From positions 1-64,000 of the forward strand of contig CAISJV010000064.1 in NCBI GenBank assembly GCA_903885795.1: a DNA stretch of 64,000 nucleotides, written 5' to 3'. The notes under the pieces were generated by a model that did not search any database, was not told the DNA's origin, and saw only the letters and a program-made list of their open reading frames with translations. The number at the start of each line of letters is the position of its first letter. Within the stretch, counting starts at the first letter, position 1. Position numbers and translations under genes: made by a program. This document shows positions 1 through 64,000 of this stretch, piece after piece. Source of the stretch: an uncultured delta proteobacterium. GTDB taxonomy: Bacteria; Desulfobacterota; Syntrophia; Syntrophales; UBA8958.

Positions 1-165
1 AATCAACAGTGCCAGTATTGCGTAAAACATGCAGTAGTAGGCTCGGTTTGTCACGGCACGAAGGCTCTTTCCGCCTTCAAGAAGGAACACCGCCTCTTCG
101 AGTGTCTCAGTTGCCTGTGTCAGGCGGTAGGCAACCAATATGTTCTGCTTTTCACGTTCCGTCAC
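1..165 (-). CDS. HEPN-domain protein, toxin of HEPN/MNT module (3' part missing)
   Basis: The 55 codons visible before the left edge start at a GTG that overlaps the stop of the upstream MNT gene (GTGA). The translation carries the HEPN-type helix AVTNRAYYCMFYAILALL, typical of small all-helical HEPN proteins paired with minimal nucleotidyltransferases. In known pairs the HEPN partner is an RNase toxin and the MNT partner neutralises it by AMP-ylation. The catalytic R-x4-6-H motif normally lies further downstream and is outside the window, so activity cannot be judged. Translational coupling to the MNT gene supports a toxin-antitoxin operon. The gene is too short here for a standard ORF cutoff. 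Confidence 0.75.
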   Translation of the reverse strand, partial: MTEREKQNILVAYRLTQATETLEEAVFLLEGGKSLRAVTNRAYYCMFYAILALLI

Positions 166-497
166 AGGCGCACCCCGTCCCGCTCAATGGCCTTGAAGAG
201 GGGCGATGCAGACATTGGACCATCTTCCAGCTCTTTGCGCCCAAAGAGAACTGCTGAGATAAATACGCCGTAGCGAAGGTTTATGTCAAATAAAAGATCA
301 AAAACCTTTTCGTACAACGTCGGGGGCAATTCTTCCAGCTCGATCATCACGTCAATATCAGAATCAGCATCGGCAGTGCCCCTGGCTTTTGAACCATAGA
401 GGCGGAGGTCGATCAGTTGAAAGTCGAGGTTCAGCGACTGTTTCAGGTCGTTTAGCGACTGGAGCTCATAAGGTTTAAGATAGGCAATTGTTCCCAT
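162..497 (-). CDS. Minimal nucleotidyltransferase (MNT) antitoxin
   Basis: A 111-residue protein with the nucleotidyltransferase signature GSKARGTADADSDIDV at about residues 35-50; Asp47 and Asp49 are the metal-binding pair. This is the MntA/HEPN-MNT antitoxin family, which adenylylates the cognate HEPN toxin. ATG at 497 is chosen; a TTG at 506 is also in frame and neither has a strong ribosome site. It overlaps the downstream HEPN gene by four bases and is preceded by a good sigma-70 promoter. Family assignment is secure; function as an antitoxin is inferred from the pairing. Confidence 0.8.
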   Translation of the reverse strand: MGTIAYLKPYELQSLNDLKQSLNLDFQLIDLRLYGSKARGTADADSDIDVMIELEELPPTLYEKVFDLLFDINLRYGVFISAVLFGRKELEDGPMSASPLFKAIERDGVRL

Positions 498-553
498 AAC
501 TAACAATCATCATCAAGTTATTTGTTTGATAAATCGCTGATTTTGACTGGAGT

Positions 554-583
554 AGTATAAGTGGCAACGGACTTGTCTGTCAA
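554..583 (-). promoter_or_regulatory. Sigma-70 promoter of the HEPN/MNT operon
   Basis: On the minus strand TTGACA, an 18-base spacer, then TATACT, about 50 bases before the MNT start codon. It lies between the group II intron and the operon, so the operon does not depend on read-through from the intron. Confidence 0.6.
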
Positions 584-702
584 GAAAATATTCCAGAAAA
601 TATTCCTGGTGGCCGCAAAATGTGTGATGCCGACGTTTGTTCTCGGGAGTGAAAAGTGTTTAGTCGAGTGGCGCGAGGGGATCTCACCCTCACGCTCTCC
701 GA

Positions 703-736
703 GAACTGGACGTGACAGTCTCCCGTCATCCAGCTC
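703..736 (-). ncRNA. Group II intron domain V
   Basis: A 34-base hairpin starting GAGC and ending GTTC, with paired arms (GAGCTGGATGACGG and the complementary half ending GTCCAGTTC). This is the catalytic core of group II introns. It begins immediately after the maturase stop codon and is followed by a domain VI-like stem at about 663-702. Confidence 0.8.
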
Positions 737-2029
737 CTATTGTCCAGCCTTAGCCTGAGAGAGCTGCCAATGGGCAAATAGCCTCGGTTGCCTATGCACT
801 CTGTTTTGCAACCACAGAAAAGCCCGCCGCTTATGCTCCTTCAATCTTTTGTATTTCCGGGATGCCCACCGAGCAAGAATATTGTTCAGATGTTGAAAGG
901 TCCGGTAAAGAGCTGATTTGTAGAAGTGTCCGTAGTAGTTGATCCACCCCCTTAATACCGGGTTGATCATCTGGGCCAGTTCGTCCAGAGATTTGTCCGA
1001 GCGCCGGTGCAACTTCCATTGCCTCATGGTATCGCATATCGATTTTGTGGCTTTGTTGCTGATTGCAGGATTAAACCCGACGAAAAATCTACCCTGGCGG
1101 GTTTTCGCTCTCCGGGGTCGAAACGTATACCCCAAAAAATCAAACTTCTGCTCAGGATAATCTCCTCGCCGATCGTCATCCTTGCAGTAAACAATCTTTG
1201 TCTTCTGCACGTTTAGCTCCAATCCGCATTCCGCAAATCGCCGTTCAATCGACTCCCGAAGTCCTTCCGCTTTGGCTTTGCTCCGACAGTGACAAATCCC
1301 ATCATCAGCATACCGCTCAAATGGAATTTGAGGGTACTGCCTATGCATCCACGTATCGAACACATAATGCAAAAAGAGATTCGCAAGCAAGGGACTGATC
1401 ACCCCTCCTTGCGGCGTCCCTTTATCCCGATGAACCAAGCTGCCATCCTCAAATTGCACCGGGGCCTTCAACCATCTTTCGATGTATAGAAGTACCCATT
1501 TGCAATCTGTATGTTTCCTTACCGCCCGCATCAAAAGACCATGATCGATGCTGTCGAAGAAGCCCTTGATGTCGAGGTCCAGAACCCAGTCGTATCGCCA
1601 GCACCGCTGACGTGCAACCCCTATGGCCTCAATCGCAGACTTCTCTGGACGATATCCATAAGAGTCCGGATGGAAATGCTCTTCCAACAGTGGCTCCAGG
1701 TATCGCTTGACTACCGTCTGGGCAATGCGGTCTGCCACCGTTGGTATTCCCAATGGCCGCGTTCCCCCATTGTCCTTCGGTATTTCGACCCGTCGTACAG
1801 GTGGTGGAAAATAGCAGCCTGAAGACATCCGATTCCAGATCTTAAAAAGGTTGTCTTTCAAATCCTCTTCAAACTCTGCAATGGACTGCCCATCTACCCC
1901 AGCGGCTCCTTGGTTCGCCTTTACCCGCTTGTATGCCTCCCATACCTCCCATTTTGAAATACAAAACGGCTTTGCTTTATCCACGAGGCTCCTCCCATTT
2001 CTGGTTGACCTGAAAATAAAGCCAGACAA
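737..2029 (-). CDS. ltrA: Group II intron reverse transcriptase/maturase
   Basis: A 430-residue protein with reverse transcriptase blocks in order: RPLGIPTVADRIAQ (about 91), DLDIKGFFDSID (about 151), GTPQGGVISPLLANLFL (204-220) and the catalytic YADD at 240-243. A maturase (GIIM/X) domain follows at about 340-410, including GWINYYGHFYKSALY. There is no HNH endonuclease domain, so retrohoming would rely on other priming. It sits inside the intron with about 470 bases of upstream intron RNA and domains V-VI directly downstream. The reading frame is intact. The protein copies the intron RNA and assists splicing. Confidence 0.92.
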   Translation of the reverse strand: MSGFIFRSTRNGRSLVDKAKPFCISKWEVWEAYKRVKANQGAAGVDGQSIAEFEEDLKDNLFKIWNRMSSGCYFPPPVRRVEIPKDNGGTRPLGIPTVADRIAQTVVKRYLEPLLEEHFHPDSYGYRPEKSAIEAIGVARQRCWRYDWVLDLDIKGFFDSIDHGLLMRAVRKHTDCKWVLLYIERWLKAPVQFEDGSLVHRDKGTPQGGVISPLLANLFLHYVFDTWMHRQYPQIPFERYADDGICHCRSKAKAEGLRESIERRFAECGLELNVQKTKIVYCKDDDRRGDYPEQKFDFLGYTFRPRRAKTRQGRFFVGFNPAISNKATKSICDTMRQWKLHRRSDKSLDELAQMINPVLRGWINYYGHFYKSALYRTFQHLNNILARWASRKYKRLKEHKRRAFLWLQNRVHRQPRLFAHWQLSQAKAGQ

Positions 2030-2495
2030 CGCAGCCCCTTCGGTCCAGTTCCATTACAGAACCTTCCTCCCTACTACGGGCTGCTCCGCCCCCGTGCCCC
2101 GCATCGGTACTCTCATTCTTGTGGGTCCTCCACTTGAATTTCTCCCTTAACATCGGGACGACAGGTTCCCACGTTCCACACAAGAGCCTGGTTCAGGTTC
2201 GCGCTACCTTTATGCCGGATGTCGCCCAAGCAGTAAACAGGTATCCCTTGAACTTATCCTGGAGATCCGTAAGTCCCCCAGTTTTGACATCATCCAATTC
2301 ATTTCGACATCTCAGAAGTAGTTCGCTTGCGCTCGCCTCCCTGATCCTCACCTGACATGGTCTTTTGCCATGCCTTTTCCTTAACGCTCACCACATTGGC
2401 TCTTTACCAATGCAGCTTAAGGTGGTTTGAAGCCCGCTCCTGCAAGCCGACTTCGAGGGACCTCCCCTCATCTCTCGTGCAGCCTCGTGGCGCAC

Positions 2496-3001
2496 TTACG
2501 GATTGAAATGTTGGATATTCGTCAATATTTTGGCACGCTTGACTTCAGGAAGAAGTTGATCTCCCCTATCACCTGAAAAATCACTCTCCATAAATTGCAT
2601 GTTACGATCCGTTATCATCAAATCCTTAGAAAAATGCGGTCCTCCGGCGAGCCACTTCGGTGCACTGAAGTTGGTTAGCATCACGTTATTATATGGCATT
2701 AGACGCGTCTCTTTACGCTTTTTCCTTCTCTTGGCAGCCTTTTTATGGGACGTGGAGACCGTCCGAGGGCTGTTTTTCAGAAATTCCCGATTCTGACATA
2801 GCGTAATATATTGATTTTATTCATTTATTTATAGGTGGTTCAAAAATTTAGGAAGTCAAAAACTGACCACCGGTCAAATTCGTTATGTTCCCGTCTCTTC
2901 CTGATGTCCATGAAGAGGTACATGAAAAGGTGTCAGACTCGATCCTTTCCTCTTTTTTCACCTCTGCAGATCTGTAACGGCACATCATCTCGCCCACTTC
3001 A
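2496..3001. other. Intergenic region with an unassigned 67-residue reading frame
   Basis: This is the 5' exon side of the intron. A minus-strand reading frame of 67 codons (2496-2699) ends with TAA exactly at the intron boundary. It contains AKILTNIQHFNP at its C-terminus but matches no family I recognise, and no convincing ribosome site precedes it. It may be the tail of a decayed gene. Nothing else is identifiable up to the HigA gene. Confidence 0.35.
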
Positions 3002-3307
3002 CTATGCCGCCCGAACTCTGACACGCGGTTCGATTAGGGGCCAGATCGTTCGGCGGGCCAATCTCATGTCATAATCGCTTTGCATATTCAGCCAGATCTC
3101 GGGAGATACGCCGAAATATTTGCCAAGGCGAAGGGCCGTATCGGCAGTTATGGAGCGCTTGCTGTTGACGATCTCACTGATCCGACCCGGGGGCACGTCA
3201 ATATCCCGGGCTAATTGATTCGCACTCAGGCCGAGGGGCTTCATAAATTCTTCGCAGAGGATCTCGCCCGGAGGGATCGGGTCCAATAATTGGCAGGTTT
3301 TGATCAT
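3002..3307 (-). CDS. higA: HigA-family antitoxin, XRE-type helix-turn-helix
   Basis: A 101-residue protein with the HigA hallmark PIPPGEILCEEFMKPLGLS followed by an XRE helix-turn-helix (ANQLARDIDVPPGRISEIVNSKR) and the C-terminal FGVSPEIWLNMQSDYDMRLA segment. These proteins bind their own operator and neutralise a HigB mRNase. The open frame extends upstream to 3460, but the family length and the carB promoter at 3380-3408 favour the ATG at 3307. No HigB gene is found: upstream is carB on the other strand, downstream is the intron side. It is therefore a solitary antitoxin-like regulator. The start codon is uncertain because no Shine-Dalgarno sequence is obvious. Confidence 0.8.
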   Translation of the reverse strand: MIKTCQLLDPIPPGEILCEEFMKPLGLSANQLARDIDVPPGRISEIVNSKRSITADTALRLGKYFGVSPEIWLNMQSDYDMRLARRTIWPLIEPRVRVRAA

Positions 3308-3379
3308 GAAATGAATATAGGAGGCATCGCGTAATATGTAAAGCATATTTTTCGCCATGCAGGTGATCATCATTTGATC

Positions 3380-3408
3380 TTGACAGGAGCCGGGGACTTC
3401 CTTATAGT
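3380..3408 (+). promoter_or_regulatory. Sigma-70 promoter upstream of the first carB
   Basis: TTGACA, 17-base spacer, TATAGT; close to consensus. Predicted transcription would begin near 3415, leaving a leader of about 70 bases before the carB start at 3487. Confidence 0.65.
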
Positions 3409-3486
3409 CCGCAGGCTCGGCGGAACATTTTTGTCTGGAAAATGTCCATAATTGCACCATACTGACAGATCAAGGAGACCCCCCTC

Positions 3487-6400
3487 ATGCCAAAACGAAG
3501 CGACATCAACTCGGTTCTTATTATCGGCTCCGGCCCTATCGTCATCGGCCAGGCCTGCGAATTCGACTATTCCGGAACCCAGGCCTGCAAGGCCCTGAGA
3601 AAACTCGGCTACAAGATCATCCTGGTCAATTCCAATCCGGCCACGATCATGACCGATCCGGGAACTGCCGATGTGACCTATATCGAGCCGTTGAACATCC
3701 CCTCCCTCACCGAGATTATCGAAAATGAGCGCCCTGACGCCATTCTGCCCAATCTTGGCGGTCAGACGGGGCTGAACCTGACCTCAGAGCTTCAGAAGCA
3801 GGGCATCCTGGACAGATACGGCGTCAAGGTCATCGGTGTCAGTATCGACGCCATCGAGCGGGGGGAAGACCGGATTGCCTTCAAGGAGACCATGAACCGC
3901 CTCGGCATCGACATGCCGAAGAGCGAACCTGCCTACACCGTCGAGGAAGCGGAAAAGATTGCCGCCGGGTTGGGTTACCCCGTTGTCATCCGCCCTGCCT
4001 ACACCATGGGGGGCACCGGCGGCGGCCTCGTCTATAACCTCGAAGAACTCAGAACCATTGCCAGCCGGGGCATCGCGGCAAGTATGGTCGGGCAGATCCT
4101 GATCGAAGAGTCCGTCCTGGGATGGGAGGAGCTGGAACTGGAGGTCGTTCGGGACGCCAAGAATCAGATGATAACCGTCTGTTTCATAGAAAACGTGGAC
4201 GCCATGGGGGTGCACACCGGCGATTCCTATTGTACCGCCCCGATGCTGACGATCACCCCGGAACTCCAGGCCAGACTTCAGAAACATTCTTACGACATCG
4301 TCGAAGCCATCGAAGTAATCGGCGGGACTAACGTCCAGTTTGCCCATAATCCTGAAACGGGAAGGGTCGTCGTCATCGAGATCAATCCCCGCACTTCCCG
4401 CTCTTCCGCGCTGGCTTCCAAGGCCACCGGTTTCCCCATCGCCTTTATCTCCTCCCTCCTGGCAGCCGGCATCACCCTGGACGAGATTCCATACTGGCGG
4501 GAAGGAACCCTGGACAAATACACTCCCTCGGGGGATTATGTTGTTGTCAAGTTTGCCCGCTGGGATTTCGAAAAATTCCCCGGGGCCATCGACAAGCTCG
4601 GCACCCAGATGCGGGCCGTCGGTGAGGTGATGAGCATCGGCAAGAACTATAAGGAGGCCTTCCTGAAGTCCATCAGGTCTCTGGAGAAGAGCCGCTACGG
4701 ACTCGGCTTTGCGAAAGACTTCCATGAAAAGACCCTCGACGAGCTTTACGAACTTATTGCGGAACCATCCAGTGAACGTCAATACATCATGTACGAAGCC
4801 CTGCGCAAGGGGGCGGACATTGAAACCCTCTTCCGGCGGACCCATATCAAGCACTGGTTCATCCAGCAGATGAAGGAACTTGTCGAACTGGAGGAGGAAA
4901 TTCTGAAGTACAAAGGAGAGACCCTGCCCGACGACCTGTTGCTCAGGGCAAAAAAGGACGGCTTTGCAGATCGCTATCTTGCCCAGCTTCTGGGTATCCC
5001 GGAAGGAGATATCCGCAGGAAACGCATCACTCTGGGAGTGGTTGAATGCTGGGACGCCGTCCCGGTGAGCGGTGTGGAAAACGCCGCCTATTACTATTCA
5101 ACATATAACGCCCCGGATCGGGTGGCTGTTTCCAAGAACAAAAAGATCATGGTCCTAGGCGGCGGACCCAACCGCATCGGCCAGGGCATCGAATTCGACT
5201 ACTGCTGCGTCCACGCCGCTTTTACTCTTCGTGATGAGGGCTACGAATCCATCATGGTCAACTGCAACCCCGAGACCGTTTCCACGGACTATGACACTTC
5301 CGACAAACTCTATTTCGAGCCCCTGACCGTTGAGGACGTCCTTTCCATCTACGAGAAGGAAAAGCCCGAAGGCGTCATCGTCCAGTTCGGAGGCCAGACG
5401 CCCCTGAATATCGCCCAGGATCTCGCCCGGGCGGGGGTGAAGATCATTGGCACTTCGCCGGAAACAATCGATCTGGCCGAGGATCGGGACCGATTCCGCG
5501 AAATGATGAAGAAGCTTGGGATCCCCATGCCGGAGTCGGGCATGGCCGGCAACCTTGCCGAGGCCCTCACCGTAGCCGCCCGGATCGGTTACCCCCTGAT
5601 GCTCAGGCCATCGTATGTCCTCGGCGGCCGGGGGATGGAAGTGGTCCATGACGAGGAAATGCTGAGACGTTACGTTGCGAAAGCAGTCGGGATGACATCA
5701 GAACGGCCCATTCTTATCGACAAGTTTCTGGAAAACGCCATCGAAGTTGAGGCCGACGCCATTTCCGACGGAACTGACGCCTTTGTCCCGGCGATCATGG
5801 AACATATCGAACTGGCTGGTATCCATTCCGGGGACTCGGCCTGTGTAATTCCGCCGATCAGCATCTCCGCCCGTCACATGGACACCATCAACGACTATAC
5901 CAGCCGGATCGCCGTGGAATTCGGCGTGATCGGGCTGATGAACATCCAGTACGCCATCGCCAACGACGTGGTTTATATCCTTGAGGCCAATCCCCGGGCG
6001 TCCCGAACGGTGCCCCTGGTATCCAAGGTCTGCAACATCTCCATGGCCCGCATCGCCACCCAGGTCATCCTGGGCAAGAAGTTGGCGGATTTTAAGTTCA
6101 AACCGCGCGTGTTTCCCCATTTCGGCGTCAAAGAGGCAGTCTTCCCCTTCAACATGTTCCAGGAAGTAGATCCCCTCCTGGGACCGGAAATGCGCTCCAC
6201 CGGCGAGGTGCTGGGACTGGCTGATTCCTTCGGCTTGGCTTTCTACAAGGCGGAAGAAGCGGCGCAACAGGTCCTCCCCGGGGAGGGAACGGTATTGCTC
6301 ACAGTTAATGACTGGGATAAAGGCGGGGTCCTTGAAGTCGCCCGGTGCTTCCATCAGTTGGGATTCCTGATCATGACCACAGCAGGAACTCACCGGTTCC

Positions 6401-6687
6401 TAGCAGATGAAGGCATCCCCTCGGAAACCCTGCTCAAGATGCACGAGGGAAGGCCGAATATTGTCGATGCCGTCAAAAACGGCGCCATTAACCTGATCAT
6501 CAATACCCCCAGCGGCAAGCTCAGCCAGCACGACGATTCCTACATCCGCAAGGCGGCGATCCAATATAAAATCCCCTATATCACCACCATTGCCGCCGCA
6601 GTGGCAGCAGTCAAGGGCATTACCGCCTTCCGTAAAGGGCATGGCCGGGCCAAGTCCCTGCAGAGTTATCATGCCGACATCAGGTGA
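3487..6687 (+). CDS. carB: Carbamoyl-phosphate synthase large subunit, first copy
   Basis: A 1066-residue protein, normal CarB length. It has two homologous ATP-grasp halves: N-terminal [17 protein letters not shown] (about 13-29), [10 protein letters not shown] and [18 protein letters not shown]; second half [17 protein letters not shown] (about 558), FGGQTPLN and [15 protein letters not shown]; then an MGS-like allosteric domain. It makes carbamoyl phosphate from bicarbonate, ATP and ammonia delivered by CarA. AAGGAGACC precedes the ATG. Unusually there is no carA next to it, and a second carB lies at 54762 in a carA-guaA-carB-purF operon. It is clearly divergent from that copy (for example NLGGQTG here against TLGGQTG, and no linker insertion). 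It may have a separate regulatory role or could use free ammonia. Confidence 0.93.
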   Translation: MPKRSDINSVLIIGSGPIVIGQACEFDYSGTQACKALRKLGYKIILVNSNPATIMTDPGTADVTYIEPLNIPSLTEIIENERPDAILPNLGGQTGLNLTSELQKQGILDRYGVKVIGVSIDAIERGEDRIAFKETMNRLGIDMPKSEPAYTVEEAEKIAAGLGYPVVIRPAYTMGGTGGGLVYNLEELRTIASRGIAASMVGQILIEESVLGWEELELEVVRDAKNQMITVCFIENVDAMGVHTGDSYCTAPMLTITPELQARLQKHSYDIVEAIEVIGGTNVQFAHNPETGRVVVIEINPRTSRSSALASKATGFPIAFISSLLAAGITLDEIPYWREGTLDKYTPSGDYVVVKFARWDFEKFPGAIDKLGTQMRAVGEVMSIGKNYKEAFLKSIRSLEKSRYGLGFAKDFHEKTLDELYELIAEPSSERQYIMYEALRKGADIETLFRRTHIKHWFIQQMKELVELEEEILKYKGETLPDDLLLRAKKDGFADRYLAQLLGIPEGDIRRKRITLGVVECWDAVPVSGVENAAYYYSTYNAPDRVAVSKNKKIMVLGGGPNRIGQGIEFDYCCVHAAFTLRDEGYESIMVNCNPETVSTDYDTSDKLYFEPLTVEDVLSIYEKEKPEGVIVQFGGQTPLNIAQDLARAGVKIIGTSPETIDLAEDRDRFREMMKKLGIPMPESGMAGNLAEALTVAARIGYPLMLRPSYVLGGRGMEVVHDEEMLRRYVAKAVGMTSERPILIDKFLENAIEVEADAISDGTDAFVPAIMEHIELAGIHSGDSACVIPPISISARHMDTINDYTSRIAVEFGVIGLMNIQYAIANDVVYILEANPRASRTVPLVSKVCNISMARIATQVILGKKLADFKFKPRVFPHFGVKEAVFPFNMFQEVDPLLGPEMRSTGEVLGLADSFGLAFYKAEEAAQQVLPGEGTVLLTVNDWDKGGVLEVARCFHQLGFLIMTTAGTHRFLADEGIPSETLLKMHEGRPNIVDAVKNGAINLIINTPSGKLSQHDDSYIRKAAIQYKIPYITTIAAAVAAVKGITAFRKGHGRAKSLQSYHADIR

Positions 6688-6760
6688 GTTGGCAGCAAGC
6701 AACAGGCAGCCATAAACCTGAAACATAAAACTTGACACCCTCGCAAAAAGTCCAGAAATT

Positions 6761-6850
6761 CCATCCCCCTTTGACGGGGGATGGTTAGGGCGGGGGTGAA
6801 TAATGAAATAATTCTATATGTTATTCCCCATCCCCTTAACCCCCTCCCGC
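6761..6850. repeat. GC-rich hairpin repeat between convergent genes
   Basis: A perfect 9-bp stem (CCATCCCCC, 6-base loop, GGGGGATGG; 6761-6784) is followed by a second block in which GGGGGTGAATAA (from about 6791) faces TTATTCCCC (about 6821-6829), ending with CCCCTTAACCCCCTCCCGC. It resembles REP/BIME-type intergenic repeats. It lies between the 3' end of carB and the 3' end of the LuxR-type gene and could act as a bidirectional terminator or mRNA stabiliser. Whether it is repeated elsewhere in the genome cannot be seen here. Confidence 0.5.
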
Positions 6851-6925
6851 AATTTGAAGTATTTTCATGTTCTCTGAATTCTCGTCCGTGATCGGGGGAT
6901 GGTCTGATTTGATAAAACAGAAAAG

Positions 6926-7876
6926 TCACTGAATGGGAAGAGACTGGAGATAGGTGGTCAGATTGACCTCACCATTGGTAAGCTTAAGCTTTTGCCTGAT
7001 GCGCTCTCTCTGATGGTTAATCGTGGCCGTACAGACGCCCCGGAGCTGAGCGATTTCTTTCGTCCGTAACCCGTTGCGGATCATATTGCAGATACCGATT
7101 TCCGTCGGCGTCAAGGCGTGATGATGGTTCTGAGACAATTGACGGATAAAGGGCGAGGTAATCTCTTCGAGATTGGTCCTTAACATGTCCACGTATGTCC
7201 GCTTCGGTTTCGGCAGCTCCAGGGCCAAGGCCTGCAGGATGGGCATGACGATCTTTTCCACATTCGACTGCAAATCTTTATATATCCGCTGTTTATCCTC
7301 TTCTATCTTGGCAAGAACGGTCCTTAGCGCGGCGTTTGTCTCCTGCAACGCGGCCCGCTCCAGGTTCAACTGCCTGTTCATTTCCTGAAGATTCTGCTCC
7401 GCAAACATCCGGACGGCAATGGCTGCTATCCTTCTGGCTATTTCGTCGAGCATTACCCTTTCCTCCCTGAGAAAGGGCCCTTCATCGGCCGGTGGTCTCT
7501 CATTGATGTAAAAAATAGCCACTTCTCCCAGGGGCTCATTGTAAACCAGGATGGGCGCTGACTGTCTCCACTTCGTTATTTTAAAATTTTTCCCTTTATA
7601 GGTCTTGCCGTCAAAGACAATGCGCGCACAGGTGACCTCGGGGTATTGCCAGGACAGGGGCAGGAAGTCGACAAGACAGGTCAGCAGTTCATCCAGGGAA
7701 TCGTAATGCCGCTCCGCCAACTGGGCAATACCATATAGACAGTTTAGTTCCTTGATGCGTTCCCGGAGGGCAATGACTATCTGTTCCGGCGCCATCTCAT
7801 CGTTATGGGGAATCCTCCAGAGGAGGGAGAGGGCATCTTTCATGCCGGAAGCCGTCTGAATATCTTTAAGATCCAT
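6926..7876 (-). CDS. LuxR-type regulator with N-terminal sensor region and coiled coil
   Basis: A 316-residue protein. Residues about 30-165 resemble the sensor region seen in front of histidine kinases (ERIKELNCLYGIAQL, then a GAF-like stretch ending in ILVYNEPLGEVAIFYI). Residues about 170-215 form a long charged coiled coil. There is no histidine-kinase or ATPase domain. The C-terminus (about 250-310) is a LuxR/GerE helix-turn-helix: LTPTEIGICNMIRNGLRTKEIA followed by TATINHQRERIRQKL. It is therefore probably a one-component transcription factor with a sensory input. It is divergent from the NuoE/NuoF-like operon, and the shared 209-bp intergenic region carries repeated TATAGGCA motifs that are its likely binding sites. 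Confidence 0.75.
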   Translation of the reverse strand: MDLKDIQTASGMKDALSLLWRIPHNDEMAPEQIVIALRERIKELNCLYGIAQLAERHYDSLDELLTCLVDFLPLSWQYPEVTCARIVFDGKTYKGKNFKITKWRQSAPILVYNEPLGEVAIFYINERPPADEGPFLREERVMLDEIARRIAAIAVRMFAEQNLQEMNRQLNLERAALQETNAALRTVLAKIEEDKQRIYKDLQSNVEKIVMPILQALALELPKPKRTYVDMLRTNLEEITSPFIRQLSQNHHHALTPTEIGICNMIRNGLRTKEIAQLRGVCTATINHQRERIRQKLKLTNGEVNLTTYLQSLPIQ

Positions 7877-7916
7877 ATCGTTTCGCGTCCCCGCCGTGCG
7901 TTGCCGTGCTTTTCAG

Positions 7917-7982
7917 TGCCTATAGCTGATAGGCAGTATATAGGCATAAAATTACACTTAATATGCCCATTACTTATAGGCA
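7917..7982. promoter_or_regulatory. Cluster of TATAGGCA half-sites, probable operators
   Basis: A perfect inverted repeat TGCCTAT-(5)-ATAGGCA spans 7917-7935. Two further direct copies of TATAGGCA occur at 7939-7946 and 7975-7982, 36 bp apart, with an ATGCCC half-site at 7963. They fill the divergent promoter region between the LuxR-type gene and the NuoE-like gene. The arrangement suggests cooperative binding of a dimeric regulator, most simply the LuxR-type protein itself. Confidence 0.55.
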
Positions 7983-8085
7983 TTATGGGGGCATTCTTTC
8001 CGTATTTACGATCTCCTCGTTACCAGTTACTTTCCCGGCTGTCAAGGCAAAACAGGTGAACAATATTTTGCAAAGGAGGGTAAAG

Positions 8086-8568
8086 ATGAACAGCACTAAT
8101 CTTGAAACCATCCTGGAGGGGCGGCGAAGTCAGCCACATCAGCTTATCGAAGTCCTGCAGGATGTTCAGGATGTCTACGGGTACATTCCCAAAGATGTCA
8201 TGGGTATAGTGGCCAAAGAACTCGGTGTGCCCCTCATGGAGGTGTTCCGGGTGGCAAAGTTTTACAAGGCCTTTACACTGAAACCACGCGGAAAAAACGT
8301 GATTACAATCTGCACCGGGACAGCATGTCATGTGCGGGGCTCACAACTCCTTATTGACCAGGTCCAGGGCCAGTTACGACTCAAACCGGGCGATACAACC
8401 AAAGATGGCCTTTTTACAGTGGAATGCGTCAACTGCGTCGGCGCCTGCGCCCTCGGACCGGTGGTGGTGCAGAATGGATCATATAGCAACCACATGACGC
8501 CCGGCAAGCTCCGCAGGGCCATCGATAAGGTACAAGGAAAAAAAAAGGAGGAAAGCCCTCATGCCTAA
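8086..8568 (+). CDS. NuoE/HndA-like thioredoxin-fold [2Fe-2S] subunit
   Basis: A 160-residue protein of the NuoE (24-kDa) family. Cys76, Cys81, Cys117 and Cys121 fit the CX4C...CX3C pattern of the [2Fe-2S] site. AAAGGAGGG stands in front of the ATG at 8086; the frame is open further upstream but this start matches family length. It overlaps the next gene by eight bases. In NADH dehydrogenases, NAD-dependent hydrogenases and formate dehydrogenases this subunit pairs with a NuoF flavoprotein. No membrane Nuo subunit, hydrogenase or formate dehydrogenase gene follows, so the partner enzyme is unknown. Confidence 0.9.
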   Translation: MNSTNLETILEGRRSQPHQLIEVLQDVQDVYGYIPKDVMGIVAKELGVPLMEVFRVAKFYKAFTLKPRGKNVITICTGTACHVRGSQLLIDQVQGQLRLKPGDTTKDGLFTVECVNCVGACALGPVVVQNGSYSNHMTPGKLRRAIDKVQGKKKEESPHA

Positions 8569-10414
8569 TATCAAGCAAGCAGGTGACCTCGAAACCCTGC
8601 GACAGAAGATTCAGAAAGCACATAAGAAATTCCCTAAGACCATTACCATCTGCGGCGGCACGGGATGCCAGGCCTCAAAAGCCGGGGAAGTGATTGAAAA
8701 GATCAGAGAGGTCATCCTCAAGCAGGGTTTTGGAAAGGATGTCTATATACGTTCAACGGGCTGCCACGGTTTTTGCGAACAGGGCCCCATTATGGTATTT
8801 GAGCCGGGAAACATCCTCTACTGCCACGTAACAACTGAAGATATTCAAGAAATTGTCGACAAGACCATCCGCCATGGGGAAGTGATTGAACGACTGCTAT
8901 ACACAGACCCCGTCTCCGGCAAAAAAAATGTGAAAGAGAAGGATATACCCTTTTATCTTGCTCAGGATCGCCAGCTTCTCAACTATAACCGCCTTGTGGA
9001 TCCCGGCAACATTAATGATTATATCGCCATTGGCGGCTACATGGCCTTGGCCAAGACCCTTGGCAGCATAAAACCGGCTGCCGTCATTGATGAGATCAAT
9101 GCCTCCGGGCTCAGAGGAAGGGGAGGAGGTGGTTTTCCCACCGGCCGCAAGTGGACGGAATGCCGGGAAGAACCCATTGATGAGAAATATGTAATATGCA
9201 ACGCCGATGAAGGTGATCCCGGGGCCTATATGGACCGTTGCCTTCTGGAAGGAAATCCTCATCTCGTCATCGAAGGGCTCTTGATCGGCGCCTGGGCTGT
9301 CGGCGCACGGCGGGGATACATATACGTGCGCAAGGAATACCCCTTAGCCGTTAAACATGCAAAATTCGCCATTGAGCAGGCCAGGAAATACGGCCTTCTC
9401 GGTGAAAATATTTTCGGATCTGGTTTTTCCTTTGACCTTGAAGTCGCCCGGGGCGGCGGCGCGTTTGTCTGCGGCGAATCCACGGCCCTCATGGCATCTG
9501 TGGAGGGCAAGGTCGGCGAACCCCGGCCCAAGGACATCCATACGGTAAAGGAAGGATTGTGGAACAAGCCCACGGTCTTGAACAATGTGGAAACTTGGGC
9601 CAATGTGCCCTCCATCATGCTGAACGGCGCCTCCTGGTTCGCCGTCAAGGGCACCCCGGGCAGCAAGGGAACAAAGATCTTCGCCCTTACGGGGCAGGTA
9701 AAGAACACGGGCCTTGTGGAAGTGGCAATGGGCACGACATTAAACAATATCGTCTTTGACATCGGCGGGGGGTCGAAAAACGGCAAGGCGATCAAGGCCG
9801 TCCAGACCGGCGGTCCCTCCGGCGGTTGTCTACCGACGAGTCTTTTCCAACTGCCCGTTGATTTTGACAGTCTTAGCACCGCCGGTTCGATGATGGGTTC
9901 AGGCGGCATGGTAGTCATGGATGAGGGCACCTGCATGGTGGATGTGGCCAAGTATTTTCTGAATTTTCTTCAGGACGAATCCTGCGGAAAGTGCGTCCCC
10001 TGCCGTCTCGGCGTTGAACGGATGCTTGAAATCATTACCGACATTACCGAAGGCCGGGGAACTGCGGAACAGATCAGTCTGCTGGAAGACCTGGCGGAAA
10101 CGGTCGGTGAGACGTCCCTGTGTGGTCTGGGCAAGACTGCCCCCAATCCCGTTTTATCGACGCTCCGGTATTTTCAGGAAGAGTACCTGGCCCACATCAA
10201 CGAAAAGCATTGTCCCGCCGGGGTTTGTAAGGCCCTGATCCAATATGCCATCGCTGCGGAAAAGTGTAACGGCTGCGGCAGTTGTAAAAGGGCCTGCCCC
10301 CACGGCGCCATTACGGGCCAGAAGAAGCAAGTCCATATTATTGATCTTGAGGGATGTCAGAAGTGCGGAATCTGTATAGGAGAATGTAAACCCGGCGCCA
10401 TCATGGTGAACTGA
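8561..10414 (+). CDS. NuoF/HndC-like NADH-binding flavoprotein with extra ferredoxin domains
   Basis: A 617-residue protein. Order of domains: thioredoxin-like [2Fe-2S] region (Cys31, Cys36, Cys68, Cys72); NADH/FMN-binding region with GLRGRGGGGFPTGRKW (about 184-199); SLBB domain; NuoF-type [4Fe-4S] site ESCGKCVPCRLG (about 475); and a C-terminal two-cluster ferredoxin with CNGCGSCKRACP and CQKCGICIGECK. This is the architecture of the beta subunit of NAD-dependent [FeFe]-hydrogenases and related electron-bifurcating enzymes, and of BamH-like proteins. It would oxidise or reduce NAD(H) and exchange electrons with ferredoxin or a partner. It is translationally coupled to the NuoE-like gene. 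Confidence 0.92.
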   Translation: MPNIKQAGDLETLRQKIQKAHKKFPKTITICGGTGCQASKAGEVIEKIREVILKQGFGKDVYIRSTGCHGFCEQGPIMVFEPGNILYCHVTTEDIQEIVDKTIRHGEVIERLLYTDPVSGKKNVKEKDIPFYLAQDRQLLNYNRLVDPGNINDYIAIGGYMALAKTLGSIKPAAVIDEINASGLRGRGGGGFPTGRKWTECREEPIDEKYVICNADEGDPGAYMDRCLLEGNPHLVIEGLLIGAWAVGARRGYIYVRKEYPLAVKHAKFAIEQARKYGLLGENIFGSGFSFDLEVARGGGAFVCGESTALMASVEGKVGEPRPKDIHTVKEGLWNKPTVLNNVETWANVPSIMLNGASWFAVKGTPGSKGTKIFALTGQVKNTGLVEVAMGTTLNNIVFDIGGGSKNGKAIKAVQTGGPSGGCLPTSLFQLPVDFDSLSTAGSMMGSGGMVVMDEGTCMVDVAKYFLNFLQDESCGKCVPCRLGVERMLEIITDITEGRGTAEQISLLEDLAETVGETSLCGLGKTAPNPVLSTLRYFQEEYLAHINEKHCPAGVCKALIQYAIAAEKCNGCGSCKRACPHGAITGQKKQVHIIDLEGCQKCGICIGECKPGAIMVN

Positions 10415-10425
10415 CGAGGTGAAAT

Positions 10426-11112
10426 ATGATTGAGGAAGTGACTCTAACAATTGATGATGTTTTGGTAAAGGCCGTAAAAGGGATCAGCGTTCTTGATGCG
10501 GCGGTAAAAAGCGGCATTTGTATACCCCACCTTTGCCATGTACCTTTTCTCTCCGACATCGGCGCCTGCCGTTTGTGCATTGTGGAAAATGTGAATAACG
10601 GAAAGGCGAAGATTACCACTTCCTGCACCCTGCGGGTTCAGGAAGGCATGGTTATCAGGGCCAATTCGGAAAAGGTACTGAAACTGAGAAAAAATATTGC
10701 CGAACTCCTGGTGGCTCACGCGCCCAACTCCCGGGCCATTCAGGATATCGCCGTGCGTTGCGGTCTCAAAGAGGTTCGTTATCCCTTTCATAACGCAAAT
10801 TGTGTGCTCTGCGGCCGGTGTGTCCGTTACTGTTCGGAAATGTGGCAGGGCAACGCGATCGGTTTTGTCGGGCGTGGCAAAGACCGCCACGTCGAGTATC
10901 CCTTCGGAAAGCGCCCCGATACCTGCAAGAAGTGCAATTCCTGCGTTCTCTATTGCCCCATGTCCGTGACTCCCTGTGGAGAGGTTATGAAAACGGGCGA
11001 GGAACATCTCTGCGGAAAGTGCGATTCTCAAATGGCCATGGCGGAAAAGATACCCGGCGCCTGTGTATGGTGCGAAACGGGTAAAAGCTTCCAGTGCGCC
11101 CGCTACGCATAG
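10426..11112 (+). CDS. NuoG N-terminal-like iron-sulfur protein
   Basis: A 228-residue protein with an N-terminal plant-type [2Fe-2S] domain (Cys37, Cys48, Cys51, Cys67), a NuoG-type histidine-free 4Fe region, a ferredoxin pair (NCVLCGRCVRYC at about 125 and CKKCNSCVLYCP at about 167) and additional C-terminal cysteines (CGKC, CVWC). It corresponds to the electron-wiring N-terminus of NuoG or HndD but lacks the catalytic hydrogenase or molybdopterin part. With the two preceding genes it forms an NADH-to-FeS relay whose final acceptor is not encoded here. It starts 11 bases after the NuoF-like stop, with GAGGTG as ribosome site. Confidence 0.85.
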   Translation: MIEEVTLTIDDVLVKAVKGISVLDAAVKSGICIPHLCHVPFLSDIGACRLCIVENVNNGKAKITTSCTLRVQEGMVIRANSEKVLKLRKNIAELLVAHAPNSRAIQDIAVRCGLKEVRYPFHNANCVLCGRCVRYCSEMWQGNAIGFVGRGKDRHVEYPFGKRPDTCKKCNSCVLYCPMSVTPCGEVMKTGEEHLCGKCDSQMAMAEKIPGACVWCETGKSFQCARYA

Positions 11113-11313
11113 ACAGATAATAACCCAAAGAAAAGGCGAAACCATTTCTGTGACCACAGATTATGCTTTCGCCTTTTCTCTTCCGATAATCATTAAAATA
11201 ATCTCCCCTATACCGCCAATCATGGCAGTGTTTTTTTCTTGATTATCTCTGAGATCCGCGTATTATTTTCATCGTAATCGTCATAAAATTCTGGCCGAGA
11301 AGGAAGAAAAACG

Positions 11314-11448
11314 ATGGCTTCGACCCCGACCTATGAAAAAGGCAAACTCTACTATATCTCCATTATCGATTTCCGCCCCGACCCGAGCCAACCCAGGAAG
11401 GTTTTCGACGAGGCATTTTCGGAAGGCAAAACTTTTTTAGCGTCGTAA
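11314..11448 (+). pseudogene. Truncated ParB-like fragment (44 codons)
   Basis: A short frame with a good ribosome site (AAGGAAG) encodes MASTPTYEKGKLYYISIID followed by FRPDPSQPRKVFDEAF. The pattern I-x-x-I-x-P-(N/D)-P-x-QPRK-x-F is the start of ParB/Srx-type N-terminal domains. The frame then runs into a stop after 44 residues, far short of any ParB protein, so it is best read as a remnant or the head of a broken gene in an accessory patch. It is below the usual ORF size cutoff. Confidence 0.45.
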
Positions 11449-11527
11449 ATTACTTAATAATATCAAATATTTTAATGGTGTCGGCGCGCCGACACCCCCC
11501 TGCTTGCCGGCCCAAACAGAAGGTACT

Positions 11528-11673
11528 AAAGGGTCTTTTTTTGATGAAACCATTCAAGATAATTGTTGTAATAATTACAACAATTATTGTAAACTTTACA
11601 ACAAAAGAAAGATCAATCCATCATTGTATAGCGTTAAAGAATATAAGCTTCGAATGAAGAAGAAAGACCCTTT
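11528..11673. repeat. 146-bp inverted-repeat element with internal palindromes
   Basis: Terminal inverted repeats AAAGGGTCTTT (11528-11538) and AAAGACCCTTT (11663-11673) are perfect over 11 bp and imperfectly longer. Inside are a perfect 12+1+12 palindrome (11561-11585, AATTGTTGTAAT and its complement) and a 7+1+7 palindrome (TTGTAAA-C-TTTACAA, 11587-11601). The region is AT-rich and non-coding. It may be a MITE-like element, or the palindromes may be operators for the downstream toxin-antitoxin pair. The rest of 11113-11770 shows nothing further that I recognise. Confidence 0.4.
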
Positions 11674-11770
11674 TATTGTGCAGGTTTGGAAAGTATGCAA
11701 GCTTACAACATATAGTGAAGAATAATGAACATATCGGAGAATCAATCAGCAGGATGAAGGAGGTTGATGT

Positions 11771-12001
11771 ATGAACTTTTCACGAATAACCATTAATCAC
11801 TCCCAGATGAATGGAATGCCTTGTATCCGTGGGTTAAGGATTCCCGTAGCCACGATTGTTGCTATGGTGGCGGAAGGAATGAATCATGAGGAGATCCTGG
11901 CAGCCTATCCTGATCTTGAAAAGGGTGATATCGCCGAATCCCTGCGTTATGCAGCGGAGGCTTTACGCGAACGTGAGTTACCACTGGTAATGCAGGCATG
12001 A
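11771..12001 (+). CDS. DUF433 antitoxin-like protein
   Basis: A 76-residue DUF433 protein: [21 protein letters not shown] followed by the helix-turn-helix-like [26 protein letters not shown]433 proteins are small DNA-binding antitoxins commonly paired with DUF5615 PIN-like toxins. AAGGAGG lies seven bases before the ATG. The stop overlaps the next start (ATGA), so the two are co-translated. Confidence 0.88.
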
Positions 12002-12369
12002 AATTCCTGATCGATAATGCCTTGTCTCCACTGATCGCAGACGGATTGAGAATAGCGGGATACGATAGCGTCCATGTGCGCGATTATGAAATGCAAAGAG
12101 CATCGGATACAGAAATATTGGAACGTGCTCTCGATGAAAACCGCATTATTGTTTCAGCGGATACCGATTTCGGAACATTACTTGCTCTCCGTGCCGAGAT
12201 CAAACCTTCCTTCATTTTGTTTAGAGGCATGACATCGCGCCGTCCGGAAATACAGTTACAAGTCCTGTTAGCAAACTTAGCAGCTCTAAAAGGAAGCTTG
12301 GGAAAAGGCTGTGTTGTTGTTTTTGATCAAAACAGAATTCGTTTACGCAACCTACCGATAGGCGGTTGA
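11998..12369 (+). CDS. DUF5615 PIN-like toxin
   Basis: A 123-residue PIN-like (VapC/Mut7-C related) protein. It begins [22 protein letters not shown] and contains the acidic residues expected of the family: Asp6, the [10 protein letters not shown] segment, and [11 protein letters not shown] near residue 58. Members are thought to be RNases held in check by the adjacent DUF433 protein. Coupled to that gene by a four-base overlap. Toxicity is inferred from family and context. Confidence 0.87.
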
Positions 12370-12765
12370 CTATTTACTTCCAAGTCTTGATTTTCTGCAG
12401 AACCCTGTCTGTAGAACGGATCGGCACGAAGCTGACTGGGTATTCCCAGAGGAACTGGAACAAATTGTCGAGGTACTGAACGAGATTGTAGGAGGATGAT
12501 CGATGCGCCCTGACTCTTTTGACCGTGTCCGTTCCGACGATCAGATCAGGATACGGCACCAAGAAAAAAGCGGTTCATCCGGTTGGTGCGTACTTCCTTT
12601 TATCAATGACTGACGGATTTCGATAATCTTGCGAGAGTGCAAGCGGTAATCCTTGAAGTACTACGGCTCCAGCGGGAGTCATGACGGTAAGCGCAGAAAA
12701 CAAACGTCAACCTGTATAAGGAATAACAGATCTACTCGACTCAAAAAAACATAATCAAAAACGTA
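12370..12765. other. Non-coding region of about 400 bp, possibly decayed coding sequence
   Basis: No intact gene is visible. A plus-strand stretch near 12440-12500 reads WVFPEELEQIVEVLNEIVGG before a stop, which looks like the end of a lost protein but is too short to name. Confidence 0.3.
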
Positions 12766-12794
12766 TTGACATGAAATAAACCTTGTGTTCTTAT
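12766..12794 (+). promoter_or_regulatory. Sigma-70 promoter of a short transcription unit
   Basis: TTGACA (12766-12771), 17-base spacer, TCTTAT (12789-12794). It opens a unit of about 175 bases that ends at the strong terminator at 12942-12974, before dapA. Confidence 0.5.
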
Positions 12795-12824
12795 CACCCC
12801 AGTAAAGTAACAAAAGGAAAGTTG

Positions 12825-12920
12825 ATGAACGTCCTACCAGATACTAAAAAGATGGTTGGTAAGAAACAGGGAATAAAGCGGTTGGGGCTACCCATTGCTT
12901 TGAGGACGTTCGTTTTGTGA
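12825..12920 (+). CDS. Possible 31-residue basic peptide
   Basis: ATG preceded by AAAAGGAAAG at normal spacing; codes for MNVLPDTKKMVGKKQGIK followed by a hydrophobic tail ending RTFVL. It occupies the centre of the short promoter-terminator unit upstream of dapA. The same bases form the long-range stem GAACGTCCT/AGGACGTTC, so either the peptide or the RNA structure may be the selected feature. No family is recognised. Confidence 0.3.
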   Translation: MNVLPDTKKMVGKKQGIKRLGLPIALRTFVL

Positions 12921-12941
12921 TCACCGACATATAGTTTCCTT

Positions 12942-12974
12942 AAAGCCATGGGTAAGCCCCATGGCTTTTTTTTT
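12942..12974 (+). terminator. Rho-independent terminator
   Basis: An 11-bp perfect stem (AAAGCCATGGG / CCCATGGCTTT) with a 5-base loop, followed by nine T residues. It ends the short unit starting at 12766 and insulates dapA. Confidence 0.85.
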
Positions 12975-13040
12975 GCTCTGAAAGGACATTTATCTCGCAG
13001 TTGACAACGATTCATCTAATCTAAATTGAAAGGAGAACCT

Positions 13041-13946
13041 ATGAAAACACAATCCTGGGCTGGATGTCATGTGCCCATCATAACCCCCTTTAAAGACGAT
13101 TATTCCATAGACGAAGCGGGACTTCGTCAACTGGTCAATTACTATATCGAAGATGTGAAGTGTGATGGCATTGTCCCCTGTGGGACGACGGGGGAATCAC
13201 CGACATTGGATCATGATGAGCATGCCAAGGTCATTAAAATTGTGATCGACGAAGTCAGGGGCAGAGTGCCAGTAATGGCGGGGACAGGGTCTAACAGTAC
13301 CAAAGATGCTATCGAGATGACAAAATATGCTGCGGATATGGGCGTTGCGGCAAGCCTGCAAGTATGCCCGTATTATAACAGACCCACACAGGACGGCCTG
13401 CTGAAACATTTCGAAGCTATTGCCGAAGCAACAAAGTTGCCGCTTTTTATCTATAATATTCCCTCGCGAACGGGACGGCTCATTGAGGCTAAAACCATGA
13501 TCGCTCTCTCCAAGATGGATCATATCATCGGCATGAAGGATGCGTGTGGTGATTTGATGGTCACTATGGAGATCATCCGGGCGACCCGTGAAAGGGCGAA
13601 GAAGTTTTATGTCCTTTGCGGAGAAGACGCCCTGACGTTTCCGATGATGGCTTTAGGTGGCGATGGGGGGATATTGGCTGTGTCTCATATCGTCGGGAAG
13701 CAATACCGTGAGATGGTCCATCTCTACCTTGCCGGAGAAATTAATGCATCACGGGAGATTCATTTTAAGACACTGCCATTAGTGCAGATGCTATTTATCG
13801 AAATCAATCCAGTTCCGGTCAAGGAAGCCATGGCCATGATGGGGTTGCCCGCAGGAAAGGTTCGACTACCCTTGGTCCCCCTGAAACCAGAAAACCGTGA
13901 AAAGTTACGTCAGGCTTTACGACAGTTCGGCCTGCTGAACCGTTAG
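13041..13946 (+). CDS. dapA: 4-hydroxy-tetrahydrodipicolinate synthase
   Basis: A 301-residue class I aldolase-fold enzyme of the lysine/diaminopimelate pathway, condensing pyruvate with aspartate semialdehyde. Visible signatures: GTTGESPTL (about 46-54), the tyrosine-containing YYNRPTQDGLL, YNIPSRTG (about 135) and the Schiff-base lysine in IIGMKDACGD (about 162-167). Normal length. AAAGGAGAACCT precedes the ATG at 13041. It stands alone, between the short terminator-bounded unit and its own terminator at 14046. Some members are N-acetylneuraminate lyase-like or other aldolases, but the motifs favour DapA. Confidence 0.9.
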   Translation: MKTQSWAGCHVPIITPFKDDYSIDEAGLRQLVNYYIEDVKCDGIVPCGTTGESPTLDHDEHAKVIKIVIDEVRGRVPVMAGTGSNSTKDAIEMTKYAADMGVAASLQVCPYYNRPTQDGLLKHFEAIAEATKLPLFIYNIPSRTGRLIEAKTMIALSKMDHIIGMKDACGDLMVTMEIIRATRERAKKFYVLCGEDALTFPMMALGGDGGILAVSHIVGKQYREMVHLYLAGEINASREIHFKTLPLVQMLFIEINPVPVKEAMAMMGLPAGKVRLPLVPLKPENREKLRQALRQFGLLNR

Positions 13947-14045
13947 GATCGTTGATGATCTGCCAAGCAGCCTACTATGTGACTTTGATGTGGCTATGTC
14001 ATAGTCATCTTTGAAACAGATTGCTATTCCCGTCATTCCATATCT

Positions 14046-14082
14046 ACGGCGATTGAGGAATATTTCTTCAATCGCCGTTTTT
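14046..14082 (+). terminator. Rho-independent terminator after dapA
   Basis: Stem ACGGCGATTGA paired with TTCAATCGCCGT around an 11-base loop, followed by T5C and further T-rich sequence. The rest of 13947-14268 contains nothing else that I recognise. Confidence 0.75.
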
Positions 14083-14268
14083 CTTTCTTTGAAGGAAGGC
14101 GAAGCCTACCAGTGGCATGGGTATCTTCAATGATTTGAAGTGGCATTCATCAATTTTTGATAAGATAGCTTCGTGTGACTTTGTAGAACACAAGGTGTAA
14201 GTCAGTAAAGACCCAATCCAACAGATTATCAAGCCAAAAGCACGCAGAACCGGATGAACTTTATATAG

Positions 14269-14934
14269 TTAAATTCTATGATCTTCCCGGATGATAACCC
14301 GGCTTCCGCCATGGATGCTGGTGTTCCAATTCTTAGGAGCTTTAACAGATTTCAGTCGATCGAGTTCACCGATACTTTTCAGTCGCTGGTAGATGAGTTG
14401 CCAGGCGCAGGGGCGATTGGCTCTCACCTCGCACCGGTCTTCCCTTGAACCGCCGCAGGGACCATTAAGCATATGCTTTGCGCACCGGGTTATGGGGCAG
14501 ATGCCGCCGTATTCATGGAGGACGCATTTGCCGCAGGCGACGCATTTTTCCGTCCAGGTGGCCCTTTCCTCAAGGATACCAATGAACTCCGTATCCAGCC
14601 CGGCATAAACCGGTTTGTTGTATCGCTCGGCAATCGCCTGCACCCCGGCGCCGCAGCCAAAAGAAAGGACGACGTCATTTCTGGTGATCGCCTCGGCCGC
14701 CTTTTCTATGAAGATGTTATCGCACTGCCGTTCGATCGTGAGTTCTTCAACCTCAAAAGAGAGGTTCTTCAACCTTGAAGCTATGCGCAGCGCCGACGCG
14801 TTGATGCTGACTTCGCGTTCACCCCCCGCCAGGCATACGGTTACGCAGGTACCGCACCCTAACACCAGGATCTTCTTTTTGCCTTCCAATATATCGATGA
14901 GTTCGGGAATGCTTTTCCTTTGTGCTACTATCAT
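14269..14934 (-). CDS. metV: MetV-like zinc/FeS subunit of methylenetetrahydrofolate reductase
   Basis: A 221-residue protein of the MTHFR C-terminal (MetV) family: ILVLGCGTCVTVCLAGGERE at the start, then a Cys-rich core (VLSFGCGAGVQAI; CVACGKCVLHEYGGICPITRCAKHMLNGPCGGS). MetV forms a heterodimer with MetF and can connect it to an HdrABC-MvhD module, as known from the acetogen Moorella. It is the last gene of the ten-gene operon and overlaps mvhD by four bases. The cognate metF lies in the same operon at 27071-27997, separated by seven genes. Confidence 0.85.
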   Translation of the reverse strand: MIVAQRKSIPELIDILEGKKKILVLGCGTCVTVCLAGGEREVSINASALRIASRLKNLSFEVEELTIERQCDNIFIEKAAEAITRNDVVLSFGCGAGVQAIAERYNKPVYAGLDTEFIGILEERATWTEKCVACGKCVLHEYGGICPITRCAKHMLNGPCGGSREDRCEVRANRPCAWQLIYQRLKSIGELDRLKSVKAPKNWNTSIHGGSRVIIREDHRI

Positions 14935-15380
14935 ACCTTCATCTCCACATTTTTTGGTTGATTGATTCTTTTTAACGGGCTTGGCCCAATGTTCTTCAGC
15001 GTCGCCAGCATCTCATTGATGTGATCGACAAGCGGCCTGGCCTGTGCCGCCGATATGTTGATCATGCGGATGCGTTCCGCCTCCAGGCCACACTCGGAAA
15101 GGAATTTCTGCGTATAACCCACCCTGCCTTTGGCCAGGAGATTACCTTCCGTGAAATGGCAACCGCCTTCCAGGCATCCAGCGACAAGAATTCCATCGGC
15201 GCCCTTTTCAAAGGCCTTCATAAAAAACTCCACCTCCAACCTTCCCGTACAGGGTGTTCTGACAATACGAACATTCGTGGGATACTGCAACCTCATGGAA
15301 CCTGCCAGATCTGCGGCGGAATAAGAGCAATACTGACAGCAGAATGCAATAAGCAGGGGTTCAAAGCTTTCATTACTCAT
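14931..15380 (-). CDS. mvhD: MvhD-like iron-sulfur protein
   Basis: A 149-residue protein of the MvhD/FrhD 'hydrogenase delta' family, with Cys residues in CCQYCSYSAADLAG, TPCTGRLEVEFF and GCLEGGCHFTEGN. MvhD binds a [2Fe-2S] cluster and passes electrons from a dehydrogenase to HdrA. It lies between the HdrA fusion and metV; the gap to hdrA is 14 bases. No MvhA/G hydrogenase is nearby, so the electron donor is likely another flavoprotein, possibly the GltD-like part of HdrA. Confidence 0.88.
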   Translation of the reverse strand: MSNESFEPLLIAFCCQYCSYSAADLAGSMRLQYPTNVRIVRTPCTGRLEVEFFMKAFEKGADGILVAGCLEGGCHFTEGNLLAKGRVGYTQKFLSECGLEAERIRMINISAAQARPLVDHINEMLATLKNIGPSPLKRINQPKNVEMKV

Positions 15381-15394
15381 AAGACGCCTCTACC

Positions 15395-18300
15395 TTAATT
15401 ACTCGCGACAGTTAAATGATGCTCCAACAGGTCATCCAGCATCATGTTAAACTGTTTGGACTCAAAATGATTGAGTTGGATCGCACAGGCAGGACATTCG
15501 GCGGCACATATGCCGCAACCCATGCATTTCGCCGCCGCAATCTCGCCCTTGTTATCAACATTCACAAAAGGCGCACTATAGGGGCAGACGTGGACGCAGG
15601 TCATGCAGGAAATACACTTATCCTGGTTAACCTCGGAAACTTCGGCGCCGATGTCCAGGTGCGTTTTCGACAGTACCGTGGCCGCACGTGATGCGGCGGC
15701 GCGGGCCTGAGAAATATTTTCGTCTATCATCTTGGGTGAGTGGGCCAGGCCGCACAGATATATCCCCTCGGTGGCGAAATCTACGGGACGGAGTTTGACA
15801 TGGGCTTCCAAGAAGAAGCCGTCGGCATTGAGCTGCAATTTGAGCATATCCGATAACTGCCTGTTGCCGGCGGAGGCGCCGATTCCCGTGCTGAGGATGA
15901 CATTATCGGCCTCAATGTCAATGATATCATTAACATCAGGGCTATCAACCGTAACCAGGAGGCCGTTGTTTTGAGAGACAACGGGTTGTTTTTCTTCGTT
16001 ATACCGAATGAAGACAATTCCGGCTTCCCGGGCCATCCGGTAATACTTCTCTCTAAAACCATAGGTCCTGATATCGCGGTACAGGATATAAATATTGGCA
16101 TCGGGACTTTTCTTCTTGATGCTAAGGGCATTCTTAACCGCCATGGAACAGCAGATGCGGCTGCAATAGGGATGTTTATCATTGCGGGACCCGACACATT
16201 GAATCATGACAATGTTTTTGCCCTGACCTTTAAACTTGTCGGCGTGGAGAAGCTGTTCCAGTTCCATTTGGGTGATGATATTTTCAGACTCCCCGTAAAG
16301 GAATTCGCCGGTTTCCGCCGGTTCTCCTCCCGTAGCCGCAATAATGGCGCCACAGGATATCTCGGTTTTGGCGATATCGCCCTGACCGTTGCCCTTCCCT
16401 TTTTCCGTGATGGTCACTAAAAATTTACCGATATGTCCGTTAACTTTAGTCACTTCGCTATTTAGATAAACTTTGATGCGACCGTGATTTTGCGTCCGGT
16501 CAACAATATTGGCGATAAAATCGTGGATATCGTCGCCTTCCAAGGTGCTGTGGACGTTCAGCGCCTGCCCTCCCAGTGTCCCTGATTTTTCAATGAGGGC
16601 TACCTGGAATCCCTGCTCCGCCAGGGAAAGGGCCGCAGTCATGCCGCTCAATCCTCCCCCGATAACCAGACCGTCCTGGTTGATGGCCAGGGATTCTCCG
16701 ACCAGCGGCTTCAGGAAGCTCGCCCGGGCGATGGACATTCTCACGAGTTCAATGGCCTTCACGGTAGCGACGTCCGGTTCGGAGGAATGCACCCAGGAAC
16801 ATTGATCCCTGATATTGGCCAACTCGAAAAGGTAGGGGTTTAGTCCGGCCTCCCGCAAGGTTTCACGGAAAAGGGGTTCATGGGTCCGGGGCGTGCATGA
16901 CGCTACCACCACCCGGTTGAGCCGGTATTCTTCGATCCGCTTTTTAATCTCGGAAAGACTTGCGTCCGAACAGGTGTACATGGTGTGTGAGGCAACAACC
17001 ACATGGGGGTCGCTGGAGATGGCCTGGGTCACCTTTTCCACATCCACCGTGCCCGCGATGTTGATCCCGCAATGACAGACAAACACGCCGATCCTCAGCT
17101 CTTCATCTATGACATCATGCTCGGTCGGATATTCCTTCTTCGTGATGATCGTATTGCGCACCTGCGAAAGCAGCTCCATCGACATGGAAGCTGCGGCACT
17201 CGCCTGGGTTACCGTTTCGGGTATATCTTTGGGTTCCTGGAAGGCGCCCGCGACGAAAACACCGGGCCGTGAAGTCTCCAGAGGGAAAAACCGGCTGGTT
17301 TTACAGAAGCCATACTCGTTGAGTTCAATGCCCAGATGGGCTATGCCCGCCGAAATGTTGGGTTTGGGATCTAATCCGACGGCCAGAATAACCAGATCGA
17401 AATTGCGCTCCGCCTGTTTGAAGTTCTCGTCCACATAGCGCAGCCTGATGTCCATTGATCCCGGAACCTGGAGGGCCCGGGAGGGAATACTCTTGATATA
17501 TTCTATGTTTTCCTTGCTTCGGGCGCGTTCGTAATACTGATCGAAGTCTTTCCCGAAGGCCCGGATATCCATATAAAAAATAGTCGCTTCCAGACCGGCG
17601 GTGTGTTCACTGGCGACGAGCGCCTGTTTTGTCGTGGCCATACAGCAGATGGAAGAACAATATTCATTCCCGCATTTGGCGTCACGGGAACCGACACATT
17701 GTATCCACGCGATTCTTTTGGCTTCTTTGCCGTCACTCCTGCGTACGATATGCCCTCCATAGGGGCCGGCGGCAGAAAGCATCCGCTCAAACTGCACGCT
17801 GGTCAAAACGTTCTGATACCGCTTGAAACCATATTCTCCCTTAAGTTCCGCATCATATTCTTCAAATCCCGGCGTCAGGATGACGGAACCGACATCCAGG
17901 GTGATAGTTTCTTCCTCCATGCCGTGCAGAACAGCCTTCTTATCGCAGGCGGCAACACACTCCATACATTCGGAACACATGGCGCAATTCAGGCAACGTT
18001 CAGCTTCCGCCAAGGCGTCTTCTTCGGAGAATCCGCATTCAATCTCGCAGAAACTGCCGGTCCTCATCTCCGCCGTAATTTCCGTTGCCTTTGCCCGTTC
18101 TTTCTTTTCCGTATGGGCCGTGGAAGGAAGGAGTTCTTCCGGAACGGGATTCAACATATCTTCAAAACGATCGGTGCGCTGGTCCTTCCCGTGGAGATAG
18201 CGGTCAATCGATTCTACAGCCCGTTTTCCTGCGGCAACGGCCTGGATGACACTTGCCGGACCGGAAGCATTATCACCTCCGGCAAAAATACCTTTAACCG

Positions 18301-19879
18301 ACGTTTCCAGCGTGACGGGATCAACTTTGAAACACCCGCGCGCTGTATCTACACAGACGTGCTCAAGCAGTTCAGCGTCGATGGCCTGACCGATCGCCAC
18401 GATGATCTGATCCGCGCTGATATTCTTCAAATTTTCTTGATCATAGGCGGGGCTGAACCGGCCATTTTCATCAAATACGCGGGTACATTGCTTGAGTTCG
18501 ATGCCTTTTACAGAACCATCACCGATAATACGATTTGGCCCCCAGCCGTTGTTGATCGTAACGCCTTCGGCCAAAGTGGCGTCTATTTCCTCTTGATAAG
18601 CGGGCATTTCATCGTGTTTTTCCAGGGAAACCATCTCTACCTGCTTGGCGCCGAGGCGGAGGGCCGTTCTTGCCACGTCGATGGCCACATTGCCGCCACC
18701 GATGACCACGACGTGTTCGCCGACCGGGGGCTTGTTGTCCTGATCGCCTGCCTGTTTCAAGAATTCCACGCCGTAATCGACGCCCTGCCGGTCTTCGCCG
18801 TCAACACCCAGCTTCTTGCTCACATGGGCGCCGGCGCTGATGAAGACGCATTCATTTTCTTTCTGTAATTCCGCGATGGTTTTATCCTTACCCACGCGGC
18901 AGTTTAAAACGATGCGGACGCCTTTGCGCCGGATCAGCTCCACCTCGTAAGCGAGGATGTCCTTGGGAAGTCTGTAGGCCGGTATCCCCCAGACGAGCAT
19001 GCCGCCCGCCGTATTTGACGCCTCATAGATAGTAACGGCGAAGCCTTTGTCCGCCAGATCTCCGGCGGCCGTGAGGCCGGCCGGTCCGGCGCCGATAATG
19101 GCAATCTTCGGTGCATTCGCCGGCGGCGTTTTCTCTTCCGGCAAGGCCAGTTCGCCGGACTTAACGAGTTTGATTTCCTGGTCCACGGCAAATCTTTTCA
19201 GCTGTCTGATGGCCAGCGCCGAATCCACAGTTGCCCGGGTGCAAACGGTCTCACAGGGAGCAGGACAAACCCGGCCGCAGATGGCGGCGAGGGGATTTCT
19301 TTCTCTGATGAGGTTTGCCGCCTTTACATATTCCTTTTTCTTGATGAGTTGGATATAGCCCTGCACATTGATATTGGCCGGGCATTTCATTTTACAGGGG
19401 GCATGGCCCAATTTGAGGATGCTGGGTTTGTTGGGAATCGATTGGGCGGAATATTTCTGGATGCCTTTCCTTTTTCCCAGCTCGCGGTTGTATTGGTCTT
19501 CTATTTCAACCGGGCAGACTTTGGTGCAATCGCCGCAATCATTACAGATCCGCTCATCGATATAGCGGGGAGCCTTTTTCACATAAGCTTTAAAGTTTCC
19601 CGGCGTCCCTTCCAGCTTCTCCAGACTGGAGAGGGTAAGTATTTCGATATTGAGATTTCTGGCACACTCAACAAGCTTGGGAGAGACGATACAGGTTGCG
19701 CAGTCACCGGTGGGAAAGGTTTTATCCAGGTGCGCCATCATCCCGCCGATCGCGGCAGATTTCTCGACCAGATAGACCTTAAACCCGGAATTGGCCAGAT
19801 CGAGGGAAGCCTGGACGCCGGCGATGCCCCCGCCCTGGACGAGGACAGCGCCAATTTTTTTCTTTTTACCTTTTTCCAT
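15395..19879 (-). CDS. hdrA: HdrA-type flavoprotein fusion with inserted GltD/NfnB-like module
   Basis: A 1494-residue protein built from two HdrA units. Unit 1 begins with an HdrA Rossmann motif (VQGGGIAGVQASLDLA) and a ferredoxin site (CNDCGDCTKVCP, about 112). A GltD/NfnB-type module is inserted at about 160-580: Cys-rich N-terminus (PCKMKCPANINVQGYIQL, CGRVCPAPCETVC), then FAD motif IIGAGPAGLTAAGDLADKG and NAD(P)H motif VVIGGGNVAIDVARTALRLGA. HdrA sequence resumes with CLNCAMCSECMECVAAC (about 635) and SRDAKCGNEYCSSICC. Unit 2 (about 925-1494) has VFVCHCGINIAGTVD, VIGGGLSGMTAALSLAEQG, SRNDKHPYCSRICC and a C-terminal two-cluster ferredoxin (CISCMTCVHVCP, CMGCGICAAECP). HdrA carries the bifurcating flavin of heterodisulfide-reductase-like complexes. 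The insert should let it take electrons from NAD(P)H. It lies directly downstream of hdrB. Confidence 0.9.
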   Translation of the reverse strand: MEKGKKKKIGAVLVQGGGIAGVQASLDLANSGFKVYLVEKSAAIGGMMAHLDKTFPTGDCATCIVSPKLVECARNLNIEILTLSSLEKLEGTPGNFKAYVKKAPRYIDERICNDCGDCTKVCPVEIEDQYNRELGKRKGIQKYSAQSIPNKPSILKLGHAPCKMKCPANINVQGYIQLIKKKEYVKAANLIRERNPLAAICGRVCPAPCETVCTRATVDSALAIRQLKRFAVDQEIKLVKSGELALPEEKTPPANAPKIAIIGAGPAGLTAAGDLADKGFAVTIYEASNTAGGMLVWGIPAYRLPKDILAYEVELIRRKGVRIVLNCRVGKDKTIAELQKENECVFISAGAHVSKKLGVDGEDRQGVDYGVEFLKQAGDQDNKPPVGEHVVVIGGGNVAIDVARTALRLGAKQVEMVSLEKHDEMPAYQEEIDATLAEGVTINNGWGPNRIIGDGSVKGIELKQCTRVFDENGRFSPAYDQENLKNISADQIIVAIGQAIDAELLEHVCVDTARGCFKVDPVTLETSVKGIFAGGDNASGPASVIQAVAAGKRAVESIDRYLHGKDQRTDRFEDMLNPVPEELLPSTAHTEKKERAKATEITAEMRTGSFCEIECGFSEEDALAEAERCLNCAMCSECMECVAACDKKAVLHGMEEETITLDVGSVILTPGFEEYDAELKGEYGFKRYQNVLTSVQFERMLSAAGPYGGHIVRRSDGKEAKRIAWIQCVGSRDAKCGNEYCSSICCMATTKQALVASEHTAGLEATIFYMDIRAFGKDFDQYYERARSKENIEYIKSIPSRALQVPGSMDIRLRYVDENFKQAERNFDLVILAVGLDPKPNISAGIAHLGIELNEYGFCKTSRFFPLETSRPGVFVAGAFQEPKDIPETVTQASAAASMSMELLSQVRNTIITKKEYPTEHDVIDEELRIGVFVCHCGINIAGTVDVEKVTQAISSDPHVVVASHTMYTCSDASLSEIKKRIEEYRLNRVVVASCTPRTHEPLFRETLREAGLNPYLFELANIRDQCSWVHSSEPDVATVKAIELVRMSIARASFLKPLVGESLAINQDGLVIGGGLSGMTAALSLAEQGFQVALIEKSGTLGGQALNVHSTLEGDDIHDFIANIVDRTQNHGRIKVYLNSEVTKVNGHIGKFLVTITEKGKGNGQGDIAKTEISCGAIIAATGGEPAETGEFLYGESENIITQMELEQLLHADKFKGQGKNIVMIQCVGSRNDKHPYCSRICCSMAVKNALSIKKKSPDANIYILYRDIRTYGFREKYYRMAREAGIVFIRYNEEKQPVVSQNNGLLVTVDSPDVNDIIDIEADNVILSTGIGASAGNRQLSDMLKLQLNADGFFLEAHVKLRPVDFATEGIYLCGLAHSPKMIDENISQARAAASRAATVLSKTHLDIGAEVSEVNQDKCISCMTCVHVCPYSAPFVNVDNKGEIAAAKCMGCGICAAECPACAIQLNHFESKQFNMMLDDLLEHHLTVASN

Positions 19880-19882
19880 AAT

Positions 19883-20761
19883 TCACGACCTTATTGATGA
19901 CTGAATAAAATTCAGTGTCTCTTGCGGCGAAATGATCAGTTTGTTCAATCCAAGCGCCTGCTCTGACATGCCAAGACATAATCCCATGAGTTGCGTTATA
20001 TAGATGATGGGCATATCGTAACGATGGCCCGTGGTTTTTAAAATATCGTCCTGCCGCATATCCAGATTGATCTGGCACATGGGACAGGCGACAGCTATGC
20101 ATTGGGCTCCGGAATCTTTGGCCATGGAGATAATCGTTTCGGAAAGTTTTACGACCAGATCCGACCTGGTAAGGGTCAATGAACCGCCGCAGCATTCCAC
20201 CTTATGAGGCCAGTCCAGCCCCACGCCGCCCATGGCATCAATAATCTTATCCATGTAAACGGGGTTTTCCGGATCGTCAAAGCTCGCTATTTCCGGAGGA
20301 CGAACCAGGAGACAGCCATAATACGATGCAACCTTCAGCCCCTGCAGGGAATGCTTCAGCGCCTTTTTAAACGCAGCGAGTCCCATATCCTCGATAATGA
20401 TCTCCACAAAATGCCGTACCTTAACAGAGCCGTCATAATCCCTGCCCAGGGTGGCAGAAACAATTCCCCGAGTTTTCGGATTAGTGGATATTTCATGGTT
20501 GGCGATCTTCATCCTGCTGTAGCAGGAGGCACAACTGACGACCATATCAAGGCCCATATCTTTCACTTTGGCTAAATTGGCGGCGGCAAGTGATACGGAC
20601 AGATCATGATCAACCTGGTGAGCCATGGTCGTACCGCAGCAGGACCAGCCCTGGGGTTCGATAAATTCGACCCCCAGGACGGGAGCAACGGCTAGGGTCG
20701 ACAGATATAGGTCGCGGGCTGTTGATTCCGCCGAACATCCCGGGAAATAAGCGTATTTCAT
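19883..20761 (-). CDS. hdrB: HdrB-like CCG-domain subunit
   Basis: A 292-residue protein with two CCG domains: CSAESTARD ... GWSCCGTT ... SCASCYSR, and YGCLLVRP ... VECCGGS ... CPMCQINLD. In methanogens the CCG motifs hold noncubane [4Fe-4S] clusters that reduce the CoM-S-S-CoB heterodisulfide; in bacterial Hdr-like complexes the substrate differs and is often unknown. Start ATG, one base after the hdrC stop; the hdrA start follows three bases after its stop. Full length for the family. Confidence 0.92.
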   Translation of the reverse strand: MKYAYFPGCSAESTARDLYLSTLAVAPVLGVEFIEPQGWSCCGTTMAHQVDHDLSVSLAAANLAKVKDMGLDMVVSCASCYSRMKIANHEISTNPKTRGIVSATLGRDYDGSVKVRHFVEIIIEDMGLAAFKKALKHSLQGLKVASYYGCLLVRPPEIASFDDPENPVYMDKIIDAMGGVGLDWPHKVECCGGSLTLTRSDLVVKLSETIISMAKDSGAQCIAVACPMCQINLDMRQDDILKTTGHRYDMPIIYITQLMGLCLGMSEQALGLNKLIISPQETLNFIQSSIRS

Positions 20762-20762
20762 T

Positions 20763-21326
20763 TTACTTTTTCCTTGCCTTCTCTAAATGATTGAATATCT
20801 GCTTAACCATCTTTTTATCGGCCCCCTGCGAGGGAAGGAGGGCGATTTTCCCTTTTTTCAGAATCATGGGGACCTTGTCCATGTCCTTCATATAGGATGC
20901 AGTGCCTGCTTTATAAAGGGCCATGGCCCCCAGGTCATAGGTCCGTCCGAAGGTTTTAATGGTTCCCAATAAAATCTTGTTCATTAGCGGCATATTCCCG
21001 TCCGGTTTCGCGGCGCCCGTCTCTTCCGCCAAGACCCGCAGGGCATCCATCACTTGCGCCATGTCTATTTCCATGGGGCAGCGGCTGTAGCAGGTTGCAC
21101 AGGACACACAGGTCCAAATGATTTCACTGTCAAGGAGCTCTTCTCCGGCTCCCAACTGCAACTTTTTGATTATTTCCGATGGGGAAGACGATGTATATTC
21201 CGACACGGGACATCCATTGGTGCACTTTTTACATTGCAGGCAGGCATTGATATCAATTCCCGATATCTCTTTCACCCGATTGATGATTCCTCTACGGACG
21301 GCTTCTTTTTTTATCTTTATCGGCAT
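20763..21326 (-). CDS. hdrC: HdrC-like ferredoxin subunit
   Basis: A 187-residue protein with two 4Fe-4S motifs, CLQCKKCTNGCPVSEY and CVSCATCYSRCPMEID, the standard HdrC pattern linking HdrA to HdrB. The ATG at 21326 is preceded by GGAAAG at good spacing; a TTG at 21338 is the alternative. The C-terminus is basic. It follows the amidotransferase-GXGXG gene by 84 bases and is tightly joined to hdrB. Confidence 0.9.
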   Translation of the reverse strand: MPIKIKKEAVRRGIINRVKEISGIDINACLQCKKCTNGCPVSEYTSSSPSEIIKKLQLGAGEELLDSEIIWTCVSCATCYSRCPMEIDMAQVMDALRVLAEETGAAKPDGNMPLMNKILLGTIKTFGRTYDLGAMALYKAGTASYMKDMDKVPMILKKGKIALLPSQGADKKMVKQIFNHLEKARKK

Positions 21327-21410
21327 ATTGCTTTCCAATTTTTCCGGTTCTTCCGGTCTTCCGGGTAATTAGAATCATGGGAGCTTCAGAAGGTCTGAAG
21401 CCCTTATTTA

Positions 21411-24092
21411 TTAAGCGGCGGCAACACCAGTCGCATAGGCGACTTCTTCTTCCAGATATTCGTCGTCCAGCAAGTCATCGTCCAGATCTGCTGAACTTTT
21501 TCCCGCTGCGAACGGCACAACCTTTCGATAGATCTGCTGGGGACTTCGTTTCTCTCCATTTACCTTCAACAGGTCTTCAATTCTGATATTAAAGAGGCGT
21601 TCATTCTCCTCAAGATACGGGAGGATTAGTTCCCAATCTTTTTTATTCAACGGTTCGATCATGCCGCCGTTTAATTGCTGGTCGATCAAGGTTTTGCCGG
21701 GGTCACGGACATAGATGGCCCCTCCCGAGGCCAGGGAAAATACATTGCTCCCTGGATATGGTTCGTCCATCAGGATGACACCGCCGTCGTCGTCGAATTT
21801 TACGCCGTTCAGGATGACAAAACCGCCGTCATTATGAGGATCGCCCGCCATGAAGGATTCGCCCAGGAAGTCAAGGCATGTGCCGTTGATGACAACCCTG
21901 GGTTTTCCGACGGAGTTGATCAGGGGCCGGCCCGCCGCATTTCCCATCACATATATTTCCCCGCCCTTGGCGCCATAGAGGAATGTCTGCCCGACGTCTC
22001 CGTAGATGACCAGCTTCCCGCGCTTGATAATCTGTCCCAACTGGTCCTGGGCGTTTCCATGCACCGTAATCGCCATCCCGTCGATTCCCGAAGCCAGGTA
22101 GTCGCCCGAACTGCCGTAAACATCAATGACGACATCGTCGGTCTCGGGTCCGAGACCGTTGCCGATATACCTCTGGCCGACGCATCCGAAGGTAATGAAA
22201 CGCCGCCACCCTTTCATGTAGGCGTCCATCAGGAGCGAGGCATCGCTCTGATCCCCTTCGGGAGGAAAACCGAAAGCGTTGATGACCAGGGTCGTTTCAT
22301 CATGCTGCGGGGCGCGTAAGGCGCCGCGGGCGGCAAAGTCTATGAGACGGTAGCTGTTGCCGGGAGCATCCTGATCGGCATCAAGCCGGGGAACACTCTG
22401 AAACAGCCTGGTGAGCTCGCTTCCCACAATATGGAGGATGTGGCTGCGTTTCTTTGCCCCCATCGGGTAGCGGTAATCATTGAGCATGGTCAGTGATTTT
22501 ATCGCGATATCAAAGGTATTCGTATTTTTTACGCTCTCCGTGATCATTCTGCAGGCGGCGCGTAGATCGTCATAACTCCAGACGGAAATATGATCGCGAA
22601 GATACCGGAAAAGACCCGGGGCATCGCTTTCCATGAAATCCCTGATCTTCTTTTCTATCCCGGCGTCCACTTTATGAGCCAGATAAGTTTCCGATGCGAA
22701 ATCATACGGTTCAGTACCCATTGGCAGCGAAATGAGCTTGCCGAATTTGTCGGTGCAGGTCATTCGCATCCTGCCGGACTCTTGGGTAAGATTGAAAATG
22801 AAGGCCCCGCCGTCGGTATGGCTGCCGCCGCGGGCGTTCCAGAAACGGTCGGCAACGGGACATATCCTGATGTCGTCCTTGGAAAGGCTGAGCAGCGTAG
22901 CGTCAATAGCCTGTTTCTCCGAAGCGATGAGCCCGACCTGCACCTCCCCGTCAACAAAGGCGAAAACCTGGGGACGCAACATGGCCGTATCCGTGATGCC
23001 TAAAAGCTGGAACTGTTCTTGGGCAATATCGTTCCGGGCAATAATGAAAAACCAGGGGCCATCGGGAGAACCATGGATATGCGTGGCCTGTATTGCCCGG
23101 TACAGTTTCTTCTTTGCCTCGGGAAGGCGATCAAAGTCCAACTCCGATGTGGGGGCCAGGGCTTCGATGATGTGTTCGAGGGAATAATGGTAGGTCCGGC
23201 TTAAAAGGTCGAAAAGCAGGACCGATACCTCCGTATCGGTGAGAAATTGCGGCCGGATGTGTCGCTGCAGCAGGTGCTCGGTAACAGAATGATAATTGGC
23301 AAAGTCCCCGTTGTGAACCAGGGCGATGTTGATGCCCGTGAACGGGTGAGCGCCGGCCGGGTGCCAGACACGTCCCTTGGTCGGGAAGCGCTGGTGGGCG
23401 ATCCAGACATGGGCGCACAGGTCCCTAACTTTATAATAATCAACGATGGCTTCGGCAAACCCGACCACCTTGAGAATCATGATGTTTCGGCCGTGAGAGA
23501 GGACAAAGGCCTTTTTGTCGCCGACGGCGGAGTAATGCATTTGGTTAAGCTTGAAGCTGTTCTGATTGACATATTCATCTTCGGCTTCCCGGCGGTCGAT
23601 ATTCTCAAGTTTATGCTCCGCGATAAAATGATCGAGGACGTCTTTCTTAACCCGCACGAAATAGCGGCACACATCGGGGGGTTTCACTTCCAGTCCCGGG
23701 ATCGTTTTCCAGTCGTCAACCGTAGCGAGCATGCACGAGGCGGCAACATCAAAATGAGGAAGGATAAAGCCCTTTTCGACATCGTCCTTGGCATCCGGCT
23801 CCAGGAAGGCAATATGCAGCATGTAATGATCTTCCAGAATTTCGCGGCTGACACCCAGTTGCTCCGGCACGAATCCGACCGCCGCAATGCCCCCGCCTTT
23901 CCCATTCCCCCGGTTGTGCATCTGCTTTGAGGGCTCATAGATATGTTTGCCGGGAACGGGCTCGGTACAACAGAAACCGACCACACCGCACCCGCCCTCT
24001 TCTTCGCTCTTTCTGACCGTTGCCGGCAGATCGAATCCGTCGATCAGTTTCTTCTTAGAGTCTATCAGTCGTTGTATCAGGTCGCTATTCAC
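21411..24092 (-). CDS. Glutamate synthase amidotransferase domain fused to GXGXG domain
   Basis: An 893-residue protein. A class II glutamine amidotransferase domain begins at Cys35 (EEEGGCGVVGFCC), implying removal of about 34 residues to expose the catalytic Cys; WIAHQRFPTKG, HPFTGINIALVHNGDF and LTDTEVSVLLFDLL belong to the same domain. The C-terminal part (about 600-830) is a GXGXG beta-helix as at the end of GltB (VYGSSGDYLASGIDG, GQTFLYGAKGGEIYVMGNAAGRP). It lacks the central FMN domain, which is supplied by the neighbouring gene, as in archaeal split glutamate synthases. Start is a GTG overlapping the gltB2-type stop (GTGA). It frees ammonia from glutamine. Confidence 0.88.
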   Translation of the reverse strand: MNSDLIQRLIDSKKKLIDGFDLPATVRKSEEEGGCGVVGFCCTEPVPGKHIYEPSKQMHNRGNGKGGGIAAVGFVPEQLGVSREILEDHYMLHIAFLEPDAKDDVEKGFILPHFDVAASCMLATVDDWKTIPGLEVKPPDVCRYFVRVKKDVLDHFIAEHKLENIDRREAEDEYVNQNSFKLNQMHYSAVGDKKAFVLSHGRNIMILKVVGFAEAIVDYYKVRDLCAHVWIAHQRFPTKGRVWHPAGAHPFTGINIALVHNGDFANYHSVTEHLLQRHIRPQFLTDTEVSVLLFDLLSRTYHYSLEHIIEALAPTSELDFDRLPEAKKKLYRAIQATHIHGSPDGPWFFIIARNDIAQEQFQLLGITDTAMLRPQVFAFVDGEVQVGLIASEKQAIDATLLSLSKDDIRICPVADRFWNARGGSHTDGGAFIFNLTQESGRMRMTCTDKFGKLISLPMGTEPYDFASETYLAHKVDAGIEKKIRDFMESDAPGLFRYLRDHISVWSYDDLRAACRMITESVKNTNTFDIAIKSLTMLNDYRYPMGAKKRSHILHIVGSELTRLFQSVPRLDADQDAPGNSYRLIDFAARGALRAPQHDETTLVINAFGFPPEGDQSDASLLMDAYMKGWRRFITFGCVGQRYIGNGLGPETDDVVIDVYGSSGDYLASGIDGMAITVHGNAQDQLGQIIKRGKLVIYGDVGQTFLYGAKGGEIYVMGNAAGRPLINSVGKPRVVINGTCLDFLGESFMAGDPHNDGGFVILNGVKFDDDGGVILMDEPYPGSNVFSLASGGAIYVRDPGKTLIDQQLNGGMIEPLNKKDWELILPYLEENERLFNIRIEDLLKVNGEKRSPQQIYRKVVPFAAGKSSADLDDDLLDDEYLEEEVAYATGVAAA

Positions 24093-25675
24093 GCTTCACG
24101 CTCCACCACTACATTCGTATAATCAAGATGCATCAGGAGATCGGAACGCCCCCTGAGCTCAGATACACTTCTCAAGCCCAACCGACAGAGAATACTGACG
24201 ATTTCATTTCTCCAGGCGTTATAGGTGTTAATCAACCGCTGGGCTCCCCATTCAAGATCTATTTTGGCTGCCAGCGTCTTATCTGTCGTGGCGATACAGC
24301 GGGGACATCCGCGACCTGCCGAACAGCGATTGCATCTGACGCATCCCAGGGCCACCATTTCCACCGTGCCGATGACAACGCCGTCGGCGCCGAGAGCGAT
24401 GGCCTTGGCGACATCGTAAGGGTTGCGTATCCCGCCGCTGGCCACGAGCGTCACCTGCTCCCTTGCACCTTCAGCTACGAGGAAATTGTGCACCTTGGAA
24501 ATGGCGTACTCGATCGGCATGGCGATATTTTTCTTAGCGATGTCTGGTGCGGCGCCCGTACCGCCGTAACCGCCGTCCAGGTGAATGATATGTGTTCCCG
24601 CGGAATAGCTTCCCACGGCAACCATGTCCACGTCGTTGGGCGTCGATACCTTGGTCGAGATCAGCGCCCGCCGGTTGATATGCTTGACCCAGTCGATATG
24701 CTTCTGATGGTCTTCGATGGAATAGACGCTGTGGAACGGAAAGGGGGAGAACAAGGATATCCCAATGACGGTCTCGCGCATCTTGGCGACAGCCTGGGTA
24801 TTTTTATCGCCCAGCAGGTGCCCCCCCAGGCCTGGTTTGGCGCCCTGGGCGTATTTAAATTCCACAATCGGAACGCGTTGGATGGTTTCTTCCCGGACGC
24901 CAAAAAGGCCGGTGGCGACCTGGGTGATCATATGATCGTCGTAAGGCCTCATCCGTTCCATGAAACCGCCCTCGCCCGTGCACGAGAAGGTATTCCACGC
25001 CACCGCCGCACGTGCCTTGGAAAGCTGGGTCGTATTGCTGACGGAGCCGAAGGACATGCCGCCGCCATACCACGGGACATCGATCCTGATTCGGGGACGT
25101 CCATCGTGGCGGCGATTCAGTTCAATACTCGTATCGATTTCTTCTTCTTTAAGCTCGACGGGCGGCCGGTCCGGAAATTTAAACCGGATGCGGTCGAATC
25201 CTCCCTCCGAGTTTCCCGTCTCGAAGTCATACCCGTAGTCTTCGGAAGGGCATTCACCGTTTTCCGCCATCTTCCAGGTGGCGAGGATCATCTCGGCTGG
25301 CCAGCGATAATCGCCAAGGGCTTTCATCATCGGGTTTTCCTGGATGTGCAACGCGCCCTCGGGGCAGGCCGTAATACAATAACATCCCTTTTTCTCGCAT
25401 ACCGGGCCAAAACAGAGGTGACTCTGCGGCTGGGCAAAATACTTATACCCGGGACTTTTTACATGCACGCCCTGGGGACATATTTCAACGCATTTGCCGC
25501 ATTTGAGACATCGTTCCTCGTTTCTGAGGATAATATATTTGGAGATCTCATTCCGGTATCGAGGCGGAGCCGGCCGTATCGTACGCGCCTGTATAAATTG
25601 GGGCGTACGGGTCTTCCGCGTTTTTTCCGGGATGATATCCTCAAGCTTGCAATCTATTTCCAAAAAGTTTGCCAA
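24089..25675 (-). CDS. FMN/ferredoxin-domain glutamate synthase subunit (archaeal GltB2 type)
   Basis: About 528 residues. An N-terminal two-cluster ferredoxin (CLKCGKCVEICP; CYCITACPEGALHI) is followed by the FMN-binding GltS barrel: DVPWYGGGMSFGSVSN, EFKYAQGAKPGLGGHLLG, HLDGGYGGTGAAP, ALGADGVVIGTVEMVALGC, and the FeS motif CVRCNRCSAGRGCPRC. This is the 2-oxoglutarate-amidating core of glutamate synthase. The start is taken as TTG at 25675, six bases after GGAGG; the frame is open to 25699. It overlaps the upstream FMN gene by 35 bases, which implies tight coupling. Electrons could come through the ferredoxin domains from the GltD-like part of HdrA. Confidence 0.88.
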   Translation of the reverse strand: MANFLEIDCKLEDIIPEKTRKTRTPQFIQARTIRPAPPRYRNEISKYIILRNEERCLKCGKCVEICPQGVHVKSPGYKYFAQPQSHLCFGPVCEKKGCYCITACPEGALHIQENPMMKALGDYRWPAEMILATWKMAENGECPSEDYGYDFETGNSEGGFDRIRFKFPDRPPVELKEEEIDTSIELNRRHDGRPRIRIDVPWYGGGMSFGSVSNTTQLSKARAAVAWNTFSCTGEGGFMERMRPYDDHMITQVATGLFGVREETIQRVPIVEFKYAQGAKPGLGGHLLGDKNTQAVAKMRETVIGISLFSPFPFHSVYSIEDHQKHIDWVKHINRRALISTKVSTPNDVDMVAVGSYSAGTHIIHLDGGYGGTGAAPDIAKKNIAMPIEYAISKVHNFLVAEGAREQVTLVASGGIRNPYDVAKAIALGADGVVIGTVEMVALGCVRCNRCSAGRGCPRCIATTDKTLAAKIDLEWGAQRLINTYNAWRNEIVSILCRLGLRSVSELRGRSDLLMHLDYTNVVVEREA

Positions 25676-27047
25676 AAGCTTCCTCCTCGAGTTGCTCAAA
25701 AAACATGGCCCGTCCTACGTCTCCTCTCAGGCGCCGGGCGTCACGCATGCCCATGGCGCCCATCAGTTCAATCAACTGGTCATGCCAGGCGCTGATTAAA
25801 TTGGTCATTCTTCCGACGCCGTAACTGAGACTGATTTCCTGAATTTTAGCAGGACAGGTATGGCTGTCATCACATTTTTGGCACAGATGACATTCGAGTC
25901 CCACCAGCAGGGGCAGTTCAATAGATACGAGATCGGCGCCGCACAGAACACCTTTTGCCATATGTTCCGGAAGGGCGATACCGCCCCCGGCGATGATGGT
26001 CACGTCGTCTCTCCGGCCGTTTTCGATCAGAGACCTGTGGACCTTACGGATCATATCCTTAATGAACATGGGGTGCTCCGCTCCGATCTCCCGTCCATCG
26101 CTATCCGCTACGATATGAATAACCTCGACGTCCTCGGCGGCAAGATCGATGGCCCGCTGCATGCCGCCGGCAGTCAACTCGACTCGCACGGCAACGACAA
26201 TCCCGGGATGGATCTGTTTTAGTGCTCGGATACGGCTTTTAACGTTCCCGTCGTCTTCTATTTCGGCCAACTGTGTTTTTTTCAAAATCTCCACTGGAAG
26301 CATTGCGGCATCGGCAGCGAAATAAAAGGCGATGTGGGGCAGGTATTTGTCGGCATCAACACCGGTGGGGGGCCATTTTTTGGCATCCACCAGGGCAAGG
26401 AGACCGGTCTTGACCGCCGTTTCAACGATAATCGCATCGAGCTTCGGGAGGGCATACTTGTCCGGTATTCTATCAATAATGAGGGGCATGGGAGTGGACA
26501 GGATCGGAGACAGAGGCGAAACCACGTCATCACCGTTCAAGACGAGAAAAGATGAATTATGCCCGATGTCGACTGCGGAGCTGATATACTCGCGTCCGTG
26601 AATTCCGTCCCGGGTCGGCCGCACGATTTCCGACATATCGGTCCACATCGAATCAAAACCGTAACCGGAAAATTTCCCGCCATAACCTGCTCCGGAAACG
26701 GGAATTTTAGCTGTCTCCGCCTGAGCCCACGTTGTTAGAATAATCTCGGGCGTCCAGTAGCTGTTCCCGAGCTTTTCATATTCAGGATTAATTGCGAGGC
26801 ATAAAAGGTTTTTGGTGCAATCCTGAACACAGGAAAAGCAGCCCATGCAATCGAAGAAAAGGGAATCCACGGTATCGAGATCCCTGATATATTTAATCTC
26901 ATCGCGGTGCCGGTCATACACGCAGGCCTTCTTGACACAGTTGTGACACCTTGCGCAATCTTCCCGCCAATCGACAATGCCGTACTTACCGATACGCGGA
27001 CGTCTCGGAGGGACAGGTTTTGTTGCTATGTAATATTTTTCTGGCAT
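25641..27047 (-). CDS. Second GltS-type FMN/ferredoxin protein, divergent paralogue
   Basis: A 468-residue protein with N-terminal ferredoxin-like Cys motifs (CARCHNCVKKACVYD, CMGCFSCVQDCTKN) and a glutamate-synthase-like alpha/beta barrel (VVAVRVELTAGGMQ, IIAGGGIALPEHMAKGVLCGADLVSIELP, CHLCQKCDDSHTC). The characteristic GGTG and GQGAKPG motifs of the active GltS barrel are not evident, so it may be a structural or electron-transfer paralogue of the next gene. It precedes and overlaps the GltB2-type gene and starts 23 bases after metF. Function unproven. Confidence 0.75.
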   Translation of the reverse strand: MPEKYYIATKPVPPRRPRIGKYGIVDWREDCARCHNCVKKACVYDRHRDEIKYIRDLDTVDSLFFDCMGCFSCVQDCTKNLLCLAINPEYEKLGNSYWTPEIILTTWAQAETAKIPVSGAGYGGKFSGYGFDSMWTDMSEIVRPTRDGIHGREYISSAVDIGHNSSFLVLNGDDVVSPLSPILSTPMPLIIDRIPDKYALPKLDAIIVETAVKTGLLALVDAKKWPPTGVDADKYLPHIAFYFAADAAMLPVEILKKTQLAEIEDDGNVKSRIRALKQIHPGIVVAVRVELTAGGMQRAIDLAAEDVEVIHIVADSDGREIGAEHPMFIKDMIRKVHRSLIENGRRDDVTIIAGGGIALPEHMAKGVLCGADLVSIELPLLVGLECHLCQKCDDSHTCPAKIQEISLSYGVGRMTNLISAWHDQLIELMGAMGMRDARRLRGDVGRAMFFEQLEEEAFGKLFGNRLQA

Positions 27048-27070
27048 AAAATCAGTGCTCCGTCGTCACA

Positions 27071-27997
27071 TTAGCGCTTGCCGGACAATCCGGAGGCTGA
27101 TAAAATATCTGGTAACATTTCTTCTTTCCCGCCGGAGACAACATGTATCCCCCTTAATCCATTCATGTTTTTAAGTTTATTGATTATTTCCACACAAATA
27201 GCCAGCCCCTCTTTCTTCTGGGCTTGCCTGTCTCCGGCAGATTTCAACCTTTCAATGATCGGAGCGGGTATTTGAAACTCTGTGTATTTATTAAGGAGAA
27301 ATTCTGCTTCTTCAGCACTGTCCAAAGGAAAGACCCCGGCTATGATCGCCGTCTTGTCGGCAAGGCCGGCTTGCTTTACCGCATTCAACCAATGTTCGAA
27401 CTCATCAATGTTGAAGACAGCGTGCGTCTGAATAAATTCCGCCCCGGCTTCAATTTTTTGTGCAAGCCTGATGATGTTCAAGTCAAGGGGCTTCAGATAG
27501 GGATTGGCGACGGCGCCCGTCATGAGGGGGAAGGCGCCGCTTATCTTTTCACCGTTCAGCAGTTCACCCTGTTCACGCATCTTTTTCGTGACATTGATCA
27601 ACTGCGTAGAATCGAGGTCATACACATTCGCGGACTCGGGATTATCCGTTAAAGTCTGATGATAACCAGAAAGGCAAAGGACGTTCCTGATCCCCAGGGC
27701 CGCCGCACCCAACAAGTCTGATTGGATGGCGATACGGTTTCTGTCACGGGTAACAACCTGGTAAACAGGTTCGATCCCCCCTTGGGCGAGGAGAACCGAT
27801 GCAGCCAAGCTGGACATGACAACTCCGAAAGGATTGTCCGCCACATTGACCGCTGACGGCACTTCCTTCAGCGCTTGCAGGGCAGCCTTAATCGCCGCTC
27901 CCTCTGTCTCCGCCTTCGGCAGGTATTCAGCCGTAACGACGAAATCTCCACTTTTCAATTGATCCTGAAACCTTTTTTCGTTTTTCACTATGCTCAC
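27071..27997 (-). CDS. metF: Methylenetetrahydrofolate reductase
   Basis: A 308-residue MetF-family barrel (VVTAEYLPKAETEGAAIKAALQALKE; VNVADNPFGVVMSSLAASVLL; YQVVTRDRNRIAIQSDLLGAAALGIRNVLCLSGYH; GAEFIQTHAVFNIDEF). The enzyme interconverts methylene- and methyl-tetrahydrofolate using FAD. There is no C-terminal zinc domain; the separate MetV supplies it. In Moorella, MetF-MetV with HdrABC-MvhD forms one complex; the same set is present in this operon with glutamate-synthase genes inserted. It lies between the first MvhD-like gene and the GltS-type paralogue. Confidence 0.9.
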   Translation of the reverse strand: MSIVKNEKRFQDQLKSGDFVVTAEYLPKAETEGAAIKAALQALKEVPSAVNVADNPFGVVMSSLAASVLLAQGGIEPVYQVVTRDRNRIAIQSDLLGAAALGIRNVLCLSGYHQTLTDNPESANVYDLDSTQLINVTKKMREQGELLNGEKISGAFPLMTGAVANPYLKPLDLNIIRLAQKIEAGAEFIQTHAVFNIDEFEHWLNAVKQAGLADKTAIIAGVFPLDSAEEAEFLLNKYTEFQIPAPIIERLKSAGDRQAQKKEGLAICVEIINKLKNMNGLRGIHVVSGGKEEMLPDILSASGLSGKR

Positions 27998-28072
27998 CAG
28001 GCTATTATGTTTTACCCGTACCCGGGCAAGATGTATTAACTGAAGTCCCTTATATATGTTGCCGGCGGCGTC

Positions 28073-28471
28073 TTACGACATACCGCGAATATTCTCACGA
28101 AATATTTTTAATTTTGTAACAATTTCTTCTATCCCATTTCCATTTATGGGCAGGACTGTTACACGATCGCTGCCCATTCCCGCTTCTGCAAGGATGGCAT
28201 TGGCCTGTTCTACTCTTTTAGGCGCCCGCAGATTACCTTCAAGGTAATGGCATTCATTTTTAGCACAAGTGACTAAAGCAAGGCCATCTGCTCCCATCTC
28301 GAACGCCTTGAGGAAATAAAGGAGATCTGCTTTGCCGGAACATGGAAGGCTGATCATTTTATGTTCGTCCCCTGCTTCTTCTCCAAACAGGCGGATAAGT
28401 ACATCTTCGTTGAAACAATTTGAACAGTAAAAGACGTGTATTTTCAAATTTTTATGATGTGGAATGTTCAT
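28073..28471 (-). CDS. Second MvhD-like iron-sulfur protein
   Basis: A 132-residue MvhD/FrhD-family protein, Cys pattern FYCSNCFNEDV, LPCSGKADLLYF, TCAKNECHYLEGNLRA. The ATG at 28471 is preceded by GGGGAGG, which excludes the longer frame to 28522. It is the first gene of the ten-gene operon, about 90 bases downstream of the sigma-54 promoter. Two MvhD-like adaptors in one operon suggest two entry points to the HdrA double unit. Confidence 0.87.
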   Translation of the reverse strand: MNIPHHKNLKIHVFYCSNCFNEDVLIRLFGEEAGDEHKMISLPCSGKADLLYFLKAFEMGADGLALVTCAKNECHYLEGNLRAPKRVEQANAILAEAGMGSDRVTVLPINGNGIEEIVTKLKIFRENIRGMS

Positions 28472-28557
28472 ATCATCCTCCCCGCGACTGATAAGGGATA
28501 AGTGAATCCTTTGTTCGCACAAATCACAGAAACGTACCCAACGGCAGGGGCAATTAA

Positions 28558-28573
28558 AGCAAATTTAGTGCCA
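28558..28573 (-). promoter_or_regulatory. Sigma-54 promoter of the Hdr/MetFV/glutamate synthase operon
   Basis: Minus strand TGGCACTAAATTTGCT: GG and GC elements at the exact -24/-12 spacing, matching TGGCAC-N5-TTGCW fully. It lies 87 bases upstream of the first start codon. A NifA-like activator is encoded at 42676. Confidence 0.75.
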
Positions 28574-29153
28574 TAACCCGCGTTAAATCTACAAGGCATC
28601 TTGGTGAGAGGTTTTGTGCTTTTTGTGCTGATTTGGCATGAAAAGTGCGTGTTGGGTTCCCTAGGCATGGGGCATTTGCCTGCCACAATAAATATAGCAG
28701 TCAACACAACAAGTTCAGCTAAAAGCTCTGTTTACAATGAAATTTTCTGCTATTGTTTATTTCGTCCCATACCCGCCACCGGCGACAGTAGTGAGGCGAT
28801 ATAAATAAAAATAGATGATCTAAGAATCTATTCGCTATAGCGAAAAAAGGCACAAAATCGTTTTTTTGCCGAATTTTTTCAACAATAATGTACTATGCCG
28901 AATTTCTGACGCCAACCCTACCCCAAAAAAGGTATTAATAAATATTAAAACAGGTGGTTACGTTGATATCGTCATCGTACTGAAAAGTGACTTAGAACGG
29001 GCAGTGGGGGATGATGCCCGAACAAAGATACAATTCTGTACAAAGATAACTCTGGCAGCTCTAGGAAACGAATCGAAACTTCCCGGGGTTGATCCAGACG
29101 AAAATTACGGCAGGCAAGACGAAGAATATCAGAAATACTACGAGGAAGGAATA
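28574..29153. other. Long regulatory intergenic region upstream of the Hdr operon
   Basis: About 580 bases with no convincing gene. It holds a perfect 14-bp palindrome TTCGCTATAGCGAA (28831-28844), 258 bases upstream of the sigma-54 site, where an enhancer-bound activator could sit. A weaker sigma-54-like match on the plus strand (TGGCATGAAAAGTGCG, 28634-28649) points towards an open frame (28866-29231) that I do not accept as a gene. Confidence 0.4.
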
Positions 29154-29196
29154 ACCCGAAGGAGAAGGGTCTATTTAAAAGCCCTCTCCTCCGGGT
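29154..29196 (-). terminator. Hairpin terminator after the FMN glutamate-synthase-like gene
   Basis: Two arms of 15-16 bases (CCCGGAGGAGAGGG and its near complement) pair with one mismatch and one bulge; on the minus strand TTATTCCTT follows. It lies about 30 bases beyond the stop at 29228. Confidence 0.55.
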
Positions 29197-29227
29197 GTAG
29201 TAAATACTTAGCTGCGGATTTATCGTT

Positions 29228-30817
29228 CTAATCGGTCAGGATCTTCTTTGCTTCCTTCAAATAGGCTTCCATAACATACGGGATACCGGAGATCTCAGCC
29301 GCTTCTTTGGTCAGGGACATGACATCCCTGCGGGTAACCGTGGAAAGGTTGAAGTTTCGGCTGCCTGCCATAAGCTGCTGAAGCCCGATCTTGAACTTCT
29401 GACCGTATGTATAGAAACCGAGCGCACCTAGGGGAATTTTCGCAGTTTCCTTCCCGTACTTCTTCTTTAACTCCTCGTAACAAACGAAAATTTCCTCTAT
29501 CGTCGTACCGAAAACGGAAACGGTCTTGGGCAGGTTCTTGTTTGCGATCCACTCGCCGATATTCTTGCCCACCATCGCGGGAATCATGAGGGCTCGCCCC
29601 ATGCAGACGGCCTTGAAGTAGGGGGCGCCCATAGATAGGGCCTTGAATACTCCGTCTTCCGAGGAAAAGCCGCCGGCGACAGCAATATCGGGAACCCTCA
29701 TCTTCTTCTTTTTCATCTCTTCACAGAACTGATAGGTCAAGCTGTGGAGATAGAAACTGGGGATGCCCCATTCGCACATCATGGGCCAGGGGCTCATACC
29801 GGTGCCGCCCGGTGCGCCGTCAATGGTTAAAAGATCGATCTCTGCCTCGGAACAGAATCTGAGCGCCATGGCGAGCTCGACGGCGGAATAGGCGCCGGTC
29901 TTCAGAGTAATGCGGGAGAAACCGATTTTGCGAAGACGGGCAACCTCTTTCATGAAGCCGTCTTTCGTCACAAAGCCGAGGCGGGAATGGCGTTCAAATT
30001 CCTTGATAGCCCCATCCTTAAAGGCGGCCTTGATTTCCGGCAGGGTCGGATCGGGCAGAACAATATAGCCCCGTTTTTTTAATTCTATGGCCCTTTCCAG
30101 GGTCTTTACTTTGATTTCACCACCGATGTTCTTGGCGCCCTGTCCCCATTTAAGCTCTATCGTATCTAATTTGTGCTTTTTACTTACATATTCGGCAACA
30201 CCCAGGCGTGTGTCTTCCACGTTCATCTGGACCAGGATCTCTCCATATCCTTCATTATAGCGATTGTAAGTTTCGATGCGACGGTCCATTTCGGGAGATT
30301 TTTTCACCTTGCCCTTGCTGTCCAATTCCAGGCCGGGATCGATACCGCATACATTCTCACCGCATACGAGTGTGACGCCGGAAATGGCTGCACCAGCGGC
30401 GAAGTGTTCCCAGTTCCGGCGGGCAATCTCCGTGGAACCCAGGGCGCCTGTGAAGATGGGAAGGCGCATTTTGACCTTTTTATTCCAGCCGTATGAAGTT
30501 TCCGTATTCACAGCTGGAAATAATGCCGTATCCGGACCAGCCGTTACTCCTTTTGGCAAACCCACGGCGCCAACTGCATATCCCTGAATGCTGAGATGAG
30601 AATAATCGACGGGATAGTTCTTGTCCGCCCCGGCGGTAATTTCACCAAAGCCCGTGGGATAGAGGACTTCACGGCCCCGGAATGAGGACAGCCAGATCTC
30701 GCAGCCTCCCCGACATCCATCCACACATCGGCTGCAAATACCCGACATGGGGACAACACTTTTGGAACGGTTGAACGTTCCCGTTGACTCGTTTGCATTT
30801 GGTTGCCTAAGATTCAT
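29228..30817 (-). CDS. FMN-binding glutamate-synthase-like protein
   Basis: A 529-residue GltS-barrel protein with a short Cys-rich N-terminus (GICSRCVDGCRGGCE) and FMN/active-site motifs (IELKWGQGAKNIGGEI; LLTIDGAPGGTGMSPWPMM; AVAGGFSSEDGVFKALSMGAPYFKAVCMGRALM). It lacks an amidotransferase domain, ferredoxin pair and GXGXG domain, so it would need partners or use ammonia or another substrate. It lies directly downstream of the NrpR-type regulator on the same strand (50-base gap), probably one operon. It is the third of four GltS-type barrels in the window. Confidence 0.85.
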   Translation of the reverse strand: MNLRQPNANESTGTFNRSKSVVPMSGICSRCVDGCRGGCEIWLSSFRGREVLYPTGFGEITAGADKNYPVDYSHLSIQGYAVGAVGLPKGVTAGPDTALFPAVNTETSYGWNKKVKMRLPIFTGALGSTEIARRNWEHFAAGAAISGVTLVCGENVCGIDPGLELDSKGKVKKSPEMDRRIETYNRYNEGYGEILVQMNVEDTRLGVAEYVSKKHKLDTIELKWGQGAKNIGGEIKVKTLERAIELKKRGYIVLPDPTLPEIKAAFKDGAIKEFERHSRLGFVTKDGFMKEVARLRKIGFSRITLKTGAYSAVELAMALRFCSEAEIDLLTIDGAPGGTGMSPWPMMCEWGIPSFYLHSLTYQFCEEMKKKKMRVPDIAVAGGFSSEDGVFKALSMGAPYFKAVCMGRALMIPAMVGKNIGEWIANKNLPKTVSVFGTTIEEIFVCYEELKKKYGKETAKIPLGALGFYTYGQKFKIGLQQLMAGSRNFNLSTVTRRDVMSLTKEAAEISGIPYVMEAYLKEAKKILTD

Positions 30818-30867
30818 AAAATTCTCCTCCCCTTTTAGAAATTTTCTGGTTTATCTGTTTTTTCTCT

Positions 30868-31872
30868 TTAAATTGACATCTCTTCATATACTTCCGCGAA
30901 TGGCCTGAGATCACCATATTCAAGCATTGTAGACATGGCATGATTTTCAATCGGGATGCCGGCCTCATGGACGGCGGCCGTCGGATTGAGGCCGCCGATG
31001 AGGATCATGCCTATCTTATGAGTATCCACTGGTATTTGGCATACGGCTTCTCCGATTTCCCCGGTAGCTAAAACGCCATTCATCCCCGCCTTCCTGAGAT
31101 TGCTGACGATCTCCCTCACGTTATCCATACATGGCGCAGGAATTTCTCTAAAATTCGCCAATATCTTTCCCTCCCCGTTGGCAATAACTTCTCGGACCGA
31201 AGTCATTTTACCGCGAATAAAAGCCTCTGACGGGTCAAGGGAAGAACCGGAATAGTAAATCAGTTCCACAAAACGGAGGGGACGTCCCTTGCTCATCTGC
31301 AGGATTCCTCCGAACTTGGAATCCATGGGAATCCCGTTTTTCAGCATGACTCCGTTCGTAACAATGCTGCATACGGTGGCAAAGCCTACCTTGCCTGCCG
31401 GGACTAAGGCATCCCCAATACGCTGGCCCTCAGGGGCTACTGCGACAAGATCGCTGACCTTCAGGTTTGCCTCAAAAGCAGCAGCCATGACCTTTAAAGA
31501 CTCAGAAAGGTGCTCCCGGGGTAAAAAGGAGATATTAATCGGAATGAGTCCCTGTCGCCGGACAGGATCGAAGGTGGTACGGAAGGAGAGAATTTCAATG
31601 CGGGAGATGACAAATCCGATTTTATCATGGACCATGGCATGCTGGATTTCCTCGATACCCATGTTGGTGATGGCGCGCCCATCGAGTTTACCAATGAGTT
31701 CCGTAAGACCGCGCTCATCCATAAAGCGAAGATGATAGCGGACGGCCCTTTCGCTCAGAGCGATTCCATAATCCTGAAGACGGCGGGAAATTATACGAGC
31801 CCCGACAGGAGCCACAGAGTCGCGGACAATTTTCAGGATAAGGAGTGTCTTCCGTTCTATTTCCTGAGACAT
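30868..31872 (-). CDS. nrpR: NrpR-type (DUF128) nitrogen regulator
   Basis: A 334-residue protein: an N-terminal winged helix (ERKTLLILKIVRDSVAPVGARIISRRLQ, then SERAVRYHLRFMDERGL) and one DUF128/NRD effector domain with IGMILIGGLNPTAAVHEAGIPIENHAMS at the end. In methanogens NrpR represses nitrogen genes and is released by 2-oxoglutarate. Bacterial homologues are much less studied. The ATG at 31872 follows AAAGG; the frame extends to 31926 but that would reach the promoter. It has a single NRD, unlike double-NRD forms. It lies in front of a glutamate-synthase-like gene and has a palindrome abutting its -35 box, suggesting autoregulation. Confidence 0.85.
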   Translation of the reverse strand: MSQEIERKTLLILKIVRDSVAPVGARIISRRLQDYGIALSERAVRYHLRFMDERGLTELIGKLDGRAITNMGIEEIQHAMVHDKIGFVISRIEILSFRTTFDPVRRQGLIPINISFLPREHLSESLKVMAAAFEANLKVSDLVAVAPEGQRIGDALVPAGKVGFATVCSIVTNGVMLKNGIPMDSKFGGILQMSKGRPLRFVELIYYSGSSLDPSEAFIRGKMTSVREVIANGEGKILANFREIPAPCMDNVREIVSNLRKAGMNGVLATGEIGEAVCQIPVDTHKIGMILIGGLNPTAAVHEAGIPIENHAMSTMLEYGDLRPFAEVYEEMSI

Positions 31873-31916
31873 GGGCGATACCTTTTTACTAGGCAAGCGG
31901 TAATCTATTGCCGACC

Positions 31917-31945
31917 CCTCTATCACTGAGGAAAGAGCCTGTCAA
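31917..31945 (-). promoter_or_regulatory. Promoter of nrpR
   Basis: Minus strand TTGACA, 17-base spacer, TAGAGG (weak -10). The -35 box abuts the inverted repeat at 31946-31968. Confidence 0.45.
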
Positions 31946-31968
31946 GCACATAATGTACAAATATGTGC
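31946..31968. promoter_or_regulatory. Inverted repeat, probable operator next to the nrpR -35 box
   Basis: GCACATA and TATGTGC are perfect 7-bp arms separated by nine bases. The position directly adjoining the nrpR -35 element, in the divergent region shared with the DUF3141 gene, fits a binding site for NrpR or another dimeric regulator. It does not match the archaeal NrpR site GGAA-N6-TTCC. Confidence 0.45.
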
Positions 31969-32145
31969 ATATTAGGTCCAAAAAAGTTACTTTGATTTTT
32001 ATCGTGTTATGGCTGTGATAGGCAATATTAAACTGGCGGGAGGGGAGCCACGAATCGCAAGGAACGCATGCTACATGCCGTAAATATTGACAAACTCGTA
32101 AAAAGTGATTTTGCATTATGTCGTGTCTAAAGAGCGATATTTTTA

Positions 32146-32174
32146 TTGACACTGGCATGTCTATGCCCTATATA
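32146..32174 (+). promoter_or_regulatory. Strong sigma-70 promoter of the DUF3141 gene
   Basis: TTGACA, 17-base spacer, TATATA. The spacer contains an inverted repeat GGCAT-GTCT-ATGCC (32154-32167), a possible repressor site. Predicted leader is about 25 bases. Confidence 0.7.
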
Positions 32175-32204
32175 CCCGGCGGTTTATCAGAAAAGGAGAC
32201 AGAC

Positions 32205-34400
32205 ATGAAGAATTCCGATATGCAACCCACAAATATAACCCCTGCGGGGGATCTCTTCGGGCATTTGGTTGAGTACACGACGGACGCAATGCAACGCTCC
32301 ATCCTTTATGCCGATGCCATGCGCAGACGCGGCAACACCTACATTGAACATCTTAAAAATGGCCAGCCTCCCGTATTGACTTTCAAATACGAAATGATCC
32401 TGGACGCACGGGAATTCAAGAAACCCGTTAATTATGCCCTGGTAAGGATCACCGACCGGAGAACCGATCAACGCACCCAAGCAGAAGAAGAAGCTGGTCG
32501 CCGTAAGAAACTCAGAGGGAAAACGGAGCGGTTACCAAAACGCCCGATCGTCATTATCGATCCCCGGGCCGGTCACGGACCGGGAATCGGCGGCTCCAAA
32601 AGGAACTCGGAAATCGGGATGGCCCTTGAACATGGTTATCCTGTCTATTTTATTCTCTTCTACACAAATCCGATGCCAGGCCAGACCCTGGGTGACGTAG
32701 AGGCAGCGGAAGCAAGGTTCATCGAAGAGATTGTCAAGCTTCACCCCTACGCCGACGCCCCGGCGATCATGGGCAACTGCCAGGCGGGCTGGGCCGCAGC
32801 CCTGCTGTGCGCCGACCGGCCCGACATTACCGGTCCCCTGATTCTCAACGGGGCGCCCTTGTCCTATTGGGCAGGCATTGAAGGAACCAATCCCATGCGC
32901 TACAAGGGAGGGCTCAGTGGCGGATCGTGGATGGTATCGCTATTGAGCGACCTCGGGAACGGGAAATTCGACGGCGCCAACTTGGTTTCCAACTTTGAGG
33001 GCCTGAACCCGGCCAATACCATATGGACCAAGCAGTATAACGTCTATAAGAATATTGATGAGGAGGTGGAGCGCTACCTCAGTTTCGAAAAATGGTGGGG
33101 CGGTTTCTTCCTCATGAATTCGGAAGAGATAGAATTCATTGTGAACAATTTATTTGTGGGCAACAAGCTGGAAAAAGGGGAGTTGGAAATCCGCCCGGGA
33201 ACGAAGATCAATCTCCGTAACATCGAAAGCCCCATCATAGTCTTTGCCTCCCAGGGCGATAATATTACGCCCCCCCAACAGGCTCTCAACTGGATCACCA
33301 AAGTTCACCCGACCACTGACAGCATAAAAAAGGCGGGGCAGGTGATCATTTACATCATCCACGAGGATATTGGTCATCTGGGCATCTTTGTCTCAGCAGG
33401 TGTGGCCCAAAAGGAGCACAAGGAGATAATCGCCAGCTTCGATATGATCGACTACCTCCCGCCGGGACTCTACGAGATGGTCATCGAAGGCGATATCAAG
33501 ACCGGCGATATTGACACCCGCTTTGAGGAGCGAACTATCGATGACATCCTGGCCATGGATGACGGCACCCAGGACGAGGAAAACTTCAGCACCGTTGACA
33601 GGATGTCCGAATTGCTTGATAACCACTATAAACTGTATTGCCGTCCCTGGGTCCGGTTCTGGTCCACGGAACTGACCGGTGAAATCAGCCGTCTCCTCCA
33701 TCCACTGCGTTTGAAGCGTTATATGCTATCAGACATCAATCCTTTCCTCCGCCCTCTCCAATATGCCGCCTCCTCCGTGAAGGCAAACCGCAAGCCCGTA
33801 AAGGCTGATAATCCGTTTGTTGAATTTGAATACAGCTTTTCCGATTTTATGATCAAATGGCTAAACCAGTACCGCGATGCGAGGGATCGTCGTATCGAAT
33901 GGAAGTTCCGGGCCATTTATGAAAATTCCCTTGTCCAATTCTTCTGTTTGCCCGTGTCCGCCGGGGAGGAAAACGGTGCCCCCGCAGCCAGGGATGGCGG
34001 AAGCGAAGACAAGCGCTGGGCAGCCCTTGAGGAAGGCGGCGTTGCGGCTGGTCTGATCCGGATAATGATGGCCGTCGCGCGGAAGAATTACATCATTAAA
34101 CGACGGCTGTTTGAAGTAGGACAGGAAATCGCCTCGACCCATAAAGTCTTGAGCAAGATCAGGCCGGCCCAGTTTAAACGGATTGCCCGTCACCAGGCAC
34201 AGATACTTCAGGCCGATGAGGATGCTGCCCTCAAGGCCCTGGGCAAGCTCATCAAAACGAAGGAGGACCGGGCTGAGGCCCTTTCCATCGCCAAACGTAT
34301 CGCCCTGGCCGACGGGATCTACAAGGATGAAGAAAGAACGGTGGTCGATAAAATCCAGAAAGGCCTCGGGTTAAGCAATTTGAAATCAGCCGTTAAATAG
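32205..34400 (+). CDS. DUF3141 alpha/beta-hydrolase with C-terminal TerB-like domain
   Basis: A 731-residue protein. Residues about 60-420 form an alpha/beta-hydrolase with a PHA-synthase-like nucleophile elbow GNCQAGWA (Cys192), an acid region SQGDNITPPQ and the His in HEDIGHLGIF. The C-terminus (about 670-725) is TerB-like (AEALSIAKRIALADGIYKDEERTVVDKIQKGLG). DUF3141 proteins are found near polyhydroxyalkanoate genes and are sometimes annotated as PHA-synthase-like, but their reaction is unknown. The ATG at 32205 follows AAAAGGAGAC. It stands alone, divergent from nrpR, 3.4 kb from a second PHA-synthase-like gene. Confidence 0.82.
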   Translation: MKNSDMQPTNITPAGDLFGHLVEYTTDAMQRSILYADAMRRRGNTYIEHLKNGQPPVLTFKYEMILDAREFKKPVNYALVRITDRRTDQRTQAEEEAGRRKKLRGKTERLPKRPIVIIDPRAGHGPGIGGSKRNSEIGMALEHGYPVYFILFYTNPMPGQTLGDVEAAEARFIEEIVKLHPYADAPAIMGNCQAGWAAALLCADRPDITGPLILNGAPLSYWAGIEGTNPMRYKGGLSGGSWMVSLLSDLGNGKFDGANLVSNFEGLNPANTIWTKQYNVYKNIDEEVERYLSFEKWWGGFFLMNSEEIEFIVNNLFVGNKLEKGELEIRPGTKINLRNIESPIIVFASQGDNITPPQQALNWITKVHPTTDSIKKAGQVIIYIIHEDIGHLGIFVSAGVAQKEHKEIIASFDMIDYLPPGLYEMVIEGDIKTGDIDTRFEERTIDDILAMDDGTQDEENFSTVDRMSELLDNHYKLYCRPWVRFWSTELTGEISRLLHPLRLKRYMLSDINPFLRPLQYAASSVKANRKPVKADNPFVEFEYSFSDFMIKWLNQYRDARDRRIEWKFRAIYENSLVQFFCLPVSAGEENGAPAARDGGSEDKRWAALEEGGVAAGLIRIMMAVARKNYIIKRRLFEVGQEIASTHKVLSKIRPAQFKRIARHQAQILQADEDAALKALGKLIKTKEDRAEALSIAKRIALADGIYKDEERTVVDKIQKGLGLSNLKSAVK

Positions 34401-34595
34401 GGAAAGTATCCCCATATCTCTCAACTTATGTTTAAAATGGGGCGGAAGGGGGAAATGAGATCCCCCACCCCCCCTAAGTATAAGACCTTGATATTGTTGC
34501 TAATGTAATTGAATCATTTTGTACCTGTAACGTCATTTTTCTCTCAATGATGCCTTACCGTTAACACCGTTCACTGTAGCATCAAATATTTCCAT

Positions 34596-35534
34596 CTAAA
34601 ACGAGAAGCTTGCTGCCAGGCCGCCGTAAATGAACGAGCTGTCTCTGTCGTCCGCGGTTGCCGTTCCTTTCATCCCCGATCCTTTCATTTCGTATTTGGC
34701 GTCGTCGGAGAGGGGGAACACATATGAAATCGTCGGTGTGATGGTGATGTATCCCGTTGCCTTGATGGGCAGACTGACGGTTATATTTCCATCATGAAAA
34801 TTGCTGAACTTGTCATTTGTCGCCTGGCTGCTGCCGTCAAACTTGGGATAACCGCCATAGCCAGCCCCGGCATTGAAAAGGGCAGCGTCCGCGTAGGTGC
34901 TCATGAGATAGCTTGCCGAAGCTGCCAACTTCAGGGATACCATCTTGTTGAACTCGAAGGCGTGGGATACCCCCAAGAGGAAATACCAGTTGCGGTAGTG
35001 ATCGATTTCCTTATATGCCGTCAAAGTAGGCGACAGAATTGTGTTCAAGCTCACCGTCGCGAAAAATTCCTGGGCGTCGGCCCGGTCCGGGGCGTCTTTG
35101 TTGAGAGAGCCCAGGCTATAGTAAATGTAGCCGGCCCCCAGATTGAACAGCCCCAGATTCTTCGTGTAAGATAGGGTTAGATCCGTTTCGTTCCAGGTGC
35201 TTGGATAACTTGTTTCGCCCGTCCCTGCAAAATAGGGTCTCGTATCCAGATTGCCCCAGACGTTGGCCGAAAAGCCATTGTAGCTGATCGTCGCCGACGG
35301 CTGAACGACGATGCTGTTCCTGCTCAATTCATAACCCCTCCAGATATACTGACTCATTGCCGCCACGGTGAAGTCGCCCGTGGGCTTTTCCTCTGTCGCT
35401 GCTGGTGCTTTGGCGGTTTCGGAAGGAGCCTTCGTTTCCGCCATCGGTTTCTCTTCTGCAGCGGAATCAAAGGTAAAACTGAAAATCATCAGTATTGACA
35501 ATAGAACTGCCGTTACAATATTTTTTGAAAACAT
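34596..35534 (-). CDS. Outer-membrane beta-barrel protein, TorF/TIGR02001-like
   Basis: A 312-residue protein with a signal peptide (KNIVTAVLLSILMIFSFTFDSAAEE), an Ala/Pro/Glu-rich linker to about residue 50 and then alternating beta strands starting with FTVAAMSQYIWRGYELS, ending with terminal Phe (ASFSF), the outer-membrane insertion signal. The MSQYIWRG start is typical of the TIGR02001 (TorF putative porin) family. It is the last gene of the amtB-glnK-fis-like operon, so a role in uptake of a nitrogen compound is plausible but unproven. The ribosome site AAGGAGGAT is strong. Confidence 0.8.
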   Translation of the reverse strand: MFSKNIVTAVLLSILMIFSFTFDSAAEEKPMAETKAPSETAKAPAATEEKPTGDFTVAAMSQYIWRGYELSRNSIVVQPSATISYNGFSANVWGNLDTRPYFAGTGETSYPSTWNETDLTLSYTKNLGLFNLGAGYIYYSLGSLNKDAPDRADAQEFFATVSLNTILSPTLTAYKEIDHYRNWYFLLGVSHAFEFNKMVSLKLAASASYLMSTYADAALFNAGAGYGGYPKFDGSSQATNDKFSNFHDGNITVSLPIKATGYITITPTISYVFPLSDDAKYEMKGSGMKGTATADDRDSSFIYGGLAASFSF

Positions 35535-35561
35535 AAGCGTATCCTCCTTAAATAATGGTTA

Positions 35562-35780
35562 CTACTCAGGATGTTTCTCCGGATTGCAGAATTGAGAAAC
35601 ATCGATTCCGTATTTGCGGATGCGATACCTAAGGATTCTCCTGGTCGTCCCCAGTTGTCTTGCCGCCGCCGTCTGATTGCCGCCCGTTCGCTGTAGGGCA
35701 GATGCGATAATGTGCCTCTCGAAATCCGACACGTTGCTTTTCAAAAGATCTTCCGTGGTGAATGATTGCCTGTCTTCCAT
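35562..35780 (-). CDS. Stand-alone Fis-type DNA-binding protein
   Basis: A 72-residue protein consisting almost only of the C-terminal helix-turn-helix of NtrC/NifA-type activators: SDFERHIIASALQRTGGNQ, then AARQLGTTRRILRYRIRKYGID. It lacks a receiver, GAF or AAA+ domain. The recognition region closely resembles that of the NifA-like protein at 42676 ([17 protein letters not shown]), so it could compete for or share the same enhancer sites. Ribosome site AGAGGTGG. It lies between glnK and the outer-membrane protein. Confidence 0.8.
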   Translation of the reverse strand: MEDRQSFTTEDLLKSNVSDFERHIIASALQRTGGNQTAAARQLGTTRRILRYRIRKYGIDVSQFCNPEKHPE

Positions 35781-35799
35781 ATATCCACCTCTAACACAC

Positions 35800-35862
35800 C
35801 CGTGCCCGGCATGGGCACGGCGAGATATGAAGGAAGAAGCCTGGGGCTATTTTCATATCTCG
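35800..35862 (-). promoter_or_regulatory. Tandem intercistronic hairpins between glnK and the Fis-type gene
   Basis: Two adjacent perfect stems: CGAGATATGA paired with TCATATCTCG (35821-35830 and 35853-35862), whose loop holds AGCC-TGG-GGCT, and CCGTGCCC paired with GGGCACGG (35800-35820). No T-run follows, so they are more likely mRNA stability/processing elements that set the glnK to downstream ratio than a full terminator. Confidence 0.55.
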
Positions 35863-35872
35863 TCGTAAAATG

Positions 35873-36214
35873 TCATCCGATGGCGCTGCTGCCCCGCTCT
35901 CCCGTCCTGATCCTCATCACGTCGTGCAGATCGAAAACGAAGATCTTGCCGTCGCCAACCTCGCCGGTGCGGGCGCTCTTGGTGACGGCGTCGATGGCCC
36001 GATCCAAAAAATCTTCATTGACGGCGATCTCAAGTTTCACCTTTTTCAGCAGGCTTCCCGCTTCCTTGGTCCCCCGGTATATTTCCGTGACGCCCTTTTG
36101 CCTGCCCCGGCCCAGGACATTCGATACCGTCACCAGCGGTACTTCCGCTTTTTCCAGGGCGGTCATGACTTCGTCCAGTTTATGGGGCTGAATAATGGCA
36201 ATTATGTATTTCAT
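35873..36214 (-). CDS. glnK: PII signal-transduction protein without the uridylylation tyrosine
   Basis: A 113-residue PII protein: start [17 protein letters not shown]-loop [17 protein letters not shown], and the [16 protein letters not shown]-terminus. Tyr46 is present, but position 51, the uridylylated Tyr in enteric GlnB/GlnK, is Glu ([11 protein letters not shown] against YRGAEYMVDFL). Regulation must be by ligand binding (ATP/ADP/2-oxoglutarate) alone, or by another modification. It follows amtB by 16 bases with AAAAGGAGA as ribosome site, the normal arrangement for a PII that blocks the transporter. Confidence 0.92.
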
Positions 36215-36230
36215 GGTTTTATCTCCTTTT

Positions 36231-37463
36231 CTATTCGATTACCGTGTAGGCGGCTTCACTCTGTTGCGTCAGGTCGAGACCGATGGTTTCGTCCTTTTCC
36301 TTGACCCGGGCACACATGAGGGCGTCCACCAGCTTGTAGATTATAAAGGTCATGACGCCGGCAAAGAGGGGCGCAACGACGGCCATAATGAGTTGCGGCC
36401 AGAGCTGGGCACCGCCGAAAAAGAGACCGTTCGCCCCGGCGGAGTTGACGGCCTTTTCCGCGAAGAGACCTACGGCGATGGTTCCCCAGATGCCACCGAC
36501 CCCATGGACACCGAAGGCGTCCAGGGCGTCGTCGTATCCGAGCTTAGCCTTGATCACGGCGACGGCCAGATAGCAGATGAAAGCAACGATAATGCCGATG
36601 AAGATGGCATTCATGGGGTTTACAAATCCGCAGGCCGGAGTGATGGCCACCAGTCCCGCTACGGCCCCCGTAACAGTACCTAAAATCGTGGGCTTGCCGT
36701 GTTGTTGCCACTCGATAAGTGCCCAGGTAAGCCCCGCCGCCGCTGTGGCAATGTGGGTGGTGACAAAGGCGTTGGCCGCCAGATCGTTGGCTGCCAGGGC
36801 GGAGCCCGCATTGAAACCGAACCATCCGAACCACAGCAGTGCCCCTCCTAAGACCGTAAATGGCAGGTTATGGGGCCGGAAAGGGGTCTTCTGGTAGCCT
36901 ACCCGTTTGCCCAGCAGCAGGCACAAGACGAGGGCCGACACCCCGGAGCTGGCATGAACGACGATACCCCCGGCAAAATCCAGGCCGCCGAGATTCCTCA
37001 TCCAGCCGCCCGTTCCCCAGACCCAGTGGGCTAGGGGATCATAGACTAAGGTCGCCCAGAGGATCGTAAAGACCAGAAAGGCGGAGAACTTCATCCGTTC
37101 CGCAAAGGCGCCGATCATGAGGGCCGGGGTGATGACGGCGAACATGCACTGAAAAATCATGAAGACGGAATGGGGGATCGTGGCGGCATAATCAGCGTTG
37201 GGTTGCCCCCCCACATAGTTGAGCCCCGCCCACTTCAGACCGCCGATGATCCCCTGCCCCGTATCGGGACCGAATGACAGAGAATAGCCAAAGAGAACCC
37301 ACTGTAAAGAAATTACGCACATGATGATGAAGCATTGCATCAGAATAGAAAGAACGTTCTTCCTCCTGACAAGACCTCCGTAAAAGAAGGCCAGCCCCGG
37401 TATCGTCATGGCAAAAACCAGGGCCGTGGATACTAATACCCAAGCCGTATCGCCCGTATTCAT
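36231..37463 (-). CDS. amtB: Ammonium transporter
   Basis: A 410-residue Amt family membrane protein with multiple hydrophobic helices. Visible motifs: [28 protein letters not shown] at the N-terminus, the pore His in [15 protein letters not shown] and the second in [18 protein letters not shown]. The ATG at 37463 follows AGGAGG; the upstream extension of the open frame to 37532 would run into the sigma-54 promoter. No long signal peptide is seen. It imports ammonium/ammonia and is gated by the PII protein encoded next. Confidence 0.95.
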
Positions 37464-37515
37464 AAAAAACCTCCTGACAAAATTATTTCCCTGAAGTGAA
37501 GGATAGTCTGGGAAG

Positions 37516-37531
37516 ATCAAAGTCCGTGCCA
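37516..37531 (-). promoter_or_regulatory. Sigma-54 promoter of amtB-glnK
   Basis: Minus strand TGGCACGGACTTTGAT: perfect -24 element and correct spacing, with GA in place of GC at -12. It is 53 bases upstream of the amtB start, as expected for nitrogen-regulated amtB genes. Apart from it, 37464-37830 shows nothing I can identify. Confidence 0.65.
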
Positions 37532-37830
37532 AGGGAGGTTTATGAAGTCATGTATCTGATTATATTGTATTATTTCTTGTTGATCCCTATGCCGTCCGGC
37601 ATAGAAGTTGGAACAGTTTTGTTTGATCCATGGTGGTATAGACAAAAATGTATCAATGGGAAGGGATACTCTTCACTAGGGTGAGAACGGGATAAGCCCC
37701 CCGGGACAAATCCCTGTCGTCTTTTTGGATAATGACTACTTTAACGTATATTCAGCCGAAGGCCTGGTGGCTTGACAGCTGGGGCATTCAACCGTTCTTA
37801 CCGAAATGAGCGGCCACCGGCCGGATGTCC

Positions 37831-39645
37831 TCACGACGGCGTCGACGGATTGGAATCTCCCCGGAAGAAGGCCGACACCATGGTCAGAAATTCCGCCAGC
37901 AGCGTCTTGCTTACTACGAACACATGGCCCACGTGCTTTTCGATGGTACGGTTCAGCCCCCCGCGGACGATGCCGATATTGGCGTCGTCGCTCTGCCCCC
38001 AGATATCGCTGGAAATACACGATTTGGACGGGGCAATAGGATCCCGGTCGCCGCGGTAGTTGAAAATGGCCACGCCGGTCTCCCGGAGCGCGTCCATTCT
38101 CACCGGTTTCCCGTCCAGCGCGGGAATGGTCGATGGCAGGCAAAAGGTCCCCTCGTAGATCTGGTTCTCCAGATAGACATTTTGCAACCATTCCCGGTGG
38201 GCTCGAGCGGGAAATTTGGTCCCGTGCGTCAGCCAGTAGAGGAACGGCGCGGAATCATTAATGGAATCTGCCCGGTCGGCGCGACTGCAAAACCCGTGGG
38301 CCATGAAATAGGCGACGCCGGCCTGGATCTCATTCATGCCGAACTCAATCACCTGCGGCGGGACATTAACATCCCCGAAGAGGGCGCCCACCACGTCGGG
38401 GTCGTATTCCGAGCGGATGATGTCCCGCATTTTCCCGTGCCCGCTCTCGTCGTCATCGAATTTCACCGGCGCCACAACCACGGCAACCTTCAGAATGTCC
38501 ATCGGTTTTCCCGCAGCCATCCGCTCTTCCGCCCGCCTGGCCAGGTAGGGCAGGATCAGCGTCCCGCCCATGCAGTAACCCATCACATGGATGTCACTGC
38601 CCGGATGCCGCTGCTCGATCAGCTCCAAATAATAATCATGGATGTCTTTGCCGTAAAAATCGAGGCCCAACCGTGAACTCTCAAAACTGGCGTCGCTGTA
38701 CTCCACGAGATAGACCTCATATCCCTCTTTCAGCATGCCCTCGACAATCGACTTTCCCTTCGCCATATCGTATATTTCCGGCAGGTTGATCAGCGGCGTA
38801 TTGAGATAAAGCACTTTGCCGTTCGGCTGGAAATCGTCCGGCGGCAGATAATGACGCAGGAACACGGAGTGGAGATTTGAGTGGGCAACATGCTCAAAGC
38901 GGCAATAACCAATCTTTCCGCCCGTAGCCCTTTTGGAGAATTCCTTAATGTCAAAGGCGTGCTCCCGATAAAGATTTTCAAAACGGAGCCGCCCCTGCTC
39001 CAGATACATGGGAAAAGAAAGGGCGTCCGAGCCATCGGCCTTCTTCGGCATGTAGGGAAGTTCCCCGTCTTTCAACGGCGTCTCCGTAATCAGGACCAAC
39101 AGGGATATGAGCAGTTCCTTCTTCGCCTTGAGCCTCGTCAATCCCAGGGAATTAAATTTCTTCTCCAGAAAAGCGAACTCCTCGACACTTTGCTTGAGAA
39201 ATGATTTACCCTCCTCCGAGCTTGTCATGTGGCGGGCTTTTTCCATGTCAAAGCGGTCGTCAATTATGAAATTACTGCAAAGGCTGCGCATGAGGTGGGC
39301 ATAACTAAGGTAAATCCCGCCATTTATCTCACCGAAGATGTCGGGATTCCGCCCGGTCAGGGTTAAAAAACGGGCGAATTGCTTGACCGGATCAAGAATG
39401 GTCTGGTCAAGGACCTGCCGTTGCCAAGACGCCGTCAAGGCAAAGGGACCATAGATGGGATTGCTGAACGACTCAAGGAGTTTGTCCAGCTTGATCATGC
39501 TCTTGACCACTCCGCCCGCCATCTCGCTTTTCCAAGGTACAACAAACGAATAGCCCTCGCGATTATCCGCCGGGGTTGGTCCCATCACCGCGAGCAATTC
39601 ATCAGGCGTTATCCTCCCTCCCACCTGCTCTGTCGTTTCGGTCAT
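37831..39645 (-). CDS. PHA-synthase-like alpha/beta-hydrolase
   Basis: A 604-residue protein. An N-terminal region of about 240 residues shows TASWQRQVLDQ and other PhaC-like helices; the hydrolase core contains the lipase-like box GYCMGGT with Cys358 as nucleophile, an Asp in NYRGDRDPIAP and a His in EKHVGHVFV. Cys-nucleophile and GxCxGG box are hallmarks of polyhydroxyalkanoate synthases, which polymerise hydroxyacyl-CoA. Neither PhaE/PhaR nor phaAB is nearby and sequence spacing is unusual, so class cannot be given. The ATG at 39645 follows AAAGGAGA. It is flanked by nitrogen genes; PHA often accumulates under nitrogen limitation. Confidence 0.75.
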   Translation of the reverse strand: MTETTEQVGGRITPDELLAVMGPTPADNREGYSFVVPWKSEMAGGVVKSMIKLDKLLESFSNPIYGPFALTASWQRQVLDQTILDPVKQFARFLTLTGRNPDIFGEINGGIYLSYAHLMRSLCSNFIIDDRFDMEKARHMTSSEEGKSFLKQSVEEFAFLEKKFNSLGLTRLKAKKELLISLLVLITETPLKDGELPYMPKKADGSDALSFPMYLEQGRLRFENLYREHAFDIKEFSKRATGGKIGYCRFEHVAHSNLHSVFLRHYLPPDDFQPNGKVLYLNTPLINLPEIYDMAKGKSIVEGMLKEGYEVYLVEYSDASFESSRLGLDFYGKDIHDYYLELIEQRHPGSDIHVMGYCMGGTLILPYLARRAEERMAAGKPMDILKVAVVVAPVKFDDDESGHGKMRDIIRSEYDPDVVGALFGDVNVPPQVIEFGMNEIQAGVAYFMAHGFCSRADRADSINDSAPFLYWLTHGTKFPARAHREWLQNVYLENQIYEGTFCLPSTIPALDGKPVRMDALRETGVAIFNYRGDRDPIAPSKSCISSDIWGQSDDANIGIVRGGLNRTIEKHVGHVFVVSKTLLAEFLTMVSAFFRGDSNPSTPS

Positions 39646-39980
39646 ACGCGATCTCCTTTCCCTACAATGAAATGCCAAATATACAAAATAAATGAAGTAT
39701 TTTTAGACTATTCGTTTGAGAACAGGGTGGCGGCGGGTGTTGCGTACCTTGCCCCGGCTCTGTTTACCTTGCGACCTTCGTACAAATACGCCCAAATCCT
39801 GACTTTTTAGGCGTTCATGAACGGTTATATCAGAACATGGCAACCGGTTTAATAGTAGGATACGGAATCACTACCCGTCAAGGGAAAAGATCTTTCCAAA
39901 GAATGTTTCTAGTCAGGGACGGAATAAACCTTCCAGCTTCAGACTCACTGAGGGCTTGATGCGGGTGGCCGTTCTCCTTT
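39646..39980. other. Intergenic region upstream of the PHA-synthase-like gene
   Basis: No gene is supported. A perfect 12-bp palindrome CGTTCATGAACG lies at 39812-39823, about 170 bases upstream of the hydrolase start, and might be a regulator site. No clear terminator for the gene ending at 39981 was found. Confidence 0.3.
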
Positions 39981-42575
39981 TCATATACCGTAACAGACCA
40001 GTTTCTGGTTGACCACGTCTGACAGCAGCAACAATCCGTGTTCCCGGACATCATAAACCCGGACGATCTTTTCATAGCAGCTTTCACGTGGTGCCAAGTC
40101 GGTCAGCATGTTGGGCATGCTTTCCAGCCATTCACAATTGAAAAGGACATCCTTCCGATCGGGATAAATGGCCATGTAGAAGATGTCCATTTCCACAAGA
40201 TCCTGAAAGAAATGGGTCCCGAAGGACAGGTCGGGAATAAGACTGCCGTCCTGATGGGCTATCTCCGCGATCGCGATGATATTGTTGATCTCCGAAAAGG
40301 TCACCGGAACGCCCATGGCCGGCGTAGTAGTCCCCCAGCGGCCAGGACCGAAGAGGGCAGTCGGCGTTTCCTCACGGTTCTCGATCAGTTTGTTAAGGCG
40401 ACCCACCAGGCGGGCTACATCGTATTTTTCGGAAAGGGACAACCTCGTGTACCCCTGAGGGTCCACATAGATAATCCGGGCGAGGGGCTGGGAGACGCTA
40501 CCCCCCATGAAGTTCCCTTCCTGGCGGAGGAGGATGCGATTCTTCATGATCTTTTCCGGAATGGCTACGCAAACGTTCTGTCCCTTGGTCTGAAAGGGCC
40601 TACACTGGAGCAGATTGACCTGCAAACGACCTTCGGAGTTGAAATTTGCCGTAAATTCTATGTCTACGGGATATTGATAGACCCCTTCCAGGGTCTTGAG
40701 CATACGGGACATGATCTCTGTGAAGGGCGTTGTTGCGAGAAGCTCATCAAACGTGAGTATCCAGATGTCTTGAGCAGCCCGCCCCGTCGACCGCAGGCGT
40801 TCCGAGGCTTCCGTATCTCTTGCGCCCACAAGGTCCAGGCGTACGTCAAGCCCTTCATTGATGACCTGGAGCAGGGAAAGGGCATGGAAGCGGTTTTCCT
40901 CAAGATTCAGCACATCGACATCATGCTGGGAGAAGCGACGTATATCCGCCATACCCCCATGGGGCTTTACCAGCGGGGCATCGAGGGCCACGATACGGGG
41001 ATAGTCATTTTCCACCCGGTTGACGGCCCGCGTCCCCAAACCAAAAACAATGCGCAGCATGCCGGCCCGGGGGTCCATACCCTGCCTCCACACGAAGGTG
41101 TTGTAGGAAAGGCCCACCCCGGCTACCTCGGGGAAGAAATAATGCTTGCGATAGGCCCCTGATACCCGTTGTACCAGGAGTGCCATCTGCTCATCATGCT
41201 GATCGAGGCCACGCTGGAGACGATAAGTCAGGGCGTCCTCGTTCATGGTACTGGCAAAGACAAGGCGGACCGATTCTTCAAAGGCTTCGTAGCGTTGCTC
41301 CGGTGTTCCCTGGTTGACGCAGAAAAAACTCTCGTATTTACGGGCGAAAGCATTCCCGAACGCATCCTCCAGGAGACTGCTGGAACGGACAATGATCGGC
41401 GACTGTCCGAAATACTCGAGCATCAACTGAAACTGTTCCTTGACCTCTTCTGGAAAGACACCCCTGAGCATCTTGGTTTTCAACTCCCTGGCGCTCTCAA
41501 AATAACCGTCCTTGGTCTTTTGGGACATGAGGGTTTTCCACCAGCCATTCTGAACGATATAGGAATAGAAGACATCAGAGCCGATATAGAAGGAATCGTG
41601 AAGCTCCAGGCAACCGGACCAGTCATATTCCTCATCCCGACGGAGAATATTTCTTGCCAGGAGCATGCCAACCGACTTCCCGCCAATGAAGCCGGTGCCG
41701 ATAAGGCGGTCCTTGATGCCCAGGAGATCTTCAAGGGTAAAATAGTCCCTGGCCAATGAAAGCATCCGCTTCTCCCTCCCGATCATGACCCGGGAAAGTT
41801 GCTTGATAATCTCTTTTTTTTCTTCTGTGGCTTCTGGGTTTCCCAGAACTTCTCTGGCACGTAGAAAGATGCGATCCCAGTAATCGAGATTTCGCTCCAC
41901 ATTGACCGAACTCCTATGGGCCAGAAATGAGAATAGCTGGGTGGCGTCCACACTGTTCATGATGGGGATATATTTATCCCCCTCCGTAATGTGGGGCAGG
42001 AACATCGTGGGCGTGTAGCGGTGCCAGGCTTTCAAGGGATGGACACAGATCTTTCCCTGATAGTTATAAACGTCAAGGAGCACCTGGGTCGTCTCCCGGA
42101 TGCGGGCAACGGTCTTGAAGGAATGGTGGCCCCGTAAAATGGCGAAATAAGCTACCGTATTGAGCTCGAAAAGATAAGGGCATGTAATAACAAAAAAATT
42201 ACCGATCATCAGGTCGGTCGCCCAGGCCATGAGCAGGTCGGAAAGAGAATCAAATACGTAGAAGACATCCCGCCCTTCCTGGCGGATGATGTTATGGACC
42301 TGCGTGGAAAAGGATTCGAAGCCCATATCGGCGCTAAGTTTATAGATGATAACCTTACCGGTGGCTTCGAGAAGGGGCGCATGGCGCGCGAAACGCATGT
42401 AAACCACCCGTTCATTGTTTTCCACGGCCTTATCTACGAAAGGAAGGACGAAATACTTGTAATCTTCAATATCGTCCACCTGAAGAACCACGTTGTCGCC
42501 CGTCTGCAAGTAATTTAGAACGTCATCCAAACCCCGGATACCAGAACTGACTCGGGAAAAAGATACCATGCTCAA
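39981..42575 (-). CDS. KaiC-like domain fused to PEP-synthase-type ATP-grasp domain
   Basis: An 864-residue protein. Residues about 1-240 resemble a KaiC/RadA-type ATPase (SSGIRGLDDVLNYLQTGDNVVLQVDD; DVFYVFDSLSDLLMAW) but the Walker A Lys-Ser/Thr is missing, so ATP binding is doubtful. From about 300 on it has the ATP-grasp domain of PEP synthase/PPDK (GGKSVGMLLARNIL, SPIIVRSSSLLEDAFGNAFARK, QRVSGAYRKHYFFPEVAGVG, and a C-terminal segment LFGPGRWGTTTPAMGV). The phospho-His swivelling domain and PEP barrel are absent. The substrate is unknown. It is divergent from the NifA-like regulator and next to the PHA-synthase-like gene. Signalling or pyruvate/PEP sensing is possible but not shown. Confidence 0.75.
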   Translation of the reverse strand: MSMVSFSRVSSGIRGLDDVLNYLQTGDNVVLQVDDIEDYKYFVLPFVDKAVENNERVVYMRFARHAPLLEATGKVIIYKLSADMGFESFSTQVHNIIRQEGRDVFYVFDSLSDLLMAWATDLMIGNFFVITCPYLFELNTVAYFAILRGHHSFKTVARIRETTQVLLDVYNYQGKICVHPLKAWHRYTPTMFLPHITEGDKYIPIMNSVDATQLFSFLAHRSSVNVERNLDYWDRIFLRAREVLGNPEATEEKKEIIKQLSRVMIGREKRMLSLARDYFTLEDLLGIKDRLIGTGFIGGKSVGMLLARNILRRDEEYDWSGCLELHDSFYIGSDVFYSYIVQNGWWKTLMSQKTKDGYFESARELKTKMLRGVFPEEVKEQFQLMLEYFGQSPIIVRSSSLLEDAFGNAFARKYESFFCVNQGTPEQRYEAFEESVRLVFASTMNEDALTYRLQRGLDQHDEQMALLVQRVSGAYRKHYFFPEVAGVGLSYNTFVWRQGMDPRAGMLRIVFGLGTRAVNRVENDYPRIVALDAPLVKPHGGMADIRRFSQHDVDVLNLEENRFHALSLLQVINEGLDVRLDLVGARDTEASERLRSTGRAAQDIWILTFDELLATTPFTEIMSRMLKTLEGVYQYPVDIEFTANFNSEGRLQVNLLQCRPFQTKGQNVCVAIPEKIMKNRILLRQEGNFMGGSVSQPLARIIYVDPQGYTRLSLSEKYDVARLVGRLNKLIENREETPTALFGPGRWGTTTPAMGVPVTFSEINNIIAIAEIAHQDGSLIPDLSFGTHFFQDLVEMDIFYMAIYPDRKDVLFNCEWLESMPNMLTDLAPRESCYEKIVRVYDVREHGLLLLSDVVNQKLVCYGI

Positions 42576-42592
42576 CCTCGCTCAAACATAGT

Positions 42593-42608
42593 TGGTACGA
42601 TACTTGAT
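42593..42608 (+). promoter_or_regulatory. Sigma-54-like promoter of the NifA-like gene
   Basis: TGGTACGATACTTGAT has GG and TTG at the -24/-12 spacing, with T for C in the -24 element and A for C at -12. It is 68 bases before the first ATG of the activator gene and could provide positive autoregulation. Weaker than the other sigma-54 sites here. Confidence 0.4.
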
Positions 42609-42675
42609 TACGGAATGCATACCAGAAAAAATGACAAACGCCCATTGCTTTTTTTTCAACTAAATTGTATAGAAC

Positions 42676-44238
42676 ATGAAATCAGTTTATTTATGCCCAT
42701 TTTTGTCTAATATGAGCTCACATAATTACGAAGAATTAGCGGCTCTGCATGCCATCGCGAAGACCCTCGCCCAGCCCTGGGAGCTGCGGGATCAGCTCGA
42801 ACAGGTTCTGGGCGAGATGCACGCCCATCTGGGTATGCAACGTGGTATGATCTCACTTCTGGATCGGGACACCGGGGAGGCATGGCTGGAAGTGGCCCAC
42901 GACGTCAAACTTGATGGAGTGGAAATAACTTATCAAATCGGTGAAGGCATCACGGGAAAGGTGGCCCAGACCGGCCGTCCCATGGCCATCCCGAATCTGG
43001 GCAAGGAAACCCTTTTTCTGGACCGGACCGGGGCGCGAAAAAACCTGAACCGTAATGAATTGGCCTTTCTGTGCGTTCCCATCATATATGATTCCCGGGT
43101 TGTAGGCATCCTTTCCGCCGACAAGGGCGCCCAGGATGTTGCAGATCTGGACCAGGAAATGTCCATGCTGTCCTCGGTCGCTGAACTTATCGCCAAAGCG
43201 GTTCATATCCTTGCTCTTGAGGAAGAAAACCGCCGCCTTCGCAGCCTCGTCAACCAGGGCAAGTCCCCTACCATTGACATTATCGGACATTCGAAGGGCA
43301 TGCAGGAGGTCTTCGGCCTGATCCGCCATGTCGCCGATTCGAGCACCACCGCCCTGATTCTTGGGGAAACCGGCACGGGCAAGGAGTTGATTGCCAAGGC
43401 TATTCACATCAACAGCGCCCGCAGCAAGGGTCCCATGATCCAGGTCAACTGCGCGGCCATACCGGATACCCTTATAGAGAGTGAATTGTTCGGACACGAG
43501 CGGGGTGCCTTTACCGGCGCCATGAGACAGCACCGGGGCCGGTTTGAGGAGGGCAACAACGGCACGATTTTCCTTGACGAGGTTGCCGAGCTATCGGCTG
43601 CGGCGCAGGCCAAGCTTCTCAGGGTCCTTCAGGAAAAACAGTTCCAGCCTCTGGGCTCCCCTCGCCTCGTCAAAACAAATGCCCGCGTTATCGCCGCCAC
43701 CAACCGCCGCCTGGAGGATTGTGTTGCCTCAGGACAATTTCGGACAGATCTCTATTATCGCCTGAGCGTTTTCCCCATTTACATACCTCCCCTGCGGGAT
43801 AGGGGAAATGACATTATCCTTCTGGCCGATCATTTTGTTCTCAAGTATTCAAAAGAATTGAATAAACCTGTCAAGAGGATAACCACCGCCGTCATCGAGG
43901 CCTTTCTTTCCCACCATTGGCCGGGAAATGTTCGGGAACTGGAAAACTGTATCGAACGGGCAATCCTGCTGACCGAGGGGGATGCTATTGAAATGATTCA
44001 TCTGCCCCCTTCCTTGCAAACAAAGGGTCGGGAAGAAGCAGAAAAGGAAGCGGGAAGGTTCAGCACCGTTATCGAAAGCCAGGAGCGAGCCCTGATTGTC
44101 GAGGCACTGAAAGAGGCCCATGGCAATCAGAGTCAGGCGGCCAGAAATCTCGGCACGACCAAACGGATCATCCAGTACAAGATCCAGAAGATGGGCATCG
44201 ATCCATGGAAATTCCGGACCGCGAAAAACAACCGGTGA
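42676..44238 (+). CDS. NifA-like sigma-54-dependent activator (GAF-AAA+-Fis)
   Basis: A 520-residue protein. A GAF domain (about 30-180, [20 protein letters not shown] ... [14 protein letters not shown]) precedes an AAA+ domain (about 205-430) with Walker A GETGTGKE, the sigma-54 contact loop GAFTGA, Walker B FLDEVAEL and the RDRGNDI sensor region. A Fis-type helix-turn-helix ends it ([28 protein letters not shown]). There is no receiver domain, so a small ligand sensed by GAF, or PII contact, is likely instead of phosphorylation. Start at 42676 or the ATG at 42712; neither has a clear ribosome site. It lies just upstream of the sigma-54 promoter of the glutamate synthase/glutamine synthetase operon. 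Confidence 0.9.
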
Positions 44239-44400
44239 GTTCACCTGCGCTTTTGGACAATAATGTAGACATGCCCTGCTCAAAAGTACAAATTTGTCAT
44301 TTTACTGCTTATGAGAGGGGACTATTTTGCGGCAACATAACATTCCCTCAGCAAGTCCTGAACAAAACGGTGCAAAAGGAAGCTTTCCACACTTCCGTCA

Positions 44401-44416
44401 TGGCATGATCTTCGCA
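44401..44416 (+). promoter_or_regulatory. Sigma-54 promoter of the glutamate synthase/glutamine synthetase operon
   Basis: TGGCATGATCTTCGCA: TGGCA at -24 and CGCA at -12 with exact spacing. It is 94 bases upstream of the first start codon. A small perfect hairpin CCGGGT-CAT-ACCCGG (44471-44485) lies in the leader. Confidence 0.7.
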
Positions 44417-44509
44417 GACTCGCAAAGCACAGTGCGCCAAGCTCCAAGTAACCTTTGTAGACAATGTATCCCGGGTCATACCCGGATTGACAGAGAGAAA
44501 GATTGATAT

Positions 44510-45625
44510 ATGTGTCGTCTGTTTGCCATTACCAGCAAGGAACCCCTTTCCCCGATGGCGGCAATTCATGCCTTGAACGTCATGAAAGAAGGTCATGATG
44601 GGTCGGGGGTGGGACTGCTTCTAACCGACCTCGGGGGAAGCTTCGAGCGTTTCAAGGGGGCGCCGATCCTCTCGGGCATCTTTTCTAACGAGGGAATCCG
44701 GGCCTTGGACCGTTACATGCTGGATCTGGATTTCATGGTTAAATATAAGCTCTCTATCCGGCCGGCCAAGACACCTCCCCCCGGAACGCCAAAACGTGAC
44801 AATTATCTCGTCCGGGTTTACGACTATCCTCCGGACTGGCAGTCCCTGAGCAAGGAAGAACTCGAATACCGTCTCATGTTGACTCGGCTCAAACTACGAC
44901 AGATGGGCGAACAGGACGGATCGATGATCGTATTCAGTTTTTGGCCCGATGTGATCATGCTTAAGGAGGTGGGAGACCCTCTTGCCCTAGCCGACTATTT
45001 GGGACTCGACAACGAGGAATTCAAAGCCCGAATCATCCTCGCCCAGGGCCGGCAAAACACCAATTACGCCATCGACATTTATGCCTGCCATCCCTTTTTC
45101 ATTCAGGGATACTCTACGATGACCAATGGCGAAAACACAGCTTTTGTAACCATTCGCGAATATCTGGCGTCACGGAATTACGCCGGCTACATGGGCTACC
45201 AGTCCGACTCGGAGGTCTTTACCCACATCCTCCATTTTGCGCAGCAAAAGCTCGGCATGGGGCTGGATATGTACAAACATCTCCTGACGCCCCTCAAAGA
45301 GGAAGAACTCCAACGCCACCCCCAGGGAGAAAGGCTGCGGGCCGTCAAGCGCACCTGCCGTCCCCTGATTATCGACGGCCCCAATTGTGTAATCGGCTGC
45401 CTGCCGGACCGGACGCTATTCATGGTTCAAGACAGCAAAAAGCTTCGTCCCGGTATCGTGGGCGGCGCCTCCGGCATGTTCGCCTTTTCCTCCGAAATGT
45501 GCGGTCTCGATGCGGCCATTCCGGATCGGAACAAAAGCGAAGACTTTCAGCCCATGAAATATGACACTGTCATGGTCCCCCCAAATCGACAGGAGGTGGT
45601 GCGATGGAACCAATGGGAAAGATAA
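44510..45625 (+). CDS. Class II glutamine amidotransferase (GltB1/GlxB type)
   Basis: A 371-residue N-terminal-nucleophile amidotransferase starting MCRLFAITS, with catalytic Cys2 exposed after Met removal, then EGHDGSGVGLLL, NYAIDIYACHPFFIQG and MTNGENTAFV. It hydrolyses glutamine and channels ammonia to the FMN glutamate synthase encoded next. It is a separate subunit here, as in archaeal glutamate synthases, whereas the paralogue at 21411 is fused to a GXGXG domain. The 3' end overlaps the next gene by 22 bases. First gene of the sigma-54 operon. Confidence 0.88.
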   Translation: MCRLFAITSKEPLSPMAAIHALNVMKEGHDGSGVGLLLTDLGGSFERFKGAPILSGIFSNEGIRALDRYMLDLDFMVKYKLSIRPAKTPPPGTPKRDNYLVRVYDYPPDWQSLSKEELEYRLMLTRLKLRQMGEQDGSMIVFSFWPDVIMLKEVGDPLALADYLGLDNEEFKARIILAQGRQNTNYAIDIYACHPFFIQGYSTMTNGENTAFVTIREYLASRNYAGYMGYQSDSEVFTHILHFAQQKLGMGLDMYKHLLTPLKEEELQRHPQGERLRAVKRTCRPLIIDGPNCVIGCLPDRTLFMVQDSKKLRPGIVGGASGMFAFSSEMCGLDAAIPDRNKSEDFQPMKYDTVMVPPNRQEVVRWNQWER

Positions 45626-47238
45626 GCCCCTCTACCCTGAGCAAAAGCGACCTCCCTTGGCAGATCCTCTGGAATAAGGAGGCCTGCACCCTCTGTGGCC
45701 GTTGTACCGCTGTGTGCCCGGTCCGGGCCATCGAATTGGGCGTCCACCGCAAACGCGTAGTCCAGACAGTAATCGGCCTCACGGAGAAACCAGGCAATGT
45801 CTTTACCGTATATCATGGCGTCGATCAGCGGACCGATCCAGCCCATGCCTGTATCGGCTGTGGCATGTGCGATCTCGTCTGTCCCAATGCGGCTATTCGG
45901 CCCATCCGGAGCACGGACGTCGATAAACTCCGCTTCCATGTCAATCAGGGGGGGATGCCCCGACGCCGGGGCGGTCGCCGCAACGATCCCCGCAGTGTCC
46001 TCGACGAAATCAAATTCATCCGTATCTCCATGCTCACAGACCCGGCCCTCGATGCGGGCCGTCACGATTTTGAACTGCGGACCCTGCTGGGAAGAATCCT
46101 GCCGGCAGAAGACCTGGCCAAGACTTTAAGTGAAAACGGCTGGATACCCCCCGTGCGCGAGATCTACCCGCTGATCATCGGAGGAATGTCCTTCGGCGCC
46201 CTGTCGCCGAATATGTGGGAAGGCCTGCAAATGGGCGTTGCCTACCTGAACGAGGAAAAAGGAATGCCCGTACGCATCTGCACGGGCGAGGGCGGATGCC
46301 CGCCGCGATTGCTGCGGTCCCGCTTCCTGAAGTATGTAATCCTCCAGATCGCCAGCGGTTATTTCGGGTGGGATGAAATCATCCATGCCCTGCCGGAAAT
46401 GAGGGAAGATCCCTGTGCCATCGAGATCAAATATGGCCAGGGCGCGAAGCCCGGCGACGGCGGGCTTCTCATGTGGTACAAGGTCAACAGTCTCATCGCC
46501 GCCATCCGTGGCGTACCGCAGGGAATCAGCCTTCCCAGTCCGCCGACCCATCAGACCCTTTATTCCATTGAAGAGTCGGTCGCAAAGATGATCCAGTCCA
46601 TGGCCATGGCCTGGGGATTCCGGGTGCCTGTCTATCCGAAGATATCGGCCACAAGTACGACCCTGGCGGTACTGAACAACCTGACCCGGAACCCTTACGC
46701 CTCCGGTCTGGCCATCGACGGCGAGGACGGCGGCACAGGCGCGGCCTACAATGTCTCCATGAATCATATGGGACATCCCATTGCCAGCAACATCCGGGAC
46801 GCCTATCTGAATCTCGTCAAGATCGGCAAACAGAATGAAATACCCCTCTTTGCCGGTGGTGGGATCGGCAAAAACGGGAATCTGGCGGCTAACGCCGCGG
46901 CCCTGATCATGCTGGGAGCAAGCGGCGTTCAGATCGGCAAATACATCATGCAGGCGGCGGCGGGTTGCCTTGGCTCCGAGGCTGACCGTTGCAACATCTG
47001 CAATATCGGCCTGTGTCCCAAGGGGATCACCTCCCAGGATGCCAGGCTGTACCGGCGTCTGGACCCGGAACAGGTAGCGGAGCGTGTTGTGGACGTCTAT
47101 CTGAGTTTTGACCAGGAACTCAAGAAGATTATGGCGCCCCTCGGCCGCTCGACGTCACTGCCGATAGGCATGTCCGACGCCCTGGGCATCGCCGATGGAG
47201 ACGCCGCGGCAAGACTTCAGATTCGCCATGTTTTATAG
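45604..47238 (+). CDS. FMN/ferredoxin-domain glutamate synthase large-subunit core
   Basis: A 544-residue protein: an N-terminal two-cluster ferredoxin (CTLCGRCTAVCP; CIGCGMCDLVCP) followed by the GltS FMN barrel (IIGGMSFGALSPNMWEGL, EIKYGQGAKPGDGGLL, IDGEDGGTGAAY, FAGGGIGKNGNLAANAAALIMLGA) and the 3Fe-4S-type motif CNICNIGLCPKG. AGGAGG precedes the ATG. This is the 2-oxoglutarate-amidating core; all key motifs are present. It is the fourth GltS-type barrel in the window and lies in a complete set with amidotransferase, GXGXG and GltD parts. Confidence 0.93.
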   Translation: MEPMGKISPSTLSKSDLPWQILWNKEACTLCGRCTAVCPVRAIELGVHRKRVVQTVIGLTEKPGNVFTVYHGVDQRTDPAHACIGCGMCDLVCPNAAIRPIRSTDVDKLRFHVNQGGMPRRRGGRRNDPRSVLDEIKFIRISMLTDPALDAGRHDFELRTLLGRILPAEDLAKTLSENGWIPPVREIYPLIIGGMSFGALSPNMWEGLQMGVAYLNEEKGMPVRICTGEGGCPPRLLRSRFLKYVILQIASGYFGWDEIIHALPEMREDPCAIEIKYGQGAKPGDGGLLMWYKVNSLIAAIRGVPQGISLPSPPTHQTLYSIEESVAKMIQSMAMAWGFRVPVYPKISATSTTLAVLNNLTRNPYASGLAIDGEDGGTGAAYNVSMNHMGHPIASNIRDAYLNLVKIGKQNEIPLFAGGGIGKNGNLAANAAALIMLGASGVQIGKYIMQAAAGCLGSEADRCNICNIGLCPKGITSQDARLYRRLDPEQVAERVVDVYLSFDQELKKIMAPLGRSTSLPIGMSDALGIADGDAAARLQIRHVL

Positions 47239-47249
47239 GAGACCTATCC

Positions 47250-49592
47250 ATGCCCTATAAACCCACCATAATAATCCCGGGGATGAAAAACGGCGTCCGG
47301 GTGGACACCCGAACCCTTGAGGCGGCGGTTCAGGCGGCAATCCGTGACGGCCACCGTTGTGTCGAGATTCACGCCTACGGGCAACATGGCATCGGCGGCC
47401 GCCTCTGGAAGGCGGGAGAAGAAGAGATATCGATCCGCGTTCTCGGACCAGCGGGACAGCGCGTTGGCGCCATGGGATTTCCCAATGCAACCATTGACGT
47501 CTTCGGCCCATGCTCCGACGATGTCGGCTGGCTCAATGCGGGCGCCCGGATCATCGTCCGTGGCAACGCCACCAACGGCGTGGCTAATGCCATGTCTCAG
47601 GGCAAGATTTATATTGCCGGTGATATCGGCGCCCGGGGCATGACGATGACCAAGCATAACCCCCGCTTTGCCCCTCCGGAGCTATGGGTCCTGGGCAGTG
47701 TTGGCGACTCCTTCGCTGAATTTATGGCCGGCGGCATTGCCGTAATCTGCGGACACGACACCCCGCGCTATGAAAATATTATGGGCTACCGACCCTGTGT
47801 GGGGATGGTAAGCGGCAGGATATTCTTCCGGGGACCCCATCAGGGCTTCAGCGAAGAAGATGCAAAGCTGTCCATCCCCGACAACGACGAATGGAAATGG
47901 CTGAAGGATAACATATCGATTTTTCTCAAGGCCACCGGAAGAACGGAATTATATGCCGTCCTCACCGCCGACCGCGCTGCCTGGCAGATACTGACCGCCC
48001 GCCAGCCGTTCGAAAAAGTCCGCAAACCCGCCCGGAGTATGCACCAATTCTGTGAAGAGATCTGGGACAAGGAACTTGGTATAGGCGGCCTCATCGGCGA
48101 TCTGACGGACATTCCCCGGAGCGCCATTGACATGATTCCCACCGGCGAGCTGCGCCGCTATCTTCCCCTCTGGGAAAACGAAAAGCATCTTCCTCCCTGC
48201 CAGTCCTCCTGCCCTACAGGCATTCCCGTTCAGAAGCGCTGGAGCCTGATCCGCAGCGGAAAGATGGATGAAGCCGTGGACCTGGCACTTAACTATACCC
48301 CCTTCCCCGCCACGGTCTGCGGCTATCTCTGCCCCAATCTATGCATGGCAAATTGCACCCGCCAGATCTCACAGATGCCGGCACTGGATGTGGCCGGTCT
48401 CGGCAAGGCCTCCCTTACGGCCAGGACGCCGAAACCCGCCCCGACCTCGGGCAAGACAACCGCCATCATCGGCGGCGGTCCGGCAGGTCTTTCCGCTGCC
48501 TGGCAGTTGTGGCTGATGGGACACGCCCCCGTTATCTATGAGGTCCAGGACCGCCTGGGAGGGAAGATCACCGCCACGATCCCCAGGAGCCGCATCCCTG
48601 ATGAAATTGTGGACCATGAACTGAAGCGGGTCCAGGAGCAGATCAGTCAGGTCCACCTGAAGAAACCGCTCTCGAAAAAAGAGTTTCAGAAGATCAAAGG
48701 AAAGCATGACATGGTGGTCATTGCGGCGGGGGCACAAAAGCCACGCCTGATACCCGTGCCGGGCCAGGAAATGGTCATGGCGGCTCTTGACTTCCTCCGG
48801 TTGAGTAAGGCGAATCAGGTTAAGGTTGGGGAAAAGATCGTCATCATCGGGGCCGGCAACGTCGGCTGCGACGCCGCCGCGGAAGCTGCACGCCTGGGCG
48901 CCAAGGATATTACCCTGATCGACATCCAGGAGCCGGCCTCTTTCGGTGTGGAAAGAAAGCACGCCGAGGCCGCCGGGGCCAAATTTCTCTGGCCTAAATT
49001 CACGAAGGCCGTTACGGCAAATGGCGTGGAGTTGACCGATGGAACATTGCTTCCCGCCGACACGGTCATCATGGCCGTCGGCGACGCCCCCGATTTGACC
49101 TTCCTCCCCGAAGAGATTATTCTTGACAGGGGATTCATCGCCGTTAACGGCCATTATCAAACAAGCGATCCCCAGGTTTTCGCCATCGGCGATGCCGTGC
49201 GTCTCGGCTTGCTGACGGAGGCTATTGGCGCGGGCAGGATCGCCGCCCGGACGATTGACAATATCCTGCGTGGGAGGGAGAATTCATACGATAACCTGCC
49301 GACCATGGAACCGGCACGGATTCATCTGGAATATTACGATCCCCGGGCCAACCCGGCCGGAGACTTGAGTTCATGTTCAAGCCAGTGCGCCTCCTGCGGA
49401 GCCTGCCGGGACTGCGGACTCTGCGAGACCCTCTGCCCGGGCAATGCCATCTCCCGGCGTTCACTGGAAGGGGACGCCTATGAATATATAGTGGACGGCG
49501 AAAAGTGCATCGGTTGCGGCTTCTGCGCTGCCGCCTGCCCCTGCGGGATATGGGAACTCGTGGAAAATACACCTTTAGAAAAGGAAAAATGA
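47250..49592 (+). CDS. GXGXG domain fused to GltD-like flavoprotein and ferredoxin
   Basis: A 780-residue three-part protein. Residues about 1-230 are the GXGXG beta-helix of GltB (HAYGQHGIGGRLWKAGEE, IDVFGPCSDDVGWLNAG, YIAGDIGARGMTMTK). Residues about 310-690 are a GltD-type reductase: Cys-rich PCQSSCPTGIPVQKRW and CGYLCPNLCMANC, FAD motif IIGGGPAGLSAAWQLWLMG and NAD(P)H motif IIGAGNVGCDAAAEAARLGA. The C-terminus is a ferredoxin (CASCGACRDCGLCETLCP, CIGCGFCAAACP). It thus joins the structural and the electron-input parts of glutamate synthase in one chain. It starts 11 bases after the FMN subunit, with TAGGAGACC as ribosome site. Confidence 0.9.
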   Translation: MPYKPTIIIPGMKNGVRVDTRTLEAAVQAAIRDGHRCVEIHAYGQHGIGGRLWKAGEEEISIRVLGPAGQRVGAMGFPNATIDVFGPCSDDVGWLNAGARIIVRGNATNGVANAMSQGKIYIAGDIGARGMTMTKHNPRFAPPELWVLGSVGDSFAEFMAGGIAVICGHDTPRYENIMGYRPCVGMVSGRIFFRGPHQGFSEEDAKLSIPDNDEWKWLKDNISIFLKATGRTELYAVLTADRAAWQILTARQPFEKVRKPARSMHQFCEEIWDKELGIGGLIGDLTDIPRSAIDMIPTGELRRYLPLWENEKHLPPCQSSCPTGIPVQKRWSLIRSGKMDEAVDLALNYTPFPATVCGYLCPNLCMANCTRQISQMPALDVAGLGKASLTARTPKPAPTSGKTTAIIGGGPAGLSAAWQLWLMGHAPVIYEVQDRLGGKITATIPRSRIPDEIVDHELKRVQEQISQVHLKKPLSKKEFQKIKGKHDMVVIAAGAQKPRLIPVPGQEMVMAALDFLRLSKANQVKVGEKIVIIGAGNVGCDAAAEAARLGAKDITLIDIQEPASFGVERKHAEAAGAKFLWPKFTKAVTANGVELTDGTLLPADTVIMAVGDAPDLTFLPEEIILDRGFIAVNGHYQTSDPQVFAIGDAVRLGLLTEAIGAGRIAARTIDNILRGRENSYDNLPTMEPARIHLEYYDPRANPAGDLSSCSSQCASCGACRDCGLCETLCPGNAISRRSLEGDAYEYIVDGEKCIGCGFCAAACPCGIWELVENTPLEKEK

Positions 49593-49615
49593 TTGAAAAA
49601 ACATACGGAGGAATT

Positions 49616-51793
49616 ATGAAAAAGACATGCCCAGTTATTGCGTCGGAAAGAAGCTACGTAGCTGAAAAAGAAAAGTTTATCCCCATTTCGGAGTATTACG
49701 GCGAGGACACCTTCAACGCCAAAATCATGAAGGTCAAGCTTCCCAGGGATGTGTTCAAGAAAATCATCGAAGCCATTAATGAAGGCACCATCCTGGACAT
49801 TGAAACCGCCAATATCGTGGCCCATGCCATGAAAGAGTGGGCTCTCGCCAAAGGCGCCACCCATTTTGCCCATTGGTTCCAGCCTATGACGGGCATTACG
49901 GCAGAAAAGCATGATGCGTTTATCGATCCCTTCGGGGTCGGAGAAGTTATCGAACGGTTCTCAGGTAAGCAGCTTGTCCAGGGTGAACCGGATGCATCGA
50001 GTTTCCCGAGCGGCGGCATCCGGGCCACCTTCGAAGCCCGAGGCTATACGGCTTGGGACATGTCATCGCCAGCCTTTATCCGGCGCAACGGCATCTCGAC
50101 AACCCTGTGTATCCCGACGGCATTTATATCCTACACCGGAGAGGCCCTCGACAAGAAAACCCCGCTTCTCAGATCGAACAAGGCGGTCAATAAAAGCGCT
50201 GTGAATATGATGAAGCTCCTCGGCGATAAAGACGTGAAAAGGGTTTACGCAACCCTGGGGCCGGAACAGGAGTACTTCCTCATCGATACGGACTATTTCT
50301 ACAAACGTCAGGATCTGGTCCTCGGCGGCCGGACCGTCATCGGGGCGCCTCCCGCAAAAGGGCAGGAACTGGAGGACCAATATTTCGGAAGTATCAAAGA
50401 AAGAATTTCTTCCTATATGCACGACATGGAAGAGGAACTTTTCAAACTGGGCGTTCCTGCGAAGACCAGGCACAATGAGGTCGCCCCCAGCCAGTTCGAG
50501 CTCGCGCCGGTCTTTGAGGAAGCCAACTTGGCCGTTGACCATAATCAGATCGTTATGGACACGATGCAAGCGGTGGCGAAGAAACACAAACTTGCGTGCC
50601 TGCTCCATGAAAAACCCTTTGCGGGGATCAACGGCTCAGGCAAACACTTAAACTGGTCGCTCTCCGACAACAAAGGGAACAACCTGTTGAACCCCGGTCA
50701 AACACCTCATGAAAATATTCAGTTCCTGGTCTTCCTGGTCGCCACCATCCGCGCCGTCCACAAACACGCCGATATTCTGCGCGCTTCCGTCGGCTCCTAT
50801 GCCAACGACCATCGTCTCGGCGCCAACGAAGCGCCACCGGCCATCATTTCCGTCTTCCTCGGCGACCAGCTCACCAAGATTCTCGATGATATCGAAAGAG
50901 GCAAGGTAACCAAGGCCACAGACAGCGAGATCATTGACCTCGGCATTGCCTCGCTGCCCATGGTCAGCAAGGATAACACCGATCGGAACCGGACGTCGCC
51001 CTTCGCCTTCACAGGCAACAAATTTGAATTCCGAACCGTCGGTTCATCCCAGTCTATTTCCTTTCCTGCCGCAGTTCTCAACACGATCGTCGCCGAAAGC
51101 CTCGATTATCTGGCAGAGAAGATCAAGGACCAGTGCGGGAAGAACATCAACATGAACCAATGCGTTCTCACCGTGATCAAAAAAGAAATGAAGGAAGTCA
51201 AAGCGGTCCTTTACAACGGTGATAACTACACCCCGGAATGGGAAAAGGAGGCGGCCAAAAGAGGGCTCCCGAATGACAAAACCACACCGGTCTCCTTGAA
51301 GGCCCTGATTACCAGAAAAGCGCTGGAGATGTTTGATGGATATAAGGTTCTTTCCAACGTCGAGCTTAAATCACGCTACTTAATCCACCTGGAGAGGTAT
51401 ATCAAAGACTTGGAGATCGAGGCTAAATGTATGGATAGTATCTGCCTGAGCCAGGTCATCCCGGCGGCAACAGCCTATCAGAAGGGGCTCTCGAAAGCAA
51501 TCATCGGCACCCGGGACGCCCTCGGCAAATCGGCCGATCTTTCCGCACAGCAGGAGCTGTTAAAGAGGGTTACGGAGTTGGTGAATAAAATCTATGGCAC
51601 AAATAAAGACATCCTTGCTAAAATCGCCGCTGCCTCATCCGTGCACGACGAACAGAAAAAAGCGGAGATGCTTTGCAGCAAAGTCAAACCCAAGATGAAT
51701 GAGCTTCGGGACTACGTTGATGAACTGGAAGGTCTGGTGGACGATGAATTGTGGCCAATGCCGAAGTTCTGGGAAATGCTCTTCATCAACTGA
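49616..51793 (+). CDS. glnN: Glutamine synthetase type III
   Basis: A 725-residue GSIII protein, much longer than GSI. Motifs: GATHFAHWFQPMTGITAEKHD, LGPEQEYFLIDTDYF, TRHNEVAPSQFELAPVFEE, INGSGKHLNWSLSDN, SYANDHRLGANEAPP. It joins ammonia to glutamate with ATP and forms dodecamers. There is no adenylylation tyrosine loop of the GSI-beta type, so control is likely transcriptional (the sigma-54 promoter at 44401). The ATG at 49616 follows GGAGG. Last gene of the operon, so GS and GOGAT are co-produced as a complete ammonia-assimilation cycle. Symbol glnN follows common use for GSIII. Confidence 0.95.
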   Translation: MKKTCPVIASERSYVAEKEKFIPISEYYGEDTFNAKIMKVKLPRDVFKKIIEAINEGTILDIETANIVAHAMKEWALAKGATHFAHWFQPMTGITAEKHDAFIDPFGVGEVIERFSGKQLVQGEPDASSFPSGGIRATFEARGYTAWDMSSPAFIRRNGISTTLCIPTAFISYTGEALDKKTPLLRSNKAVNKSAVNMMKLLGDKDVKRVYATLGPEQEYFLIDTDYFYKRQDLVLGGRTVIGAPPAKGQELEDQYFGSIKERISSYMHDMEEELFKLGVPAKTRHNEVAPSQFELAPVFEEANLAVDHNQIVMDTMQAVAKKHKLACLLHEKPFAGINGSGKHLNWSLSDNKGNNLLNPGQTPHENIQFLVFLVATIRAVHKHADILRASVGSYANDHRLGANEAPPAIISVFLGDQLTKILDDIERGKVTKATDSEIIDLGIASLPMVSKDNTDRNRTSPFAFTGNKFEFRTVGSSQSISFPAAVLNTIVAESLDYLAEKIKDQCGKNINMNQCVLTVIKKEMKEVKAVLYNGDNYTPEWEKEAAKRGLPNDKTTPVSLKALITRKALEMFDGYKVLSNVELKSRYLIHLERYIKDLEIEAKCMDSICLSQVIPAATAYQKGLSKAIIGTRDALGKSADLSAQQELLKRVTELVNKIYGTNKDILAKIAAASSVHDEQKKAEMLCSKVKPKMNELRDYVDELEGLVDDELWPMPKFWEMLFIN

Positions 51794-51894
51794 TCAACAG
51801 ATGTCACAATAGAGATGAAACACTTTAATCATCGATAAATGATGTCTGTCCATCCTAAAAAGATGGACAATTGAGGATGGATACGCTATTAGGA

Positions 51895-51952
51895 GGCGGG
51901 AAATGCGAAATCAGAGTCACATGATTTCGCCTTCTCGCCTTCGTGTTTTCTT
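51895..51952 (+). terminator. Terminator after glutamine synthetase
   Basis: Stem-loop GGCGGG...GCGAAATC facing GATTTCGC...CTCGCC (51895-51939), with one internal loop, followed by TTCGTGTTTTCTTC. A second hairpin GTCCATC/GATGGAC (51848-51868) lies just upstream. Confidence 0.6.
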
Positions 51953-51995
51953 CATGATTGGCGATTATAAATCATATAAAAATTGAGGGTTTATT

Positions 51996-53234
51996 ATGTC
52001 GCTCTTGCGGCAGCAGTCACCAGCTATCCTTGTTCTGGAAGACGGGAGCGTCTTTCCGGGGTACGCCTTTGCCGGAACCGGCGAGGTCTGCGGCGAGGTT
52101 GTCTTCAATACGGGCATGACCGGCTATCAGGAGGTTATCACCGACCCCTCTTATAAAGGACAGATCGTGACCATGACCTATCCCCTCGTTGGCAACTACG
52201 GCATCAATCCCGAAGATATGGAATCAGACGGGATCTATCTGGAAGGATTCATTGTCAAGGAATATCATTCCCGGCCCAGCAACTGGCAATCCCGGCAAAC
52301 CCTGCAGGCGTTTCTGGAAGAGAACGGGAAACTGGGCGTCGAAGGTCTCGACACCCGTGCCCTGACCCGTCGTCTCCGTCTTGCCGGGGCCATGAAAGGG
52401 ATTCTGTCCACGGAGACAACGGACATCCCCAGGTTGATCGAGAAGGTCCGCGCCTATCCCGGGCTCGTCGGCCGGGATCTGGTCAAGGAGGTAGCTTGTA
52501 AAGCCCCATATCAATGGAAAGATGGTGCCAGGCAAGACATACCCGCCAATTTGCCGGTTTCCGCCGGGGAGACGATTCGAAACCTGCAACGGGGAGACAA
52601 AGAGGGTGCATCAACTTCGCCCCCCCTGACAGGAACCCAGTCAGAATCATTCCGCGTCGTCGTCATCGACTGCGGAGTTAAATACAACATCCTCCGCCAC
52701 TTGGAAGCACGAGGATGTCAGGTCATCGTCCTGCCGGCAACAGCAACAGGAGAGGACATCCTTGCCTGGCGACCCGATGGGGTTCTTTTTTCCAATGGTC
52801 CGGGAGATCCGGCGGCCCTCCCCTACCTGGTGGCAGCGGCAACCTCTGTCCTGGGAAAATTGCCGGTCTTTGGCATCTGCCTGGGGCACCAGATCCTCGG
52901 ACAGGCTGCCGGGGGAGAAACGGAAAAACTGAAATTCGGCCATCACGGCATCAACCAGCCAGTGAGGCAGGAACAGACAGGGAAGATTGAAATCACCTCG
53001 CAAAATCATGGATTTGTCGTCATTCCCAATTCCATCGCCCGGCGTTGTGAGGCGACCCACGAGAACCTCAACGACGGTACTTCGGAGGGACTTTCCTATC
53101 CGGAATTGATGGCTTTCAGCGTTCAATACCACCCAGAAGCGGCACCCGGTCCTCATGACGCCGCCTATCTCTTTGACCGTTTTGTGGCAATGATGTCGAT
53201 CAATGTTTTGAGCCAGAAAGGAGTGGCAGCATGA
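51996..53234 (+). CDS. carA: Carbamoyl-phosphate synthase small subunit
   Basis: A 412-residue CarA. The N-terminal domain (LVLEDGSVFPGYAFAGTGEVCGEVVFNTGMTGYQEVITDPSY) is followed by a class I amidotransferase domain with nucleophile GICLGHQILG, IEITSQNHGF and the His-Glu of QYHPEAAPGPHD. It hydrolyses glutamine and passes ammonia to CarB. GAGGG precedes the ATG. The stop overlaps guaA by four bases, and carB follows guaA, so CarA and its partner are separated by guaA in one operon. Confidence 0.96.
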   Translation: MSLLRQQSPAILVLEDGSVFPGYAFAGTGEVCGEVVFNTGMTGYQEVITDPSYKGQIVTMTYPLVGNYGINPEDMESDGIYLEGFIVKEYHSRPSNWQSRQTLQAFLEENGKLGVEGLDTRALTRRLRLAGAMKGILSTETTDIPRLIEKVRAYPGLVGRDLVKEVACKAPYQWKDGARQDIPANLPVSAGETIRNLQRGDKEGASTSPPLTGTQSESFRVVVIDCGVKYNILRHLEARGCQVIVLPATATGEDILAWRPDGVLFSNGPGDPAALPYLVAAATSVLGKLPVFGICLGHQILGQAAGGETEKLKFGHHGINQPVRQEQTGKIEITSQNHGFVVIPNSIARRCEATHENLNDGTSEGLSYPELMAFSVQYHPEAAPGPHDAAYLFDRFVAMMSINVLSQKGVAA

Positions 53235-54760
53235 TTCTGATTATTGATTTCGGTTCCCAGTATAACCAGCTTATCGCCCGGCGGGTTCGGGAGCATCATG
53301 TCTATTGCCAGATTGAACCCCCGGAGATATCCCTGAAGATAATCAGAGACATGAAACCCGAGGGAATTATCCTTTCCGGCGGACCGGCCAGCATTTACGA
53401 AAAGAAGAGCCCCCGGGTCGATGCCGGCATTTTCACGCTGGGCATCCCGGTACTGGGGATCTGTTACGGTCTCCAGTTCATGGTCCATGCCCTCGGTGGC
53501 GACGTCATCGCTGCGGCAAAACGGGAATACGGATTTGCGGAACTGCAAATACTCAGTCAGGACGGCATATTTACGGATATCGAAAAGACCACAAAATGCT
53601 GGATGAGTCACGGCGATACTATCGGCAAACTTCCGAAAGGATTCAAGACCACCGCTTCGACGCCTAACACTCCCGTGGCTGCTGCGGAGGATCGGAAGCG
53701 GCGGTTCTACGGTCTTCAGTTTCATCCCGAAGTAGTACATACCCCGGAAGGAAAGAAAATCCTGGGTAACTTCCTGTTTGCCGTCTGCCGGTGTCAGGAA
53801 AAGTGGACCATGAAATCCTTTGCCCGGGAAGCGATAGACGAAATCCATTCCCAGGTAGGCAATGGCAAGATCATTCTGGGGCTAAGCGGAGGTGTCGATT
53901 CCTCGGTTGCCGCCGTCCTCCTCCATCGTGCCATCGGCAACCAGTTGACCTGTGTTTTCGTGGATAACGGCGTCCTCAGGCAGGGGGAAGCGGAAAAGGT
54001 CCAGGATGTCTTCCAAAAGCATTTCCACATGAAACTGCGGTTCGTAAGGGCCAGAAAGATCTTTTTGGACCGCTTACGAGGGGTCGAAAATCCGGAGAAG
54101 AAGAGAAAGATCATCGGCAGAACCTTCATTGATATCTTCGATGAAGAGGCGAAAAAGATAAAAAATGTTGAGTATTTAGCCCAGGGGACCCTCTATCCGG
54201 ACATAATTGAATCACGTTCCACCTTCGGCGGCCCCAGCGCTGTGATCAAGTCCCATCACAACGTCGGCGGCCTGCCGAAAAAGATGAAACTGAAACTTGT
54301 GGAACCGCTGAAACACCTGTTCAAAGACGAGGTCCGTCTCCTGGGAAAGGAACTGGGACTTCCAGAGGAGATGGTCTGGCGCCAGCCCTTCCCCGGTCCG
54401 GGATTAGCCATCCGGATTATCGGCGAGGTGACGGAGAAGCGGCTCAATATCCTGAAGAAGGCCGACTTCGTCCTCCTCGATGAGATCAGGGCGGCAAACC
54501 TCTACGGGAAATTATGGCAATCCTTCGCCGTCCTGCTGCCCATCAAGAGCGTCGGCATCATGGGTGACCAGCGGACCTACGAAAATATCCTGGCCATTCG
54601 GGCCGTGACCAGCGATGACGCCATGACGGCGGACTGGGCAAGGATCCCCCATGAGTTGCTGGCAAAAATCTCGAACCGGATCATCAACGAGGTGCGAGGG
54701 GTCAACCGCGTCGTTTACGACATCAGTTCCAAACCACCGTCAACCATCGAATGGGAGTAA
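53231..54760 (+). CDS. guaA: GMP synthase (glutamine-hydrolysing)
   Basis: A 509-residue protein: class I amidotransferase domain ([47 protein letters not shown]), ATP-pyrophosphatase domain with the P-loop [12 protein letters not shown] (about 218) and the C-terminal dimerisation domain ending KPPSTIEWE. It converts XMP to GMP. The ATG overlaps the carA stop, and carB begins two bases after its stop. Its position inside a carA-carB operon is unusual and links pyrimidine/arginine and purine synthesis through shared glutamine demand. Confidence 0.96.
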
Positions 54761-54761
54761 A

Positions 54762-58081
<3,320 letters not shown>

Positions 58082-58085
<4 letters not shown>

Positions 58086-59503
58086 TAATAAACAACATGG
58101 AAAATTCAGAAACAGGCATACCTCGTGATGAATGCGGCGTTTTTGCCGTTTATGGGCATCCGGAAGCGGCCCGGCTGACCTTTTTTGGTCTCTTTGCCCT
58201 TCAGCATCGCGGGCAGGAAAGCGCGGGGATTGTTTCGGCGGATGGTTGCGACATCTGGTCCCACAAGGCGATGGGTCTCGTCTCCGAGGTTTTCCGGGAA
58301 GATAATCTGGCCAAGCTAAAAGGCCATCTGGCCATCGGTCATGTCCGTTACTCGACAACGGGGTCATCGGTGCTCGCAAATGCCCAGCCCTTTATCGCCC
58401 ATCACGGCGAGGAATATTACGCCATCGGTCACAACGGCAACCTGACCAATACCCAGTATCTGCGCACGACCCTGGAGGCGCGGGGCTCCATTTTCCAATC
58501 CACCATGGACACCGAGGTGATCATCCATCTCATGGCCGCTCATTTAAAGGATGGGTTCGAGGAGGCTCTCATCAGCGCCCTGTCTCAAATCGAAGGGGCC
58601 TACAGTCTCGTCATGATGACCCGCAACCGGATCATCGCGGCCCGGGATCCCCGGGGTTTCCGACCCCTATGCCTGGGGCAGATCAACGGCGGGTGGGTGG
58701 TTGCATCTGAAAGCTGCGCCTTTGACCTCGTGGGGGCAACCTACATCCGGGACATCAAACCCGGTGAAATCATGATGATCGATGATACCGGCGTCCGCAG
58801 CCTTACCCCCTTTCCGGAAATGGAACACAGCCACTGTATCTTTGAACTGATCTACTTTGCCCGGCCCGACAGTCAGATCTTCGGCCAGAACGTGTATCTC
58901 TGCCGGAAGCGCCTCGGCCATCGTCTGGCCCAGGAGTACCAGCCTGACGTCGATCTGGTCATGCCTTTCCCCGATTCGGGCAATTACGCCGCCCTGGGTT
59001 ATGCCGAGGAGAGTGGTCTTCCCTTCGAGATGGGAATGATCAGGAATCATTATGTAGGCAGGACCTTTATTCAACCCACCCAGCCGGTTCGTGATTTCGG
59101 CGTCCGGGTAAAGCTCAATCCGGTCCGGCCCCTCCTGGAGGGTAAAAGGGTCCTCATCGTTGAAGATTCCATCATCCGCGGCACCACCAGCCGTAACCGC
59201 GTTCGTAACCTGAGAGACAACGGGGTTAAAGAAATCCACATGGTCATCAGTTGCCCACCCACCCGTCATCCCTGTCCCTATGGCATCGATTTCTCCGCAA
59301 AAGGAGAGCTGATCGCCGCCCAAAAGGGGGAAGTGGACGCCATCGGCAAATTCATCGGCCTCGACTCCTTGTATTACCTATCCCTGGAAGGAATGGTGGA
59401 AGCAACGAGAATCAAACATGAATCGTTCTGCCTGGCCTGCTATACGGGCCAGTATCCACTGCCCCCAACCGAGACGATGGGAAAACATTGTTTCGAGCCT
59501 TAA
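58082..59503 (+). CDS. purF: Amidophosphoribosyltransferase
   Basis: A 473-residue PurF, first enzyme of purine synthesis. A short propeptide (ending IPRDE) precedes the catalytic Cys of [13 protein letters not shown]. Further motifs are [21 protein letters not shown], the PRPP-binding [13 protein letters not shown] and FeS-type cysteines ([32 protein letters not shown]), so it belongs to the Bacillus-like [4Fe-4S] class with a cleaved propeptide. A GTG at 58082 overlaps the carB stop (GTGA); the ATG at 58097 is an equally possible start. Fourth amidotransferase-linked gene of the operon. Confidence 0.95.
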
Positions 59504-59633
59504 CGGGCTTTTAGATTGCCCTTGCCTACTTTCAATCGTGACGGCTTTGAAAAAAGTCGGGAAACACCCGTCATGACAGAAACAAGGAGATTAACAGGCC
59601 CGTCGTTCCATGTTAATTACACGGAGGCCAGTA

Positions 59634-59954
59634 ATGATCAAGACAACCCTCTTTCTGATATCACTATTATCCTTGCTTACCATAAGTTGCGCTGCCACCC
59701 AGTCCTCCCTCCTCCTGTGCAGCCATAAAGCGGTTGCCTGCGCGTTATCCATGGGGGAGCAATATGGAATAGAAAACGTGGGCATTGCGGTGGGCCAATC
59801 ATCCGGGACTCGTCACACCCAAGCCTATATCTACATCGACAAGCAGATGGTCTGGATCAACGACGATTGCTCCAGCTGCTTCGTAGGCAAGAAGGACCAG
59901 TTCATCCCAAAGGAGTTCTATTCCGTAGACGATTATGTCTCCAAGTATTTCTAA
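59634..59954 (+). CDS. Small predicted lipoprotein of unknown function
   Basis: A 106-residue protein with a lipoprotein signal (TTLFLISLLSLLTISC) and the acylated Cys in TISCAAT. The mature part contains LLLCSHKAVACALSMGEQYG, then GTRHTQAYIYIDKQMVWINDD. The Cys-helix and His-x-Gln-Ala-Tyr pattern faintly recalls transglutaminase/papain-like folds, but it is too short to say so. The ATG at 59634 follows GGAGG. Monocistronic, just after purF. Confidence 0.7.
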   Translation: MIKTTLFLISLLSLLTISCAATQSSLLLCSHKAVACALSMGEQYGIENVGIAVGQSSGTRHTQAYIYIDKQMVWINDDCSSCFVGKKDQFIPKEFYSVDDYVSKYF

Positions 59955-60053
59955 TGAGTGAGCGCGTCGAGAGAGTTACCGGCTCCGACTCCTTCTCGGG
60001 CTTCGCAAGGAGTGCCCCAGGATAGCGGTTCCGCAAACGGAGACACTATCGAC

Positions 60054-60082
60054 TTGACTAATTTTAAGGGACTCCCTATATT
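60054..60082 (+). promoter_or_regulatory. Sigma-70 promoter of the oligoribonuclease-like gene
   Basis: TTGACT, 17-base spacer, TATATT; predicted leader of about 33 bases before the ATG at 60122. Confidence 0.65.
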
Positions 60083-60121
60083 AAATACCAGACGTTACGG
60101 TAAAATATATCAACGAGAAAA

Positions 60122-60757
60122 ATGTTAGACAATATTAAAAACAGGGCTGATTTTTATATCTGGTTCGATACGGAATATTCCGATCTTGATCTGGAGAAAG
60201 CACAACTGCTTCAAGTTTCCGCTTTGATCACGGATACTTCATTGCGACGCGTTGTTCCTCATGGGAATGATATAATATTGCCCGTCCGGCTGCCGATTGG
60301 CGAAAGACCGAGCCCCTGGGTCGAGCAAAATCTCCCGGACCTGGTAAGAGCATGTCGCTCTGAATTGGCAGTAGATATTGCAGAGGCAGACAGTCGGCTT
60401 GCCGCCTATGTCGATGCGGTTGTCGGTCCCCCGGCGGCAAACGAAAGGGAACGGCCTTTTCTGGCAGGCAACAGCATCCATGCAGACTGGTGGCTGGTCC
60501 ACCACTTCCTCCCCCGTTTTCGGAGCAGGCTTCATTACCGCCATCTTGATGTAACTTCCTTCAAGTTGGAATGGCAACGAATTCAACCTGATATTGAATT
60601 TGAAAAAGAAAATCCGGAAATTATCCGCAAGTATTTTCCGGAGGCGGTTCTGCCTGCCACGGAGACCCGCCACGATGCCTACTATGACGTGCAGGCTTCT
60701 ATCGCGGAGATGGCTTTTTACAGGTGCCACTTTTTAGGACGCGGGGGGATTGCATAA
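60122..60757 (+). CDS. Oligoribonuclease-like DEDDh 3'-5' exonuclease
   Basis: A 211-residue protein with oligoribonuclease-style exonuclease motifs: WFDTEYSDLDLEKAQLLQ (catalytic Asp16 and Glu18), AGNSIHADWWLVHHFLPRF, HYRHLDVTSFK and TRHDAYYDVQASIAEMAFYR with the DEDDh His and Asp. Oligoribonuclease degrades the last 2-5 nucleotides of RNA and pGpG. It is about 30 residues longer than typical Orn and its motifs are diverged (FDTEYSDLD instead of IDLEMTGLD), so a related RNase is possible. Its own promoter lies upstream. Confidence 0.75.
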   Translation: MLDNIKNRADFYIWFDTEYSDLDLEKAQLLQVSALITDTSLRRVVPHGNDIILPVRLPIGERPSPWVEQNLPDLVRACRSELAVDIAEADSRLAAYVDAVVGPPAANERERPFLAGNSIHADWWLVHHFLPRFRSRLHYRHLDVTSFKLEWQRIQPDIEFEKENPEIIRKYFPEAVLPATETRHDAYYDVQASIAEMAFYRCHFLGRGGIA

Positions 60758-60793
60758 ACCTCCCCCCTTATTTACACTGTCCGTTCCTTTCTC

Positions 60794-61774
60794 TCAAGGG
60801 GCGACGCTGTAAAAGATCAACCCCGCGGCTCGTTCTTCACGGATCAGCCCTTCCTGGATCAATTCGATGAGATGGACGTAGGTTTCATTCAGGGCAAGAA
60901 ACTGATCGAACTCGCCTAAATCTATTCCGAAAATATCCTGAGAAACCACAAAGGCCGTTTTTGTTCCCCCTTGGACGGATTCATACGTAAGTCTTTTTCT
61001 GATCCGGTGATGATCGCATATCGCTTCGACTCTCCCTTGGAGATCACTGAACGGCTGTCCATGGGCGGGATAAACCTTTTCTACGGACAGAGTTTCCATC
61101 AGGGCCAGCGAATCAAGATAGCTGCGCAGGGGTCGAAACTCCGGGGCAAACAAATTGGGGCTGAGATTGGGGGTAATCTCCGGAAGGACATGATCGCCGG
61201 ACAGCAGGATGCGCTCCCGAGGAAAATAGAATGACACATGGTCGTGGGTATGTCCAGGCGTCGGTATCACCTGCATCTCTTTTCCCCCGACGATAACCCT
61301 ATGTTCGGGGAGGTAAAATTCATCGATGGTTAGAGAGCTGCCCGCTTTCTTGAAGGTAAGAAACAATCCGGAGATAAAATCAATTGCCTTTTCCGGAAGC
61401 CCATGCATCAGGCAAAAGTCTCTGATCCGATCCACAAACAGGAACTCCTCATCGTCCTTCCTCAAGACAAAAGGCCGGCTATAACCGGACATGAGGATTC
61501 TGGCGCCGGAGATGCTCTGAAGCCGGCCTGCCATGCCGCAATGATCAATGTGATAGTGGGTGATGAAGATCCGCTTGATATCGCCGATGGTTTTGCCGAT
61601 CTTTTGCAGTGATTCTTCAAGGCGGACGAATGTCTCGGGGGTGTTGAGACCGGTGTCGAGCAGCGTGATGCCTTCGTTGTCAACGGCAACAAAGGCATGG
61701 ACATGCATCAGCCGAAACGGCATAGGCAGGGTGAGCATGTAAAGATTGTCTGTAATTTCTTCCAGCATGGCCAT
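60794..61774 (-). CDS. Metallo-beta-lactamase-fold hydrolase
   Basis: A 326-residue protein with the MBL signature THYHIDHCGMAG (about 72), LLDTGLNTPETF before it, PTPGHTHDHVSFY and SGDHVLPEI after it, and a C-terminal helical domain. These enzymes bind two metal ions and hydrolyse thioesters, lactones or esters (glyoxalase II-like). The substrate is not predictable. It converges with the oligoribonuclease-like gene (36-base gap) and is divergent from the alpha/beta-hydrolase lipoprotein. Confidence 0.85.
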   Translation of the reverse strand: MAMLEEITDNLYMLTLPMPFRLMHVHAFVAVDNEGITLLDTGLNTPETFVRLEESLQKIGKTIGDIKRIFITHYHIDHCGMAGRLQSISGARILMSGYSRPFVLRKDDEEFLFVDRIRDFCLMHGLPEKAIDFISGLFLTFKKAGSSLTIDEFYLPEHRVIVGGKEMQVIPTPGHTHDHVSFYFPRERILLSGDHVLPEITPNLSPNLFAPEFRPLRSYLDSLALMETLSVEKVYPAHGQPFSDLQGRVEAICDHHRIRKRLTYESVQGGTKTAFVVSQDIFGIDLGEFDQFLALNETYVHLIELIQEGLIREERAAGLIFYSVAP

Positions 61775-61951
61775 CCTTCTCGATTATATTTGTGGTCCGA
61801 TCATAAAATATGGTTGATAAATGTCAGGACTATTTTCCCAATGCTAAGTGATAGATCGTCAATTTGCCCTTCCCTTCTTTCAATCGTCATGGTATCAGGC
61901 CCTATATTTGGTAAAATACTCATGGAAGATTACGATGGCCGTCGCAGAACC

Positions 61952-62764
61952 ATGAAGATAAAGAACCTTATCGCCCCCATCTGCTGCTCCTGTCTGTTTA
62001 CCATCATCGTGGGTTGCAGTCAGGAAAATCTCATTTTCTTTCCCGAAATCCTGCCGCCGGACTATAAATACACGTTCTCCGAGCCCTTTGAAGAGACGAC
62101 TGTGCCCGTTGAGGGGGCTGCCCTTAACGCCGTCCTTTTCAAGGCCCCAAACGCCAAAGGGGTCATTCTCTATTTCCACGGCAACGCCGGGAGCCTGCGG
62201 ACCTGGGGAGATATAGCCAGGGATTTCACCTCCCGGGGCTACGACATCCTGATTCCCGACTACCGGGGTTTCGGCAAGAGCACCGGAAATATTTCGAATG
62301 AAAAACAGCTGCTTGCAGACGGGCTGGCGGTCTATGGCTATTTGAAAAAATCCTATCCGGAAAACCGGATCATCTTATATGGAAGGTCGATCGGAACGGG
62401 GGTGGCGACATTTGTTGCCGGATCCGGCAAGCCAAGGATGCTCATTCTGGAGTCGCCTTTCTTCAGTCTCACCGACCTGGCGTCCCATCACTACCCTATT
62501 CTTCCCAAAGGGTTTATTTCCCTTTTCCTGAAATATCCCTTCCGAACGGATCTCTGGATCCCGGAGGTTGCCTGTCCTGTTTATCTCATCCACGGAACCA
62601 GGGACGACATCATCCCCTTTGACGCCAGCGCCAGACTGGAGCTGCTGATCAAATCGCCCCACAAGTTGATCCGGATCGAAGGGGGCGGGCACAATAATCT
62701 CAGCGACTATGGCGCCTACGACAAAGAACTCTCCCTTATCCTTGACGACCATCAGCAGCAATGA
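61952..62764 (+). CDS. Alpha/beta-hydrolase lipoprotein (BEM46-like)
   Basis: A 270-residue protein: lipoprotein signal (LIAPICCSCLFTIIVGC, acylated Cys in VGCSQ), then an alpha/beta-hydrolase with oxyanion motif YFHGNAGSLRTW, nucleophile elbow YGRSIGTG, acid GTRDDIIPFD and His in GGGHNNL. The arrangement matches BEM46/YfhR-type serine hydrolases. It should be anchored to a membrane facing the periplasm. The start at 61952 gives a normal signal peptide; an ATG at 61922 is also in frame. Confidence 0.82.
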   Translation: MKIKNLIAPICCSCLFTIIVGCSQENLIFFPEILPPDYKYTFSEPFEETTVPVEGAALNAVLFKAPNAKGVILYFHGNAGSLRTWGDIARDFTSRGYDILIPDYRGFGKSTGNISNEKQLLADGLAVYGYLKKSYPENRIILYGRSIGTGVATFVAGSGKPRMLILESPFFSLTDLASHHYPILPKGFISLFLKYPFRTDLWIPEVACPVYLIHGTRDDIIPFDASARLELLIKSPHKLIRIEGGGHNNLSDYGAYDKELSLILDDHQQQ

Positions 62765-62898
62765 CAGCTACCTGCTCCCTATCGTCAGACGGAAAACAAA
62801 GTCTTCCTGGTCAAGCCCGGAATGACAGAAGAGGGCGTTTTACAAAGGTCTCGCCTTATTCCTTTGTCCAGACTCTGGGAAGAATCTCGGTTTCATAA

Positions 62899-63507
62899 CT
62901 ATTGTACCGGCGCCTTGTAGGGCTCGATACATTTCGTATCGTTATGGTCACACAGGTTGGGAGGACAGGTCTGGCCTCCCTTCCGCGTATAGAAGTCCAG
63001 GCATTTCATTTGGGCGTCACATCCGGGCTCTTTTGGTCTGCATGTCAGCGTCACATAGGCGCAGCTCTTGCCGTACCACTTGCCAAAGTGAACGTAAAAA
63101 TCATTATTTACCCTCTTCATATTGGGATACCTGGTCTTCAGATAGTCAATCCATTCCTTCTTCGGCAGATAGCGGGAGCTTCCCCAGGTCAGTTTGGATT
63201 CCTTCAGGGCCTTTTCGGATTTCTTCCAGTCTTCGTGGATGTACTGGCTGCAGGCGTTGGCATCTGCCTGGTCCGGAGAAATGCCCGATGCCGCAGGGCT
63301 GGCTGACGGCAGGGCCGGTTTGGACGTCTCCCCTGATGGCCCCGGGCTCTCCTGCTTTACCGGCGCGGGTGCGGCATCTGTTGTCTGCCCCGGGGTATTT
63401 TGCTTGACCGAATCCGGAGCGGCCTCCTTGATTTTATCGAGCCATCCCGCCTGCGCTGTTGCGGTGAAACAGAATACCAGTGCCATGATAACGACGATTC
63501 TTTTCAT
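62899..63507 (-). CDS. Secreted Cys-rich protein of unknown function
   Basis: A 202-residue protein with a signal peptide (RIVVIMALVFCFTATAQA), a Pro/Ala/Ser-rich linker (about 25-80) and a compact C-terminal domain containing eight cysteines (ACSQ, SCAY, TCRP, GCDA, KCLD, TCPP, LCDH, KCIE), probably disulfide-bonded. AAAGGAGGACAT precedes the ATG. No family is recognised. It is upstream-adjacent to nothing on its strand but rlpA (51-base gap), so the two may be co-transcribed. Confidence 0.7.
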   Translation of the reverse strand: MKRIVVIMALVFCFTATAQAGWLDKIKEAAPDSVKQNTPGQTTDAAPAPVKQESPGPSGETSKPALPSASPAASGISPDQADANACSQYIHEDWKKSEKALKESKLTWGSSRYLPKKEWIDYLKTRYPNMKRVNNDFYVHFGKWYGKSCAYVTLTCRPKEPGCDAQMKCLDFYTRKGGQTCPPNLCDHNDTKCIEPYKAPVQ

Positions 63508-63558
63508 GATGTCCTCCTTTAATCATTGAGTAAATTGATAGTCGTGACGTCCCCATAA

Positions 63559-63984
63559 CTACCCCTCGATCGGGATTATCCGCACCCGCGCCATCCCCTT
63601 ACCGAAAAACCCAAGTTCACGCGCCGCCGCCTGCGATAAATCAATGAATTCGAAACTGTGTTTGCGGCAGCGATCATTGACGGTCACCACCACCGATCGT
63701 TTATTGGTGAGGTTAACTACTTTTACCCGTGTACCCAGGGAGAGGGTCGGATGGGCAGCCGTCAGCTTCCGGGGATTATAAATTGCCCCGGAACTGGTTC
63801 TTTTTTTGTTGTAGCGCTTGGCGTAGTAGTAGGCTTTACCCTCTACGCCCCCCAGGTCCTCTATGACGGCAGAACTCTTTTGCTCTTTTGTGATTGTTTC
63901 CGGAGGAGAAGTAGTATCTGCCTTAAGGGGAGGTATGACGACAAAAAGACCAAGCTGACAGACAATAACCAAGGCCATTATCAT
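63559..63984 (-). CDS. rlpA: RlpA-like septal ring lytic transglycosylase (5' end near or beyond window edge)
   Basis: 141 residues from the first in-window ATG: a hydrophobic export signal, then the double-psi beta-barrel of RlpA (GKAYYYAKRYNKKRTSSGAIYNP, LTAAHPTLSLGTRVKVVNLTN, VVVTVNDRC, IDLSQAAARELGF). RlpA cleaves peptide-free glycan at division septa. Spacing and the conserved AAHPTLP-like motif fit. There is no SPOR domain. The frame stays open upstream to position 64000 (codons ESQKI), so the true start may lie outside the window. Confidence 0.88.
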   Translation of the reverse strand: MIMALVIVCQLGLFVVIPPLKADTTSPPETITKEQKSSAVIEDLGGVEGKAYYYAKRYNKKRTSSGAIYNPRKLTAAHPTLSLGTRVKVVNLTNKRSVVVTVNDRCRKHSFEFIDLSQAAARELGFFGKGMARVRIIPIEG

Positions 63985-64000
63985 TATCTTCTGACTCTCG

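Follow-up and report, generated by a model that had tools for sequence, protein, structure and literature searches.

A gene of about 862 codons, carried by a 64,000-nucleotide stretch of DNA from an uncultured delta proteobacterium (hereafter, the window), could well encode an ATP-dependent, autophosphorylating histidine regulator of ammonium and glutamate metabolism, with chances that we rate as even. This protein would be a PPDK-derived phosphotransferase in which a KaiC-like domain serves for sensing or docking. Its relatives adjoin the glutamate dehydrogenase (GDH) gene in most genomes, which makes a role as a phosphorylation switch for both ammonium and glutamate metabolism probable.

GDH and glutamate synthase (GOGAT) stand at the meeting point of carbon and nitrogen metabolism, and their control in anaerobic and syntrophic bacteria is little understood. 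In one phylum, at least 26 families have a conserved kinase-like gene next to GDH; this gene is a direct and testable candidate for such a control, in which the phosphotransfer machinery of PPDK and the KaiC fold would have been recycled into signalling. No article joining KaiC or ATP-grasp with GDH was found in the open-access literature.

Gene and domain organization

The single open frame is a complete gene (Table 1); residues are numbered from its ATG codon unless TTG numbering is indicated. The encoded protein, whose AlphaFold model has a mean pLDDT of 86.8, includes three parts, i.e. a KaiC-fold domain, an ATP-grasp domain and a C-terminal domain. Its sole Pfam match is PPDK_N (5.8e-50, residues 296–677 in TTG numbering). 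Together with the open frame and the structural similarity to KaiC (Z 20.6), this match bears out the fusion of a KaiC-like domain to a PEP-synthase ATP-grasp domain proposed by the first-pass annotation. The absence of a PEP domain, also proposed, was confirmed: the protein stops after the C-terminal domain and includes no PEP/pyruvate barrel. The NCBIfam models of PEP synthase score far under their cut-offs, the equivalog TIGR01418 giving 42 bits for a cut-off of 739.75. A replacement of PEP synthase was ruled out, as the gene lacks the barrel and the same genome encodes a separate complete PEP synthase. An anti-phage or phage protein was also ruled out, as neither PADLOC nor PHROGs gave any match.

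Table 1. Location of the gene, its domains and key codons, its neighbours in the window, and related regulators in other loci (locus handle before the coordinates)
Feature	Position	Strand	Remarks
Whole gene	39981..42575	-	Start TTG 42575 or ATG 42569
KaiC-fold domain without P-loop, residues 1-218	41916..42569	-	AlphaFold model; KaiC Z 20.6
Site of the missing Walker A loop, residues 32-39, DDIEDYKY	42453..42476	-	76-homologue alignment
PPDK/PEP-synthase-type ATP-grasp domain, residues 259-663	40581..41795	-	PPDK_N 5.8e-50; RPH/PEPS fold
Arg410 codon, ATP-grasp FAG motif	41340..41342	-	Gly in nearly all homologues
C-terminal domain, residues 664-862, predicted swivelling beta/beta/alpha fold	39984..40580	-	
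Invariant His786 codon, candidate phospho-acceptor	40212..40214	-	
GAF + sigma-54 activator + Fis-HTH regulator, NifA-like	42676..44238	+	Divergent to gene
GATase-type (GOGAT domain 1-like) protein	44510..45625	+	GATase_6, below cut-off
Glutamate synthase core domain with ferredoxin-type clusters	45604..47238	+	
GXGXG + NAD(P)H oxidoreductase, GOGAT partner	47250..49592	+	
Type III glutamine synthetase	49505..51793	+	
PII protein + AmtB ammonium transporter	35873..37532	-	
NrpR-type nitrogen regulator (NRD1_2 + winged helix)	30868..31926	-	
KaiC + HTH_3 + cupin proteins	L120:2574-3884, L121:11495-12808, L124:4549-5862, L060:6532-7824, L125:4879-6186, L128:12521-13615		

A KaiC fold devoid of P-loop

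Although no Pfam model matches residues 1–218, a structure search using the AlphaFold model aligned 205–209 of them with KaiC (Z 20.6, 2.8–2.9 A). In an alignment of 76 homologues, which are 36–85% identical to the window protein, Walker A gives way to acidic residues and a GDN-V-V signature, whereas Asp107, in a Walker-B-like position, is invariant. The loss of the Walker A lysine had been noticed at first reading; it proves to be wider, as the entire P-loop is missing in 76/76 homologues and no intact one is found anywhere in the alignment. Thus, the protein resembles KaiC and other RecA-like ATPases by its N-terminal fold (Z about 20) but differs from them by the lack of P-loop in its whole family, and it is therefore not a KaiC-type ATPase.

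The same P-loop-less KaiC domain is combined with HTH and cupin domains in regulators of about 440 aa (Table 1), and a nitrogen-related signal may be what the KaiC domain detects. These KaiC, HTH_3 and cupin proteins, which likely constitute a family of nitrogen-responsive transcription regulators, are encoded next to FMN glutamate synthase, NrpR, AmtB or GDH.

A conserved ATP-grasp domain

The ATP-grasp part is structurally close to RPH and PEP synthase (Z 22.8–26). K298, R395, E638, Q655 and R657 are invariant in the 76 homologues and S414 nearly so. Matched by motif, K298, R395 and S414 are the counterparts of Lys22, Arg117 and Thr136 of RPH, whose importance for ATP handling was shown by mutagenesis (PMC4844700); these ATP-handling residues are thus conserved. 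The window copy carries an Arg410 instead of a nearly invariant Gly, a substitution shared only with locus L004; judging by its identical score, L004 looks like the copy carried by G301, a congener without GDH. The activity of the window copy may be altered.

The C-terminal domain, a candidate phospho-His domain

In the alignment with the PEP synthase structure 2ols (residues 13..466 on 259..862, 365 aligned, Z 24.2; AlphaFold model), the C-terminal domain occupies the place of the His domain, after the ATP-grasp domain. GPGRWG and S-x-G-[TS]-H-F-F are conserved across its homologues; GPGRWG (741–746), H786 and E793 are invariant in the 76 homologues, and the [ST]-H-F-F motif holds the His in nearly all homologues as well as in the short and receiver-type relatives described below. 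In the model, His786 is the first residue of a helix (786–793) preceded by a strand (766–770) and a loop and followed by a strand (797–801), a strand-loop-helix-strand layout that parallels a stretch of 27 residues of PEP synthase.

When modelled alone, the C-terminal domain has a mean pLDDT of 88.3. When searched alone, it gives weak structural matches (Z about 4–6, best 6.2), including six PPDK central domains, the EIN-Ntr phosphotransfer protein and a pyruvate kinase C-terminal domain, but also chaperonin apical domains, RraA and LD-carboxypeptidases; in the SCOP classification, most of these share the swivelling beta/beta/alpha fold. Foldseek returned nothing at E <= 0.001 for this domain alone, the canonical T-[CS]-H-A motif is missing from it, and PF00391, the phospho-His domain of PEP-utilizers, finds no place at the gene in its own genome. 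Homology to the His domain of PEP synthase at the profile level was rejected, as column-shuffled controls outscored the real pair in hhalign. Fold prediction thus matches the swivelling phospho-His type by fold and position, whereas the profile comparison finds no homology. The C-terminal domain is probably a hidden swivelling His domain, a reading to which we give moderate confidence because of the profile results. Two earlier claims, that the protein is devoid of a phospho-His domain and that, lacking its usual acceptor, it must modify something else, are probably wrong, the former because of the swivel-type predicted fold and the invariant His786, despite the lack of motif or profile matches. 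Indeed, a cryptic His-bearing swivel domain located after an ATP-grasp domain would make self-phosphorylation, followed by regulation or transfer, likelier.

Distribution and linkage to GDH

The family is widespread in bacteria, in many families and several phyla. Among the best 80 of 247 confirmed relatives from a search of named genomes, most are deltaproteobacterial (Syntrophus, Smithella, Desulfobacteraceae), while MAGs bearing the labels Planctomycetota, Nitrospirae, Spirochaetes and Clostridia contribute others. Among 297 genomes of the phylum, relatives, either full-length or partial, occur commonly. They display three N-terminal architectures: KaiC-type, short type and receiver-type, the last carrying Response_reg domains ahead of the same ATP-grasp module. 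These receiver-domain fusions point to signalling.

In this phylum sample, GDH lies at 5 kb or less from at least 55 of the 82 family places, whatever the architecture (at least 36/52 for the KaiC-type, 9/18 for the short type and 10/12 for the receiver-type), whereas none of 30 ordinary PEPS/PPDK-type genes used as control is near GDH. GDH was found in 35 of 43 distant loci versus 0 of 20 random regions and, for loci of at least 12 kb, an ammonium or glutamate gene in 61 of 69 versus 1 of 20 random regions. At the genome level, GDH is present in 79/80 genomes harbouring the family versus 114/217 genomes devoid of it (p 4.8e-17, kinship ignored). In most cases GDH directly adjoins the gene, often at less than 200 bp and sometimes at 4 bp, and it can be convergent (30 cases), upstream on the same strand (15), downstream on the same strand (10) or divergent (1). 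Repeated rearrangement with retention of adjacency argues for a functional link between the gene and GDH. In Desulfobacteraceae (L047, L049, L053, L063 and others), a conserved set comprises, in order, the gene, GDH, a 220-aa unknown protein without any Pfam match, a sigma-54 regulator and a Cache-domain histidine kinase.

The nitrogen-linked signalling role suggested at first reading is thus strongly supported by gene neighbourhoods, although the main partner is GDH, which the window lacks; the link to carbon storage, also suggested, is not general.

Proposed mechanism, known systems and alternative explanations

According to the mechanism that we favour, ATP held by the ATP-grasp domain would phosphorylate His786 on the swivelling C-terminal domain, and the phosphorylated form would control GDH by binding or phosphotransfer or, in species without GDH such as that of the window, GOGAT and glutamine synthetase (GS) or their regulator. 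The KaiC-like domain would sense a metabolite or dock a partner without hydrolysing ATP. A tentative extension is that these proteins constitute a superfamily of histidine kinases that derives from PPDK and has so far gone unrecognised. Its inputs would be interchangeable (P-loop-less KaiC, receiver or short N-terminus), and it would provide a general post-translational control of GDH and ammonium assimilation in several bacterial phyla.

An experimentally tested precedent is VadK (Rv1127c) from Mycobacterium tuberculosis, which harbours an ATP-grasp and a His domain but no PEP domain, autophosphorylates on His422, and was reported to regulate and interact with enzymes of the methylcitrate cycle (PMC13400623). 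Both proteins have a PPDK-derived ATP-grasp without PEP domain. However, VadK is described as ATP-binding and His domains alone and has the methylcitrate cycle as its target, whereas the present protein has an added KaiC fold, a highly divergent C-terminal domain and a genomic link to GDH and ammonium assimilation. In our reading, the family would work like VadK; membership is not claimed, the C-terminal domain being outside PF00391 by sequence. PEP synthase, PPDK and rifampin phosphotransferase share with the protein the ATP-grasp domain and, judging from the fold and placement predicted for it, probably a swivelling His domain, but the protein has no PEP/pyruvate barrel, rifampin-binding domain or canonical His motif.

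Other explanations deserve consideration. The absence of the canonical T-[CS]-H-A motif and of any match to the PEPS His domain profile would fit the kinase or transferase without its own His acceptor envisaged at first reading, whose ATP-grasp domain directly transfers phosphate to an outside protein or small molecule and whose C-terminal domain only binds a partner; this is unlikely given an invariant His rightly placed in a swivel-like fold straight after the ATP-grasp domain. The protein could also be a metabolic dikinase whose substrate is a small molecule from glutamate metabolism, the KaiC-like domain standing in for the PEP or rifampin-binding domain as acceptor site. Precedents exist in RPH and HpeHI, PPDK-type modules that evolved to phosphorylate small molecules. 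HpeI (9goj), the ATP-grasp component of the two-component dikinase HpeHI, is a structural neighbour of the protein (Z 18.5); HpeHI differs from it in phosphorylating aromatic compounds by means of a separate acceptor-binding domain (PMC12167813). However, GDH-linked relatives swap the KaiC-like domain for a short N-terminus or receiver domains, so that no fixed acceptor domain is conserved, and such a dikinase appears improbable.

The lack of P-loop in the KaiC domain and the Arg in the FAG motif of the window copy could also evoke a pseudoenzyme, i.e. a non-catalytic ATP/ADP sensor that would bind GDH or GOGAT to signal the energy state. The invariance of Lys298, Arg395, Glu638, Gln655, Arg657 and His786 in the 76 homologues argues for catalysis in the family and renders this explanation improbable.

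The neighbourhood of the gene in a genome without GDH

The window genome is the only family-bearing genome of the phylum sample that lacks GDH. None was detected in it, either by family or by using a GDH query from a near relative that matches six congeners, and the window harbours no GDH remnant. G301 also lacks GDH, whereas six congeners have it. Thus, G301 and the window genome keep the gene without GDH, whereas the complete congener G303 has GDH without the gene; therefore, GDH is not an obligatory target. In L073, a near relative (90% identity), the gene is followed by a PHA-synthase-like gene, GDH and NrpR. As the window copy, without GDH, lies among NifA-like, GOGAT, GS-III, AmtB/PII and NrpR genes, its role is probably the control of ammonium and glutamate metabolism at large.

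The divergent arrangement with the NifA-like gene, noticed from the start, also exists in several close relatives. This neighbour reaches 467 bits with the NifA model TIGR01817 (cut-off 528.85) and is therefore only NifA-like. The co-occurrence holds in Syntrophales but is lineage-specific: elsewhere, the nearby sigma-54 regulators are more distant (37–46% identity). Orthologues of the GATase-type protein are also found beside the gene in relatives.

NrpR is known from methanogens. Here, an NrpR-type regulator belongs to a bacterial nitrogen cluster, where it adjoins an FMN glutamate synthase-like gene; in relatives, it is paired with GDH.

A scan for sigma-54 promoters gave matches at chance level overall. 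They include a perfect consensus, TGGCAC-N5-TTGCT (28558-28573, minus strand), upstream of a short ORF (28073-28522, minus strand), and a site with one mismatch (37516-37531, minus strand) directly upstream of the likely true start of AmtB.
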